Below, one piece after another: positions 1 through 64,000 of a stretch of 64,000 nt of DNA; position 1 is the stretch's first letter; each line of letters opens with the position of its first letter. Made by a program: the position numbers and the translations under genes. Source of the stretch: Homalodisca vitripennis (Eukaryota > Arthropoda > Insecta > Hemiptera > Cicadellidae); contig NC_060213.1 of assembly GCF_021130785.1 (NCBI RefSeq), positions 117,805,001 through 117,869,000 on the forward strand. Reading direction: 5' to 3'. The notes under the pieces are model-generated. The model was given only the letters and a program-made list of their open reading frames with translations. It did no database searches and was not told the DNA's origin.

Positions 1-2634
1 CATTAGGTTTTTGCTTTTACTTGGAAACACTTTTATTTTTAATAGGTTTACAGGTTATTTAGTATTATAGTTATAATAAACACGTTGTTTAGAACACGAG
101 AAAGTAAAACTTTTAGAAGACGAGAAATAAAGTAAATTATAAGATCGACTAATAAGATTGATGATTTTCAAAAATGAAACTGCTCAATATGCACATTTAG
201 TGTACAGTTACTAGCATTAAATGGTTTTAATTATAAATAACTGCTAATCTCTGATAGCACAATCAGAGTAATTTATTAATAGCCCCGTCCTATTTGGTTG
301 GTGAGCATTCAACCCGACTGAATGGGCTACCACGGATTTAGATTAAGCACATCCCTTGTTAACTACCTGTATAATGGTAAAGGTTCCGGATTGGATTTTG
401 TTAACATAGTTTCTCGTTTAAGGGAACAGATAACGAGATATATTAGAACCGTATTGACCTTATTGTTATATTTTAAAATCGATTTGTTTTTGTATAATTT
501 TCCCTTTATAGCTAAGTACAGGCGTAGTTGTTTGTGACACCCTTACTAGCCCGGGTGACTACCAAACCCCCATTTTATTAATATTTCAACCGATGTGGAA
601 AATTAATGTGGTTTTATCATATCGCAGGGTGTATTTAATAATTCCATCACCTGTTGTAGTATTTTTTCTGCATTTTTTAAAAATACTTTACCTACATATT
701 CTTTACAAATCTTTCAAAGTTTTTGTCACAAAATTACAGTTTTTTATGATTGGTTAAGAAAATGAAAATTATACCACACATGCTTTTTGCTGTTGTGCAA
801 GTTTCTAGTGACATTAAAAATGTATTATCTTTTGGTTTATGCTGGTAGATTTCATATTATGCTTACGTAATCTATCTAACTTTTATAAACTTAAAATATG
901 TATTCGTTGAGTACAAGGACATAACAGAAATTTATGTTTTCACAAATTTAATTTGTTTAACGTACTAAATTATATGCTTATAATTAATAACAAAATATTA
1001 AAGTGAGCAGAATTACCGGAAAATTTATAAATTAAATTAGATATGCGGTAATGCCTAATTCTGGCTTAATTCTTCTTCTCAATCAATGTTAATAACTATA
1101 AACTCAAAGGCAAAATAGAAAATAAACATGGACGTTCCAATACCAACAGAACTTATACACTAGCGCGGGGTCGAAAGACACCTCAGAGCATCTCGAACCT
1201 TCTTTTCACCGCAGCAGAGTAACGTAATGGAACGAAAACCATTTTAATAGATCGCGCTTAAGTTAAACTGATGCCACTGAGAAGCACACCAATGCAGCTA
1301 ACCCCGTCTAGTTGTTGTCTCTAGATTTACCAAGTTGGGTCTGGAAACACACCACGCTGGCACTAGAGGATTAAAGACTGTACGTAACAAAATTCTGCCA
1401 TTTAAATATATAGCGTCCACCCTTCATATTTTCAGAAATTACAACAATTTATGTTTAAACATATAGTTAAAAACAAATAACGGCAAAGCAAAAGATCGTG
1501 TGACATGTGTGGTCGTAACCAGCACCTCTCATAATTAAGATCGGCGGTAGGGGCCAAAATTGGACTGGCTGGAAGCCTAGTCTAAACGGGAAAAATCGTT
1601 TGGGGAAATAACCGTCGTTAGGTTGGTACCATGCCATGTAAAATGAAGATTATAATTTAACTGAAATTAAAACCAACTTTTCCATATTATAAAAGAGGCT
1701 AAAGAAAACTGAACAAAAGACTTCCTGGAAAACCTGCTATCTCACATCCTACATCCGCAGACCCTATCTTAAGAAATTAAATAATTTAATTTACCTATAC
1801 TTTTTGAAATCACAAAGTAAATTCTAAAATAGCTCAGGATATATTTTATTCCATAAATATTTAATAAATAAATTTTAAATTGCTTATGTAGGAGAAGCTC
1901 CTGACCTGCAAAACGATGAGCGTATACACACTCAACATACATGCCGAAATCATAACAGTAATTAATCATAGGATTGCCAATACATAAACCAAATATCTAG
2001 TCGATCAGTAATACTGTACGTTTTGATTGCAGTGAGTATTACTTCATTCAAACTATTAAATCGATTTGCCTTCGCTATAAAACAGTTTGCTTAACAAAAT
2101 ATAAGTTTTGTCACTGAGCTTTGTGTATTTGACGTACTTTACGAACAAGCTCCTACCAATTTCCTGCTTTATGTCAAGGGTACCCATTGTATATGTATTC
2201 TATTAACAGACAACTTCTAATATAGGTCATATTACTTTGTGAAATATACTCGTAACATAACTTTTAATTTTCTATAATGTTGTCAGTAACAGTTTTCAAA
2301 GCAAAAATGAAAGTGCTAAGAAGTGATTGTAAAAAGATATTTTTATTTATTATGCAAGCCTCATGAATCACTAAAAACCAAATTTTTCAGTTAAAGGCCT
2401 ATTCCAAAAATTAACAAATACTCTCTCACCTTAGTTGTTATCATTCTTTTCTTCAAAGTATCTGAATCTCATGTAATTGTAATTGATTGTGAAACCTTGA
2501 CTAAACGAAATCCAGCCTAAGTAACCAACCTGATAATAATTGCCAAGCGCTTTAAATTGTTCCTTCAACCAATATTTTAGATGTTTATTTTGATTCAGAT
2601 GTTATGTTACTAGCGAACTGAAACTTAGATACCA
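1..2634. other. AT-rich non-coding stretch, no gene seen
   Basis: Short open frames occur on both strands, the longest being 71 codons at 322-537, but none carries a motif I recognise and none has codon structure that stands out from the AT-rich background. A patch at about 1130-1380 is less AT-rich than its surroundings and could be an old exon or repeat remnant; I cannot assign it. Confidence 0.5.
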
Positions 2635-2720
2635 AGGTGGGATTTTTTGCAACTTTACAGACCACTGGGGCGTATCGAGGGATTTTATAAATAAGAATAG
2701 GCCTGTATGGAAACCACGAA
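2635..2720 (+). repeat. Fragment of an interspersed insect repeat (copy 1 of 3)
   Basis: This stretch matches, with divergence, the core of two longer copies at 16825-17100 and 37195-37480. The shared landmarks are GGGATTTTT followed by a CAGACCACT-like block and, about 40 bases on, the string AATAAGAATAG. Only the middle of the element is present here. The family is probably the tail of a non-LTR element or a non-autonomous derivative; I cannot name it. Confidence 0.5.
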
Positions 2721-5190
2721 CACAAAAAATATCTATACATTATTTCAGTACACTGGGTCTAGTAGGTTTTACGTGATTGATTAACACACACATATGAACA
2801 GAGAGATATTATGACATTTTTTAAATATTAGTATTGATGTTTGTATTATTGACCTCTTACAAATACAGTTACAGGTACAATTTTGTAGTTTATCAAAAAG
2901 ACCATTGTACTAATTGAAATATTCATTTTATCTTATTTTGTATTCTCTATAAAAAGCACGTCTGAATAATTTAAGGCAAGGTTCTCCGAATCTTTTCAAT
3001 AAGACTCAAAACGAACGTTTGGGGAAGAACAAGCAAATTATGCAGAGCAAGTGAAGACAAAGGCCAGAAGAGTTAATAATTTAATTTCGTTGACGTTTTC
3101 ACAAAGGCCAACCAATTCTGAGTCTTGCTCATTTTAGTAAAATAATGGACGGTATTAGGAATCCGGCTAAAAATGAATTTAAAAGCAAGAGTTTGGTCAT
3201 TTACAGCATTACCGCTACAGTGAAGGAATTTCGTTATGATGTTGTTCAGTTCATAAAGGCGAAGCAGTGATTATTATAAAGCAATTCGCTGTAATATTCT
3301 CCTTTTATGTATAATATACAGTAAATTTTGTCTTATTATCTCCGTGTAATCAAAAAGCTATTACTTATTTCGGAAATGATAATCAGTAATTAGATTTTAG
3401 TATAAATCAAATTCTTGGAATGTCTTCAACAAATAAAACAAAATTTTATTTTATTTAACTTTAAATTATAAGCTATGCAGATTTAATTTTACACACAAAA
3501 CCATGTTAATAATTGCAGTATATATTGTAAAACTCTTTGTGTATTGGTCCATAACGCTGACTTTCGAAACAAATCCATTTATGGATTCATTTTTATATAA
3601 TCGAATTATGGATTATCGTCTTCAAATTTTCAAATTGCAAATATAACGAATGTAAGAAAACAATTGATTCCAACCTTAGTATTAAGGGTTTATTTAAATT
3701 TAATCTCATAAACTAGATTAGTTACTAACCAGCTAATTTTTCTAAAACGTCATCATACCTCTCTTGCAAGGTAGTTAGTTAAAACTCTGTTTACCAAAAA
3801 TTAATGAAACTGGAAATTACCTGACGCTTTTTGGTAGGTCTGCTTTAATGCTTCTCATGCACAAGTACTGCTCACACAGCTGCAGGTCAAGCTAATAAGC
3901 TTTTATCTACAGTATATAGCTACTTTTGTTTACTACACATTTAAAACTTTAAAGTGTTCCTTTTTAATGATATTAATAACTTGTTCCATTCATAATTTAA
4001 TTATCCTTAAATTATATGTTCTTCGACAATAATATGGTAACATTAATATATGTTTTTATCAACTAATACGAACATGCTATCTCCGTTTGAGGCACGTAGT
4101 GTAAACGATTTCTTCCTGAATACTATATTTACTTATGCATCAAAGGCTGGAAGCGTCATTTTGGGAGAGAAGTCTGTGCTCTCGAGGCGGTGCTTAGAGA
4201 GACAATTCCCTGGAGGGAGACAACAAACTTTCCTCGCGTGTAGCACAAATAATTTAACTCCGACTTTAAATAATTGTAATAAATACCACTATAATTATAT
4301 AACAATAATACAATTCCACTATTAAACTGCAATCTCAGTAGCTACATCTCAATATTCTAATACAAGTTAGTCATGGCAGAGAAATTATTACTTTTCGTGA
4401 AAAAACTGCTTACTTACGCTAACAGAAAAGTTTAGTAAAGTACATAAATTATACATATAACCGCAAAATTACATATAAATATCACTTATTAAAAAACATA
4501 ATTATTATTTATATGCGCCTCCTAAAATCACATATAGTTTTGTTCAGGAGGACAATTAAAATACGTCATAAGTTTGGAATTTGTATTGCGTTTCCGGCCG
4601 TTAACTCCATTGCTACTTATATTTCAAATGTAAACGTGTGATCTATTTTGTGCTAAGTGTGCTATAAGTATAATGGACTATGGATGAATGCATTCTTATA
4701 TTTTGTTTCCGTCTATCCAGATCTGCCAGTATAAGAGAGTTCGCTCATAAAATAATGAAAAAAATGTAAACTTTTTTATTACAGTTCTGCATTTTTTTAG
4801 TTTTAGTTTTAATTTAAGACCACTCCCGTTAATGTATTATAGGTAGTATTTAAATTATTCGATTTATATATGCCAATGTTATGGCTTTTTCTTTCACGGG
4901 TATAGAAGGTTGCATTTTACTTACTCCCGGATATAATTTTGTATAGTTACTTGGAGTGTATTTTCTATTTAGTCGTCTTTGGATTTTGGTTAGTGCCATG
5001 TGGTTGGTATAGATCTGTTTCATATCAATAGCTTTATATTTATACTATATTTAGCTTTATGTAGCTTTCATATCAATAACAGTCAGTATTTTTATTGTTG
5101 TCAGATTGTCAAACTTTCAGTTTTAGTTATGTTTGTTTACAGTAAGTGTTTGTGTTATAATTTGTTTTATATAATATATTATTTACGAAA
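2721..5190. other. AT-rich non-coding stretch, no gene seen
   Basis: No coding signal that I can support. A 91-codon open frame at 4050-4325 contains a somewhat GC-richer block (about 4140-4260) that resembles nothing I know. The frame at 5000-5272 is open mainly because of base composition, but its last 25 or so codons belong to the MULE relic described next. Confidence 0.5.
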
Positions 5191-5195
5191 TAACG

Positions 5196-5965
5196 AAGCA
5201 AAAGGAGATTTTAAGAAGAGAAGACATGTTCAGGTGCTAAATTCTAACCTTTCTTTGAGTGAAAATACTTAAACAACTGGTTCGAGTGTAGGCCTAGGAC
5301 TAGATGCCAAACTAAGTGATCTGCCAAGTGTTAGTTCATCACAAGTGAAGATTGGAGAAATGAATTCAAGTCATAGTGAGTACAATGATAATAATATGTA
5401 TGAATTAGTTGACATTGAATGTTTCATGAATGCAGTTTTGTCAATTTGTGCTTGTTAGTCATGTGGCGGTGGACTAACCTACAACAGAAAACTTTAAGTG
5501 GACTAGCAACAAATTTCCAGTTCAACTACAAGCAATGTGATTTATAATCTAACTACAGTAATGATACAAACAAAAAGAACCACATTTATTAAAATTAAAT
5601 ACTATACTAGTATACGGTTTACGTACAATTGGGCGAGACCAAACTTCAGAAAAAATACTTTGCGCAGTTCTCAACCTTCCAAAACCAACTTCAAAATTCA
5701 CTCCATATAATCATTTACTGGGTAAGGTCACTGAAAGCGTCTGCAAAGAGGTAATGAAAGAGGCTGTAGAGAAGGCTGTACAAAAAAATGAAACGAGTTG
5801 GGAGCTTTGTGTAGCAGTTGATGGTACTTGACAGAAAAAGGACCATACCTCAAATGACGGTGTTGTGAAAATTACAAGTGTAGATACTGGCTGTGTACTG
5901 GATGTGGCCGTCATAAGCAAGTGCGGCACTTACAAAAATAAACTAAAAGGTGTTCATCTGGGTAT
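5196..5965 (+). pseudogene. Mutator-like (MULE) transposase relic
   Basis: A decayed DNA-transposon transposase. The N-terminal part reads in frame 2 (5196 to about 5455) and includes a basic KGDFKKRRHV stretch and a C-x-C-x2-C-like block near ELVDIECFMNAVL. After an indel the transposase core continues in frame 3 from 5613 with YGLRTIGRDQTSEKILCAV, then a catalytic-type segment VAVDGT, a TGA stop exactly where this family normally has a tryptophan, and QKKDHTSNDGVVKI. It fades after KCGTYKNKLKG near 5950. The family is the animal Mutator-like transposase in which the VDGxW segment holds a conserved acidic residue. With at least one frameshift and several stops (TAA at 5270, TAG at 5456, TGA at 5829) the copy cannot encode an active enzyme. 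No terminal inverted repeats were found around it. Confidence 0.78.
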
Positions 5966-6356
5966 AGGAATGTGGTTTATGACGGATTTTTTTATACAGA
6001 AAGTTCAGTAAAACATTTTGTTCTCTTATAATTAGAGGACTACGTGTTTATATCTTCAGGGATACAACCTCTTGTTACTCCTTGCAAGTTGTTTTGAAAA
6101 AGATGACGCAGAGAAACGAAATAACATCTGACACAATATAACGGAAGTGCAGTGCCATCCGTTCCGTGACTCTATCCACCCTTCCTTCGCCAATTCTTTC
6201 CCTACTATACACGGTGTTTCATTACGGCTGACCTATATTTCAGGACAACTCAGAGCAAAAAAAAAATATGTCAGTCTTATTGGATTTCTTTCTATATATA
6301 TGTATGTTGTTTTTAGAAAATTCTTTTATACGTTAACGGCTTGAGAGTGTAATAAT

Positions 6357-6361
<5 letters not shown>
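5966..6361. other. Non-coding, nothing recognised
   Basis: Downstream of the transposase relic; a 65-codon open frame at 6147-6344 has no recognisable content. Confidence 0.4.

Positions 6362-6410
<49 letters not shown>
6362..6410. repeat. (TA)n microsatellite
   Basis: About 24 uninterrupted TA dinucleotides, directly visible. One of five long TA tracts in the window. Confidence 0.98.
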
Positions 6411-6413
<3 letters not shown>

Positions 6414-7190
6414 GTTAAAATGTATATCTTCTAGCGGCAGGCCTACAAAGAACTAAAACTGTTTGTATAAAAAAATGCTGGCGGATAAAAACCTTAGATG
6501 TCAAAATTCATTAAAATTATAAATTAATATTAGCTACATGCTATTCTTACCAATTCACTCTTAGTTATTGTGTGTTTTCTTTATTGACAACATGGTTACC
6601 AACAAGACTAATGTAACCAGAGCTTATTTTGACCAACCCTAATTACAACTCCCGATAGAACGATGCCTACCATTTCCAATACCATTGAATATACAGGATT
6701 AATGCAGTTTCACTGTAAATTGTGACAGTCTAGGATAAACAAACATCAAAAAATCAAAATCTTCCATTATTCGAGTAAGGAAAGGCACGAAACAGCGATA
6801 ACAGAAGATAACGGAATCAGAGCCTTTATTCTTGTAGAACAGTAGATACTCTAACGACTGCGCATCTGATTGAAGTCATTGCGCAGAAATCACTCAAGTC
6901 CCACTGTCTAATTGTAGTGTCTCAAATTGCAATTGTGAGTAATTATTAGTAGTTAGTGTTTACACGAAACTGTCTGCTGTAGCAATAGATGAGGCTAATT
7001 GTAATAATGTAACCGTACAGTTAAAAAAGCTGAATGATTTTTCGTAATCGTAAACCAAAATGTACATAAATAAGTAATCCTAAAAAATGGAAAGGCAGAG
7101 GCGGGATTGACCGACAGAAGTGACTACTTCTTACAATGGGCTGTGAATATAAAATAATTAAAGTCCTACAACTTTCAATATTTTACATAC
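6411..7190. other. Non-coding, nothing recognised
   Basis: No coding or repeat structure that I can support. The sequence between about 6590 and 6900 is slightly less AT-rich than its flanks. Confidence 0.4.
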
Positions 7191-7745
7191 CTCAGGAGTT
7201 TGGCCTAGAGAGAACCATGAAATATTAAAATTTCAGTAGTATAACAAATTACTTAAAAACCAATTTCAAAACATTTATGACGTATAATTTGAGTACCTAA
7301 ATTATTAACTATGGTTATTCACACCGATAACCATAGCCTTTTGATTAGTAGGCGATTTAGAATATTTGAGGTTGTACGAAAAATATAATATTCTGGAACC
7401 CTGTACCAATAAATATACATTCTTCCAAAAATTTCTGTGTAGAGTAACATGTATTTACTAGAAATATTTTAATTTCTACAGTTTACAAGGTTATACTAAA
7501 CTCAGTAGTTTGACCTTTAGAAATTGCAATTTCAGTATTTTAAAATTATTTGAAAACCAATTTCGATACCTTTAATGTATATAATTAAATTATCCAAACC
7601 ATTAACAATAGTTATTAACACATACCTTTTGGTTAGTACGCGATTTAGAATATTCAATGTTATCCGAAGTATATAGTACTCGTATTCCCTAACCCTGTAT
7701 CTCAATAACCAAAATAAAATCTTCCAAAAATTCAATTGAACAACT
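7191..7745 (+). repeat. Diverged tandem duplication, period about 309 bp
   Basis: Two head-to-tail copies, about 7191-7440 and 7500-7745. Each begins with a CTCAG(G/T)AGTTTG-like string, continues through AAACCAATTTC and GCGATTTAGAATATT, and ends near CTTCCAAAAAT. Divergence is high, so the duplication is old. The first copy contains a hairpin with 10-bp arms (CTATGGTTAT and its complement, about 7309-7336) that the second copy has mostly lost. Confidence 0.65.
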
Positions 7746-8609
7746 TACGTTTGAAATAGTGAGTTTTGTCTAAGTAACCTCTCTCTAGCACGCCTGGATA
7801 ACCACTGAAATTGAACAAGCGTGACGTGACATTTCGTGACGCGAAAAGGCAGTTATTACACCGTGAAAAACATATATCCATAGCCCGCCAATAAAAGTCA
7901 TTTCAAAAATAGTTTTCAGTGCAATATATAAGTAGAAATATAGGTATTTATTGCATCTGTAGTATAAAGATAATTTTTATTGTGCTGCAAAATAGTTGTA
8001 TTTTATTTCGGAAGGGCAATGATCTCTGTTGCACACTGTGATTCCCACCCTCTGCGTCAGCAATGACTTTGGGAATACGTACGTCATGCTTCACCACTGG
8101 TCTAGATGAGCTCGTTCGGCAGTTCATAGGTAGAAAATATAAAAAAAATTAGGTGTTAACTGTTTATAGCAGTTAGATAGTTTTTGTAATTTAAAGTGAA
8201 TTTATATGTTTACAGCTAAACCACAGAGTTGTACTTTAAATATCGAGAGTCAGTCTTTATGTATTTTTGTACTATCATTCGTAACAAAAATCACCTGTCT
8301 CTTGAAATTATAAATAAATCCATTAGAAAAGAATCTTGGAAAGCAGAGATTAATCGGGTAAAATCAACATTTACCCAGCACTAACTGCAACTTCACACTT
8401 TTAGTTTACTTTAGATGTTTTTATCTCTTTTGTTACGTGATTGACCCAATTTCAATTATTTGTCATCCCCAATTCCATTACTCACAGCAAATTTTGAGCT
8501 TTTTGTCAAGACCAGATATAAAGTAGTTGTTTTAATTTTTACCTGATTCGATTGGGAAGTAAAAGGAGTGACTACACTAATGTGTCACTTGTTGTCTTAC
8601 TTTAATAAA
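7746..8609. other. Non-coding, nothing recognised
   Basis: No supported coding signal. A patch near 7780-7880 is slightly GC-richer. Confidence 0.4.
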
Positions 8610-8745
8610 ATCTTAATAATATTATAAACGAGAAAGCGCATTTGTTAGTTTTTTTTTCGTGCATAAACTTTTTAACCGATTGTGTTTAAATTTGACATGG
8701 AAATTCTTAGGGTCTATGTGATAAATATAAGTCTATCCTTATGTA
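8610..8745 (+). repeat. Fragment of a common insect interspersed repeat end
   Basis: The layout AATATTATAAACGAGAAAGC, then T-rich sequence, then ACCGATTGTG and a TTTGACATG block is the pattern of a widespread insect repeat terminus. A related copy lies at 44630-44800. The assignment rests on my recognition of the pattern, not on a search. Confidence 0.45.
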
Positions 8746-9483
8746 GCGTTTATAAGGCTACATTGGTTTATTTTTTGTAAATTAAAACTTAAATTAAATG
8801 AAAATTTTGGGAAAGAAATATTTGGATTTAATTTTAAATTAGATTGTGAGAAGTTAGGATAAAAACTAATATGTAATCCTTTGGCAATTACTGCTGGTAA
8901 TTTTAAATTATTAGGAAGGCGGATCACTGCCTTGAATTTATCAGAACTTGTCTTGTTCTGCAGTTACGTTAGATTTGGCAAGGCTATTGTTCTCCTAGTT
9001 GGAGACGGCTGGGCCAATGAGAGAACACCGCGGATGTGCATCAGAATTGGTGAGAAGGGGAATTATATAACCGCCAGCTCATAATTTTCGCTCTTCTTTT
9101 GGTATTGATCGTGAATTAAGTTAATTACAGTGCGCCGTGTCCCTAAATTATTTTCCGCGAGGGATTTTGAGGTAAGCACCAAATTTATTGAACGTTGTAT
9201 TGAAATAGTCTTCCAGATCTGATATTAAATTAATTTTGTTGTCTTTTTATAGGCAAAAATTAAATTCATAGAAACTACAGAGCAATCTGAATAACTTATT
9301 CTCGATTAACAATAGAGCATAATAGAATCATACAAGTCACATTTGGTTCATACTTGCAAGAACAGTGAATTAAAATTGAACTTTGTTAATAAGTTTAATT
9401 GAGATTTGGAAATTAGTAATTTATTAATATTTAATTGGAACTTGTTATGTTATTAACTCCACTTATAGGGTTATATATATATA
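8746..9483. other. Non-coding, nothing recognised
   Basis: Open frames of 62 and 67 codons overlap here on opposite strands without recognisable content. Confidence 0.4.
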
Positions 9484-9538
9484 TTAATGTAATGAAAATA
9501 ACTAAAACATAATTAAAAACTTTTTATTACATACACGT

Positions 9539-9562
9539 GTTTCGGTTTGTAACCATCATCAG
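9539..9562 (-). ncRNA. Hammerhead-like ribozyme core in left pLTR
   Basis: Read on the minus strand the order is CTGATGA, one unpaired T, a short stem GGTT with loop ACA and AACC, then GAAA. The CTGANGA and GAAA boxes with an intervening stem are the hammerhead core, and pLTRs of Penelope-like elements are known to carry hammerheads. Stems I and III were not worked out, so catalytic ability is inference. Confidence 0.5.
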
Positions 9563-9716
9563 TGTACATTAACCTCTAAATAAATTAATAATAATAATAA
9601 TCTCTAATAAATAAATACTAAATTAAACAAAGCTGTTCGAAAAAACCTTTCAAAATTCAAAATTCTCCATCAGTCACCAAACAAGAAATAATACATTTAA
9701 ACTTATTGAAAACAAA

Positions 9717-10022
9717 GTGAACAAAAATGATGACAAACAGGAATTATACAAACAATCAGGAGTATACAAAATTAACTGTAGTGACTGTGAAAGCTATTAT
9801 ATTGGGCAAACTAGAAGAAATTTTAATAAAAGGTTTAAAGTACACATACAAGTTTTAAAAACAAATAACATGTCTACAATAAAATCAAATTTTGCTGAAC
9901 ACTTATTGGAGACTGACCATAACTACACAAATATTGAAAAGAACATGGAAATTTTTAGATATCGAAAGGAAAGGAGAGAAATTAAACACAAAAGAAGAAT
10001 TACATATTTATATAAATTATAG
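9717..10022 (+). pseudogene. GIY-YIG endonuclease domain of a Penelope-like element
   Basis: An open frame of 101 codons. It begins with AAC-rich linker sequence, then GVYKINCSDCESYYIGQTRR at about residues 16-35, which is the GIY-YIG signature (here GVY and YIG), a CxxC pair in between, and a following RF motif (KRFKVH). A histidine-containing segment (FAEHLLETDH) follows, as expected for this nuclease family. In Penelope-like elements this domain nicks target DNA to prime reverse transcription. The frame shifts near the end: an overlapping frame (to 10113) continues the family-like sequence SKNPHSILNSNLKNKTNPIF. The reverse transcriptase that should precede it is missing, so this is a relic, not a working gene. 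Confidence 0.8.
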
Positions 10023-10220
10023 TAAAAATCCTCATAGCATTTTAAATAGTAATCTGAAAAATAAGACAAATCCAATTTTTGAAAAAATTAAAATATTAAA
10101 TACAGATTACTAATAAGAAAATTACAACTGTGTCATTTAAATTTAACATATTTTTAAAAGGTCCACATGTGTATATCTAATTGTTTATTATTTATTTATT
10201 TATTTAGAGGTTAATGTACA

Positions 10221-10244
10221 CAGATGATGGTTACAAACCGAAAC
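10221..10244 (+). ncRNA. Degenerate hammerhead-like core in right pLTR
   Basis: The inverted partner of the motif at 9539-9562. It reads CAGATGA where the other copy has CTGATGA, so the invariant U of the core is lost; the stem GGTT/AACC and the GAAA box are intact. Confidence 0.4.
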
Positions 10245-10303
10245 AGGTGTATGTAATAAAAAGTTTTAATTTAAAGGGTTTTAGTTATTTTCATTACATT
10301 AAT

Positions 10304-11570
10304 TAATTTGAACTGTTTTATTGTGAATTATATTAATTAGAAATTAATTAAACATCAATTATTGTTTGATAGAGTTGTATCTGAATTGCAAAGACTTGAA
10401 AGTTTAAGGTACAACTAGTGGAAAGGGAAGTTTGATTTTTGATATTTATTTATTTTAGTTATTTCCAAGTAGTATTTGATTTTAATTTGAAAACTTTATT
10501 ATTTTATTTTAGAAGAGAGCTATGATTTTGATGTATTTGAGTAATATTTTTATATCTTGCCAAAGGACCTTTTAAAATTACTAAATGGTTTGTCAATTCT
10601 TTGTGGGGAAATAGAGTGATGAAAATTCTGAAACTTTGAACTTATTAATTTGTTAGTGTAAAATAAATCCATTATGTTTATTTAGAACTGTGATTTTTAT
10701 TTTAGACAAACCAGAAAACATTTAATAGTTAACAATTGAAATTGTACTGAATATTCACTCGGAGCTTACTAATCAAAAAATATTTTATGTCGTCTTGGAT
10801 GTCTCATTGATAATTTAAATATTAATATTCTGGAATATTAATATCTAAAATCCAAGTCGTTATACCTTACTTCGAAAATCCTTCTTGTCTAAAGCAGCAA
10901 AAAATACCATCTTGGTCTCTAAAATTGTTTAATATGAATTTAAAGAGCCTGTCAAATGTAACCAACTGCTCTTTGTGAACATTGTATTATGACAGCACTA
11001 CAATATATTTATTTAAAATGAACACTATTTTAATTCAAATATTTATGTTTCCTTATTAAATTTTTACGATCACCAAGTCCTAAGATTTATATTTTATTTA
11101 TAGTGACAACAAGGCAAACTCAACCAAGGCACTGCAATTTCTTAGAACAAAAGAAAATTACAAAAGACGTAACTAGACCCTTTTTAACAAAAGTAGTTTT
11201 CTGAGACCTGCATATATATTTTATTGGTCGGAACAATAAAGTGAACTCAAAATTGACACCATAAATACATTAGACGCTTTATTTAAACGGCCTGAAACAG
11301 ACTTTTGGTTTTGGTCAAGTTCTGCGTGTTTACTTACATTCTTATCATATTTATCACATTACATATTTATCAGGGGAACGTGGGAAATTCTAATACATAA
11401 ATGGAAATATCTTAGACCGGGTCACCGGATATGTATATCTATATATTGCGGAACCGAAAATATAACCAATTAATCGGGAATGCTCTTATTCACGCCAAAC
11501 TTGATATAAGAGTTAAATTGTCAACCTCAGATAGTCTAACCATGAACACTGAAATAATAAGAATCTGATC
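10304..11570. other. AT-rich non-coding stretch, nothing recognised
   Basis: No supported coding signal or repeat structure beyond short T/A-rich runs. Confidence 0.45.
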
Positions 11571-11655
11571 GTAAAGAAAGAAAGAAACACTTCTTTATTG
11601 AGGCGAAATTAGGATCATATGGTCATTTCTTACATTTAACCTCTTTCGTATGCCT
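11571..11655 (-). mobile_element. LINE 3' tail fragment
   Basis: On the minus strand this reads AGGTTAAATGTAAGAAATGA, a stem-loop-like block, CTAATTTCGCCTC, AATAAAG and a (CTTT)n tail. It matches the 3' end of the LINE at 26858-29321, including position of the stem-loop and the AATAAAG. Only the last 80 or so bases of the element are present, which is typical of 5' truncation during target-primed reverse transcription. Confidence 0.6.
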
Positions 11656-11924
11656 ATAATAATCGTCTATATAATCGCCTATATAATCGTATGCCTACTT
11701 ACATTTAAAAATATCACAGAGAACCATCGTAATACGTAACAAGTGATTTGAAAAAGTGGACTACGGACTCTGAATTAAAAAAAAAAAATAGCATGCGAAG
11801 CCTTGGGTAACAGTTAGTTAAAATGTAATGTTACAGGTTTGCTTGAATGAAATACTCGGCCAATATTAAATACTCACACAGTCAATGCGCAAGTGTAGTG
11901 GGTACTGCGGTTATCGCAAGATAA

Positions 11925-12300
11925 CCAGATCAAGCAACGCCGAGCGTGGCTGCTGCTTGGACAGGTGACCGCTGAGCGATCCTGTCCTTGCAAGCGGCCC
12001 GCCTGCCCGGCCATTGGTGGTGGTTCGGAAGTCACCTTTAAGCCGTTGGTCCCCAGGTTAAGTGTTAGAGAGGGCTTCTTAGCCCTAACTTCGCCTGGTA
12101 AAATAAGTATTTTTTATGGCCTCAGCGTATGTCACGTTGAAGACTCAGAGACTGTCAAGAGGATTCTCAACTCCGGGAGGACAGCAATAGACTCGGGAAG
12201 TGTGGTGGCTGCTGGAGCGGATACGCTCCCATGAGGTGGCAGCAGAGCAGCTATGGATCTCCCGGACACAAGAGGAACTCAGCGCCTGTTAGTAACCACC
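11925..12300 (+). mobile_element. GC-rich SINE- or LINE-like element
   Basis: This island is much richer in GC than its flanks. It contains a possible pol III B-box-like string (GGTTCGGAAGTCACC, about 12024-12038). Its middle, 12055-12110, matches the LINE 3' end at 26888-26950 almost base for base: AGGTTAAGTG, a stem-loop, then CCCTAACTTCGCCTGGTAAA. The stem is GGGCT/AGCCC here and GGGCC/GGCCC in the LINE, so the pairing is kept although the bases differ. An 89-codon frame (11965-12234) spans the whole block; I do not think it is a gene. The part after 12120 is GC-rich too but unrelated to the tail. It could be a SINE that borrows a LINE tail, or a LINE end next to another repeat. Confidence 0.5.
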
Positions 12301-13079
12301 TGGCCGCATATTAATATATTGATTATTCTCGTTTAAAATATCTGCCCAATTCCATCAAAGTTTAGCACCCAGACGCTGTATCGGCCAGCCAATTCTTCAA
12401 TAAAGTATTCAAGGGCACGTTCTGTATATAACCAAATAGCTGTCAAATAGCTGGTTGGTATCATAGATCTTGAGAGAGTAACTGTCCAATAAAATTGTTA
12501 ATCAAGATACATAATCTAAGGAATAATTTAAATTGTGTAAAAATGATCAATTTTTAAATAATTTGGTTAATAATTGTAAAGTAATCAGAGTTAAATTCAA
12601 CTGCAAGTTATAATTGAAATATAATTTTTATTAGGCTAAATAAAATGTAATTCAATAATTAATTGATTTAATTTGAAACAAAATTTTGTGAACTACATTT
12701 TTTGAAATTTAGATTAGTACTGGTGAAATTTTGCTAGAACGTATTGTATTAGTTTGAATGCAGAGATCTCTTTGATTTGACAGGATGTGGGGAGAGCATA
12801 ATGTTCGGGGGAGCGGTGAGCTGGTGTGGACAACAATCTGGTCGCTGGTCAACACTTCGACCCTTGTCCTTTAGCCCAATCTACACCAGTGATGGATGAT
12901 TTGGATGTTTAACAGAGCTATTGTCATCTTGCGGCTTCTTGAAGTTCCGCTGCTCCCAGACTATGGGGTTACCACTGTGGATCATGTCTGTATCCTGGCA
13001 GCAAGCCTCACGGGAAGTTTTCAGGTTTAAAATCCCATCAGTTGGACAGGTTCTCTGTTTTTGGAGCTTATTTTGGACA
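12301..13079. other. Non-coding; GC-richer patch near 12780-13060
   Basis: 12301-12780 is AT-rich and featureless. 12780-13060 is less AT-rich; a 93-codon minus-strand frame here (12881-13162) shows no motif. Confidence 0.4.
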
Positions 13080-13335
13080 TAGATACCTTTGAACTTAAAT
13101 AACTTCATAAAACCAATCAACAGTAACTCTCTATTAGTACTAAAACCTACACAATATTTCATATGGTGTTTGGAAAATGAAATAACTCTACTTTATAAAA
13201 CAGCCCTTGTTCCAGATAATATTAAGAATTTCTGGAATGCTCGACATATTCCGTTCTATGATCTTTATGAACGTGCTGTATATCATTTGGATATCCTAGA
13301 CCAACTTGAAGATTTTTCCAAAGTAAGTTCTGAAA
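13080..13335 (+). other. Orphan exon-like open frame with splice donor
   Basis: An open frame runs to 13349 and includes PDNIKNFWNARHIPFYDLYE and then LDILDQLEDFSK, a composition that looks protein-like rather than AT noise. It has no ATG at its 5' end (the first codon usable as a start is TTG), and the sequence TCCAAAGTAAGT at about 13317-13328 is a good splice donor, so an internal exon would explain it. An AG just upstream (ACATAG at about 13078-13083) could be the acceptor. I do not recognise the protein. It may also be a fragment of an unrecognised element. Confidence 0.3.
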
Positions 13336-13518
13336 TTGTTATATTATAATTTTATTATAATTATATTTAAATTATAATTTTCTGTTATGAAAATTATTAC
13401 ACTAAACCATTTTATAATGGGGTAAGTTAATAATTTTCTTTACATAAAGGTCATCAATAAAGATTATTCGCTTTCAAATCAATATACAAATTGTAATTAA
13501 ATTATGGTCCATTTTAAC

Positions 13519-14234
13519 GTTGTTGGTTTAACTATCCACACTAACCTAGGAGCAGTTAGTTAATGAACTAATTTATAGTAATTTGAGCAAATTGGTTTAA
13601 AATTTTCAAATATATCTGAAAGAACTGCATCATTAAGTTTTTTATATTATCACTAATTTTCTAAACCTTTCTTTCATTTTGTATCAAACAATTAAGTAAT
13701 GTCAATATTGTAATAATCATAAGTTTCTAATATGCTTTAGTTAATTGAAATGAAATAGAAATATTCAATTTTTAATTCTTTTGTTTGATAGAGTTTTAAA
13801 TACATACAATCAATTCATAAGGAAGTAATTCTTTACACAAAAGAGTTTTAACGATTTTTTCTTCATACTTTGCTTGTCTTTTTATTTAGTTTATAATTCT
13901 ACCAGTTTTAATTAGTATGTTTCATATAATCACTTTTTAATTTATTTTGCTACTTTTTCTATAGATAATGCCATGCATGCAAATGAGGTTGTATACATTT
14001 TGTAAGATTAACATATCAAACTCATATCCATATCCAGAAAATACAGAATAATTTATGTATGCTTCATTAATGTTTGTGATTAAATCAACATTTCCATATT
14101 GTTTTACTAGTTCCTTAATGTGTAAATGAGCGTCATATTCTAACATATTATGATAGAAAACAGGAATACTTTGAGGAAATTTCAGATTTTGTTCTTTCTC
14201 TCCTACATTTTCTAGTTAAATGACGATGAAATCC
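13519..14234 (-). pseudogene. Protein-primed type B DNA polymerase relic (Maverick/adintovirus-like)
   Basis: Several collinear minus-strand segments in different frames resemble family B2 (protein-primed) DNA polymerase. In order they are GFHRHLTRKCRRE (from 14234), then after a frame change NLKFPQSIPVFYHN and EYDAHLHIKELVKQYGN (about 14195-14085, an exonuclease-domain segment with a YD pair), a short MALSIEKVAK-like segment near 13950 in another frame, LLCKELLPYEL at 13820-13845, and LSDIFENFKPICSNYYKL followed by LTAPRLVW at 13630-13537, with one in-frame stop between the last two. The order and spacing match the exonuclease-to-palm layout of polymerases carried by Maverick/Polinton elements and adintoviruses. 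At least three frameshifts and several stops make it non-functional. No capsid, integrase or ATPase relic was found next to it. Confidence 0.72.
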
Positions 14235-14360
14235 AACTTTTTCAATGGTGTCATAAAACAGAATTTTTTATTTATCTTGGTATAAATATTATTTAAAAAT
14301 ATGACCGGTTTGGACTTTGATGTGATATGTATTCTTTGTTAGTAAATCTTTTATATTTTT

Positions 14361-14398
14361 GTTTATATATATAATATATAAACAAAAAGGGCCCATAA

Positions 14399-14441
<43 letters not shown>

Positions 14442-14484
14442 CCAGTTTAGGTTATACATAACCTATAAAAGTTATGGGCCCTTC
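14361..14484. repeat. Large hairpin: TA tract between 20-bp inverted arms
   Basis: The arms 14387-14406 and 14464-14483 are perfect reverse complements (AAGGGCCCATAACTTTTATA and its partner). Between them are about 38 bases of (TA)n at 14403-14440 and a short spacer. An adjacent palindrome of its own lies at 14361-14383 (GTTTATATATA and its complement). Strong potential to extrude a cruciform. Confidence 0.9.
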
Positions 14485-16824
14485 AAATAGTTTTGCAGGT
14501 TAGGAAAATATTTTTTTCATTTTTGCTTTATAGCATATATGATAGTTAATACTGATCTACAACATCTAATTAGTTCTCCATAAAATAAACATGACTACAA
14601 AAATGAACACAGGAATATTCTTCTTATCCCCAATCATCATACTGGGTTATCTATATAACATTGCCTTACTAGGCCTAATTATTCTTATTACTACAATCTT
14701 GCAAAAAGTGCAATCCAAGCGCTTTTTCTTTGCAACATAATTAAAGGCAAGTTTGGTTAAAAATACCATATCTGTTGTTGCTGTTTTTTACTGATAATAT
14801 AAACTAGTTAATAAATAAAAAAACCGTTAAATAAAAATGGACCGCTATGATATAATATTTTCACTTATAATGTACAGTTATTTTGTTTGATCCTTTATTG
14901 TTTTGTGGTAATACTTCAATATAATGAATAACGTTATAACCATCATCGAAAAATCATTTTGGTGATCATCAATAAATATATTACTACCAATTATACTACT
15001 ACTACTTGTGTCAGTACAACATCTTTATATGTGAGAATTAAAAATTTAAAACCTTCCTTTAATACCACTCTGCCAAGTGATTAAGTCCATGTATTCATGA
15101 CATATGTTAAGTTAACTGGTTATGTAATGATAACTTATTCCTTCTCTGGTGAGTTAATAATGAATATTATAAGATAATTGAGTTATTTGTGTTAAATGGG
15201 TTTATTATTATTATGTAACTGTTATCATGCCTGAAAACCGATTCAAGTTGTCTAATTAGAGTTGGTAAACAGACTATAAGAAATTTTCAACAATGAATTA
15301 GTTATGGGGCGATAAATGTGTGGATAAATAGGTTTAAGGTATAAAGGTAGAATTGTTTAAAAAGCTCGTTTGGATAGTGATTAATAATTATTTCAGCCAT
15401 ACTAAAGACGAGATGAAGTCTGTCTAGATGAGTTCTAGCTAGGTAAAGAAATGAATGACGTAGAAGACGTGTTTTAAGTAAACATTCAGCATGAAGGGTT
15501 TTGTGAAAAATGACCTGATACGGTGACGTTCTGACAGTGACAAATATCTCACTGTTGTGACCGCGTCGGTAACACTGTTCTGAATAGTGATAAGACTAAA
15601 AATATTGCGTTGAGAGATAAATTCCCTAAAGAAAAAATGAGCGTGTTTCAGTATTGAAAATAACTAGTCATTCTTGTAAATAACTAACTCTTAGACTTAT
15701 TCAAACGATCATCCACTCAAAAGTATGAGTGCTATAGTGAACGACCAACAAATTATTGGTGTAATCTCGTTGTGACCGTGTACTGAATAGTGATGAGAGC
15801 AATAGCTGGTGAGTTTTTGAGAATAGCATAATATGATTAGAGTAACGGTTATAAATATCTTACTGTGTGTGACCTTATTGTGACAATGTGCTGCGTAATG
15901 ATGAGACAAACAATAGCGAGACTTGAAAATAGAGAGTTCATAATATTTATAAGCAATGAAGGCACTGAGACAATTAGTTATCCTTAGCTGTACCTAGTTA
16001 TTATATTATATCCTACCATTCAATTTGAGTTTAAAACACAATACACTAATATTGAAAAATTTTTTTTATTACATACCAAAACTTGTCATTAATAAAAGTA
16101 CTAACAATTTTGTGCACATGTTCATTATTCTGAAGTGCTACTTACTGCTCACATATCACAGTTTACAAATCATGTATATATCCTTTTGTCACATATGTTA
16201 ATGCAAGAGATAAAAGTTGCAAATAACTTGCTATCTCAAACAGCCTAATTTGCAAATTTGTTTTTCAATATTCAAAGAAGCAAATTTACACAGTCCATAA
16301 CATAGAGGTATTTAATGTTCTTGTGATTAGTTCATCCAAATTTAAACATATTCGTACTTTACCTCTAGTTTGCATTACAATTGGAACAAATAACTATAAC
16401 ATATTTTATACCCTTATATTATTAATCCTTTTACAGTTTTTAATTTAACTGACGGGCAGTTGAATTAAGTTTTATAATTTGCACAAAACTACTATCCTTG
16501 GTACTATATAATAATTCATTATAATAATATAATAAATAAATAAGTGTTTTCCATTACCTTATTATATGCAAGTCGCAACCTAGACACATTGATATACACA
16601 GTAAAGAAAATACTAATTGAATCGACATCAGGGTTTATTTTAATAGAACTCGTGCAGTAATGGCGGGTCCGTTTTCACTTTGTACAGGTGTTTTTGAAGC
16701 TAGATAGTGTCAGAACTATAGATGGATTGATTAGTGTTGAAAATTGGTTAGTGGGAAATAAAGTGATTTAAAAAAAGTGATTTACACTCTATGCTTTCAC
16801 ACTACAAATGTAAAGTTGTTAAAT
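14485..16824. other. Non-coding; weak repeats at 15520-15910
   Basis: Three loosely similar blocks near 15520-15600, 15765-15800 and 15850-15910 share TGTGACC, a short spacer and a GAATAGTGATGAG- or GTAATGATGAG-like string. No coding signal is visible in the rest. Confidence 0.35.
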
Positions 16825-17100
16825 TAATTAAATATATAGTCGTGTTGTCATAAAACAACGTTTACACCGAACAGTTGATTACAATTAACAGGATCTTTCA
16901 ATTAGTATTTCGCACCTTTATAGACAAAGATGGGATTTTTCACTGGTTTAGAGACCAGCGAGGCATAGTCCGGAGAAACTTCCGAAATAAGAATAGATTT
17001 ACATGTATCCCAGGATCCCTAAAGTTTTCATTTAAAATTTCACTTAAATCGGTTTGACTGTTTCACATTTATAATATCATTAAGATATAAACATGTTTGT
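16825..17100 (+). repeat. Interspersed insect repeat (copy 2 of 3)
   Basis: Aligns over about 260 bases with 37195-37480. Shared blocks include GTCGTGTTGTCATAAA against GTCGTGTCATAAA, AGTTGATTA against GGTTGATTA, a GGGATTTTTCACTGGTTTAG block, CGAAATAAGAATAG, and a 3' part with AATTTCACTTAAATCGGTTT and TTTATAATAT. The 3' end is a pattern I associate with widespread insect repeats. A 60-codon frame inside it is incidental. Confidence 0.65.
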
Positions 17101-18539
17101 TTGTGTATGTGAAGAATATAGGAATATAGTAAATTTTAGCTTAAATATATGCAAATAAAAAGTGTTCACAGTAATTTACACATTTTGGATTTTACTCTAG
17201 AAATCTACCCCTAATCTTAAAGTGCATTGGTTAGCATACATCAAACGGGTCGTTAGTACCAATGTTTATAATATACACGCAACGGAAGGACAACTATAGT
17301 AGTCTTATATACGACGGTTTTGGGATGGGGACTCCGTCTCCATGTGATCAAACCCGGTTATGACATATCCTTGGTCATAATATGACATATATTTATGTCA
17401 ATTATTTTGCCTGAAATATATCCTAGAAGGGAAAGTGTCTAGCGTAATTTATTATAAAATGAATTTAACACGAGGGCTTTATTTCCTTGTCTCAGAACCA
17501 AAACACATTTCAGGATAAACATTTATCACACAGGACTTTCCTTTCTTTGTTTGTTAAAAAACATCCAACAACAATGTTCCTATTTTAGCTATGCAGACAA
17601 ATGTTTTGGCACTGGGATTGTTGCAGTAAGCTCGTCTGTTGAATAAAACATTCCATTGTCCTAATTTACCGAATGGAACATCACTTTAAAAGCTCGTAGT
17701 AACTATTTATTGGCACACACATGTACATTTCAATTTGCAAACCAATTGTCAAATAATGCAATAAACTTACATTACATATACAAATATAGTGAACGTAAGC
17801 TTTGATCTAATCTATACATATCCACGTTAACTGACATATTGCTAACATATTAACTATTTTACTATTAATATAATTATGACAGATTATTTCTGATACCAGA
17901 AGATATAATCAATAGTTTTTCTTTGCGAATCCACAAGGAACATACTATCATCAGGAAATAGTAAAGAAGTATGTTTAACTGTAACCGCTATCGAGCCGAC
18001 TATACAATGGTGGAATAATCGTAATCATTTTGGGAAAAATGAATTTTTCATTATACTTGTTTACGTGTATTTGTATCACCCCAGAATATTTAGTCCCACA
18101 AAAACATGTTCGTCTTTGCTTAGGTCTCGTTACATTGAGCTATTTGTATTTTAGTATTTTGTATTTTTCTCTAAGAAGTTTGATATAAATTTAAGGAAGA
18201 TTAACAACTTAGAAAATATATCACACTCTCAGGAAATATGTCTTTGAAAAAGGTTTGTCAAGCACCAACATAACCACACTAAAAGTTGTTTAATGAAGTC
18301 TTTCGTTAAATGCCTGTCTTATAGATAGTAAGCACGAAGTCAATATACAGTAAGTATAGTATTATTATTGGCATAAGCGCGTCAGCACTTTGGTTAATTT
18401 AGTCTCATAGAACTACACTAGAACTTAGACCTAATTGGTCTTAAAGAAAGAAATAGAATGGAATAGAAGCAATAGAAACAAGAGAAATGTTACAATAGGC
18501 TGATGGATCTGGCAGCTAGATAATATTAGAATTTAGCTA
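17101..18539. other. AT-rich non-coding stretch, nothing recognised
   Basis: No coding signal or internal repeat that I can support. Confidence 0.45.
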
Positions 18540-18735
18540 AACTAGTACAAGATATAGATTAGGACGCTTCTCAGTGGACTTCTGCTGTATTTTCCTTCAA
18601 TACTTCCACGTAAGTACAACTTACAAGTACAAAAAGTTACAACAGCTTGTAAATCAAACAAAAGTAAAATAGTTATATATTAAGCTTATTGCAACTTCGA
18701 ATTGACAGAAATACAAAATTGCTGTTAATTATACT
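18540..18735 (+). repeat. Dispersed repeat, copy A
   Basis: Matches 23805-23965 in the same orientation: TCTCAGTGGAC, a TTC-rich segment, AACAGCTTGTAAATCAAACA, TATATTAAGC and ACTTCGAATTG occur in the same order in both, at roughly the same spacing. Element identity unknown. Confidence 0.6.
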
Positions 18736-19256
18736 TAACTGGTATTTATTAGACGCAATGGATACAAGTAGAATAATTTACAATTTAAAGAGTAAAAGTT
18801 TTCGATGTAGAGATTGGTTTTGCCTCGTATATGTAATTTATTACAGGCCTACGGTAAGTCAAAACTGGGTTTCATTTCTAAATGCTATTTTCTGTTTTGT
18901 TTTGCGACACTTTGCATATGTATATTTTGTCTTTTATAGTTGTACTTTACGTATGCTTTAGGCTATTTACTTCAACAGTGCTGACATGTAGGGCTTTTAC
19001 AGGTTCACAAATGTTTCTTTATTGACATTTGTTATTCTTTTGAATTTATAAATAAATAAATAATTATGTATATATATAAATATATATATATATGACATTT
19101 TGACTGTATCCATCTTGTATAAAGTTCTATTTAATTATCTTAAGTTTGCCTTTCAGTCCATATTAATTTTAACATCTAATTTTAAAGGAATGTACTCGTA
19201 ATAATAATAAAGTAACAGTGACGAATGAAATAATCTAATCACGAACCCTTACTGTC
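18736..19256. other. Non-coding; short TA-rich tract near 19067-19092
   Basis: A 90-codon frame (18689-18961) has no recognisable content; its start lies in the repeat above. Confidence 0.4.
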
Positions 19257-20380
19257 AAATATTTATTTATTTATTTATAGTTTGCATGCTTTAATACAGG
19301 TTAAGACCCAATTACATTAAAGCAGTTAACAATTGTACATAATATAGTTCATTCGTGGGTTTGCAAGGTCCATTTTCAGTACTTAAAATAATCACTGGAT
19401 ATCAAGTAATATATAACAAATAAGTATAAATGACAGCAACAGCACAATAATCATTAGAGAAACATAACAAAAATTTGTACTAAAATGCAACGACTAAGTA
19501 ATTTTATTAACACATGCAATGACAAACATAATATATAATATAAAGACTTGACCTAAAAAATATATAAATATAATTAATAACAAAACAGCACAATAATCAT
19601 TTTAAGAATATAACAAAAAAAATATATTAAAAAAAATGCAACAACTATGTAATTCTATAACACATGCAACAATACAAATAATTTAAGTAACAACACACAA
19701 CAAAAATATAAATAGATGGGACGGTTATTGTAAGATAAATTACAGTTAAATATTTGTGTGAAAATATTAGGCATACATTGTATTAATAATCTAAAAGTCC
19801 AATATAAATAAGGTTTATTTTTTAATATCATTAGGCAATTCTTCTTAAAACATATTTTGATTCTGTAAATATATCAAGATTATTTCCTTCCGAAAGTATT
19901 AAATTGTGAGATCTCATCATCCGTAGCAGAGGCGAGTACGCGTGCGATACTGTCCGTACATGTGGCAGATCAAACATAATTTTACTCCTACTATTGAAGC
20001 GCGGAACCCTAAACCTAAGAGCTTCCATACTGACCACGTCGTCCACCCGCCCTTGCACTAAGCCATGCAGAAACGCTTGCTCCATCACTGCTCTCCTCAG
20101 ACCTAGACTCTCGAATTCAAACAGACTTAATAACTCCTCGTAATTAATTAAATAAGTATAAATATTAAAACATTTAAAGTAAAGATATCTTAAACATCTC
20201 TTTTGTACATTTTCTATGGCATCTTTATGGACCGCATATGTAGGGTTCCAAACTATACACGCAGTCTCTAGTCGTGACCTAACCAGTGCCTTATATAGTG
20301 TAATAAATGTTACACTGTTTCGAAAATTTACTCCTCGTCTGATTAGCAACCCTAATATTGTTCTAATCGTCTACTAAAAT
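19257..20380 (-). mobile_element. 5'-truncated LINE, 3' portion
   Basis: The minus strand carries the last part of a non-LTR reverse transcriptase, then about 570 bases of 3' untranslated sequence ending in an (AAAT)n-type tail at 19257-19275. That tail is a common 3' end for the CR1/Jockey group. The element is truncated on its 5' side near 20380. I could not define the target-site duplication. Confidence 0.7.
19831..20349 (-). pseudogene. LINE reverse transcriptase C-terminal domain
   Basis: A 172-codon open frame. It contains LYKALVRSRLETACIVWNP at about residues 19-37 and IENVQKRCLRYLYFK at about 45-60. These are the conserved thumb/post-catalytic motifs of Jockey/CR1-group reverse transcriptases, in which a LEYA-like string is followed by WNP and then by a VQRRFLR-like string. 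The catalytic palm with YADD is not present because the element is 5' truncated. The C-terminus is intact in this frame, suggesting moderate age. In a full element this protein copies the LINE RNA into the target site. Confidence 0.8.
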
Positions 20381-23300
20381 CACATCTAAAACCTAGTCCA
20401 GATTTCACTTTTTTCATTATCAATATTTGTCAGATTTCCGTGATGATACTGAGATAGACAGGATTATTGTAATCTGACAAGCGAGTGTATAGGATATCAT
20501 CCTGCATGACTCCTGGCTCGATAGCGGTTAAAGTTAAACATTAATATAGGTTTTACTGTTACCTGTGGGTTCGCAACGAAAAAACGATAAATTACATTTT
20601 CAAATGTCAGAAATAATCTGTCATAATGATATAAAAACTAAAATTCTTTATAGCTTTAGATCACACCAAACTTCCTACCTACAAACATACAGAAGATATA
20701 TCTTTACAGCCCTTTGGCGCACAGAAGAGAATCTTGCTAGCCGAGTGAGTAATAGACTTTCAGGATGTTCAGTCAAATTGAATAGACTACAATATGAAAA
20801 TTTATGTATTTTTATGTGTACATTTTAAAATAATGTCCTCATAGTTTAAAAAATATAATATATAAATTGCTTGAATTGAATGAATATATAAAATTAAAAT
20901 TATTTATATTTTTACATAGCCATCACTAAGGTTTCTAGTGAAGTACCTCTTTTGTCTGGAAGTTTGTCTTTTTACTGGATTAGACAAAACGAATTAAGCT
21001 ATGAACTTGAACATTTACATGTTACTTCATTTCTACATAGACAAAGTCGTGTTTGATGATGGCCCTGCCACTTCATTAGATTGTCCGAGAGTATACGTAG
21101 CCTAATTATTGGCAGGATATCTCGAGGCAATTTAAACCAACTTTAAGCTTTCAACTTTTCATTAAATTTATTTCTGACAACAAAAATAAATGTAAAGAAA
21201 GGGCTTTCTTTATATGTGATTAGCATTCTTGAGAAGTATATTACTTACTAGGCTGGCAGAGTTCTCTTCTGTCTGACTGTCAATATTGAAATTTAGTGTC
21301 ATCTAAAACCATGCTGATACTAGATAACATTATTTTAAGTCTGTGTGAACTATAAAATAATTTGTTAAAACTATTTATTTAAAGCTTCTTCAAATCACTA
21401 TTACAAGACTGATAAAACCATATAGTTTTCTCTACTATCTCAGTAGTAAGAATAGCATATTTCTTAAATTTTTACATTACTTCTAATTTTTTGATGAATT
21501 TACGCAACAATAATTCCGTTATATAAAATAATCTATAGAATTCCAGCAACGTATCCCATGCAATGTTTTAGTTACGTAAAATTAACAATACGCTCTCAAA
21601 TTGATATTTGGTTAAATATCCAGCTTTAATTTTTTAATGAGAAAGGATTTAACCAATATAAAAACATAGAGATTTCCGATAAAAACAAATACCAAGCCCT
21701 AGATTGTCTGAGCAACAAATATTCAATTAATGTCCGTTTCCAAACGAATGGGATCCACTACAAGGTTTCTACATTACTTTAATACAGAGTAGTGGTCACA
21801 TGTGGTCTTTCTACATACAAGCACGTACACTTGTAATATCCATTACTGGTACGACATAGAAAGGTGCTTATCAGCAGTACCGATTTAATTAATGGGTGAC
21901 CAAAAACATAGTTCGATACGGTTAACATAAATATATTAAAATAATTTAAACTATAGTCATATTAAATAAATTTAATTCGAGGTGAATGATGATATTCTAT
22001 GATTAGATTCTTGTCCATACAATTATTCATAATATATTTTATCAGTGTAATCCTCTAGTACAGTATCTAAAGATAATTCAAATATTTTGTGTAGAAAAAG
22101 ATTCTCAGTTCATATTTCCACTCTTGGTATTAATACAGATTTTTATTTTTTTATATATGTGTTTTATGAAATAATTATTATATAGTAATTACGATCATAA
22201 AAATTACAGAAGTTTTGGGTTGGCAGAACAAATTGGAATTAGGATGTTTTAACGTGAATTTGCATGGTTTTGAATAGTACATGAAAAAGGTTGAAATTGA
22301 ATGATTTAAGGAGCTTAACGTATTTAATAAAACGAACTCTAAATTTAAGTGACCTGGTTTTGGCTGTCAAGAAGTCAAAATTTATAATAAAATATCGAGT
22401 TATTAAAACAGAATGAGTTAATGAAATAATTTAAGTTCATTTAATTATAAATGTTTCTTTGGCTTATCTCTGATTTATAAAATACTCAATGTCTAGCTAG
22501 TTAGGCACTAACGAAGTGAAATAAATATACCTTATTAGCTTTAAAGGTACAGTGCTATATAGTTGAAAGCTAGAAAGATCCCTTAAACTTTCGGAGATGC
22601 CATCATACATAGCGAAATTGAAATAATAGAAGCTTCTCCCTCTTTGATGAAGTTAGTCGTTTTGACTTGGCTGTTATACGTTCACAGCCCACAGGCTTTT
22701 TCATAAAAACCGGTTCTCCAGACTCTATCTGTATTTCATACACCTGGAGAGTATCCCGCATCATATTTCCTTTTGTGGCATATTAAAACCTTCCTGATGG
22801 GAGATAAGGTTAAGAGAACTAGAATCTCCATGATATGTGCGTAATTATATGCATGCCTTGCTGCGCGTTCTTTAACTTTACAGACATTTTAATGAATAAG
22901 ATAAATAACGTAACCAATGAACCTGCAATTGTCAATCAAACATAATAAACCCATTCTCACTGAGCCTGTTATATTTTTGTGGTGCTCTGTGAATTACATT
23001 CCACTTTTTAATAGATGACAGTGCAGCTTAAGACTTGCGTCTCGACCGGAGAACTTGTGATATTATATCTACATCAACCACTTTATTTATTACCCGGAAA
23101 AATTTTAATAAATGCGTGTAACTAACCAAAGATTATAAACAATGTAACGAAATCCATGAAAACTTCTTCAAATCCGTCATCTCGTCAATCGCTAGTGCTG
23201 GCAAACACTTAAGAATTTATCCAAACTTTTCTTCCTTTTAAAATAATTATTCAATAAGGATTGTCAACTTTTTAAACATTTAAAATTTCTTTAATATATT

Positions 23301-23548
23301 TAATTTTTAATATACGAGTATTTAAAAATGTTCTAAAATATTTTTGGCATATACAAAATTTTAATGGTGTGATACACACCGTAATTCTTTTTGACATTTA
23401 ATAGAGTTTTATTGCTGGAAAATATATTTTTATATACCAAATGGACTATATATTAAATTATTTACTAATCATTCTTAACGATTTGAACACTTTTTATAAA
23501 ACTATAGCAAACAAGTTATCTAATTTCTACAAAGATAGTATTGTTCAT
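20381..23548. other. AT-rich non-coding stretch, nothing recognised
   Basis: Three kilobases without a supported gene. The 87-codon frame at 20565-20828 has no motif. Confidence 0.45.
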
Positions 23549-23725
23549 TACTCGCTACAACTATTAGCTCGTGAATGCAATGTTAAGTAATATTAGCTAT
23601 CCATCAGGTCGCCAGTAGCAAACTAAGTATCAAACTTCTGTCATGATGGGTCTGCCGTTACTTGCTACAACTAATGGCTCATGAATTCAGTGTTTAGGAA
23701 CATTATCTGTGCATTAGTCCAGTAA
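23549..23725 (+). repeat. Short direct duplication, period about 107 bp
   Basis: TTACTCGCTACAACTATTAG at 23549 recurs as TTACTTGCTACAACTAATGG near 23656, each followed by a CTC(G/A)TGAAT string and a block ending in CATCAGGTC or CATTAGTCC. Two diverged copies only. Confidence 0.55.
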
Positions 23726-23804
23726 CATGAGAAACGTTAAATTCTCAGACGGCAGATAGATAAGACTGATTGAGCTAAAATAATAACTCAATAATAATAA
23801 TAGG

Positions 23805-23965
23805 AGATATAAAATAGAGCAGGTCTCAGTGGACGTCTGTTTCATTCTATACCTCCAAGCAAAAATTGTAACAGCTTATAAATCAAACAAGTTTGAAATA
23901 GGTATATAATAAGTGTATTGATACTTCGAATTGTATGATAAACAAATTAAATAGTTAATTTTGGT
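23805..23965 (+). repeat. Dispersed repeat, copy B
   Basis: Partner of 18540-18735; see that entry for the shared blocks. Both copies lie within about 5.3 kb in the same orientation. Confidence 0.6.
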
Positions 23966-24261
23966 TTATTGACCACTATATTGCTGTAGATTTTAATTAA
24001 AATGTGTTTAAAATTTCTTTAGTTACTTATCAACCTGAGGAATAGGTGAGATGGCAGATATCGCTGTTGTATTTTTGAATAATAGAAAAAGTCCGAAAAC
24101 CCATGGCTTTGTAAAATATTTACTGCGATTGTATATAGAGCTTGTCCGCGCTTTGGAATGGTTAAAATAGTTAAATTCCAAACATGAGATAATTGTAATT
24201 CCTAAAGATAGTCCGGTTAGAAGTTACCTAATGGCCTGTTGTTCATAGAGGGGCTGTAACT

Positions 24262-25201
24262 AATACCTCAGTGAACAGGAAGTTTGAGAGACTGGTAAGC
24301 TTAATACTAAGAGTAGCGCTGAACATCGTAGAGGGTATGGTCTTCTGAGAATGGCTTTAATTAATACCTCAGTGAACAGGAAGTTTGAGAGACTGGTAAG
24401 CTTAATACTAAGAGTAGCGCTGAACATCATAGAGGGTATGGTCTTCTGAGAATGGCTTTAATTAATACCTCAGTGAACAGGAAGTTTGAGAGACCGGTAA
24501 GCTTAATACTAAGAGTAGCGCTGAACATCGTAGAGGGTATGGTCTTCTGAGAATGGCTTTAATTAATACCTCAGTGAACAGGAAGTTTGAGAGACTGGTA
24601 AGCTTAATACTAAGAGTAGCGCTGAACATCGTAGAGGGTATGGTCTTCTGAGAATGGCTTTAATTAATACCCTAGTGAAGAGGAAGTTTGAGAGACTGGT
24701 AAGCTTAATACTAAGAGTAGCGCTGAACATCGTAGAGGGTATGGTCTTCTGAGAATGGCTTTAATTAATACCCTAGTGAAGAGGAAATTTGAGAGACTGG
24801 TAAGCTTAATACTAAGAGTAGCGCTGAACATCATAGAGGGTATGGTCTTCTGAGAATGGCTTTAATTAATACCCTAGTGAAGAGGAAATTTGAGAGACCG
24901 GTAAGCTTAATACTAAGAGTAGCGCTGAACATCATAGAGGGTATGGTCTTCTGAGAATGGCTTTAATTAATACCCTAGTGAAGAGGAAATTTGAGAGACC
25001 GGTAAGCTTAATACTAAGAGTAGCGCTGAACATCATAGAGGGTATGGTCTTCTGAGAATGGCTTTAATTAATACCCTAGTGAAGTGGAAATTTGAGAGAC
25101 CGGTAAGCTTAATACTAAGAGTAGCGCTGAACATCGTAGAGGGTATGGTCTTCTGAGAATGGCTTTAATTAATACCCTAGTGAAGAGGAAATTTGAGAGA
25201 C
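24262..25201 (+). repeat. 101-bp tandem satellite, about 9.3 copies
   Basis: Units begin at 24262, 24363, 24464, 24565, 24666, 24767, 24868, 24969, 25070 and 25171 (partial): an exact 101-bp period with no indels. Copies 1-4 start AATACCTCAGTGAACAGGAAG; copies 5-10 start AATACCCTAGTGAAGAGG, with copy 5 intermediate because it keeps the AAGTTTG of the first group. Further variable sites are GACTGG/GACCGG and CATCGTAG/CATCATAG. The array ends abruptly at CCTATAGG. No open frame or transcription signal is evident. Confidence 0.97.
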
Positions 25202-26573
25202 CTATAGGTTTAATTTCGAGCGTGGCTCCAAGCTTCTTAAAATGTTTACTCTTATTTTATACATTAAAATAGTTTATTCTCAATAGTAACAATAATTACG
25301 TATTTAAAAATTCCAGTTATTGAAATTTGGTATGTCGTCCTAAAGTCATCACTTATGTCTCAAACTATGTCAGTGTGCCTTCGAAAAGGAGATAGGTCAG
25401 TATGACCATGTCACATTGCAAACCTGCGGATAAAAACTAGAGCTAAAAGAACTGTAAAACAACCTAAATATGTAGTATGTAATCACACACCTTTGAGTTT
25501 GTCTCTAAATAAAACATACAGCAGTTGCAAGCCTCCACGTGTGTATTTATGTGTCGTGGGGTAACAGCTGTTCGTTTACTGTAGCTGTGTTGGATAAACA
25601 CATTACACCATTTAGCTTATAATATATTCTCATTTTTATTTATTGCATCTTACGGTTATGACATATTAAATATTAGGCTGAATATATTACAATAAATATA
25701 TGCTGAACAATACAAGTATCGAATTAGTTATTTATTTTATTAGCCATTGTTCCATAAGTTAAACACATATCTTTCACTTGCTCTTTTTTTGACAATGGGA
25801 TAGATGATTGGGAAATCTTGGGTAGAGGGTTTGTTAAATAATTCTTATTTTGGAAACGGAACAAAAAGGATTCTTCCTGAGCTTTCTAGTTCCCTATGTT
25901 TCACTTTGTTATACATCGCTCATTTTAAAGAAATATTCTCATTATTTTATATACATAGAAATGAATAAAGAAAGATACTTTATCTCACATTGTGGAATCG
26001 ACCTTTAATTAACATTTTATTTAATTATTACTTTATGCTATGTTTTCCGAGAACTATTAATGATTGCCAAGTTGTGATATTCATCCCCTCCTCACCATTA
26101 TTTCCATAAGATAACCTTAAGTGAATTCTAAGTGAGCAAGCTATATTTTGTGTTATATTATTTCTGTGGCTTTTCCAAAATAACTTTCCATTAAAGTACT
26201 TCGTTTGTAAAACTTTATAAAATGTTATGTCACTAAATTGTGGTTTATGACATTTGATGGAAATGATATTATTTTATTTCAAGATACATGAATAAGGACG
26301 CATTGCCGTTTAATTCCAAAACCAGTATGCCTCACTTGTATCAACTGGTACTCTACAATAGATCATATTTTTGTCTCATTATATATTTTTATCTTGTTTT
26401 TGGATGTATTTAAATCTGAAAGTTACAAATGATCAATGAAAGATATACAGCTGATTTGAGAAACATAATTAAGTATAGTAATAATAACGTAGTTGAATGG
26501 TTTGACACAACAGATGAAACTACGAGTAACACAGCAGAGAGAAGCAATCCACTTGAAGAAGTAGTGGCTTATA
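25202..26573. other. AT-rich non-coding stretch, nothing recognised
   Basis: No coding signal. A slightly GC-richer spot lies near 25530-25600. Confidence 0.45.
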
Positions 26574-26857
26574 CAATACTCTCCAAGCTAGTTAGTTAGC
26601 TAAGGTAAATCTTACTGCAGTGCGCTACAATCATCGCTTGACACTGTCCTCCCTCTAGCTGCTAGTTGACCTCTTCACTTACACTTGTATGCATCTTACC
26701 GTAATCGTTATAATATAGTACACGATGCGCCCAAGGATACTCTCAATACTCTCCAAGCTAGTTAGTTAGCTAAGGTAAATCTTACTGCAGTGCGCTACAA
26801 TCATCGCTTGACACTGTACTCCCTCTAGCTACTAGTTGACCTCTTCACTTACACTTG
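26574..26857 (+). repeat. 170-bp satellite, left part (split by a LINE)
   Basis: Copies start at 26574 and 26744 (CAATACTCTCCAAGCTAG in both), a 170-bp period with very few differences. The second copy is cut at ACACTTG (26851-26857), where the LINE begins, and resumes at 29322. Confidence 0.95.
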
Positions 26858-29321
26858 ACATGAAATGAAAAAAATGAAAATGAAATGAAAAATTCTTTAT
26901 TTTTACAGGCAAAGTTAGGGCCACATGGCCCTTTCTTACACTTAACCTGTTGCAATGTAAAATTTAAAACATTAAATAAATATTACCTAAGAATAAAACA
27001 AAACATAATAAAGATAATAAAATAAAGAAATAATTACATTTACACAAAGTAGTGAAATTAATGTAATATTTTAACGTATAATAATTAAAATTTAACACAT
27101 TAATAAATTAACCATCTCTACTATTCTTAAAACATAATATAAATTTATATTTTTAATATACAAATAAATTAAAGTATTTATTGCTAAATGAACTTTTTCA
27201 CACACAATCTCACATTCATCCCTCTGCCAGTGTCACGCCCACAGCATCTCAGACCGGAACTGCCCCGGCTAACCGTTCAAGATACATATCTTTCAGTTTC
27301 GCCACAAACCGGGAACTGCTATCGATGGAAGTAATTGTTTGGGGACGGGCATTCCACAACCTACAAGCCATTACATGGAATGACTTATCAAACACTGCAG
27401 TCCTGTGCTGAGGCATTCTCAAAATGTATGAGCCAGAGCGAGTGCTTCTTACACCTACATGAGACACAGATTTAAAATATTCAGAAAAATATCTTGGAAA
27501 ACCAAATTTCAATATTGAATGAACTAGTTTTAAAATTTTGATGGAACTTTGATCTTTTAATTTTAGAATATTTGACTGAATATAGTACGGTGTGATGTGC
27601 TGCTCCCGTCTCACATCGTAAACGTAACGTATACAGTAGTTTTGAGTTCTTTGCAGCTTCTCACTCAGTACTATGGTCATATCATTGATCACGGAGTTAC
27701 AGTAATTGAAATGTGGAAGTACGAGTGATTTAGTCAAGAGCAGCTTGATATGTTCTGGTAAAAATCGTTGTAAACGTTTCAGTGAGTGAATAGATGTGAA
27801 AACCCGTTTACAAATCTCCACAACAGCGTCAGTCCAAGTCAAAGTCGAGTTTATAGTCAAACCAAGATCCTTCACCTTGTCGTAGTATGGCAGGGTGTTA
27901 CCATTTACATTTACGTTTCAATAGTATTGAAGTTTATTGAGTTTCGTAAACGAGAGTGACAAATAATGATTGGTTTCGTTTTTGCATGGTTTAGTCTCAG
28001 GCCATGATTTTTGGACCACATAACGATATTTGTAATGTCACTATTGATTTTGGTGATACATTCATTAATGGAGTCAATTTTAAAGTGTGAATAGATTTGC
28101 AGGTCATCAGCATACATGTGATATGAGCTATGTTTAAGTACAGAATGAATGTCGTTCACGTACAGTACAAATAATAAAGGACCAAGAATCGATCCCTGTG
28201 GCACCCCACAAGTAACAATTTCCCAGTCCGAAGTCATGTCATCCACTTTTACACACTGCCGTCTCCCTGACAGATAAGATCTCAGCCAAGTTAATACATG
28301 ACTAGAAAACCCTATTAGCCTTAGTTTAGCTAGCAATATTTTATGGTTTACGCTGTCGAAAGCTTTTGAGAAATCGAAAAGAGTGAGAATTGTGCCCTGT
28401 CTGTGATCCATAGCAAGCCTAATGTCATCCGTCACTTTTAAAAGTGCAGTTTCTGTACTGTGGATGGTCCGAAAACCAGATTGATAGTCACTAAATATGT
28501 TGTTGTAAGATAGATATTCAGTGAATTTGGCAGTGCACAATTCTCTCTAGGCCTTTAGATAATGCAGGAAGAATATTTATCGGCCTATAATCTGAACATG
28601 ACGCTGGTGCTGAAATCTTATTAAGAGGACGGACAAAAGCAGACTTCCATTGTGATGGGAAAATACCACTCCTAAGAGACGTGTTGAAAATAAATGTGAC
28701 TATTGGAAGGACAGCAAATAGAATATTCTTTATGAGGCGTATTGGGATGCCATCGTACCCAACAGCATTACTGCGAATACGGCGTATAGCTTTCAACACG
28801 TCACCTTGTATCACAGGTTTAAAAGTAAACTCAGGATAACCACAACTACGGCGAGGTAGGTTTTGAAGATGTTTTAAGTAGTCCTCCACTTTTTCCTGAC
28901 TGAAACTTTGACTACAAGATGTAAAAAATTGGTTCAACTCATTCAGAGGTATAAGAACTGGCTGTGAAATACGTTGTTTTCCTATTTCAAGGCTTTTAAC
29001 CTTACGCCATAAGTCGCTTGACGACTGTTTCCAATTCTCAAAAAGACCTCGAGTATATCTCAGCCTGGAATTACGCAGAAGTTGTTTAACCCTGTTTCGA
29101 ATTAAACGGTACTGATCCATAAGTATCTGGTCATTAGAGCGCCTCGCTCTTCGATATAAGCTATCGCGATGGGCCATCAGGCTAAGAATATCCTTTCTCA
29201 TCCATGGCACTGGGTGCCTCTTATTTATTCGTTTTGTCACATAAGGAGCATGTTTATCATAACCAGATAAAATTTATTTATTAAAACCATCCACCATGTC
29301 ATCAACAGAGTCAAGATTCTC
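26858..29321 (-). mobile_element. 5'-truncated CR1/Jockey-group LINE inserted in a satellite
   Basis: A 2464-bp insertion flanked by the 7-bp target duplication ACACTTG (26851-26857 and 29322-29328). Removing it and one duplication restores the 170-bp satellite spacing to within one base. On the minus strand the element begins inside the endonuclease-to-reverse-transcriptase linker, runs through the reverse transcriptase, and ends with a 3' untranslated region of about 390 bases containing a GGGCC/GGCCC stem-loop, CTAACTTTGCCTG and an AATAAAG, then an A/T-rich tail. The upstream endonuclease is missing through 5' truncation. Confidence 0.92.
27249..29240 (-). pseudogene. LINE ORF2 reverse transcriptase, two frameshifts
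   Basis: Three minus-strand frames form one decayed protein. The first (29240-28518) holds the linker and early fingers with FTFKPVIQGDVLKAIRRI, VGYDGIPI and SDYRPINILPALSK. The second (28540-27911) holds QSGFRTIHSTETALL, the catalytic FDFSKAFDSVNH with its first aspartate, GVPQGSILGPLLF and the YADD box in HMYADDLQIYS. The third (27875-27249) holds KDLGLTINSTLTW and the C-terminal thumb region. Each join needs a single small indel, near 28530 and near 27890. Both catalytic motifs are intact, so the copy is fairly young. The layout is that of the CR1/Jockey group, which I infer from motif wording rather than a tree. Confidence 0.92.
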
Positions 29322-29565
29322 ACACTTGTATGCATCTTACCGTAATCGTTATAATATAGTCCACGATGACGCCCAAGGATACTCTCAATACTTTACGTGC
29401 TAGTTAGTTAGCTGAGAGCAATCTTACTGCAATAGGAAACAATCATCCAATGACACTGTCCAACTTCTAGCTACTAGTTGACTTCTTCACTAACACTTCG
29501 TTTTATCTGAACGCAATCGTTATATTATGGTACATGATGACGTCCAAGGACACAGTTAATACCAT
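29322..29565 (+). repeat. 170-bp satellite, right part
   Basis: Continuation of the copy interrupted at 26857, then a further diverged copy: TGTATGCATCTTACCGTAAT and AGCTACTAGTTGAC recur in the expected order. The array decays after about 29565. Confidence 0.9.
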
Positions 29566-30229
29566 TCTAGAACCAGTTTTTAGGTTGAAATCACCATTCT
29601 ATTATCATAAATAATTTGGAAACCGATATCAAAGTCATTTTTGGACGAAAACCAATTCCACCAGCTCTTTACGTGCGTGGTAAATTATATGGCGTCCTAA
29701 TTGTTGCAAAATATACACACTCGAATATGGTACTTTGTAAGTTTAGAAAAAGTCAACATTTAACAAGTTGAATTTTTTTTCTTTAAGAAACATTAAAACT
29801 TGACGTGCAAATTAAAACACACAAAGCTGTGTATTTCACCTGTTTTTAATGGTTTTTTGTGCCAAAAACATAGTCAGACATTGCGAGTATCTACTAGTTT
29901 GCAGTCATGATGTGGCATTTGTCAGTGCCGTGGTGCCATCTTATAATTTTCTGATAGTTATAAAGTATAAAATAATAATATACCTTAGTAATTAGAAAAA
30001 AATTGAGTAATATGATTTTATGAGTTGTAGGTGGCAGGAGGGTGAGCTTTTCAATTAGGCAATGATATGTGAATATTATCTGTTGGATCAAAATTTAATA
30101 CCATTATTTATTTATCCTTTGTAAATATCATAGGCAATTTAGTACTGGCAACGTAGGGAACTTCTTGGTCCAAGGAACATATTTGTATAGATACATAGCG
30201 CCAAAATGTCGAATGGCATTCCGTAGGTG
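29566..30229. other. Non-coding, nothing recognised
   Basis: AT-rich; no supported gene or repeat. Confidence 0.4.
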
Positions 30230-31160
30230 TGTTTTATTTTATTTTATTTCCAACGGATCAACCATAGCAAAAGCGAGCATAATAATTTATAATTATAGTA
30301 AAAAGTTAGCAACAATGACTAACACAAAACTAAAAAAACAAATGAGGCAACATCAATCAATATCAACAAAAGGCAACAAGGAACAGCCGTAAATGCTAAA
30401 AAATCAACAAGCAGAAACAGATAAACTATATGAGCAATATAAAAATGATAAATTGGATATCCTAACAACAATATAAATAAGTAAATAACAATAACAAAAC
30501 AAAAATGCCCACTGCCAGGCAATAAGGCACTTATGGGTATGGCCCCCTAAAACCAACCTGAGAAGCACATACAGCTCTCTTGAAGGAAGCCAAGGAAGCG
30601 CAGAAAAAGTCCATGTGTTCTGGTAGCGGAATTGTTGGGTAGAATATATATGCCACCTAGAAGCATTTTCACACCAGGGCACAGATGGATGGAAACAAAG
30701 ACAGCTTCCAAAGGAGTATCAGTGAGAACCTCTGAGCACTTTATGTTTTGTGATATAGCAACCATAACCCCACCTCCACTAGCCTTTTCACTGGTTTCGG
30801 GACTTCTATCTTTCCTGAACACCTGGTGGTTAAGAAAGCCAAACTCACTTGTGCATATGCTCGGTGTAAGGTTAGTTTCAGTGAGTACCAAAATATCGTG
30901 CATGTAAGAAGCTACCGATTGACGAAGTTCAGTAAGTTTGGACCTCCGTCCATTGACATTTTGATAGTAGATGTCTAGGTAAGTTGATCCGTTGGAAGGT
31001 ATTAGTTTTTTTACTTTTTAGCAATGTGTGGGGTACTATTATTTTACTTGATGGTGAGGTAATTTTCACGATGATGTGTTCGTAAATTCTTAATACGTTG
31101 AACATAGAGTCTTTAAATTTCGTACATACGTTCCTCTTGGTCCAACGAAGAACCATGTTG
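30230..31160 (-). mobile_element. Internally deleted LINE: endonuclease joined to 3' end
   Basis: On the minus strand the element begins near 31160 with a partial upstream frame, continues with an APE-type endonuclease N-terminal part (to 30547), then passes directly into T-rich 3' untranslated sequence and ends at 30230-30262 with GTTGGAAATAAAATAAAATA, a 3' tail typical of the CR1/Jockey group. The rest of the endonuclease and the whole reverse transcriptase are missing. Such a structure fits internal deletion or template switching. Confidence 0.6.
30547..30970 (-). pseudogene. LINE APE-type endonuclease N-terminal fragment
   Basis: The minus strand from about 30970 reads IYYQNVNGRRSKLTELRQS, then HDILVLTETNLTPSICTSEF, DRSPETSEKASGGGVMVAI and LLGGIYILPNNS. 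These are the landmarks of the N-terminal half of APE-like endonucleases in CR1/Jockey LINEs: the QN pair, the LTET segment with the catalytic glutamate, the GGGV strand and the IY-P-N segment. The catalytic histidine-bearing C-terminal half is missing; the frame runs out at 30547 in 3' untranslated sequence. The enzyme normally nicks target DNA to start insertion. This fragment cannot. Confidence 0.8.
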
Positions 31161-31247
31161 ATTTTAAGGTCAAAAGTTTTAAAAGCAGTCCACCGTCCTT
31201 CTGGTGGTTTGGCAATAAATCTTGGTACGAGAGTGACACAGACTGGA

Positions 31248-31871
31248 TTTTATAAAGAATTATACATTATTAAATAAATAGCCCAAAATAATGGATATAA
31301 ACCAAGCATGATTGATGTATTATCGAAGAACTACACAAAGAGAGAAAATAAGAAGAAAGAAGAAAAAGATATCAAATACATTCAATCAGACTAAACATTG
31401 TCACAAAATTAACAAACCATTTTATAAATAAGGATATCAATTGGCTTTCAAAACCTCGAACAACTTCGGACTTTTAATAAAAAACAAAAGCAATTCAACA
31501 AACCAAAATCAAAATTCAACAATAGTGGAGTATACAAATTAAATTGCAACGATTGTCAATCCCACTATAGGAAAAACCGGCCGATCCTTCAAAATTAGAT
31601 TTAATGAACACATAAACGCATTGAAAACATCATCAAATTCAAAATATGCAGACCATTTAAGTAACACCGGCCATACATACACTAACATCGAAAACAATCT
31701 TGAAATTTTACACACAAGCAAAAAAGGTCACTTATTATCTACTTTAGAACATTTTGAAATTTACAAAAGTGCCAGAATTAATCATAATATATTATTAAAT
31801 GACAAAGATTTTCTAACAAAAAAATTATTATTCGATACACTTTTAAACGATATACATTTTAAACAAATTTA
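31248..31871 (+). pseudogene. Penelope-like RT end and GIY-YIG endonuclease, frameshifted
   Basis: The first part, in a frame with stops, reads IAQNNGYKPSMIDVLSKNYT at about 31280-31340, which resembles the C-terminal end of a Penelope-type reverse transcriptase. The endonuclease follows with SGVYKLNCNDCQSHY at about 31513-31567 and then, after a two-base deletion inside the YIG box, GKTGRSFKIRFNEHINALK. From 31621 the frame is open: KYADHLSNTGHTYTNIENN (histidine-containing segment), then EHFEIYKSARINHNILLNDK. This is the GIY-YIG domain order. The frameshift at about 31567 removes the catalytic core, so it is a relic. Compared with the copy at 9717-10022, it extends further at the C-terminus. 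Confidence 0.8.
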
Positions 31872-31952
31872 GCCACCAAGGTAGTGAAAAAACACATGAC
31901 AAATTGGTTTTTAATTATTTATTTTTATAATTAACTTAACCTTAGTTAATAT

Positions 31953-31980
31953 CTGAAGATGAAATCCCAGATTTCGAAAT
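31953..31980 (+). ncRNA. Hammerhead-like core in pLTR of second Penelope-like element
   Basis: Reads CTGAAGA, one unpaired T, a perfect 6-bp stem GAAATC/GATTTC with loop CCA, then GAAA. The arrangement, including the one unpaired base after CTGANGA, is the same as at 9539-9562, although the stem sequence is entirely different. Self-cleavage is inference. Confidence 0.55.
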
Positions 31981-32130
31981 GTACATTGTAAAAAAATAAA
32001 AGTTTAAAAAAGTGTTAAAAGGTTTATTCATATTGTGTTATACATATTTATAAAACACTTTTCAAGGCTACATCTCTAACAATAACAGATTGGATTATTC
32101 CGATCGGTATAATCCAGTCTGTGTGACTGG

Positions 32131-33329
32131 ATAGAGAGAATACTATAAACCGTTATAGTATTTTCTCGATCCAATTAATGAAGAACTTTGCTGGTTTTGT
32201 GATGAAACGGTTAAATTGAGGTCCAACCGTCTGTCCTTCGTCTTTGAGAATACTCATTCGTTCTGTCGGGTTCTTCCTCCACTATGTCAGTGTATTTTAA
32301 TGCGAGGTCTGTGGACGAGACAAATATAATAACAGAAAAACACTGGGCGTTCTATATAAAATTTGTGTAGTATTTAGCTAACATTCGCCTGTGAAATTGT
32401 TTCAAAAATCTTATGGAATAGATACGTCGAAATATATGCAATAACAAATTTCTGGAGATTCTTTACGAAATAAACATCAGTTGTAAAGTTTCATTACGCA
32501 ACAAAGCTGTTGCACAGTGGGATATGAGAGGTTGATGTTAGAATTTCCCTTAGTACCTTTTACAGCAATTACTAAATAAAAATAAATGTATCACATTCTA
32601 AAATCATAAAAAAGTAAAATAAAGATTATGAATGAAACCACTCACCATGAAAAAGACAAGGAGACGGAGGAGCAGGAAGCAGTAGTTTTAATACATTACG
32701 AACGCCGAGATGCTGTGTGTGCGATATATGCACATGCGAGTGGAACCCCGTCCGATGAACGTCGTCTAGTGTAAATGAAACATGAGTTTCTTTGTGTTGG
32801 GTTGCATCAGAGATAACAATCATCTGTGAAGATTGGTTTGGCCAATTCTACAAGAGAGATGAGCCAGCTTATTGCACTCTTTGAACAAGTAGAAGGTGCT
32901 TAGTCAGTGTACCATACATCTTGGAGTGTTTCTTTTGTGTCCTTAGACATTCTAATTTCGAATATACAAACAAATTGAAAAGTATTGGTTAAAAAATCAC
33001 GTAGATGTTGATTTGGATATATAGGAGAAAAGTTATGGAAAACAAAATGATGGAATGTTTTTTTAAAAAATTCATATTTAATTAGATTATTGATACTGAA
33101 TAATATGGATTGTTTTTGTGTTTATATCGCTGGTTGATTACTGATAAACAGAAATTAAACAAATGTGTACGTTCCTCATGACTGGTTGTCTGTTAGTTTT
33201 TATTTTAAAAACTTTAGGAGAAACAGTAAGGCAAGAATGTTTTATAAACAAGTATAGTAATAAATTTAGAATGTATAACCATACAAACGCGTATTAAAAT
33301 ATGTAGCGTAAAATTAGTTAAGCAAAGTA
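32131..33329. other. Non-coding; short hairpin near 32139-32173
   Basis: GAGAATACTATAA and its near-complement TTATAGTATTTTCTC form a hairpin with a 4-base loop. Otherwise no recognised structure; a 65-codon minus frame at 32626-32823 has no motif. Confidence 0.4.
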
Positions 33330-33600
33330 TGTACGTGTAATGTATGCGGGTCGACACTGTACTCTCTATGGGTCGGGAAGAATAATTAAACTACACATTT
33401 AGAGTAACATTGCTCTAGGACCGCTCGTAAAGGAACGGACGGGACGCGGAGGTTACATGACGGTGTCTGGTGGTGGACTCCGGGTGGACTGCTGGCTGGC
33501 CAGCTTGGACCGTTGGTTGTAGGGTAGTGGCGTGATGTGACGTCACAGGAGAGCAGCCTATGAGCATTCTTTATTCTTTTAGACCACATCGTATGTTACA
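33330..33600. promoter_or_regulatory. GC-rich island with a palindromic CRE
   Basis: About 200 bases markedly GC-richer than the flanks. The centre of GTGACGTCAC at 33537-33546 is the full cAMP-response-element palindrome TGACGTCA. No TATA box or coding exon could be tied to it, so it may be a promoter, an old element end or chance. Confidence 0.3.
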
Positions 33601-34599
33601 TCGCCTGACAATACATACTGCCAACATCACTGGTGCAGACATTAAATATCACTATGGATACCTACCAACTTAGTACTTCTCACACTAAATACACTACAGT
33701 ACGTTGTTAGTTTGTATGGATCTCCATAAGAAATAATAATAAATGTTTCATAGCTTTGAACGAAGAAATCGAGAATTAAACGTAAAACTCTTGGTTATTA
33801 TCTTTGTGTATAAAAGAAATATTTAGTAAAAATTTATGGTTGTTGTTTCTGTTTATATATAAATTAATTAATGACAGAGTCCAAACTATATATATACTAA
33901 GTATATTTTACTAAGTAAACTATACTAAATTTAAGTTGGACACTTTAAACTCCCACCCATATTAGTTCTTGTAAGGACATAATAAAAGGTTAGTGTTTTG
34001 TTAATCTTTAGAAATAATGTTCCGCTCTAGTTATTAAAAGTAATATATGTAGACTTAAAATAAAAATATTACATTAGTAGTATCAACACGTAGCCATGGT
34101 ACAAGATTTTAAGTTATGATTATAAGATTGTACAAGATGTATAAGAATTTTAGAAAGAATAGGTCGGAATATGCTCTAATGACTTATAACACCTATTTAT
34201 GTTATAATGCAATTATACACCTGTGTTTATAAGAACAAAATGGCTCGCTTACATTGGAGAGATACATTGAGATAGCTCCTGATAAATAAAAGCCACCTGG
34301 GAAATCATTAAATAGGAATATTCTACCGGCGACTGTCAAGCAGTAACACTTCCTCAAAAGATAATTAATACTTTTTTTAATTGTGCCTTTCAACCAGTAT
34401 TTCACCTACTATTATCTTATATTATAATATTTGTGTGATAAGTCAGTTCCTTATAAACCATTGTTTAGGCAAGTATTTAAGCCAGATAAAGTAGACAATA
34501 TCACAGTATTTACCTAAACTGTACAAGAATGGATTTTTACTGAATGTCAAATTATTTTGTCAAAAGTCTATCCCTTCCATTACACAACATACGTTCCTA
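33601..34599. other. AT-rich non-coding stretch, nothing recognised
   Basis: No supported coding signal. Confidence 0.4.
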
Positions 34600-35640
34600 A
34601 TAAATGTTTGGAATTTGAGTATTTTTTTGGATTTAGACAATGTACTGAAAGTTACACATATTTTTTTAAAAAGGCGACAAACAACTAAATCAAAATTATC
34701 GTTTCATATCCATTGTTGCTGTATTGAATTAAATATGGGATTCTATAATGGAAAAGCACCATTAATTTTGTTTGAAACATTTAATATTTTTACGCAATCA
34801 CTATTTGGCTTTCGAAAGGGGCGGTAACACAACTGCTGTTAAGGGTATTAAAAAATCCTTGATTCCATTGAGAATAACAATCCGTGGCTCTTTTATTGTA
34901 GGTAAAGTATTTGATTGTACCCCTTTTAGTATTTTTCTAAATAAACTACATTTTAATAGGTTATAAAAAGGCTTCTATGGAAGCTTCTCAATTCTTATAT
35001 CACTATTGGAGTGCAGTATGTTTCAATTAAAAAATTATTCATTTGAGGAGAATTAATTAGATAAGTTATTACTAGATGACCACAAGTACCTAGAACTTGG
35101 CTCATTTTCCCGCAATATTTTAATTAATTATTTGTCAAAGAAAGCAGGTTTTGTTATTTATTTAGATTCCTCCTCTCTTCTTCTGTAACAAGACTCTTTT
35201 AAAATTTCAAATTACTATAAAGTCAGCGGAAGATGAAGCATTGAATTGGTTTTCCTCAAAAAATTGCTTTTTAATGAAGATAAAACAGAAAATATTATAT
35301 TAAGCTTATTAGTTTAAACTCAGGAGGTTCAATCAGTTCAGTTAATTGGCATGTAAATTGATTCAAAATCAGATTAGTCTCACCTCATTAAAAACCTGTG
35401 CTGTAAGATTCATGATTAGGGTTAGTTACCCGATTTGAAAGTTGAGAGGCTTTCTTACTGTAGATTATTTTATAATAACATATTTTGTTTCACTTCAATC
35501 CCATATCTGTTAAGTTCTAATTCTCTTGGTCATGCAACAACTGAGAGAAAAAAATCTTTTTTGCTTCAAGAGAGGGTCAAAGAACTATTAGTAAAACAGG
35601 CTCTCTTAATCATTGCCGGCCGCTTTTTGTTTATTTAAAG
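34600..35640 (+). pseudogene. Decayed LINE reverse transcriptase
   Basis: Plus-strand fragments in several frames follow the order of a non-LTR reverse transcriptase. FGFRKGR ends one frame at about 34805-34824 and NTTAVKGIKK continues in the next. Then come VFDCTPFSIFLNKLHF at about 34907-34956 (first catalytic aspartate region, aspartate kept in FDC), a weak FVIYLDSSSLLL stretch, and DEALNWFSSKNCFLMKIK near 35235-35285. The last frame, 35435-35638, carries ITYFVSLQS- and FCFKRGSKNY-like thumb motifs in mixed frames. Many indels and stops show that it is old. No defined 3' tail or target duplication was found. It resembles the fragment at 48790-49440 in motif wording. Confidence 0.62.
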
Positions 35641-35715
35641 ATATTAACAGTTATCAATATTTATTAATATCACAAAATCTAACCTACACTTATTCGTTAG
35701 TAGAATCCTTTATTT

Positions 35716-35740
35716 TATAGATCCTTCTGAAGGATCTATA
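35716..35740. repeat. Perfect 11-bp hairpin with 3-base loop
   Basis: TATAGATCCTT, loop CTG, AAGGATCTATA. Directly visible. No T-run follows on either strand that would make it a pol III-type terminator. Confidence 0.9.
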
Positions 35741-37194
35741 ATTAAGGGTAGAATGAAACACAGGTACATAATACATGAAAAAGTTTTAACTTAATATCCC
35801 TCATCATACTGTACATAATTTTAAACTCGTTTGTCTTATAAGGTAACTGTGTAAATCCTTTAACAAGTTAAACAAGTTAGCTCAAGCAGTATATCTGTGT
35901 TTAACAGTAAGCTGTAGAATTGGTTAAGTAGTAAATTCTATTCAACATCAGAATTTCTCAACTGTGAAGTAGATTTACTGCTATGACTTGATTATAAATT
36001 GAGGTTAGTTATGCAGAGCTATTGTATGATTATTGTATATAATATATTAATTCTTTCTTATTTCAACTATGAAAAAAAAATTATGAGCCTTTTACATTTT
36101 ATAATTTTAATTACGCTATTATTTCATGTACGCTAATGTGATAAAAGGCAATAAATGGTTTGATTCGAATGAATGATGGTTTCTTAACAAAGCTTATAAA
36201 TAATTTCATATTTAAAAGTATACAGAGAAATATTGTTTACTAAGTTTATTTTGGAATCGCTAATTCTAAAATAAATCTTAGAGTATTTGCCTTAAATTAA
36301 AATAAAATAATAAACCGTAACCCGATGTTGAAGGAAATTGACACTCTACGCATTTCTTTTTTCACCAAAGTTTAGTGGAATGACAATATAAGGTGCTGGA
36401 AATACAAATTTGGCAAAAAATACGTAGCCAATCGGCGAGAATTTACATCCCAATAATAATTTATTATACAAAAAAATTTTAAAGAACAAGAGATAAGATG
36501 TAGCACAATTTACCAGCTTTAATGTTTTTTACGCATACATTATGTTTCGATTATGTTTAATAATAATGAGACATTTTAGCCCTCTAAGGTTTAAGAACTC
36601 TTATCACCTTGTACTACTAGGTACCGTAAAAAATGTAACCGCTAATCGAGTTCGTTCTAGAATAGTTCATTGACTAGATATATTAGATTTATACAAGTAA
36701 ACATAATTACTATTAAGTGAACTTTTGAACTACGTGAAGTCTAACAAACCTGTTGACGCCTACTATCAATGTTGCAGTTATTATAGATAAAATATAATTT
36801 ACATACACATACTTACATAGACATATGAGGTTTATACGTTCAAGATATAAGAAACATCAAATGGGACTTCAAAATATCTTATAATGATTTTTAGGTTTTC
36901 AAACTCTCCTACTTCACTAACGTAACTCATCATGCAGACGTGTACCCTATATAAAGATTCAATTTCTATTACTATGAGTTTCAGGAAATAAGAAAATGTG
37001 AAATATTAGAAGAAGAATGAATATTTTGAAGTGCAATTAATGTAGCTAAAAGAATATTTTATTAGCTCTATCTGAATGTTTTCTTACACTATGCTCAGCA
37101 GGACGTGGTTACAGAAAAGGTTGAAACAAGGCTTGTTGTAATTGTCAAACTTCCTCTATCCTTTCACACGATAAATGTACGTAATTTGAAGATA
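35741..37194. other. AT-rich non-coding stretch, nothing recognised
   Basis: No supported gene or repeat. Confidence 0.45.
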
Positions 37195-37480
37195 TTGGTT
37201 AAATTTATTAAAAATATGGTTGTCGTGTCATAAAGTACGTGAAGGTTATACAGAGCGGTTGATTAAATTTACCAGGCTCCTTCAAATAATAGTTCAACTT
37301 TAGACAGCAAGATTTTCCACTATTATAGAGACTAGTAGGGGGGAGCGATTTTCGAAATAAGAATAGCAATATTCATAATAGTGACCTTAAGAATGTCCAT
37401 GTAAAATTTTGGTGCAATAGTTTACGCGTAAAAGCAAAACAGATCAAAGGCAATTTCACATTTTTAATAATATAGGATGA
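37195..37480 (+). repeat. Interspersed insect repeat (copy 3 of 3)
   Basis: The best preserved 3' end of the family described at 16825-17100: it shares GTCGTGTCATAAA, GGTTGATTAAATTTACCAGG, CGAAATAAGAATAG, and ends with GTAAAAGCAAAACA, TTTCACATTT and TAATAATATAGGA. Confidence 0.65.
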
Positions 37481-39365
37481 TCTAAAGGGGTGGAGATCTT
37501 GGATATCGGTAAAATCAAGAGATTGGTCTATTTTACCTTTTAACTTTTAATGCATTAAAAATAAAAGTCTATTTATAAACCCAGTCATTGGCAAACGTAT
37601 TTGTAGACGCTTCGGTACAAGATCTTCCTTCAAAATGTTATAACTTACAGTAAAAGGTATATGATATTTAGTAACATATCTCATCAATATGTTACAAATT
37701 GGTTTCAAATTTATAACATCTGACATCATTCAAAATTTTAGGTCTCATTTACAATATTGTGGCCAAAACGGTAATACCCTTGTAATAATACTTATGAATT
37801 GTTATACTTATAATCACACTAGTCCAACAGTTTTATTGTATTACTGTCATTGTTTAGCTGTTAAATTGTGTTGACTATATTTTATATATTTCTAACACTT
37901 ATTACTACTAGCCTGACTAGAATAGGTATTAACTAAGGGATTTTTGACGTGGTGAGTTCATACATTATTTAAATAATGAACATTTAATTTTTCCTAATAA
38001 ATCCATATCCTCATAAACAATCGGAACAAGCAGCAAGACTTTAGTTTCTGAGCATAGTTTGTAATCTGTTCATGATCAGAAACTTCTGAAACACAACTTG
38101 TTAAACCTAAAGAATATCCTAAATATGGCAAAATTGTCATGACTTATTCATATACTATAAATATCTCTGTGAAGAAACGTCAGTTAGATCATCAAAAAGA
38201 AATTTATAAGAACATTTGATTTGGAACTAAAACGGAATTTGTCTTAATTAATTTTATTAATTCACTGAATATCATTTTCAGTATTTTTAACGGAAATATA
38301 TAATAGAAGTTTTTATTTCATAGAAGCATTACACGGAAAAAGAGTATGAACGTGCTTCTAAGCCTTTGTGACCACTTTGTCTTTCTCATTCAGTAAGAAA
38401 TATAATTTTCCTGAACAATTCTTCTCCATGGAGTTCGAATTTTAAGCAGTGTAAACAATTACTGAAAAATTCTTGTTCTCGTATCCTTGACTTTTAATTA
38501 TTACTGCCTTAAAATTATTCCAAATTAATAGAAAAAGATTAATTGACTGCGGTTTTCATAGCTATTAAAATTGGGTACCTCATGTAATTTCTTTTATTAT
38601 ACATTATTACAAAATTTATTTGTTTAATTATTAATTTTGGCGCAAGTTTATGATATTATATATAGCGTTACTTTACATAATTTACTAATCAACCTCAGTA
38701 GTAAGTTTTAACCCTTTGTAGTATGTTATTAATTTGTGTAATAACAAATTCAATAAAATAAAATTCTATTTATAAAATAGGTCTGTAATTTAAATTTAAA
38801 TATGTTATGACAAATCACTACCTTAATACGTATTATATTAGATTTATAAATAATAATAACATGCAATTCTATCCAACAAAAGCAATACACAGTGGTACTG
38901 AATTAATTTAATTACATCCCTCTTTAAGTGTTGAATACAACACAGAGAATATAATGCCATTAGAGTAATGAATTTAGCGCATCTGAATGAGACACTCATT
39001 ATTGGATTTATTATTGTCATTGGTATTTGAATAGGCAGATGTGTTCGCACACCTGCAATTATATTTAGTAACCTAAGCACATCTAATTATACGAACAAAA
39101 ATAGTTTCCACTGAACTAAAATGTTGTAATCAGATTAATTCTGCTGTTAAACTGGTTTAATCTCGTATTATGCATTAATGTATATTGCAGATTCTCAGCA
39201 ATTTTAACTCTATAATAAATAATACAGTTAATCATAGTAGTGTTACGTTATGGTAGGATAGGTTAACATAAGTTAGTCAGTTTAATCTTCATTTTAAAAT
39301 TTAATTAAATTAAGTAGCATTTTTATGTGAAAAGTTGTTAAACCTTCATAAAATGACGTTGGACT
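37481..39365. other. AT-rich non-coding stretch, nothing recognised
   Basis: Open frames of 60-78 codons occur on both strands without recognisable content. Confidence 0.45.
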
Positions 39366-39795
39366 GAAGGTTCGATATCTGTGATGCTATCATGATAAAA
39401 GTGATGGTTGTCAGGCAATCAAAGTACTTCCATCAGTTACGGTCATATAAGTTAACCTGTGATACTAAAAGTAAGTGCCATTAGTCCAATATTGATGTAT
39501 GATATCCATAATGGTAACAGACCCAAATTGATGGTTGTCAGGCAATCAAAGTACTTCCATCAGTTACGGTCATATAAGCTCGTCTGTGACATAAAAGGTA
39601 AGTGCTATTAGTCCGATATCGATGTACATTATTCATATCAGTAGCAGGGCCAAAGTGACTGTTGACTTGAAGTTATAGTACTCCATCAGTAACGGTCATA
39701 TAAGGTCATCTGTTTAAATGAAAGTAGGTGCCATTAGTCTGATATTGAATTAAAATATCCATAATGATCGCGGGGCTAAAGTGATAGTAGTGACA
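39366..39795 (+). repeat. Diverged tandem repeat, period about 125-130 bp (part 1)
   Basis: GATGGTTGTCAGGCAATCAA recurs at 39403 and 39532, and a more diverged unit follows at about 39656. Every unit contains a CCATCAGT(T/A)ACGGTCATATAA block, a GCCATTAGTC- or GCTATTAGTC-like string and a GATATCCATAATG-like string. About three and a third copies. Related copies lie at 43225-43450. Confidence 0.85.
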
Positions 39796-40268
39796 CATTG
39801 AAACGCTCGTTTCTTGGTCTACTGGACGAAAGTTTAGCCTGATCAACTAAACAAAGTTATATTTGCGTAGTGGCGTGCCAACGCAAAATTCGTCGACCAC
39901 CAAGGAAACGGAGTGTGTCCGCCCCGACCTTGACCAGATAACTTGACAGTTGTTACAATGAAGTAGGCTACCGGATGACGAAAGCTAAAGTTCAAGGTTC
40001 GTCAACCCAGCGCTGGGAGTGATGAGTCACGAACGGATCGTTGAGCTTCGGAGGTCCTGGTCTGTTTTAGCGGAGTGAAGACAGGTGATCGACTCTCTTC
40101 AGCTCCGTGGGAGGATTTCCCTAATTTTCTATATTTTTGAAGAGGTAAGGCAGACTGTACTTTTAAGTATCTTCGTAATTTTGTTTCAAGGAAATTTAAC
40201 TTTTTTATTCAACTACACATTTTAAACACCAAAAATTCATTATACTTGGATCGAGCGGCAAAGCCATT
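39796..40268. other. Unassigned segment of moderate GC
   Basis: Between two satellites. Near 40020-40035 there is TGATGAGTCACG, which contains an AP-1-type TGAGTCA. GAAGAGGTAAGGCAGA at about 40138-40153 could be a splice donor. I cannot connect these to a coding exon. Confidence 0.3.
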
Positions 40269-40880
40269 ACTGCATGAAAATGAAACATGTAACGGCCATT
40301 TGGTATATGTATAATGTTCATGTTAAGTAGGGTATGATTTGATTTCTTTTAAAAATGTATGCTACGGCTTGTTTTACCTTAAAGTGTAAATTAAACCCGT
40401 AACAGCATTTTGGAAAATATACAATATACATAATATACAATATACAATACATAATGTTCACGTTAAGTGAAATATAAATTCATTTGCATGAAAATGAAAC
40501 ATATAACGGCCATTTGGCACATGTATAATGTTCATGTTAAGTAGAATATGATTTGATTTCTTTTAAAAATTTATGCTACGGTTTGTTTTACTTTAAGTAT
40601 GAATTAAACCCGTAACAGCTTTTTGGAAAATATATAATGTTCACGTCAAGTGAAATATAAATTCATTTGCACGAAAATGAAACATGTAACGGCCATTTGG
40701 CACATGTATAATGTTCATGTTAAGTAGGATATGGTTTCATTACTTTTAAAAATTTATGCTACGGTTTGTTTTACTTTAAGTGTAAAGTGAACATATAATG
40801 GCCTTTTGGCAAATGTATAATGTTCACGTTAAGTGAAATATAAATTCATTTTATTTTAAATTGTATGGTATGGCTTATTT
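40269..40880 (+). repeat. Tandem repeat made of two alternating related half-units
   Basis: One half-unit contains ACGGCCATTTGG, ATGTATAATGTTCATGTTAA and a GTAGGATATG-like string (near 40285, 40498, 40681). The other contains GTAACAGC-TTTTGGAAAA, then ATAATGTTCACGT(T/C)AAGTG and AAATATAAATTCATT (near 40400, 40610, 40795). The halves are similar to each other, so a roughly 95-bp monomer has become a dimer of about 185-215 bp. The longer first dimer includes an ATACAATATACA expansion at about 40418-40448. Confidence 0.85.
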
Positions 40881-43224
40881 TACTTTACAGTGAAAAAAGA
40901 AACTTTAAATTCAGGAAAATTCTTATTTGTTCTTAACAATTTGTACGTTATACTGTAATGCTTTGCGCTAAAACCTGTTGTATGGTTTTAACTTATTTAT
41001 TGGTAAGGTATTGTACTTATTGAATATGGAAGAGAGTAACGTAGTAGTTATGGAATAAAAATGTCTAGGTCATAGTCACACAACATATTATAGTTTTAAT
41101 TGTTCATTTCTAATCATAAACTTAGATCACCGTAGTTATCAAGTTGTCTGATAGCGTTAATAAGTAAATAATACATTTAGACTTAAATCAATTTTATTGT
41201 TATTGTTAAATTGTATCAGACTGGCTATTTATTTTATGTCTGCTTAAAACCTAAACCTTATTATTACCATTTAATTTATGTTTATCAAACGAAGTATTAG
41301 CCTATTTGTCAATAAATGTGAAAGTAGAGTAATAACATACCATTCAAACAAAATCAGAATAAAGTAACAATCTTGTACAGTAATATCAAGTACTCGTGGG
41401 CCTATTTATTTAAAGTACAAAGTAATAAATTACTGTCAGGTCAAATGTATGATTTTAAACTTACGAGTAGGTCAGTCAGTTTTAACCTTGTATTTCATTA
41501 TTCTATTGTAATGCTTTTAATGTTAGTAAATATGATTGGTATTGTGTACGGTAATGTTTTAATACTAAATGTATAGTAACATTAAGATCAAAATTAATTG
41601 GCGCTCAGTTCATATGAACATAAACCGAAAAGTCTTAATCGAATGTTAAAAATTATCTCAAGATAAAAATAATTGGTTATTAACTTTGAATATTTTGGAT
41701 CATAAAATGATAATGTGTCTTGATGAACTACTTTATTATGCACCGTATTCATAAATACTTAAATGCTTATCTTATTTTATCGAATTGTAGATAGGTCAGC
41801 ATGATATTTTTGATTATTTTATTGGCACAATATAGTTATAATTATAAAAACTGTATTCTATGACTCTATGTAAGCACTGTTATGCTATTCTACTATTTAT
41901 AAGGAACTGTAGAGGGTTCTGGTTTCGTTCCGGACTGTACGTCAGGCAAACTGCACGCGCCTGGACATTGAGCGGCACAGACTGTACGCGGGGTCTACTG
42001 TGAGCTTCGCTGACTGTGAGGAGTACGCGCACCTCACTTCCTTGCGTCACGACTTGACTGGTTGTGAAGTCACGGGCCTGAGAAGTGACTGCGACACGAT
42101 AAGTCAAATTTTTTTAATTCTTGTATGGCCATACTTAAATATTGAACTTGTGTACACGTTATTTGAAAGCAGCTGTGGACTTTGTGGACGGGTGCGGGAC
42201 TCGCTCGCCAGTGGAGTGTCTTCACACCAGCTAGGATATTTTACTTTCGTCTTTTAGTTTAGTTTTGCCTTAACATGCCTTATGTGTAAAATTAGTACCT
42301 ATATTTATCTGTGTATTGTCTATGTTTAATTGTATGTCTAGCATGGTGGCCACCTACGTCTTAATTTTCATGCCTCTTATTTATAAAATATTTTACCAAG
42401 AATTGGATGTTTTAACTGAAACTTTACTATTTACTCAATTTTTGTGTGTTTATTTGTATAACAAAACTAAGTGAAGTTTGGCACTTCCAGAACATACCTG
42501 TTAAATATATTACTTGTCGAGAGCTAGCTAATTATTTTACTATCTCGGGTGAAATTTTGGACCTCAGATTCACATTACTTAATTTATATTAAAAATAAAA
42601 TCGGCTCTTAAAATCATGTTTTAAATTTACATGGGTAATAATCTTAATGTGATTAATAAAGACAAGTTATTGATAATTGGAACTCGGTTGTCACTGAAGT
42701 TAACCTTTTCTTATAATTATCTATATAGTTTAAATACAGTTGGCGCATGCCGATAGTATTAAAGTACTGAGAATAGGTAACAACTACTCAGAACTTGTGG
42801 TATAGGAACTGCCAGATACTTAGAACATTTTCTTTATTTGTTATAAAAACCAAGCCTAGGCATAATTTATATCTCATTGAGAAAGCTATTGGTTTTCAAT
42901 TTTGTTCAGGTCCATAACTTAAGTGATTTTGTTGTCGAGGTTTGTATGCATGAATGGTTACTTGTTTAAACTAAGTCTGCCTTACCAGTGAGAGCTATAC
43001 CAACTACAGGAGGGACAGGTCCCCGTATTGTTCCTAAAAGAAGTAACCCGCAACGAGGTGGCGCCGTGATAAAAACCTACATTCAGCCTACACTTGGTAT
43101 TGGCAGTAACCATAACACTGCCTGCTGACTTTACTACTTCAACCCCGCCTATGCAACCGACTGGGACCTGGGTCGTTACAACATATACAGTACTACTCTT
43201 CCATAAGCTACGGTTGTACAATCT
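40881..43224. other. Non-coding; GC-richer patches at 41930-42250 and 42985-43180
   Basis: Overlapping frames on opposite strands at 41880-42257, and a minus frame at 42982-43239, cover the GC-richer patches. None shows a motif. AGTCTGCCTTACC at 42974-42987 is the inverted match of GGTAAGGCAGACT at 40143-40156; I cannot say whether these are element ends or coincidence. Confidence 0.35.
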
Positions 43225-43450
43225 TATCTGTGACAGCAAAACTAGGTCCTACTAATATGATATTGCATGATATCCATAGCAGTAGCAGGTACAATATTCA
43301 TCCAATCAAAGTACTACTCTTTTATTCAGTTAAGATCATATAAGCTCATCTGTCTAACCATAATTTGATGCTTAGTCAAAATTGATGTACGATATCTTTG
43401 TAGTAGAAAAGCCAAAGTTATTGTTGTCAAGCAATCACAGTTGATTTTAA
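43225..43450 (+). repeat. Diverged tandem repeat (part 2 of the 39366 family)
   Basis: CTACTAATATGATATTGCAT, GATATCCATAGCAGTAGCAG, GATCATATAAGCTCATCTGT and TGTTGTCAAGCAATCA occur in the same order as in the units at 39366-39795. Copies here are more diverged. Confidence 0.65.
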
Positions 43451-44629
43451 ATGTGTATAGGTCAGTTGAAATTTTTCTGATAACTTCTGTTTATATAGCA
43501 TTAAAATCCAAAATTGAATTTCCAATTGAGCAGATAATTTATCCTGTTAGAATCTCCAGGGAACCACCGTAAAGTTTTCATCACTCTCCAAATGGTTCAA
43601 GTGAAGGTGCCGTAGGCCCATCAATTGCTTCATTTAATGGTTGAATTATTAGTTTGTGAAGATTATGTCTTCTTATTCTTCTCAAGTTTTCAAATCTTTT
43701 TATCATTTTAATATATTTAGTTTATGTTCCCTAAGTCGATTGTTATTAGCAATGTTTTTAATTTAACCCCACTCATCCGTCCCAAATTTATTTACATTCT
43801 TTCTGAGACTAATGAAGTGCCTTTGTGAAATGCATGGACTCTTCAGTCTCCTTCAGGACCAATTTTACATGTCTAGTATTTTTCACAGAGGATCTTGTAC
43901 GGTTTCTTTACCTCTTCAAAAATTATATTTGAGCAAGGGAGCCCCAAATTAGCGAAAACGTTTAGTTTTCTTGTAAATTTACTCCACGTTGAGGCTGGAG
44001 AACGCTGCTTCAGCATCCCCTGGAATAAGCACTCTACTCCGGAACTCTAATGTCATGGCTGGGGGTGGGGGCTTATTCAAGGCATACACACAGCGAGGGC
44101 TTTGAATTAGCAACTCCTAATTTTAAAGAATTTTAAGCCTGATTTCATAGGGGTGGATTTGGGCATCAAGGGGTAACAGGTTATCAGACATCCGTCGATG
44201 CTAAAGTTTCAAAAACAGAATACTTTGTTGAAATCTTCGTCAACTTTGGACAAAAAAAATATGTTAAAATAGACATCACAAGACGAACATTTAAACTGTG
44301 TTATAATATTAACGCCTAAAATTCTCTTTTTATATATCACATACTCCTGTTTCAGTTCAAATTAATCAATTTCAAGAATTGCTTATATATAACAAACTTT
44401 CGTGAAAATACATTCTTGCAGTTTAAGCCAAATTTAAAATCACGCGTGTTTAATTGATCTCAGTTCTTTTCCAGAATACTCGTCCACTGTTTACATAAGA
44501 GGAACGGTGTAACCCAGAACCACCATCTAAATTGTAACTACACTAATTAAGCTTTCGGTTGTCTGATAAAATTAGTTTTGGTGGACAACCAACTGTGACA
44601 TCTTTACTAGTAAAGATTTATCTCTATAA
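43451..44629. other. Non-coding, nothing recognised
   Basis: A GC-richer patch lies near 43985-44110. No supported gene. Confidence 0.4.
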
Positions 44630-44800
44630 TACTTTTACAAACATTCGAATTTATTACTTCAATATTACGAATGCGAAAGGTTGTGAAGAACTGTAATTTG
44701 ATATTTCTACATTTGGCTGTTTGGATGTTTGATACTCAATCACAAATATACTAGTAGATGGATTTAAACGAAATTCGGCATGTCTAGATATGAGAATAAT
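44630..44800 (+). repeat. Fragment of a common insect interspersed repeat end
   Basis: The blocks AATATTACGAATGCGAAAGG, GGATGTTTGATACTCAATCA, TGGATTTAAACGAAATTCGG and CATGTCTAGATATG follow the same plan as the copy at 8610-8745. Assigned by pattern only. Confidence 0.5.
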
Positions 44801-45146
44801 ACAAAGTCATATTTCCATCCCAAATCACTATTCATTACAAAATAATTATTGAAAATGTACGAGCAAAATACCATATTTTGTAGTGTAGTAAAAATATTTA
44901 TATCATCTCACTTTTAAAATGGATGGCAACAGAGATGAATCGAGAGTTTAGCACTTTCTATTGATACTTTGGGACGGTAAATTCTGAGAAGCTGAAGTAA
45001 CAAAATCTAAAGGGACCAGGTAATATAGTATTATGACTCAAACAACCATTCCTTCTGTGACTAAAGGCAACTTTTATGACAGACAACCATCGAGGGAGCA
45101 GTGGGTGTGATTTGCTCTGAAAAAAACATACGATACTGATTTAAAA

Positions 45147-45181
<35 letters not shown>
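45147..45181. repeat. (TA)n microsatellite
   Basis: About 17 TA dinucleotides, directly visible, close to the left end of the fold-back element that follows. Confidence 0.97.
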
Positions 45182-45182
<1 letters not shown>

Positions 45183-45266
45183 TTTCTAGACTGACACAAG
45201 AGGTAAACACGATTTTTGCAGAAATTTACCTTCATTTAGTTAAACAAACAAATGAGTAAAACTCCG

Positions 45267-45298
45267 TTTCGAGATCTGCAATCTGATTTCTGCCTCAG
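45267..45298 (-). ncRNA. Hammerhead-like core, left arm
   Basis: Minus strand: CTGAGGC, one base A, then GAAATC, loop AGATTGCA, GATCTC, then GAAA. One base of the last core position (C for A) and one stem pair are off, so it is probably inactive. Confidence 0.35.
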
Positions 45299-45716
45299 GC
45301 GAGTAACTAACACATAAACGTTTAATGTTAAACAGGATTGAGATTTATAATAAAGTGCGCGGAGTAAGAGTATAGTTTCAAGAAGCTGTTATAAAATTAA
45401 TTAATAATAAAAAAAACGCATCCCCGGTCCCTGCCTTTATGGAGTTATTTTGTTTCAGTCGTGACAAGCGCTATTTACTACTGGTCTCTGCTCAGTCCTA
45501 TGTGGTTGGTCGGTCAGTACATAGCTATTGTGACCTGTATTATGTAGTTAAGTTTTAATAATTAGTTTAACGTTTTGTTTTGTATTAGGTAAATGCTTGT
45601 TTGTTCGTCTGCATGGGGTTGGCACACAACATGTTACTATGATTCGTAACTTATGAGTGTCACAACGCTCTGGTATTATTTTTAACTAGATTGCAGTTAA
45701 GTGTTGGTTAATTATT

Positions 45717-45748
45717 CTGAGGAAGAGAATAGGTTGCAGATCTCAAAA
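45717..45748 (+). ncRNA. Hammerhead-like core, right arm (degenerate)
   Basis: Plus strand: CTGAGGA, one base A, then GAGAAT, loop AGGTTGCA, GATCTC, then AAAA instead of GAAA. The GAAA box has lost its G. Confidence 0.3.
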
Positions 45749-45802
45749 CGTAATCTTACTTATTTTGGGATCACTAAGCAACGACAAATGTGCAGAAAAA
45801 TC

Positions 45803-46081
45803 TTATTTCCTTCACAACCCTCCCATCGCAAAATCAAACGTTGAACAATTAACCTAGAAAATAAGATGATGTTAGCGAACAGATATTGGAACGAAGGCTT
45901 ATAATGCAGTGGTTTACAGATGCGTTTAAACAAATAATAGGAACAAGCAAAGGCACCGAGTTGATGTTGACTTTAGAGAATTAAAATAATTATAAATATA
46001 ATAGCGCGTCGGGATGGTACGAAAAGGTCTTCGGCTATAGAAGTAAAGTGAATGTCCATAAATAATCTTTAGAGCTGTTTG

Positions 46082-46082
<1 letters not shown>
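45803..46082. other. Non-coding, nothing recognised
   Basis: Short spacer between a fold-back element and a microsatellite. Confidence 0.4.

Positions 46083-46135
<53 letters not shown>
46083..46135. repeat. (TA)n microsatellite
   Basis: About 26 TA dinucleotides, directly visible. Confidence 0.98.
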
Positions 46136-46140
<5 letters not shown>

Positions 46141-48789
46141 GAGTGTGTAAAATGATATATACTTAATAAGGAACCAATCTTCTTAGATGCGATGTCAGGT
46201 CAGAGCGATGAAAGGATCAGAGTGATATATCGTACAGTTGATGCGTGTTTTATTCTCATGAAGGCAATAATAAGACAGTACACTTCTTTCCAATACTAGT
46301 ATATTGCACTCCTCCTTCAGTGACCGAATTATGTTTTAGTTTTCTGAGGTGGAATCTCAGAATTGACCTTAGGAATTAATTTTTAACGTGTTTTTTAAAG
46401 GGTGAAAATGGGACCTGAGTGGAAATTCTTATGTCTCATCGGTTTTTTTATTATTAAAAACCGAATAATAATATTTTTTATCAACATGCAGTAGGTCGAA
46501 TTTCTTATCCAGTAAGATTTTATTTTATTATTTTATTTCAATTCTTTAGATTATACGGTTTATGTACGTTTTACTGTTTCTATTAAGTTAAACATTTTTA
46601 GTCTAGCCTCACTGTTCAAATAAATTTTATTGAACAAACTATTCCAGGTGTTTGATATGCTACTTTTAAAGGATAAGGTGTCCTTTTATTCAAGAGGTAA
46701 TTGCATCTCAAGTCGTGGATAATTCGTTACTAGTTTCATATACAAAAACAAATACTTATTTTAAATACCCATTAAGTATTTATTTGAAATATTCCATTGT
46801 TTACTACTTGTTACATTAGACTAGAAACGCGTGTTGGTTAAACTACATCTAAATTAACTTTATAAAATGTATTGTTCTCCAATAAATAAAACAAATTATG
46901 TTCTTTGATGTAGTTAGAAAATTCATTTCAACGCATTTTAGGATTCAATAATACATTTTCAATTCGAAATCTGCAGTTTTCATAATGCAATTCATAAAAA
47001 TATGATTTCAATAAATACTAGTGAGGCACAGGTAACTATTTACTTGAAAGTAATGTATTTAATAAACTAACCTATTGAGGCCTGTCTAAATGATACACCG
47101 CACCGTTGTCATCGCAGATGAGCACAGACCGTAAAATTACTTTTACTTCACTTGAGATTTCAATAAAAAGTTTGCTTTAGATTGTTTCCGATGTTCCAAT
47201 AAGTCTTTGCTGATTTTAATGTTATTTTTAAACTGGTTTAAATGCATATAAGCTTAAGAGTTTACAAATAGCAACTTAAACGATAAAAACCTATTAAATT
47301 TATGGTTACTCATTTGAGGTTGAGATCACATTTTATATTTTGAAGCGTGTGCTAGTAATATTTTCGTCACTAAACAAAGGAAAATGTCCAAAAACTAACT
47401 GAATCTCACAAACGGAAGCGATACACTTTTACCCTATCCAAAATTCCCTCAAAACATACTTAGTGACCATTAAATAAGCATATCAGACTTACTAAAACCC
47501 AACTGCCAGAATAAAGAATTTAACCGCACGGTATGTCGTTAATACTCTGTGTCCGGAACTTTAAATTACGTTTTTCGGGATTTCCTCTCAAGGTTCCTTT
47601 ACCGACGCAAGTTACAGACGAAAACCCTCATATGCTGTACCTAGGCTCTTTGAAAATACCATCTTTTACTTTTTACCGATATTACCTCTTACCTGGCAAC
47701 CTTCTGCGAGTCTGAAAACCCTATGAGATAGGCTCTCTTTATATCGTACAAGTTCCGTCAGCGATTCCAGGGTGCATTACGAATCACAAGGGTTTCCTAT
47801 CCCCTTCAGGATCCTTTGAATCTTATTTAGTTTTAAAATTATATCCTCTGCTACTTTTCTAAAAGGACTAGGTCCATCACAATTAAGAGGCAGAGTCCAC
47901 TACTATCAATAGTGTTACCCTAAACAAACTTACTCTACTTACTATACTAGGCAATTGTTGTTCAAAATTTAAATCAAAATTAACCAACGAAATATTGGCA
48001 TAGAGGCTTCTAAAGCAGTGTAAAAAGCAAAACTTAAGTCCTCTGAATAAATGCGTTAATGCTTCTTTTAAAGCAAGGCTTCTTTCCATTCCCATGCACA
48101 ATCGCTATAATGGTATAAATATTAAGAAAAATTATCCGAAAAAAGTAAATAAATATTGAGTAATTTCATTCGCACTTTTATCTTCTGTTTCCTTTAGTAA
48201 TTTTTATTACAATATATTTAGAACGGTATTTTTAATAGATAGTTATACGATATTTCTCCTTTTTTGAAAAATACAGGATTCTGGACAACTTAAAATTTGG
48301 CTTCAGACTAGAGTTATAGGATGTTTATTATCACTAACTCAAGGGATTTGGTTTTAGAGGAATTTAAAATACGTAAACAATCTGGCCTATGCTCAAAGAT
48401 TGCTGCATAAATGATGAATGATGTGATGTGCGAGGAGTTTCGCTTCAGTGTCACGATTATCACCTTAGCTGCAGAAGTCAGTGTGTGCAAGTCTAGTGCA
48501 CGTTTCCAAGCAGAATGAAAGTGATCAGGTGCCTATCCCTGGTTTTTTTTTTTTAAATTTATTTTTTAAGTGAATTATATTTGATACAGTTACAAATTGA
48601 TTAACCATTTAATACATCGTTCATAAATCTCTCTGTTTTCATGCTGAGTATTTTATTACCTTCATTTGAATTTCAAATTTCATCAATTTGAAAATAAATT
48701 ACAATAATCCCATTAATTTCTCATTGAGTAGACGTATTTCTAACAAAATATCGACTGTAATGATTGATGAGAAAACATTTTAAGACGAT
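46136..48789. other. Non-coding, nothing recognised
   Basis: Frames of 60 and 72 codons at 47533-47715 and 47883-48101 show no motif. The stretch 47530-47880 is less AT-rich than its surroundings. Confidence 0.4.
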
Positions 48790-49440
48790 AACTATGCCAA
48801 ATAAATTGTGAAATTTCTCAATAAATGTTTTAGTTTGAAAATGCATATAGAAAATATTTGCGGGAGAATAGCGTCAAAAGATTTTTATCTCCGAAATATA
48901 TCACGTTTTTCCAGCTCTGATTTACTAGTGAAAACGTATTACCGACTAATAATCCGCTTTCATCTTATGGTATTTCTGTTTAGGCAGTTGTATTATAGCC
49001 TACATAAATATTTACCAGTAAAGTAAGTATCCAATCTGTACTCTTTCAAAAAGAGGGTTTACATTAATAAGACTGGTTGAATTGTTGTATAGTTAAATTC
49101 AGAGAGTCGTCTATAAAAGATTTTCGTGAGCTAGCCAACTGAATCTGTTGAGTTTGTTTGTCTAAGTACCTACTCCCTACTGTCGATACAAAAATTGTTG
49201 TTTTAATGTATGTTGACACTAAACAGAGACATATTCGGCTATGAAATAAGAGCTAGTAACCGTTGGTCTAGTCAACATAGTAAGGTAACTTTCGAAAATG
49301 TGTGGCCACATGGTGGTGTAAGTTTTATAAACAGTATCCCCACAGCACAGAAAAAAACAACGCCATAAATATTCAAATATTTACTAAAACTTTGGCTTGA
49401 ATACTTTGAATACTTTGGCTTTTTACTCGGTCTGTGGATT
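48790..49440 (+). pseudogene. LINE reverse transcriptase C-terminal fragment
   Basis: The frame at 48808-49026 reads HIENICGRIASKDFYLRNIS, then DLLVKTYYRLIIRFHLMVFL, which is the thumb region of CR1/Jockey-group reverse transcriptases. Downstream, in changing frames, come a LFQKEG-like segment near 49045, a KFRESSIKDFREL segment near 49095-49130 and, around 49230-49370, EIRASNRWSSQHSK, FENVWPHGGVSFINSIPTA and IFKYLLKLWL. These follow the usual order up to the end of such proteins. At least three frame changes are needed. The catalytic palm is missing. Confidence 0.65.
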
Positions 49441-50449
49441 CATAGATTGTTCTTGAGAATATTAGTACTAAAACACTTCTTGATCCCGGCGTGGTCCCTA
49501 CGTTGTGTTAAAACAATATATTTCAATTTGTGTTGGTTAAATGAGTACTTTTGTAGAACACCTTTATAGATAGGTACTTTTTATTTTGTACTATAATTGT
49601 ATTAATTAGCAGTACAACAAATATATTGTATAAAAATGAATAACTCATAGAAAGTACTATACATGGGCAGGGAAGCTGTTAACAGAACAAAATATTAGTT
49701 GGTTTCAAGAAGGATTTTCTTACAGCATTAAATTCAGCTTTAAATTGGTTTCAAGATTAATCGATCCATTAGTCCCACAGTAATGGCGAATCTAATGGAT
49801 TGGAACTTCTGCGTTTGCTACGTCAACCGAGAGCCTCCGGGTTAAAACCCAATTTACTATAGTAGGCTGGGCACGCATTAATTTGCCATGATCGATACAC
49901 TTGTATTACATTGTGAATAGTACGCTAGTATTTTGAAGTAATAAGTTTTTTTGAAACATGTTGTTTACACACAGTTTAATTCGTTTTATTACTATACTGC
50001 AATAGACTGTTACAAAATGAGGTTTTATGGTACACAATAATACTCTGATTTAGATTTTTGTGAACATATATTTAACTCCTGTTTTAGGAAAACGATTTAA
50101 AATAGTAATATTATAATAAATTAATTTAAACCCCACCGTAATGAGTAAAACAGTGAATTTTATATGCAAGCATCTCTAGATACTCAAGACTACTTTGCTT
50201 ACTTAACATTGTAATCTAAATAGTTTCAGTAACATGCTTCAACGAGCTATTCTTTCAAAGACTACGGTCAGAATTAAAGACTTGAAACATTTCATAGATT
50301 AATACCCGGAGTAGATAAACTAAAGATGAACAAAAAATGTGATTATCATACTGGGTTTCAAGATGGAGGGCAGTTTAAGTATTTCAAGCTTAGTAACGTA
50401 AAAACTAATAATATACTGATAAAAATATTAATACACGATACTGAGTCAT
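49441..50449. other. Non-coding, nothing recognised
   Basis: May include the 3' untranslated part of the LINE fragment; no tail could be placed. Confidence 0.35.
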
Positions 50450-51650
50450 CCACCTATGTCCAGGGCCAGAGTCGATGGTACCTGGGGCAAGCAAGCCTTC
50501 CTTCTATTCGCATATGCTCCACCTGTTCTGTATGTAAGCAGTGCTGATGAAAAAATTCTTTTTTTGCTAGTTTTCCAACAAGAATGAGAGTTGTTGTGTG
50601 TTGTGTTACAGATCCTAGTCCGAAGTCATCTTTAATATGCAACTAATGTTTGAAACAGAGCTCGAGGTTACAGAGATTTTGATATCGATGCTATACAAGA
50701 AAGGTCCCTTTTGGAGCTAAAAGTGTTCTCTGATTACGAGGTAACAGTAATTATATAGGTTTATGATTTTTGTATTTTTGTTTAGATAATCCTTTTTGTT
50801 ATTTTCTTCATCAGAGTTATAATCCTGTAATACATTGAACGAAACACAAATATAAATTGTGAACTTGTGCGAGAGCAACAAGTTTCAATCAGTTTGTTTA
50901 GTGTTGTCTTATACTTAATATGTAGTGCAAAATGTTTAATACAAATTTAAAAGTTATTTTTGTAACAAAACCAAATCAAGCATAGTTTAAATGGTCTTTG
51001 TGTTCAATCACATCTCTTTCTGTTCAATTCATTAAATATATATGCTGCCAAATAAACCAATACTGTAAATGTAAAAAAGTTTTTATAATGCATGATTCTA
51101 GTTTTAGAACATAAAAATAAAAAAATACTATCCGTATTATTGCTAAAGTATATAATTTCATAGATAGTTTTTAGAATTAAAAAAAAATGGACCCCCGCCA
51201 CTCCTCAGTCTTGCATCACATCCAAGATTGAGACAGCTCGTAGACGGACAATTTTGACAGCTAGCTGTGCAGGGTGCATACAATCGAAATAAATGGAATC
51301 TCTTGAGTATTTCACTGAATATTTCTTTTTGCACATCTCCCAGATCATCTCTAGACGTGCAGTTTGAGTCTTTGGGTGTATTTCATATTATGCAAGAGTA
51401 CAAAGAAATTGTGCTTTATGGTGACCCATGATTTGGTATTATTTCCAACCGGCATTAGTATACCACCATTAAACTCGTTCTTCAAACGTGGTACCATAAT
51501 ATCACCTCTGCTCACTAGGAACTAGAGATGGCCAATCTTCTAAGCTCACAGGTGGGGGAAAAAACTCTTCTGCTCGTCTATACTTTCTCTGTAGCTGACC
51601 AACCTTCCATACAATGTGTAACACATACTGAAGCTCGGCTGGGTTTTCTT
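50450..51650 (-). other. Possible decayed coding region, unidentified
   Basis: Several minus-strand stretches look more protein-like than the background. They include a cysteine-rich segment LYAPCTASCQNCPSTSC at about 51290-51230, preceded by RDDLGDVQKEIFSEILKRF, a RKYRRAEEFFPPPVSLEDW segment near 51595-51540, and the frame 50642-50454 with HIKDDFGLGSVTQH and KKEFFHQHCLHTEQVEHM. They lie in different frames with stops between them. I do not recognise the protein; it may be a DNA-transposon or domesticated-gene relic. Confidence 0.25.
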
Positions 51651-52222
51651 ATTATAGCTTAAAGGAGAAAACAAAATTTAGTAGTTTTTGTCTCAATTTT
51701 AAATTTTGAATGAACTTTTACATATGTATTACCATAGTAATAAAAGTGCTCAATTGTTGTTTGAAATATTTCTTTTACTTTAATTATTTCTTTTACTTTA
51801 ATTATTTCAATTATTTATTCGGTGTTAACACCCAAGAATTTAGAATTATTTCATAACCTCCCGTAGGTTTTTAGATACAAATGAAGCAACATATAACTAT
51901 AGTAAGAAACAAAAATTATAAAATTTAATTTACTTGTAAACTATTTTCTTTGGTGAAATGCATCAAATATATATAATAAATCAATATGAAGCCTTATAAA
52001 TATAAAATAGATATAAGATAGAAGATATTTTGTCTTTGTGGGCACACATTTATTGTTAATACGTTAGGTTACAGTGCAATCCATGTAGATGTGTGTGCGC
52101 ACGCATCTTTAATCAAGATTATGACCGATGAAATATGGAAAGATTTGTGAAAAACTTCCGGAAGGCTGTTGGAATAATCACTATAGACATAATTCTCTTA
52201 ATATATATTAGATTTCTGAAAC

Positions 52223-52224
<2 letters not shown>
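51651..52224. other. Non-coding, nothing recognised
   Basis: A short direct duplication TTTCTTTTACTTTAATTATT occurs at about 51768-51806. Nothing else stands out. Confidence 0.4.

Positions 52225-52282
<58 letters not shown>
52225..52282. repeat. (TA)n microsatellite
   Basis: The longest TA tract in the window, about 29 dinucleotides. Confidence 0.98.
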
Positions 52283-52285
<3 letters not shown>

Positions 52286-53757
52286 TTTAACATTTTACTT
52301 GTGTGTAAAATTAAAATTAAAAAAATTGCTTAGGTAATACAAAATAATAACAAATGCACAAAAGACCTATCAACCCTTTACTTTACATATAACCATTTAG
52401 ATACACCATCTTGACTTATCTATCATCACCTGAGTGTTTACCTACTGGGCAGATTTAGTTCATATTCAACGTGTTTGTGTAGTCTATTAACCCTTTCTGG
52501 ACTCATTAAAAGTGTTGGTTTCTCTATCTGGTTGTATTTAAGTGTTCCGTAAAAGTACAGTCTTGTAAGTTTTCAAACTTTGTGACCTGTATTGTGACCT
52601 GTCACGACAATCTGCTTCTATTGCAGTATACCTGTATTCTGAAAGCACTGAGCTTTATAAGTAAACTTTAGCTTTTAAGTTTAAACCATTATAAAGGTGC
52701 TAGAAGATAAAAATCAGTGCATCAGAAATCAATGTTCTGAGGTTGGTCACGACAGGAAATAAAGCAAAAGTCACATCCTGCAAATGTTTTAAAAAAGTCG
52801 CTTAAGTTAAAAAAAAGAAAAAAAAAACAATCTTCGTACCCACAAATTTACAACAAAAACAATTAAATCCACAGATTAAGAGGAAATATAAAGTAAACAA
52901 ATATATAAACGTTTGAAAATCCAATTCAAACATATTAATTCGCCACCTTATTACTATAATTATCAGAGGTGACAGATCGTGGGAATTGTGCGGGAGTTGA
53001 CCGACTCTGCGACATCGGTTGTAGGCGTGTCCATGCCAGGTTCCCAACTGGTTGACATAATTACCTCATACAGTCAAACTCTGGAGCCTGAGATGTGGTT
53101 ATTGCCGTCACAAATGATTTGACACCCGGTGCGGAGAGTAAGATATACCGCCACTTAAAAAGATATATTTCAGCCAGGCGGTATGACAGCAATTTTGTTG
53201 TTTGTATTAGAATACAAATTAAAATCAACCCATAAGAAGTGCATCATACTCCTGTGAGTACCGGGTGTCCCAAACGTCCCACCCCTCTTTCTAACTTTTG
53301 AACGGAATTAAAAAAATCCAAAATCCTTTGGCGGGTAGTTATATCATGGCAAATGTTGACTTTCATGTTCTGTTAAGTTGAAATTTGACACAAATGTGTC
53401 ATATCATCTCAACACACAATGTAAAGATATTTCATAAAAATAACACATAGGGATTTTATAAGAGATTAAACCCTAGAATACCTATATATTTGTTTTTTAA
53501 TCCCAATGTTCTATGTTTCTCCCACTGTTGGTGACAAACAAACAGATTTCCTTGAAATGGTATTCCACTAGATAGCTCTTTAAATTTCCAGAAGGATTGC
53601 TCACGGTTATTCCAGCCATTTGTGCAGACTGTAGTAACACGTTACGAGTTCGATGTTGCTCAGGTAAATACATTACATAATAAAACATCGTAATACGTTT
53701 TTTCGTCACATTTGAACATTCGTTGTTTGAAGGTTATTTTTGACGATGGAAGGATTG
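52283..53757. other. Non-coding, nothing recognised
   Basis: No supported gene. The segment near 53260-53400, starting with GAGTACCGGGTGTCCCAAAC, looks like part of a dispersed repeat but only one copy is in the window. Confidence 0.35.
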
Positions 53758-53758
53758 T

Positions 53759-53955
53759 GAAGAAAACAGGATTTTTCCGGACATTTGCCATCGTTCATTG
53801 AAACAAGAAATCAGTAACACTACATTTCGAGATCTGCAATCTGATCTCTTCTTCAGGTAAAGAACTAACCTAATACATAATTACAAAGTACAGTGTTACT
53901 GATTTCTTGTTTCACTGAACGATGGCAAATGACCGGAAAAATCTTGTTTCTTTTA
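53759..53955. mobile_element. Compact fold-back element with a hammerhead-like core
   Basis: Near-perfect inverted arms of about 65 bp at 53759-53824 and 53888-53955: GAAAACAGGATTTTTCCGG, a TTTGCCATCGTTCA block, then GAAACAAGAAATCAGTAACA and their complements. The 63-base centre holds a hammerhead-like core (53825-53856, minus). The core sequence is clearly related to that in the fold-back element at 45209-45802. With no coding capacity, it would be a non-autonomous, retrozyme-like or MITE-like unit. Confidence 0.65.
53825..53856 (-). ncRNA. Hammerhead-like core of compact fold-back element
   Basis: Minus strand: CTGAAGA, one unpaired A, a perfect 6-bp stem GAGATC/GATCTC with an 8-base loop, then GAAA. 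Both invariant boxes are intact, making this and the copy at 31953 the best candidates for activity in the window. Stems I and III remain to be modelled. Confidence 0.5.
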
Positions 53956-55661
53956 CATTTGAACTGTTCAATACTTATTTTCCGAGTTCCAGTACCTAGG
54001 CAACATTTCGTTTTATAACAAACTAAGAAATATATATGTTATTCTAATACTAGAGTCACTATAAACAATATAGACATTTATTCCAACATAATTATTTAAC
54101 CAATTGTGTATTGCAGTAACGTAATTAGGTACGTTTATTTTAGTTAGATTAGATAGGTAATTTTAGATAGGTAAAATTTATTTTACGGTAAATTCGCTTT
54201 CCAGGATTGAAAATATTTATCTATATAAGTATATCGAGAATACAATTTGATAGATGTAGTGTTACATGATTAGATCATTCTGTTTTTATCGTGGTTGTAA
54301 GTTCAGGCTTTCATATTGAGGCAGACATAGTAAAAGCAAATTACTTGTATGGTCGTCAACGTACGATATGGTGGTAAAACGAGTAGGAGACTCGATTTAT
54401 AAAACTTCATTTTCGCCTAATTTGCTGGTGTCAAATGCTATGTGGAGATATCGCGGATCAGTAAACAAATTTGCGTGCGACTTTGAGTGACCTACCGTGA
54501 ATAGATTACCGTTTGATTGAGCACATTCGCTCGGCTTCATTCGGGTAACATTCTTGCATTATTTGTATAATCACGTGATTTTATGAAAGTATACATTTTC
54601 ATTTAATATTATGTTATTCTAATCGGGGTGGATAATAAAATAATTCTGAAAAATTTAATTTCACCATTTAGGTATGAATGGTCTTTCAAGGGTTATTGAG
54701 AAATACAAAACAGATTTAAAAAAATATTTCTGCATTAATAACTGCATAGCATTGAATAGAATCATACGCTTGGGTCAGTACCCAAGTCTTTTTTAATATA
54801 AAATAGGTTTGTTTAGCAAAACAAAAAACTACTTTGCTTTAAAGTGTTGCTTATTTAATCATGCTTGGAAGGGTAAAATAATTTAAGTTTTGTGTTTTTG
54901 CGTTACATTTAACTATTTTAACCAAATTAACTAAGTCAATTTAATAAAAACTTCCCTTCTAATTATAATAAGGTAATTCACTATATAAAATCAGCCTGTT
55001 TCAGCAGTCTTAATTTCATCTTCTATGGAACATTTGCCTATCGTGGAATTGCTTTATTAGTGAAGTAATGTGTTGGTTTTTTTATTGATTTGTGTGAACC
55101 TGTGTGCTACCCCCCCCCCCCCACCCATAACAACGGTATCACTGGTCGCTGTAACAGTCTGTTTTTATTCAATATAACAGTAGTATGTCCAAGATTGTTT
55201 CTGACCCCGCATCTGCAAAATATCCTATGAGCGCTCTTTATTATTAAAACCTTAATCTTAACTTTTGAAAACAACACTTTACGTTTCTAGTATAGATCGG
55301 ATTTACTTCTCGTCGTTTTACTTAGAATCAGAGAGTATTACAGTAACGAGGTAATATTTTTATTGCGCGAAAATTCAACTGAAATTTAAAATATCCGAAT
55401 GATACTTGGACTTAAATAATTTAGATTGCTGTCAATGCAAACACAGTTATGGACAAAATAAGTTATAGATAAAAGGGAAATCTGATGCAACTTTTGGTAA
55501 ATTTAATATAAAACTTATAATTGTGGAATAATAGTGTTAAGCTCGATAATTTGTACTTAAGATGTTCGGTTAATAATATTTGCCTATTTTAAACAAAACT
55601 ATGAATATCTGTGGTTCTATAAGTATTTCATGTTGTTATTTATTATCATATAATGTTGTGT
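53956..55661. other. Non-coding; poly-C run near 55107-55121
   Basis: AT-rich except for a run of about 14 C at 55109-55122. No supported gene. Confidence 0.45.
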
Positions 55662-56740
55662 ACCCGCTATTGTTGATAGGCTTGGAGAGTTGTCCTATTG
55701 TCGCATAAGCTCGTGTGCTATGTCTGGAAGCGGGGATATTAGTTACTCTAGGGAATAACCAGACACCAAATGTACGCCAGTCATTGTTGACAGGCTTGGT
55801 GAGATACTAATTGTCAATATTGTAGCAAATGCTCGTACGCTATATTGTTCTGCCTTTGTCTAGAAGCGAGCAGATTACTTACTCCAGGGAATAACCATAC
55901 ACTAAATGTACGCCAGTCATTGTTGACAGGCTTGGTGAGATACTAATTGTCAATATTGTAGCAAACGCTCGTACGCTATATTGTTCTGCCTTTGTCTAGA
56001 AGCGAGTAGATTACTTACTCCAGGGAATAACCATAAATTAAATGTACGCCAGTAATTGTTGACAGGCTTGGTGAGATACTAATTGTCAATATTGTAGCAA
56101 ATGCTCGTACGCTATATTGTTCTGCCTTTGTCTAGAAGCGAGCAGATTACTTACTCCAGGGAATAACCATACACTACATGTACGCCAGTAATTGTTGACA
56201 GGCTTGGTGAGATACTAATTGTCAATATTGTAGCAAACGCTCGTACGCTATATTGTTCTGCCTTTGTCTAGAAGCGAGTAGATTACTTACTCCAGGGAAT
56301 AACCATGCACTAAATGTACGCCAGTAATTGTTGACAGGCTTGGTGAGATACTAATTGTCAATATTGTAGCAAACGCTCGTACGCTATATTGTTCTGCCTT
56401 TGTCTAGAAGCGAGCAGATTACTTACTCCAGGGAATAACCATACACTAAATGTACGCCAGTAATTGTTGACAGGCTTGGTGAGATACTAATTGTCAATAT
56501 TGTAGCAAACGCTCGTACGCTATATTGTTCTGCCTTTGTCTAGAAGCGAGTAGATTACTTACTCCAGGGAATAACCATACACTAAATGTACGCCAGTCAT
56601 TGTTGACAGGCTTGGTGAGATACTAATTGTCAATATTGTAGCAAACGCTCGTACGCTATATTGTTCTGCCTTTGTCTAGAAGCGAGTAGATTACTTACTC
56701 CAGGGAATAACCATACACTAAATGTACGCGCGTTATAGTC
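55662..56740 (+). repeat. 136-bp tandem satellite, about 8 copies
   Basis: TGTACGCC (or TGTACGCG at the last) occurs at 55771, 55907, 56043, 56179, 56315, 56451, 56587 and 56723, an exact 136-bp period. A diverged copy precedes at about 55662-55770. Linked variants AAATGCTCG with GCGAGCAG and AAACGCTCG with GCGAGTAG alternate in the first four copies, suggesting a dimer; copies 5-7 are less regular. GTCATTG is found in the outer copies and GTAATTG in the inner ones. Confidence 0.97.
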
Positions 56741-57734
56741 ACAGCTTATTACAAATAATGTAGGGCTGTAAAGGAAACTTTGTTTATTGATGCAAGTCCA
56801 TAACAATTCTATTACTAACTCTTTACATGTTTCATAAACCTTTGATATAACATGAAAAAGTACGTTGAATCTGTAATTTAGCTAATATAAATGCCTTTTA
56901 TTATTCTTTACGTCTAAACTTTCATCGTGAACAAGAATAAATTAATGAAATATAATAAGTTATTATTATTTCGTGACATAATTTCTAAAGAAAATCTTTG
57001 ATAAAATGACAAATACCTCCTTTCGAACACGTTTTATTTACAAGTACTATATCATTAACAATTTCATGTTAAACATTATGTTTATTATAAATGTGTAATA
57101 CACTACATATACACACCTTATTGAAATAGCAGTGTCTGGAACTTCCTAATAATCCTAATGTCCTACATTATGTAGTTATACAATTTATATCGTCATGTTT
57201 CGAAACTAACGGATAATAAAAATATGGAAAAACATAAATTGCAAGAAAACTTTAATGTTATTTGCCGTGATCTTTAAGCAATGCGTTCCACGGGAGTTAG
57301 GTCTTGGAGTATTAATCTTTTAATATGGATTTTATGTAGAAAACCTTTATCAATCTAATTATGGGATTGCCAGTGAATCAAAACTATGGAATCAGTAAAT
57401 TTATTAGCAAGGCTTTACACGCATACAAGCAATGTTATGAATTTGATATGTTTAGGGAATTGTTGATTTTAAAGGTCATTCCGCAGCTCTACTCATGTTT
57501 GTGTTCTCATTATCGCCACAATAACACAAACGCAGCCTGTGATATGTTGGACAGCAGCTGCGGATGACAGACGAGTTACATGAATTCAATAAACAAAGGC
57601 TTGTCACAGAAGCGTAGTTTTATTGATCAAATACAGCAATACGTAACACAAAGTCCCCACAGCTCTCGTTACTACAGCGGATATTAAACTTCTCAATTGT
57701 TGTATTTATTCGTCAAACAAAGTGCACAAATAGA
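56741..57734. other. AT-rich non-coding stretch before the virus-like cluster
   Basis: No supported gene; the 68-codon frame at 57361-57567 has no motif. On the minus strand AATAAA occurs at 57618-57623 and could end a minus-strand transcript. Confidence 0.4.
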
Positions 57735-57779
57735 TTACAGTAAACATCGTCTATACAATTTACTTGACTGAGATAGTAG

Positions 57780-58035
57780 AACGGGCGCCACTTTAGCGCT
57801 AACATGGGCTCTTATGGAGTTATTCTGGACCAATGAGAAAGCAGCAATGGCGGCTAGGCCACGCCCCCTGCCCCCCTCCCCTCCCCCCTCCAACACCCCC
57901 CGCCCCCTCCTAGACCCCCTGCGACGACCCCCCAGCCAATGGGAGAGCAGCAAGCCCCCCACCTTACGAGAGCGATGGCGGACGAGCGATGGCGGACGAG
58001 CGATGGCGGACGGTGTCATGGCGGATGAACAAAAA
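57780..58035. other. C-rich segment with short GATGGCGGACGAGC repeats
   Basis: The plus strand is very C-rich at about 57850-57960 and includes a CCAAT string. It is followed by three copies of GAGCGATGGCGGAC at 57968-58012. Long frames on both strands here are products of base composition. This marks the left edge of the GC-richer block that extends to the end of the window. Confidence 0.6.
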
Positions 58036-58040
58036 TTTGT

Positions 58041-58116
58041 GTCTCCGGCGGCCGGTATCCGAACCCGGGCCCCTACGAATGCGAGACTGTCGCGCTGACC
58101 ACTGGACCACGGAGAC
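58041..58116 (-). tRNA. tRNA-like element 1 (pseudogene or SINE head)
   Basis: On the minus strand a 7-bp terminal stem GTCTCCG/CGGAGAC encloses an A-box-like TGGTCCAGTGGTC and a B-box-like GGTTCGGATACC. The part between T-arm and acceptor has about four extra bases and the D and anticodon stems are poor, so a working tRNA is unlikely. A tRNA-derived SINE head or pseudogene fits better. Confidence 0.5.
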
Positions 58117-58202
58117 GAGTTGTGCGTGGCGGCGCGATATGGCTGTACGTGCGGCGCGGGGCGCCCGGCGTTATCGGCGATCAGCTGTAGTTTCTTAGCT
58201 TT

Positions 58203-58285
58203 GCGACTGTGGTGCTGCTATCTGGTAGAGACGGCTCACAACATGCTGATAGCGGCAAGTGAGGACGCAAAAAAAAAAGTATGCC
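58203..58285 (+). repeat. Direct repeat, copy 1 of 2
   Basis: GCGACTGTGGTGCTGCTATC through CGGCAAGTGAGG, an A run and GTATGCC; the second copy is at 58318-58400 with few differences. The repeat ends exactly at the GTATGCC that forms the terminal stem of tRNA-like element 2. Confidence 0.95.
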
Positions 58286-58317
58286 TACTGTAACACTATT
58301 GTTCTTAGCGTACGTGT

Positions 58318-58400
58318 GCGACTGCGGTGCTGCTATCTGGTAGAGACGGCTTACAACATAATGGTAACGGCAAGTGAGGCCGCAAAAAAAAAGTATGCCA
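58318..58400 (+). repeat. Direct repeat, copy 2 of 2
   Basis: See 58203-58285. Only this copy continues into a full tRNA-like element. Confidence 0.95.
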
Positions 58401-58471
58401 AGCCATCCAGGATTTGAACCCTGGTCCCGCGGAAACGTAAGACGAGCGCTTAGACCACTCGGTTGGCATAC
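58394..58471 (-). tRNA. tRNA-like element 2 (pseudogene or SINE head)
   Basis: Minus strand: a 9-bp terminal stem GTATGCCAA/TTGGCATAC, an A-box-like CCGAGTGGTCTAAG, and a T-arm CCAGG, GTTCAAAT, CCTGG with the B box GGTTCAAATCC. As in element 1 there is extra sequence between T-arm and acceptor, and no good anticodon stem. The A-box part resembles leucine/serine-type tRNAs. The two elements are related to each other in their middle parts. Confidence 0.5.
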
Positions 58472-58962
58472 CTTAAGAGCTCTCTCGTGTAGGCGAGCAT
58501 AACCTCGTTACAGCACATGGTGACAGAGCGGATACAGCTGTGCATTCCAATGACTACAACTACGCATGTGTGTACCAGACCATCTTACTCTGTAACATTG
58601 TGACAAAGCGAATGAAGCTACACAACACACACATGTAGACACTTACGTAAATCCCACCCCGGACAGGGTTTGGGACTGTCCGGGTGCGTACACCCCCAGG
58701 TTAAGGCATCATATGGTGCACAAAGTCGGTCCAGAGATACTGGTTGTTACACTGCGTACCACATAATGCCTCCCTCCCTTTTTAGGTGGGATTCACTTAC
58801 CTGTATTGACGTCCATCGTCTGCTTGTATATGGCGAGCCACTGTAGACAGAAAGAACAAAAACACATTGCCGACCGCGATGTAAAAATAGCCGGGAGGCG
58901 GGGGCGTTGCAGAAATAACACACGTGTTGACGACCGTACTACATTTATTAAAAGCGTTCTGA
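58472..58962. other. Non-coding; hairpin, splice donor and poly(A) signal
   Basis: A perfect 8-bp hairpin, CCGGACAG and CTGTCCGG, with a 9-base loop lies at 58659-58683. The minus strand has a consensus splice donor ACAGGTAAGTG at about 58793-58803. AATAAA on the minus strand at 58944-58949 lies 14 bases past the stop codon of the gene at 58963. Minus-strand frames at 58793-58988 lead to the donor but show no motif. Confidence 0.5.
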
Positions 58963-59283
58963 TTACATACATTTCCAAATCTTAACATCTACCAAAAGTC
59001 CGTTAACACCCGTACATCTAACTTTATACCTTTTAGACGACGTCATTTCTTGTAGATCACTGTCATCTAAAGTCTTTTCAAATCTCACCGGTAGAAATGT
59101 GACGGCTGTTTTGGTGCTGTCCACTTCTACGAGTAACATCACTGCCTTCCGGTCAAATTTAGTGTCCACCTTCTTTGCCTCCAGGATCCTGTAGCCAGCT
59201 TTCCGTGTCAACTCTTTTATCGCCATCTTTGGTGTGGGTTCACCATGCTTCTCCAGGGACGAAAGCTTTGTAGAAAGTTCCAT
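58963..59283 (-). CDS. Small conserved protein, possibly OB-fold-like; function unknown
   Basis: A 106-residue frame with an ATG in good context (A at -3) and a poly(A) signal 14 bases after its stop. The first 25 residues are polar. From residue 31 the pattern YRILEAKKVDTKFDRKAVML, VEVDSTKTAVTFLPVRF, then RYKVRCTGVNGLLVDVKI alternates hydrophobic and polar residues like a small beta-barrel. I have seen small arthropod proteins of this layout, with a T(K/R)F/YG-like turn and an FLP-R motif, but know of no assigned function. A single-strand nucleic-acid-binding role would suit a replicating element but is speculation. It is the last gene of the minus-strand cluster, separated from the rest by about 1.2 kb of repeats. 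Confidence 0.6.
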   Translation of the reverse strand: MELSTKLSSLEKHGEPTPKMAIKELTRKAGYRILEAKKVDTKFDRKAVMLLVEVDSTKTAVTFLPVRFEKTLDDSDLQEMTSSKRYKVRCTGVNGLLVDVKIWKCM

Positions 59284-59745
59284 TTTTCAATCTGTAAAGG
59301 AAAACCGACAATCTGTATAGCGAATAATCTTAACAACGAGTTCATCGTAAAACTGTTAACTTGGCTAGCGGATTGAGAATAACTATGCGTGAGCAACACA
59401 CCGCAAATAGAGAGCGCAGTCGAATATCTTAAAGAAAACAGTTAAATGTGTAGTGTAGTCACTTACCTGTAATGAGAGCGTCGACACGTAGACGAAGAGT
59501 GACTGTGACGATCACCTTGCCACAGGTAGTATATACACCTTGGAATGAAAGTGGAGGTAGTCGCGGCTGTGGTCGTGGCAAACTGCCAAGCTGAATATAG
59601 ACAGGAATGCAGCGTAGTTGACCCACGTTTCCATCACCACGGTAGGCTTTGAGCCAGGCCGTAGGGGTCTCGGCGCGTTTTTTATTATAGTGAGTTTCCC
59701 CAGGAGGCCTAATCTCACTTAACAAAGAACACTGAACACGTTCAA
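59284..59745. other. Non-coding; second consensus splice donor (minus)
   Basis: Minus-strand TTACAGGTAAGTGACT at about 59457-59472 resembles the donor at 58793-58803 over 13 bases (TACAGGTAAGTGA). Minus frames of 68 and 88 codons lead up to it but start with non-ATG codons, and I recognise no domain. Confidence 0.4.
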
Positions 59746-60434
59746 GTTCTCAACTCAATGCCGAACCTCTCCGTGTCACCTCTCTTTGCGAGTGGGCCCC
59801 AACCATCGCCCACTCTGTCGTGATGGCCACTCCATAACAAATTTGCCACCTCCGAAAAAGTAAACTTTTTTTTTTTTGGTGTCCTTGCGAGACCGTTTAG
59901 CGAGTCCGTTAAAGTTCTCAACTAAATGCCGAACCTTTCCGTCTCACTGTCAAGTACTCGCAAAAACTTTTATATTTTGCAAGTGTTTTTTCTGCCCCAC
60001 GTGAGCTTTGAAGTTTTCAACTTAATGCCAAACTCCTTAGCTCTCGCAAAGACATTTTTTCCAGGAGTAGTTCTCAACTCAATGCCGAACTCCTCCTCCT
60101 CCTTCCGAGAAGGACATTTTTGTACTAATCTACATTATACTACTAGGCGGACGCGACAAGTCACTTTACTTGGTGAAGCCTTTCAATATGACCTGTCTCA
60201 TCCAGGTGAAGCTGAAGCATCTCTCAGTCGGTTTCATACAAGCCACTTTACTTGGAGAAGCCTTTCAATGTGACTCGTTGTAACTTACAGAGGATGAGCG
60301 AGATCCGATTCTCAGCAAGATTCCTACAAGTCACTTTACTCAGAGAGGCCTTTCAATGTGACTCGTGAAACACAAGCAGAGAATCGGTTGTTGACCACTT
60401 TACTCGGTGAAGCCTTTCAATGTGGTCTATCGTA
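59746..60434. repeat. Two families of directly repeated motifs between cluster genes
   Basis: Family 1, four copies starting near 59746, 59913, 60012 and 60069: TTCTCAACTCAATGCCGAAC with a following CT-rich part. Family 2, four copies near 60157, 60239, 60327 and 60394: CACTTTACTCGGTGAAGCCT followed by TTCAATGTG. The family 2 copies are 67-88 bases apart, and a partly conserved GATCCGATTCTCAG-like block lies between them. Repeated motifs between genes of a virus-like element could be regulatory or replication sites; that is inference. A plus-strand frame across them (59926-60273) is an accident of the repeats. Confidence 0.75.
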
Positions 60435-60460
60435 AAACTGGAGTTTTTCTACGGGACACA

Positions 60461-60877
60461 TTACGCTTCATCACTATAATAATTACAATGGTCCTGAAGA
60501 AACTTTCCACTAAGGTTTTGGTACAATAGTATGTAATCCCAGTCCAGCTGTTCAGCAAAATCGTGTATAAACTGCTCCGATAGAACCTGGTGACGACTTA
60601 TTACTATCCAACAGTAAGTGTCAAAGTTCGGCATCATTTCACGTAAAATGAATTCAGGAAGGCGAGCATTTTCCAAAATCGTGGTCCAAATTACTTTATG
60701 CTGAAATATTCTCAACATGTCAAACGAAAAAGTATAATTTGCCGATAAAAGCTTCCAATTCAGAAAGCGACTAAATTTCAAAATGAACGCATCAGTGAGC
60801 ACACCGACAGGCACTTTGGGCTCTCGAGAAATGAGGTCCCATACAGCAGCGGTAGCAGCAGCAGCTGTACTCGCCAT
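60461..60877 (-). CDS. Short tryptophan-rich repeat protein
   Basis: 138 residues from the ATG at 60877 (CAGCATGGCG, good context). An alanine-rich start (MASTAAAATAAVW) is followed by four degenerate units of about 24 residues. Each has a W near its start, then an L-S or similar pair and F/I positions: NWKLLSANYTFSFDMLRIF, IWTTILENARLPEFILREM, CWIVISRHQVLSEQFIHDF, DWDYILLYQNLSGKFLQDH. Repeats of this kind are known from proteins of large DNA viruses and related elements; their function is not established. The gene starts 45 bases after the stop of the preceding gene, in the same orientation. No poly(A) signal is seen right after its stop. Confidence 0.7.
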   Translation of the reverse strand: MASTAAAATAAVWDLISREPKVPVGVLTDAFILKFSRFLNWKLLSANYTFSFDMLRIFQHKVIWTTILENARLPEFILREMMPNFDTYCWIVISRHQVLSEQFIHDFAEQLDWDYILLYQNLSGKFLQDHCNYYSDEA

Positions 60878-60922
60878 GCTGACACGATGTAATCTCAACA
60901 GTGACCGTGAACAGAATGACTA

Positions 60923-61417
60923 CTAAGCGGACTGGTGAGTCTGTTTATTCAGGATTTCAAAACGACATCTAGCAGCGTGCATTGCACACCGTACATCTTC
61001 ATCACGGCCGCTGTGTTGCGGTAGGGAGCAGGAAAACCGATGCGTTCCTTTACAACTGCATAATGTACTACTGTCATAACATGCCAGGTTGTCCAGCTCA
61101 CAAACGTTAGAGTGAAACCGTCTTAAAAAATTCGCTTTCTCATGACCACGTGTATAAATTATGGTAAACGGCTTGCACAGGTTGCGAATGACACTTCCAC
61201 TGTAAGGGAAATCGCCTTCTTCCCACAAGATCTTGTGATAGTTCTTCTCTAACCACAGAGCTGTTGTACGCATTTTCTTGTTTAATCTCTCCCTAGGAAA
61301 CGGAGGTTTGAAAACAATTTGACATTGAAATGAATTAGCCACAATGGCAAACTCTTTGATTATAAACGGTTTTTTGTTACCTTGAAAAGCTTGAAATTCA
61401 ACTACTGCCACATTCAT
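60923..61417 (-). CDS. Conserved arthropod virus-like-element protein, possibly nuclease-like
   Basis: 164 residues from the ATG at 61417, chosen because the conserved part begins at once (MNVAVVEFQAFQG) and codons further upstream lack an ATG and overlap the previous gene more. Blocks in order: FIIKEFAIVANSFQCQIVF, KPPFPRERLN, a TTALWLEKNYHKILWEEGDF block with paired W residues, IIYTRGHEKANFLRRF, and a Cys/His-rich tail (CACYDSS-like, CSCKGTH, CAMHAARCRF). I recognise this as a recurrent uncharacterised arthropod protein. The beta-strand start with an acidic residue recalls DEDD-type exonucleases, but I see no full set of catalytic residues. It overlaps the upstream gene by 20 bases in another frame, typical of compact viral genomes. 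Confidence 0.68.
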   Translation of the reverse strand: MNVAVVEFQAFQGNKKPFIIKEFAIVANSFQCQIVFKPPFPRERLNKKMRTTALWLEKNYHKILWEEGDFPYSGSVIRNLCKPFTIIYTRGHEKANFLRRFHSNVCELDNLACYDSSTLCSCKGTHRFSCSLPQHSGRDEDVRCAMHAARCRFEILNKQTHQSA

Positions 61418-62155
61418 CGCCGCTGGAATGTGGCCAACGTTTGTAGCACTGGACGTCATCAAAAAGTCTGTCGCAAAGGTGACGTGGTAAAGCCTCAGGC
61501 GGATCAACGTAACCCTCGTCCGGACTTCCGTTGTTAGGCAATGCTAACACATCACCGACGTAAGATCTCAATAGATCCTCCGTTAAAAACAACTCGTTGA
61601 TTTGACGTGTTACGCAGGGCAGACAGTTGGTGAACTGAGTCCACTCGTCTACGGACAGAGTTAATGTATTCTTTCCGTCGTACAGTACAACGTACTGCTG
61701 ACCAAATACTCTACGTACCACCATATTCTCTCCACTTTCGCTTTTAGAACTACTGAATCTATGCACGCCTGTCGATTCCAAGAGTCCGGTGATTTGGTTC
61801 GCGCACCCTAATAGAATGTTGAACATTTCAGGTTTCCAAAACACAAACGTTCCCTTTTACCTTTCATCAAGATACCGACACCATTGTCGTGATCAACAAA
61901 CAATCCTACAATCAAGTATTTGGAACAATCAGGATTCAAAAAGTAAAGAGACTTTAGAAACACACCGGTAACTAGATTCGGGAGATTTCGTTTTGAGCTT
62001 TTACGGACTGATTTAACCTTGTCTATTTCCATTGGTTGACTCACCAGCTGGTCCTCCTCCTCCTCCTTGAACACAGCATCAGCGACTGTAGCCAGTATGT
62101 CTTCACTCTTTCGCTCCATGATCACGAATGACTCTGTACACCTTGAGCAAACCAT
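61398..62155 (-). pseudogene. Probable PC4-like protein gene with one frameshift
   Basis: Two minus-strand frames make one gene. The first starts at the ATG at 62155 or 62119 and reads an acidic/basic leader, then SKYLIVGLFVDHDNGVGIL. It ends at 61808. The second continues from about 61840 with EMFNILLGCANQITGLLES and then QQYVVLYDGKNTLTLSVDEW, followed by an acidic tail, to the stop at 61398. The frames overlap at TTTTGGAAACC (about 61833-61843), where one small indel explains the break. The strand pattern with a kG-x-LxF and a t-L-s-x-xEW motif resembles transcription coactivator p15/PC4-type folds, possibly two copies; this is moderate-confidence pattern reading. In such elements it could bind single-stranded DNA or affect transcription. 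Its 3' end overlaps the next gene by 20 bases. Confidence 0.6.
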
Positions 62156-62174
62156 TAAGTACCTGACGTATTAG

Positions 62175-62441
62175 TCACTGGCTTATACAATTACATACCT
62201 CCTCCTCCTCCTCCTCCTCCCCTTCTTCCATAGAGGATATCGTATAGTCACTATCATCTTCTATGACATCGTCGTCGTCGTTTTGCACAGTGTTATCGTA
62301 AATTTCATTTAACAGTCTGAATATTTCATCTTTCCGCCTGTCAATCATTACACATACACAAGTGTCTGGTACATCTTGACAATCCGGTGCGGTATACGCA
62401 CATTCGCAATAATGCATGTAGCCATCACTCGTCCGTTTCAT
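62175..62441 (-). CDS. Small protein with Cys-rich start and acidic tail, unknown
   Basis: 88 residues from the ATG at 62441. The N-terminal half is cysteine-rich (MHYCECAYTAPDCQDVPDTC, then CVCV). The middle holds DRRKDEIFRLLNEIYDN, which may form a helix, and the C-terminal part is a run of D and E encoded by GAG/GAT repeats (plus strand CCTCCTCCT at about 62199-62221). The run ends in a potential splice donor, GAGGTATGT, near 62190-62200, so the last residues VCNCISQ may be intronic and the gene may splice into its neighbour. It ends 19 bases before the ATG at 62155. I do not recognise a family. Confidence 0.45.
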   Translation of the reverse strand: MKRTSDGYMHYCECAYTAPDCQDVPDTCVCVMIDRRKDEIFRLLNEIYDNTVQNDDDDVIEDDSDYTISSMEEGEEEEEEEVCNCISQ

Positions 62442-62583
62442 TGTTGTTAACTGGTGATTGCGGATTAATCTACGGATTTCACCGACCAAAATCAAGGACA
62501 ATATTTATCTTCCGTGAACCTTCCATCGTGGCGTCCAATTTGAAACTGAAAGATTCTGTCATTTGCATCGTGTTTTATTCACG

Positions 62584-63778
62584 TTACATCATCTTCTTTA
62601 CCGTGCCCTTGAGCATTGTGTAAACGAAATACGAGTCATGAAGCAGTAGACAGTAGGCTGTGGTATTGGCCTTGAACGCTTCCGTAGCCTCAAATTCTAG
62701 CCGCACATCGACAGGTCCAGACTTGACCGAATCATTTTGGCGTGAACAATCAATCACATACAGAGGTGTTTTATTTTTAAACGTGTCCAGACTGACGTCA
62801 GGCCACCGACGACCGCCTAAATCGCCATAATAGGAGTTTTGAAATCTTACAAACATTTCATAGAATATAGCGGTGTCTCCGTGAATGTTGTCATAAGGGA
62901 AATATTGTGTATTTAAATACAGGCGGATGTTCGATAACTTACAACTGTCAAAAACATGACATGTCTTTCTTTAAGTTGTTTTTCCTTTCTGTCTGGAAAG
63001 CTACAATCACGTATCGTGGTTTCTCCAATTGAGAAGAAGTTTTTATAGTCCATGATTGACGTTCAGTTTGCGGCAGTACAGGGTATTCGTGCAACTCCCA
63101 CGATCTAAACGGTATATGTATTGGAGTATCTTTTTCAACTAGACGTAGGATTTTAGCACGAAACAAGTCGGATACAGAGATGTGAGGCACCCGCCAGTAC
63201 AGATTGGTGATCTTCAACGTGTGGGTCGCTGCGTCATCGCTAATAATAGCGTTGGCATCTGTCGCCGACCGCAGCAGTATCAACTCTTGTTTTACATTCA
63301 CAATTATTCGCTTGTAATCCTCTGCGAATCCCAACAACAACCTTAAAGGCACAGAAAATGAGAATTTGTTCATTTCTTTCTTTCCACCGGGGCCGAACCA
63401 GCATGCATTTTCCAGATTATTTTCGTCTTCCGCACGAGCTGATAATATATTTTTTAACGAACTGGCTATACCTACATTCTTTGTGCGATCAATTTCCACA
63501 CCGCCAATCTCGTATCGGATATCATCAAAGAGAAAAGCGATCGCGTTGTTAACCAGAGACACTTTAGCATCTGTTGTACCGTCAGCTTTCTTACCGCTTA
63601 CTGTACCCACAACGTGTAGTGTGCTTTCAAAAGGAGCTGTTATTAAATCCTGATAACTGATTGGTATCCTTATTTCATCGTTATTATTAAACGTGGTTGA
63701 AGCATACGGATTATGTGTGTGATATTCCAGTCCGGTAATGATTTCATTGTACTCAGCGGGACTCTCTATATCGAGCAT
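62584..63778 (-). pseudogene. Double-jelly-roll major capsid protein, one frameshift
   Basis: Two minus-strand frames form a capsid protein of about 400 residues. The first has YHTHNPYASTTFNNNDEIRI near its start, VNNAIAFLFDDIRYEIGGVE, a FSFSVPLRLLLGFAEDYK block and LEKPRYVIVAFQTERKN; the second has NIRLYLNTQYFPYDN, MFVRFQNSYYG, PLYVIDCSRQND and YCLLLHDSYFVYTM. These are landmarks of the double jelly roll-like family found in Maverick/adintovirus-type elements and many arthropod genomes. The frame is lost near 62955-62970 by a single-base change in length, after which the rest is open to the TAA at 62584. AATAAA follows 5 bases after the stop. No ATG exists before codon 63778; an in-frame TTG at 63814 lies at the expected position of an N-terminal extension, so the original start may be lost. 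Confidence 0.85.
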
Positions 63779-63897
63779 TTTCACGAATTGCGCCGGTGTT
63801 AACTTTAAAGCCAAGAGAGCGCAAGAAATTTGCGTTAGCAGAAGTTACCACTATCAGGCGCGACGGTCTAATGACCTGAATTATGTTCACACCCTCC

Positions 63898-64000
63898 TTA
63901 AATACTAGACCCATGAGCACCCACTTTCTTTATATGCAACCTCAAAGATAACGTTTCACCTCTGAGATTCACAGGATTGTTGTCTTGATCTTTAAGCTCG
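63898..64000 (-). CDS. C-terminus of a probable minor capsid protein (partial)
   Basis: The last 33 codons of a minus-strand gene that runs off the right edge, stop TAA at 63898. It contains KDQDNNPVNLRGETLSLRLH. A DQxG/N-x-V-x-x-RGE segment followed by a beta strand with RLH is the C-terminal signature I associate with the small capsid-partner protein encoded next to double-jelly-roll capsid genes in these elements, possibly penton-like. It ends 119 bases before the ATG at 63778. Only the end is visible, so the assignment depends heavily on position. Confidence 0.5.
   Translation of the reverse strand, partial: ELKDQDNNPVNLRGETLSLRLHIKKVGAHGSSI

Follow-up and report, generated by a model that had tools for sequence, protein, structure and literature searches.

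Sf Mavericks 1 and 2, described from cells of Spodoptera frugiperda, carry PolB, a chromodomain integrase, an ATPase, and a PLA2/parvovirus-VP1-like gene, as does the element described here (PMC5803895). Their ORF7 of approximately 400 aa is similar in size to the present capsid protein, a likeness taken from the published description, and eight small tandem ORFs are also described (PMC5803895). The adintoviruses/Eupolintoviridae combine PolB, an rve integrase with a chromodomain, and a double-jelly-roll hexon (PMC11071296, PMC12451622), a combination also observed here. Unlike the Sf Mavericks as described, the Homalodisca Maverick carries an additional module that follows its capsid gene and consists of the acidic, PC4-like, E-C-H-C, and W-repeat genes and a hairpin array. 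The gene cluster studied here represents a single, damaged copy of a Maverick, a virus-like element of an already known and well-understood kind that is abundant in the leafhopper genome, while the conserved hairpin stretch within it was previously unrecognised and, judged from its sequence, is probably an RNA.

The window, a stretch of 64,000 nucleotides from contig NC_060213.1 of Homalodisca vitripennis, was analysed together with related loci. Every ORF of the sequence-only reading could be found on the minus strand using the ORF list and the sequence, bearing out the closely packed cluster that it had described (Table 1). The left edge of the element is exact, as alignment to two siblings ends at 57775, and the left terminal repeat gave an inverted match to the heads of the sibling copies L037-L039 (400-415 columns, 95.5-96.6% identity). 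Across the 28 two-kb rows up to 56000, the GC content stayed between 0.278 and 0.372, and from 58001 onward it was 0.421-0.479. The right end of the window copy is lost. Neither the hairpin array (59.69-60.43 kb) nor the terminal inverted repeat (57775-58173) had been mentioned in the sequence-only reading.

Table 1. Positions of the features recognised in the window, from left to right
Feature	Position	Strand	Evidence
Left terminal inverted repeat of the Maverick, starts AGTAGAACGG	57775..58173	.	End of sibling alignment; inverted match to L037-L039 heads
tRNA-like sequence within the inverted repeat (SINE-like or Pol III-like)	58044..58113	-	ARAGORN, relaxed threshold only
Second tRNA-like sequence, followed by a run of T	58399..58482	-	ARAGORN, relaxed threshold only; T run from sequence
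Segment unaligned to sibling L033 (293 bp in window, 605 bp in L033)	58589..58881	.	blastn
Small protein, 106 aa	58963..59283	-	ORF
Noncoding hairpin array (H x4, G x4, Q, W, S)	59690..60440	-	Pattern matches, pairing, folds
S hairpin, loop TAGGCCTmCTGGGGAA	59696..59713	-	
Four G hairpins, loop GGCATTnAGTTGA	59739..60103	-	Four exact matches; pairing
W hairpin, loop GrTGGTTGGG	59798..59807	-	
Q hairpin, loop core TTGTnATGGAnTG	59828..59840	-	
Four H hairpins, loop ATTGAAAGGCnTCnCnnAGTAAA	60154..60430	-	Exact pattern matches; pairing
W-repeat protein, 145 aa, intact	60461..60898	-	phrog_3532, E 2.8e-18; three homologues
Protein with invariant E...C...H...C ("possible nuclease"), intact	60923..61417	-	Homologues; sibling matches
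"PC4-like" (by eye) gene, two frames in window, single 253-aa frame in L033	61398..62155	-	
Acidic protein, frameshift near its start; 130 aa in sibling L033	62175..62568	-	Sibling comparison
Double-jelly-roll major capsid protein, one frameshift	62584..63778	-	Pfam profile, homologue alignment, homologue model, structural matches
End of minor capsid (penton-like) gene, running on to the right, in-frame stop	63899..64000	-	Continuation; sibling loci

The sequence-only reading had seen no polymerase, integrase, or ATPase and had left two options, a continuation to the right or an unusual type with a different gene set; the former held, with core genes in the continuation and in siblings, and the latter did not. 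Extension and profile search revealed all three core genes in the continuation or in sibling copies, which measure about 19.1-19.5 kb between their inverted ends. The family B DNA polymerase could be identified in L037 and L039 by Pfam (DNA_pol_B_2, E 1.8e-49). A retroviral-type integrase with a chromodomain was called present, with an rve match in L039 of E 1.3e-7 (32.3 bits against a cut-off of 32.6) and a Chromo match there of E 0.011 (16.1 bits, well under the Pfam cut-off of 25.1); an integrase end with a chromodomain was also located at L026:6019-6414 (Chromo E 0.0014). The FtsK/A32-like packaging ATPase was found in L026, which continues the window copy, with a Pox_A32 match (E 7.1e-5) that lies at the 22.8-bit cut-off, and as a shorter, more weakly matching frame in L037 (E 0.0074). 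A PLA2 profile match was obtained with E 4.9e-12, and the ORF at L026:712-1059, which is without a Pfam family, resembles an adenain/Ulp1-like protease by eye. Terminal inverted repeats of 385-417 aligned columns were present in three copies, and a 6-bp target-site duplication was seen in 3/3 copies examined, which agrees with a retroviral-type integrase. The suggested Maverick/adintovirus-like assignment is thus supported by PolB, the rve/chromo integrase, the A32-like ATPase, the inverted ends, and the target duplications.

The two overlapping frames of the capsid gene match adjoining parts of the Pfam profile (positions 1-205 and 202-314; E 2.8e-67), so the gene carries one frameshift; the junction was crossed in a single frame by all seven homologues read. 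The predicted structure of a capsid homologue (pLDDT 85.7, pTM 0.87) gave, among the 50 structural matches listed, only capsids or capsid-scaffold proteins of double-jelly-roll viruses, as judged by title. The double-jelly-roll major capsid protein characteristic of Mavericks/Polintons, already proposed from its motifs, is therefore confirmed by profile, homologue model, and structural matches. No relative was detected in IMG/VR with the capsid as a single sequence or as a 24-row alignment, nor in a scan of GTDB contigs, and a PDB sequence search gave nothing convincing. Virophages (Sputnik 23.2, mavirus 21.4) and adenovirus hexon (15.3) are among the structural matches of the fold, as would be expected of an adenovirus-, virophage-, or bidnavirus-like element; such an identity is highly improbable, however, given that the siblings join PolB to an rve/chromo integrase, inverted ends, and 6-bp target duplications, and that the capsid is of the double-jelly-roll kind and not a parvovirus capsid.

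At least 126 capsid matches occur in the H. vitripennis genome; this count comes from the scored part of 6201 first-look candidates, and all 126 scored above the cut-off, 123 of them without an internal stop. Such intact frames, and the annotation of such proteins by NCBI as host genes (e.g., LOC124361346), could point to isolated virus-derived genes kept for host use, but this is scarcely credible in view of the complete elements with ends and target duplications, the dispersal of near-identical copies, and the broken state of the window copy. A genome this rich in young capsid genes makes Maverick activity directly testable in a vector of plant disease.

Over 3892 aligned columns, the window copy differed from a sibling by 16 mismatches and 11 gap columns, and the two inverted ends of three copies differed by 0, 0, and 2 mismatches, indels aside. 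By this near-identity to the sibling and between paired ends, the window copy is very likely a recent insertion. Of its PolB only a 149-bp remnant is left, and of its integrase less than half; because of these losses and the frameshifts or stop in several genes, the copy would be incapable of integration, replication, or packaging unaided. Sibling L037 is not intact either, with PolB in two frames and a short integrase frame. Three frameshifts represent a high rate for a copy 99.4% identical to its siblings over 3.9 kb, and it is possible, if doubtful, that they arose during assembly and overstate the damage to the copy; the loss of PolB and integrase and the penton stop would nevertheless be unexplained by assembly errors.

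The minor capsid end noted at the window edge is real and extends to the right of the window. The gene adjoins the capsid gene and is homologous in all eight loci L018-L025, where its two pieces correspond to neighbouring segments of a single gene, so that the stop between them represents damage. It looks like a penton gene when read by eye, and no Pfam family was found for it above the cut-off. A stretch resembling the acidic protein (29-35% identity) likewise follows the capsid gene in 8/8 of these loci. The two middle ORFs, earlier taken as separate genes, form one gene, as L033 has a single 253-aa frame. The PC4-like label given to it by eye could not be confirmed, since Pfam returned no family at E<=10; a PDB sequence search with one of its ORFs also gave nothing convincing. 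The E-C-H-C protein had six homologues (42-71% identical) and matches in 8/8 sibling pieces (L029-L036). Its nuclease label failed to gain support, with only unrelated sub-threshold Pfam families, an unusable model (pLDDT 46), and nothing convincing in a PDB sequence search. A resemblance of the protein to Maelstrom/DEDD was considered and gained no support from the same Pfam scan and model. The W-repeat protein was matched in 2/8 sibling pieces (L033 and L034), i.e., in the Maverick family of the window only among the four families compared.

The hairpin array was compared among the sibling pieces L029-L036, picked from the 126 capsid matches as two per capsid-frame length class (401, 409, 419, and 399 aa). 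These represent four families in near-identical pairs, and hairpin counts are therefore given per family. The H loop pattern gave four exact matches in the window against 0.00 expected at up to three mismatches, the pattern having been drawn from the same copies, and its stems were paired in 52/52 cells. The G loop at up to two mismatches was not commoner than chance (5 in the window, 6.09 expected). Shuffled arms reached the observed pairing in 3/5000 (H) and 30/5000 (G) trials, the stems here being pooled from related copies, which in some cases are one base apart and are not independent; arm shuffles within one family were no more than suggestive (27/500 and 48/500). The W stem paired 8/8 in four families, and the true matching alone, out of 24 arm matchings, reached this value. 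Block folds, computed with L031 left out, yielded z values of -5.25 (20 shuffles), -4.22 (20), and -2.22 (100), and 3/100 shuffles of the L029 block folded equally well; single H or G hairpins folded with z above -2 in three of eight cases (-0.61, -1.68, and -1.56).

All four families share the order Q-W-S, preceded by one or more H; in L035, which has three H copies, one of them is placed between W and S. A further hairpin type, P, is absent from the window family. S in L031 was missed by the first pattern and found by a shorter one, and G at up to three mismatches was not found in L029/L030. A looser G search gave one match in a coding part of L031, which was taken as chance. Against Rfam (4227 families), the window region gave three weak matches far under the gathering scores, and L029, L031, L033, and L035 gave none at E<=1. 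The H pattern found nothing in IMG/VR, where shorter G and H patterns hit 3 and 14 contigs once each, taken as chance.

The most likely reading is that the noncoding block is transcribed with the same orientation as the genes into a structured RNA. Covariation reveals paired arms and cannot tell RNA from DNA cruciforms, and all copies lie in one noncoding block; a role as DNA signals, i.e., short palindromic sites for protein binding or recombination, as in a Maverick enhancer or replication-control region, would leave a similar trace. That role is nonetheless unlikely, as the fixed H loops with an internal A.A mismatch look like RNA motifs, the H and G stems contain G-U pairs, which a DNA palindrome would not favour, and the H and G copies found in the block share the orientation of the genes. 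It appears rather likely that leafhopper Mavericks encode a modular noncoding RNA made up of six or more kinds of hairpin (H, G, Q, W, S, and P), in which near-fixed loops sit on freely drifting, covarying stems, in numbers that vary by family but with Q, W, and S in this shared order after one or more H hairpins, representing a new class of DNA-virus RNA that may serve as a decoy or as a scaffold for multivalent binding. DNA viruses are known to produce structured noncoding RNAs, among them the adenovirus VA RNAs and the gammaherpesvirus tRNA-like RNAs, which are single compact Pol III RNAs; tRNA-like pieces occur here too, whereas the array comprises many small hairpins with about six loop types in one block. 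Among the literature matches listed, none deals, by its title and the opening of its abstract, with a hairpin array or noncoding RNA of Mavericks; the main text of an H. vitripennis transcriptome paper names no Maverick or Polinton, and three loop strings were absent from the main text of a microRNA paper. If transcribed, the array would give an animal Maverick a conserved structured RNA without a convincing Rfam match, raising the question of what Mavericks need an RNA for.

The window copy is very likely a recent, now defective provirus of a Homalodisca Maverick (Polinton, Eupolintoviridae-like) with an accessory module that includes the most-likely-transcribed structured RNA. Going by the family, the integrase would insert linear DNA, PolB would copy it by protein priming from the ends, and the ATPase would fill a capsid built of the double-jelly-roll protein. 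The accessory module, including the noncoding hairpin array, lies downstream of the capsid genes. In the array RNA, fixed loops would be binding sites that free stems merely present, and the close spacing of several like sites points to a protein or RNA, of the virus or the host, that would be bound multivalently or titrated.

To the left of the array, no tRNA was predicted in the window at the default ARAGORN threshold. The 106-aa small protein had no match in six of the eight sibling pieces and was 100% and 99% identical in L033 and L034, respectively. Splice signals read from the sequence suggest a candidate 5' intron (GTAAGT...TTTACAG) ahead of this protein.

A capsid-family search of the 2.30 Gb assembly, in which 126 of 6201 first-look candidates were scored, revealed 126 listed matches above the cut-off, three with an internal stop. 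Two sibling pieces, L033 and L034, both having a capsid frame of 419 aa, showed 99.4% identity to window 58882–62764 and 58882–62728, respectively, and both alignments had their left limit at window 57775; over 3892 columns, L033 and the window copy were separated by 16 mismatches, plus 11 columns with gaps. Three further copies from the same capsid-length class (heads L037–L039, tails L043–L045) started with AGTAGAACGG and carried its inverse at the other end. Their terminal inverted repeats covered 385–417 aligned columns, perfect 6-bp target duplications (gagaaa, tacatt, and ctacat) were present in all three, and head and tail coordinates gave lengths of approximately 19.1, 19.1, and 19.5 kb. 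L039 carried a PolB frame of 1267 aa (DNA_pol_B_2, 1.8e-49) together with a 315-aa integrase frame, where rve (1.3e-7) fell slightly below the cut-off and Chromo (0.011) below it. The PolB frame of L038 was 1191 aa long, and L037 carried PolB in two frames (1003 and 245 aa) and an integrase frame of 252 aa; intactness varies among the sibling copies, some of which are damaged. Indels aside, comparing each copy's own inverted ends with one another gave 0, 0, and 2 mismatches in the three copies, so these insertions were recent.

The minus-strand gene cluster described by the sequence-only reading is real, and its assignment to a Maverick/adintovirus-like element was right, as the siblings show PolB and integrase frames, inverted ends, and 6-bp target duplications; the element belongs to a known kind. 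Mavericks insert by means of their integrase, replicate by protein priming starting at the inverted ends, and package their DNA in the double-jelly-roll capsid, and this element would be expected to insert, replicate, and package likewise. The closest system in gene content is that of the insect Mavericks from Spodoptera cells (PMC5803895), which have PolB, an integrase with chromodomain, an ATPase, and a PLA2-like capsid gene in common with the Homalodisca element. Adintoviruses as defined in PMC11071296 must in addition have an OTU-like domain in PolB and show hexon matching.

The window copy itself was damaged: PolB was almost lost, and less than half of the integrase was left. The minor-capsid pieces on either side of an in-frame stop matched adjoining parts of one gene in all eight loci compared (L018–L025), with 50–54% and 61–62% identity. 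The capsid, acidic, and PC4-like genes were frameshifted relative to homologues or to L033, and 293 bp (window 58589–58881) did not align to L033, which has 605 bp there. The E-C-H-C, W-repeat, and small ORFs were open, as in L033, and unbroken versions of the damaged genes were present elsewhere in the genome. The suggestion that the element continues to the right could be followed past the window edge into L026, on the strand of the window genes, where an ATPase, an integrase end, and a 149-bp PolB remnant were found. Beyond the break, G+C content fell to 0.30–0.37.

Features of the window, its rightward continuation (L026), and a sibling piece (L029)
Feature	Location	Strand	Detail
Minor-capsid gene	L026		one in-frame stop
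Protease-like ORF	L026
PLA2 gene	L026		Phospholip_A2_4, 4.9e-12
Three consecutive fibre-like ORFs	L026:1635-3224	minus	related by look; one with Phage_T7_tail (PF03906, T7 tail fibre N-terminal domain), 2.8e-9
Two ORFs	L026		no assigned identity
A32-like ATPase	L026		7.1e-5, at cut-off
Integrase	L026		chromodomain end only
Break in element	after L026:6417		next 149 bp match siblings' PolB region; match stops at L026:6566
DDE transposase	right flank		farther along than the break
RING-finger protein	L029:4198-4770	plus	zf-C3HC4_3, 7.3e-9
tRNA-like sequence	window 58044-58113	minus	in inverted repeat
tRNA-like sequence	window 58399-58482	minus
Splice-donor-like pair	window 58793-58809, 59459-59475	minus	near-identical
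Tandem array	window 55721-56729		136-bp unit, 7.4 copies, 97%
LINE-type open frames	window 27249-29273, 30547-31017	minus	judged by eye

An acidic-protein-like stretch followed the capsid gene in all eight loci L018–L025 (29–35% identity) and in six of the eight sibling pieces L029–L036, with no match in L031 and L032. PC4-like and E-C-H-C genes came next in all eight of these pieces, and in P0126 and P0127, two Homalodisca gene models, apparent PC4-like gene fragments precede the E-C-H-C gene. For the W-repeat gene, matches came only from the window's own family (two of the eight pieces), and its protein matched PHROG families of unassigned function (phrog_3532, 2.8e-18). Neither of the earlier labels, PC4 and nuclease, could be confirmed. 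Close to the end of another Maverick family, a RING-finger protein was observed, possibly host-derived.

The W-repeat and small genes flank a hairpin block, which makes this Maverick a variant worth following. Two short loop motifs, H (ATTGAAAGGCnTCnCnnAGTAAA) and G (GGCATTnAGTTGA), occurred there in four copies each, in gene sense. The 25-base H pattern, drawn from the same copies, gave four exact window matches against 0.00 expected; the shorter G pattern also gave four, and at up to two mismatches five against 6.09 expected, which is no excess. All 52 cells of the window H copies were paired, with three pairs changed on both sides, and pairing fell to 27–51% when the partner was slid by 1–3 columns; the G copies were 93% paired, compared to 20–47% when slid. 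Arm shuffles inside the window family (27 of 500 for H, 48 of 500 for G) were only suggestive. Single-hairpin folds reached z < -2 in five of eight cases and not in three, while the whole 731-nt block gave z -5.25 (20 shuffles). Rfam returned no convincing match to the block.

The block was further compared between the window's family and three others present in the genome. The capsids of these other Maverick families share 64–76% identity with the window's over C-terminal stretches of 49–66 aa. H (1, 1, 4, and 3 copies), Q (TTGTnATGGAnTG), W (GrTGGTTGGG), and S (TAGGCCTmCTGGGGAA) occurred in all four families, G in three, and P (GGCAGGCCTAAnCTCnGTAAG) in three, the window's being the one without it. 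The order Q-W-S was constant, with at least one H ahead; in L035 one H sits between W and S. Of the ten-base words in the L033 block, 69 were present in all four blocks with at most one mismatch, and 59 of these lay inside motifs (H 46, Q 1, W 6, S 6), the others being nine A/T-rich runs and CTCTGTAAGT. The 12 distinct pooled H stems were 93.8% paired over eight positions (29–43% when slid; equalled by 3 of 5000 arm shuffles) and the six distinct G stems 87.5% (27–67%; 30 of 5000), shuffle figures that exaggerate independence because the hairpin copies are related, some H stems being near-identical copies with a single-base difference. The W stems formed eight of eight pairs in every family, using more than one Watson-Crick pair at six of the eight positions, and only the true one of 24 possible arm matchings reached full pairing. 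Folding of the L035 block gave z -4.22 (20 shuffles) and that of L029 z -2.22, with 3 of 100 shuffles folding as well.

Since the loops stay fixed while the stems drift, selection most likely acts on the loop as its stem presents it, which fits putative binding sites in RNA. Several copies of one loop suggest multivalency. The G-U pairs, internal-loop mismatches, and single orientation point to a candidate RNA rather than to DNA.

Two near-identical splice-donor-like sequences (CAGGTAAGTGA) could also be seen, suggesting spliced leaders, one of which may serve the small gene. Using ARAGORN at relaxed thresholds only, two tRNA-like sequences were detected at the Maverick end, one within the inverted repeat and the other with a run of T after it. 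Approximately 1 kb beyond the Maverick edge lies a tandem array, and open frames with the look of a LINE-type retroelement occur elsewhere in the window.
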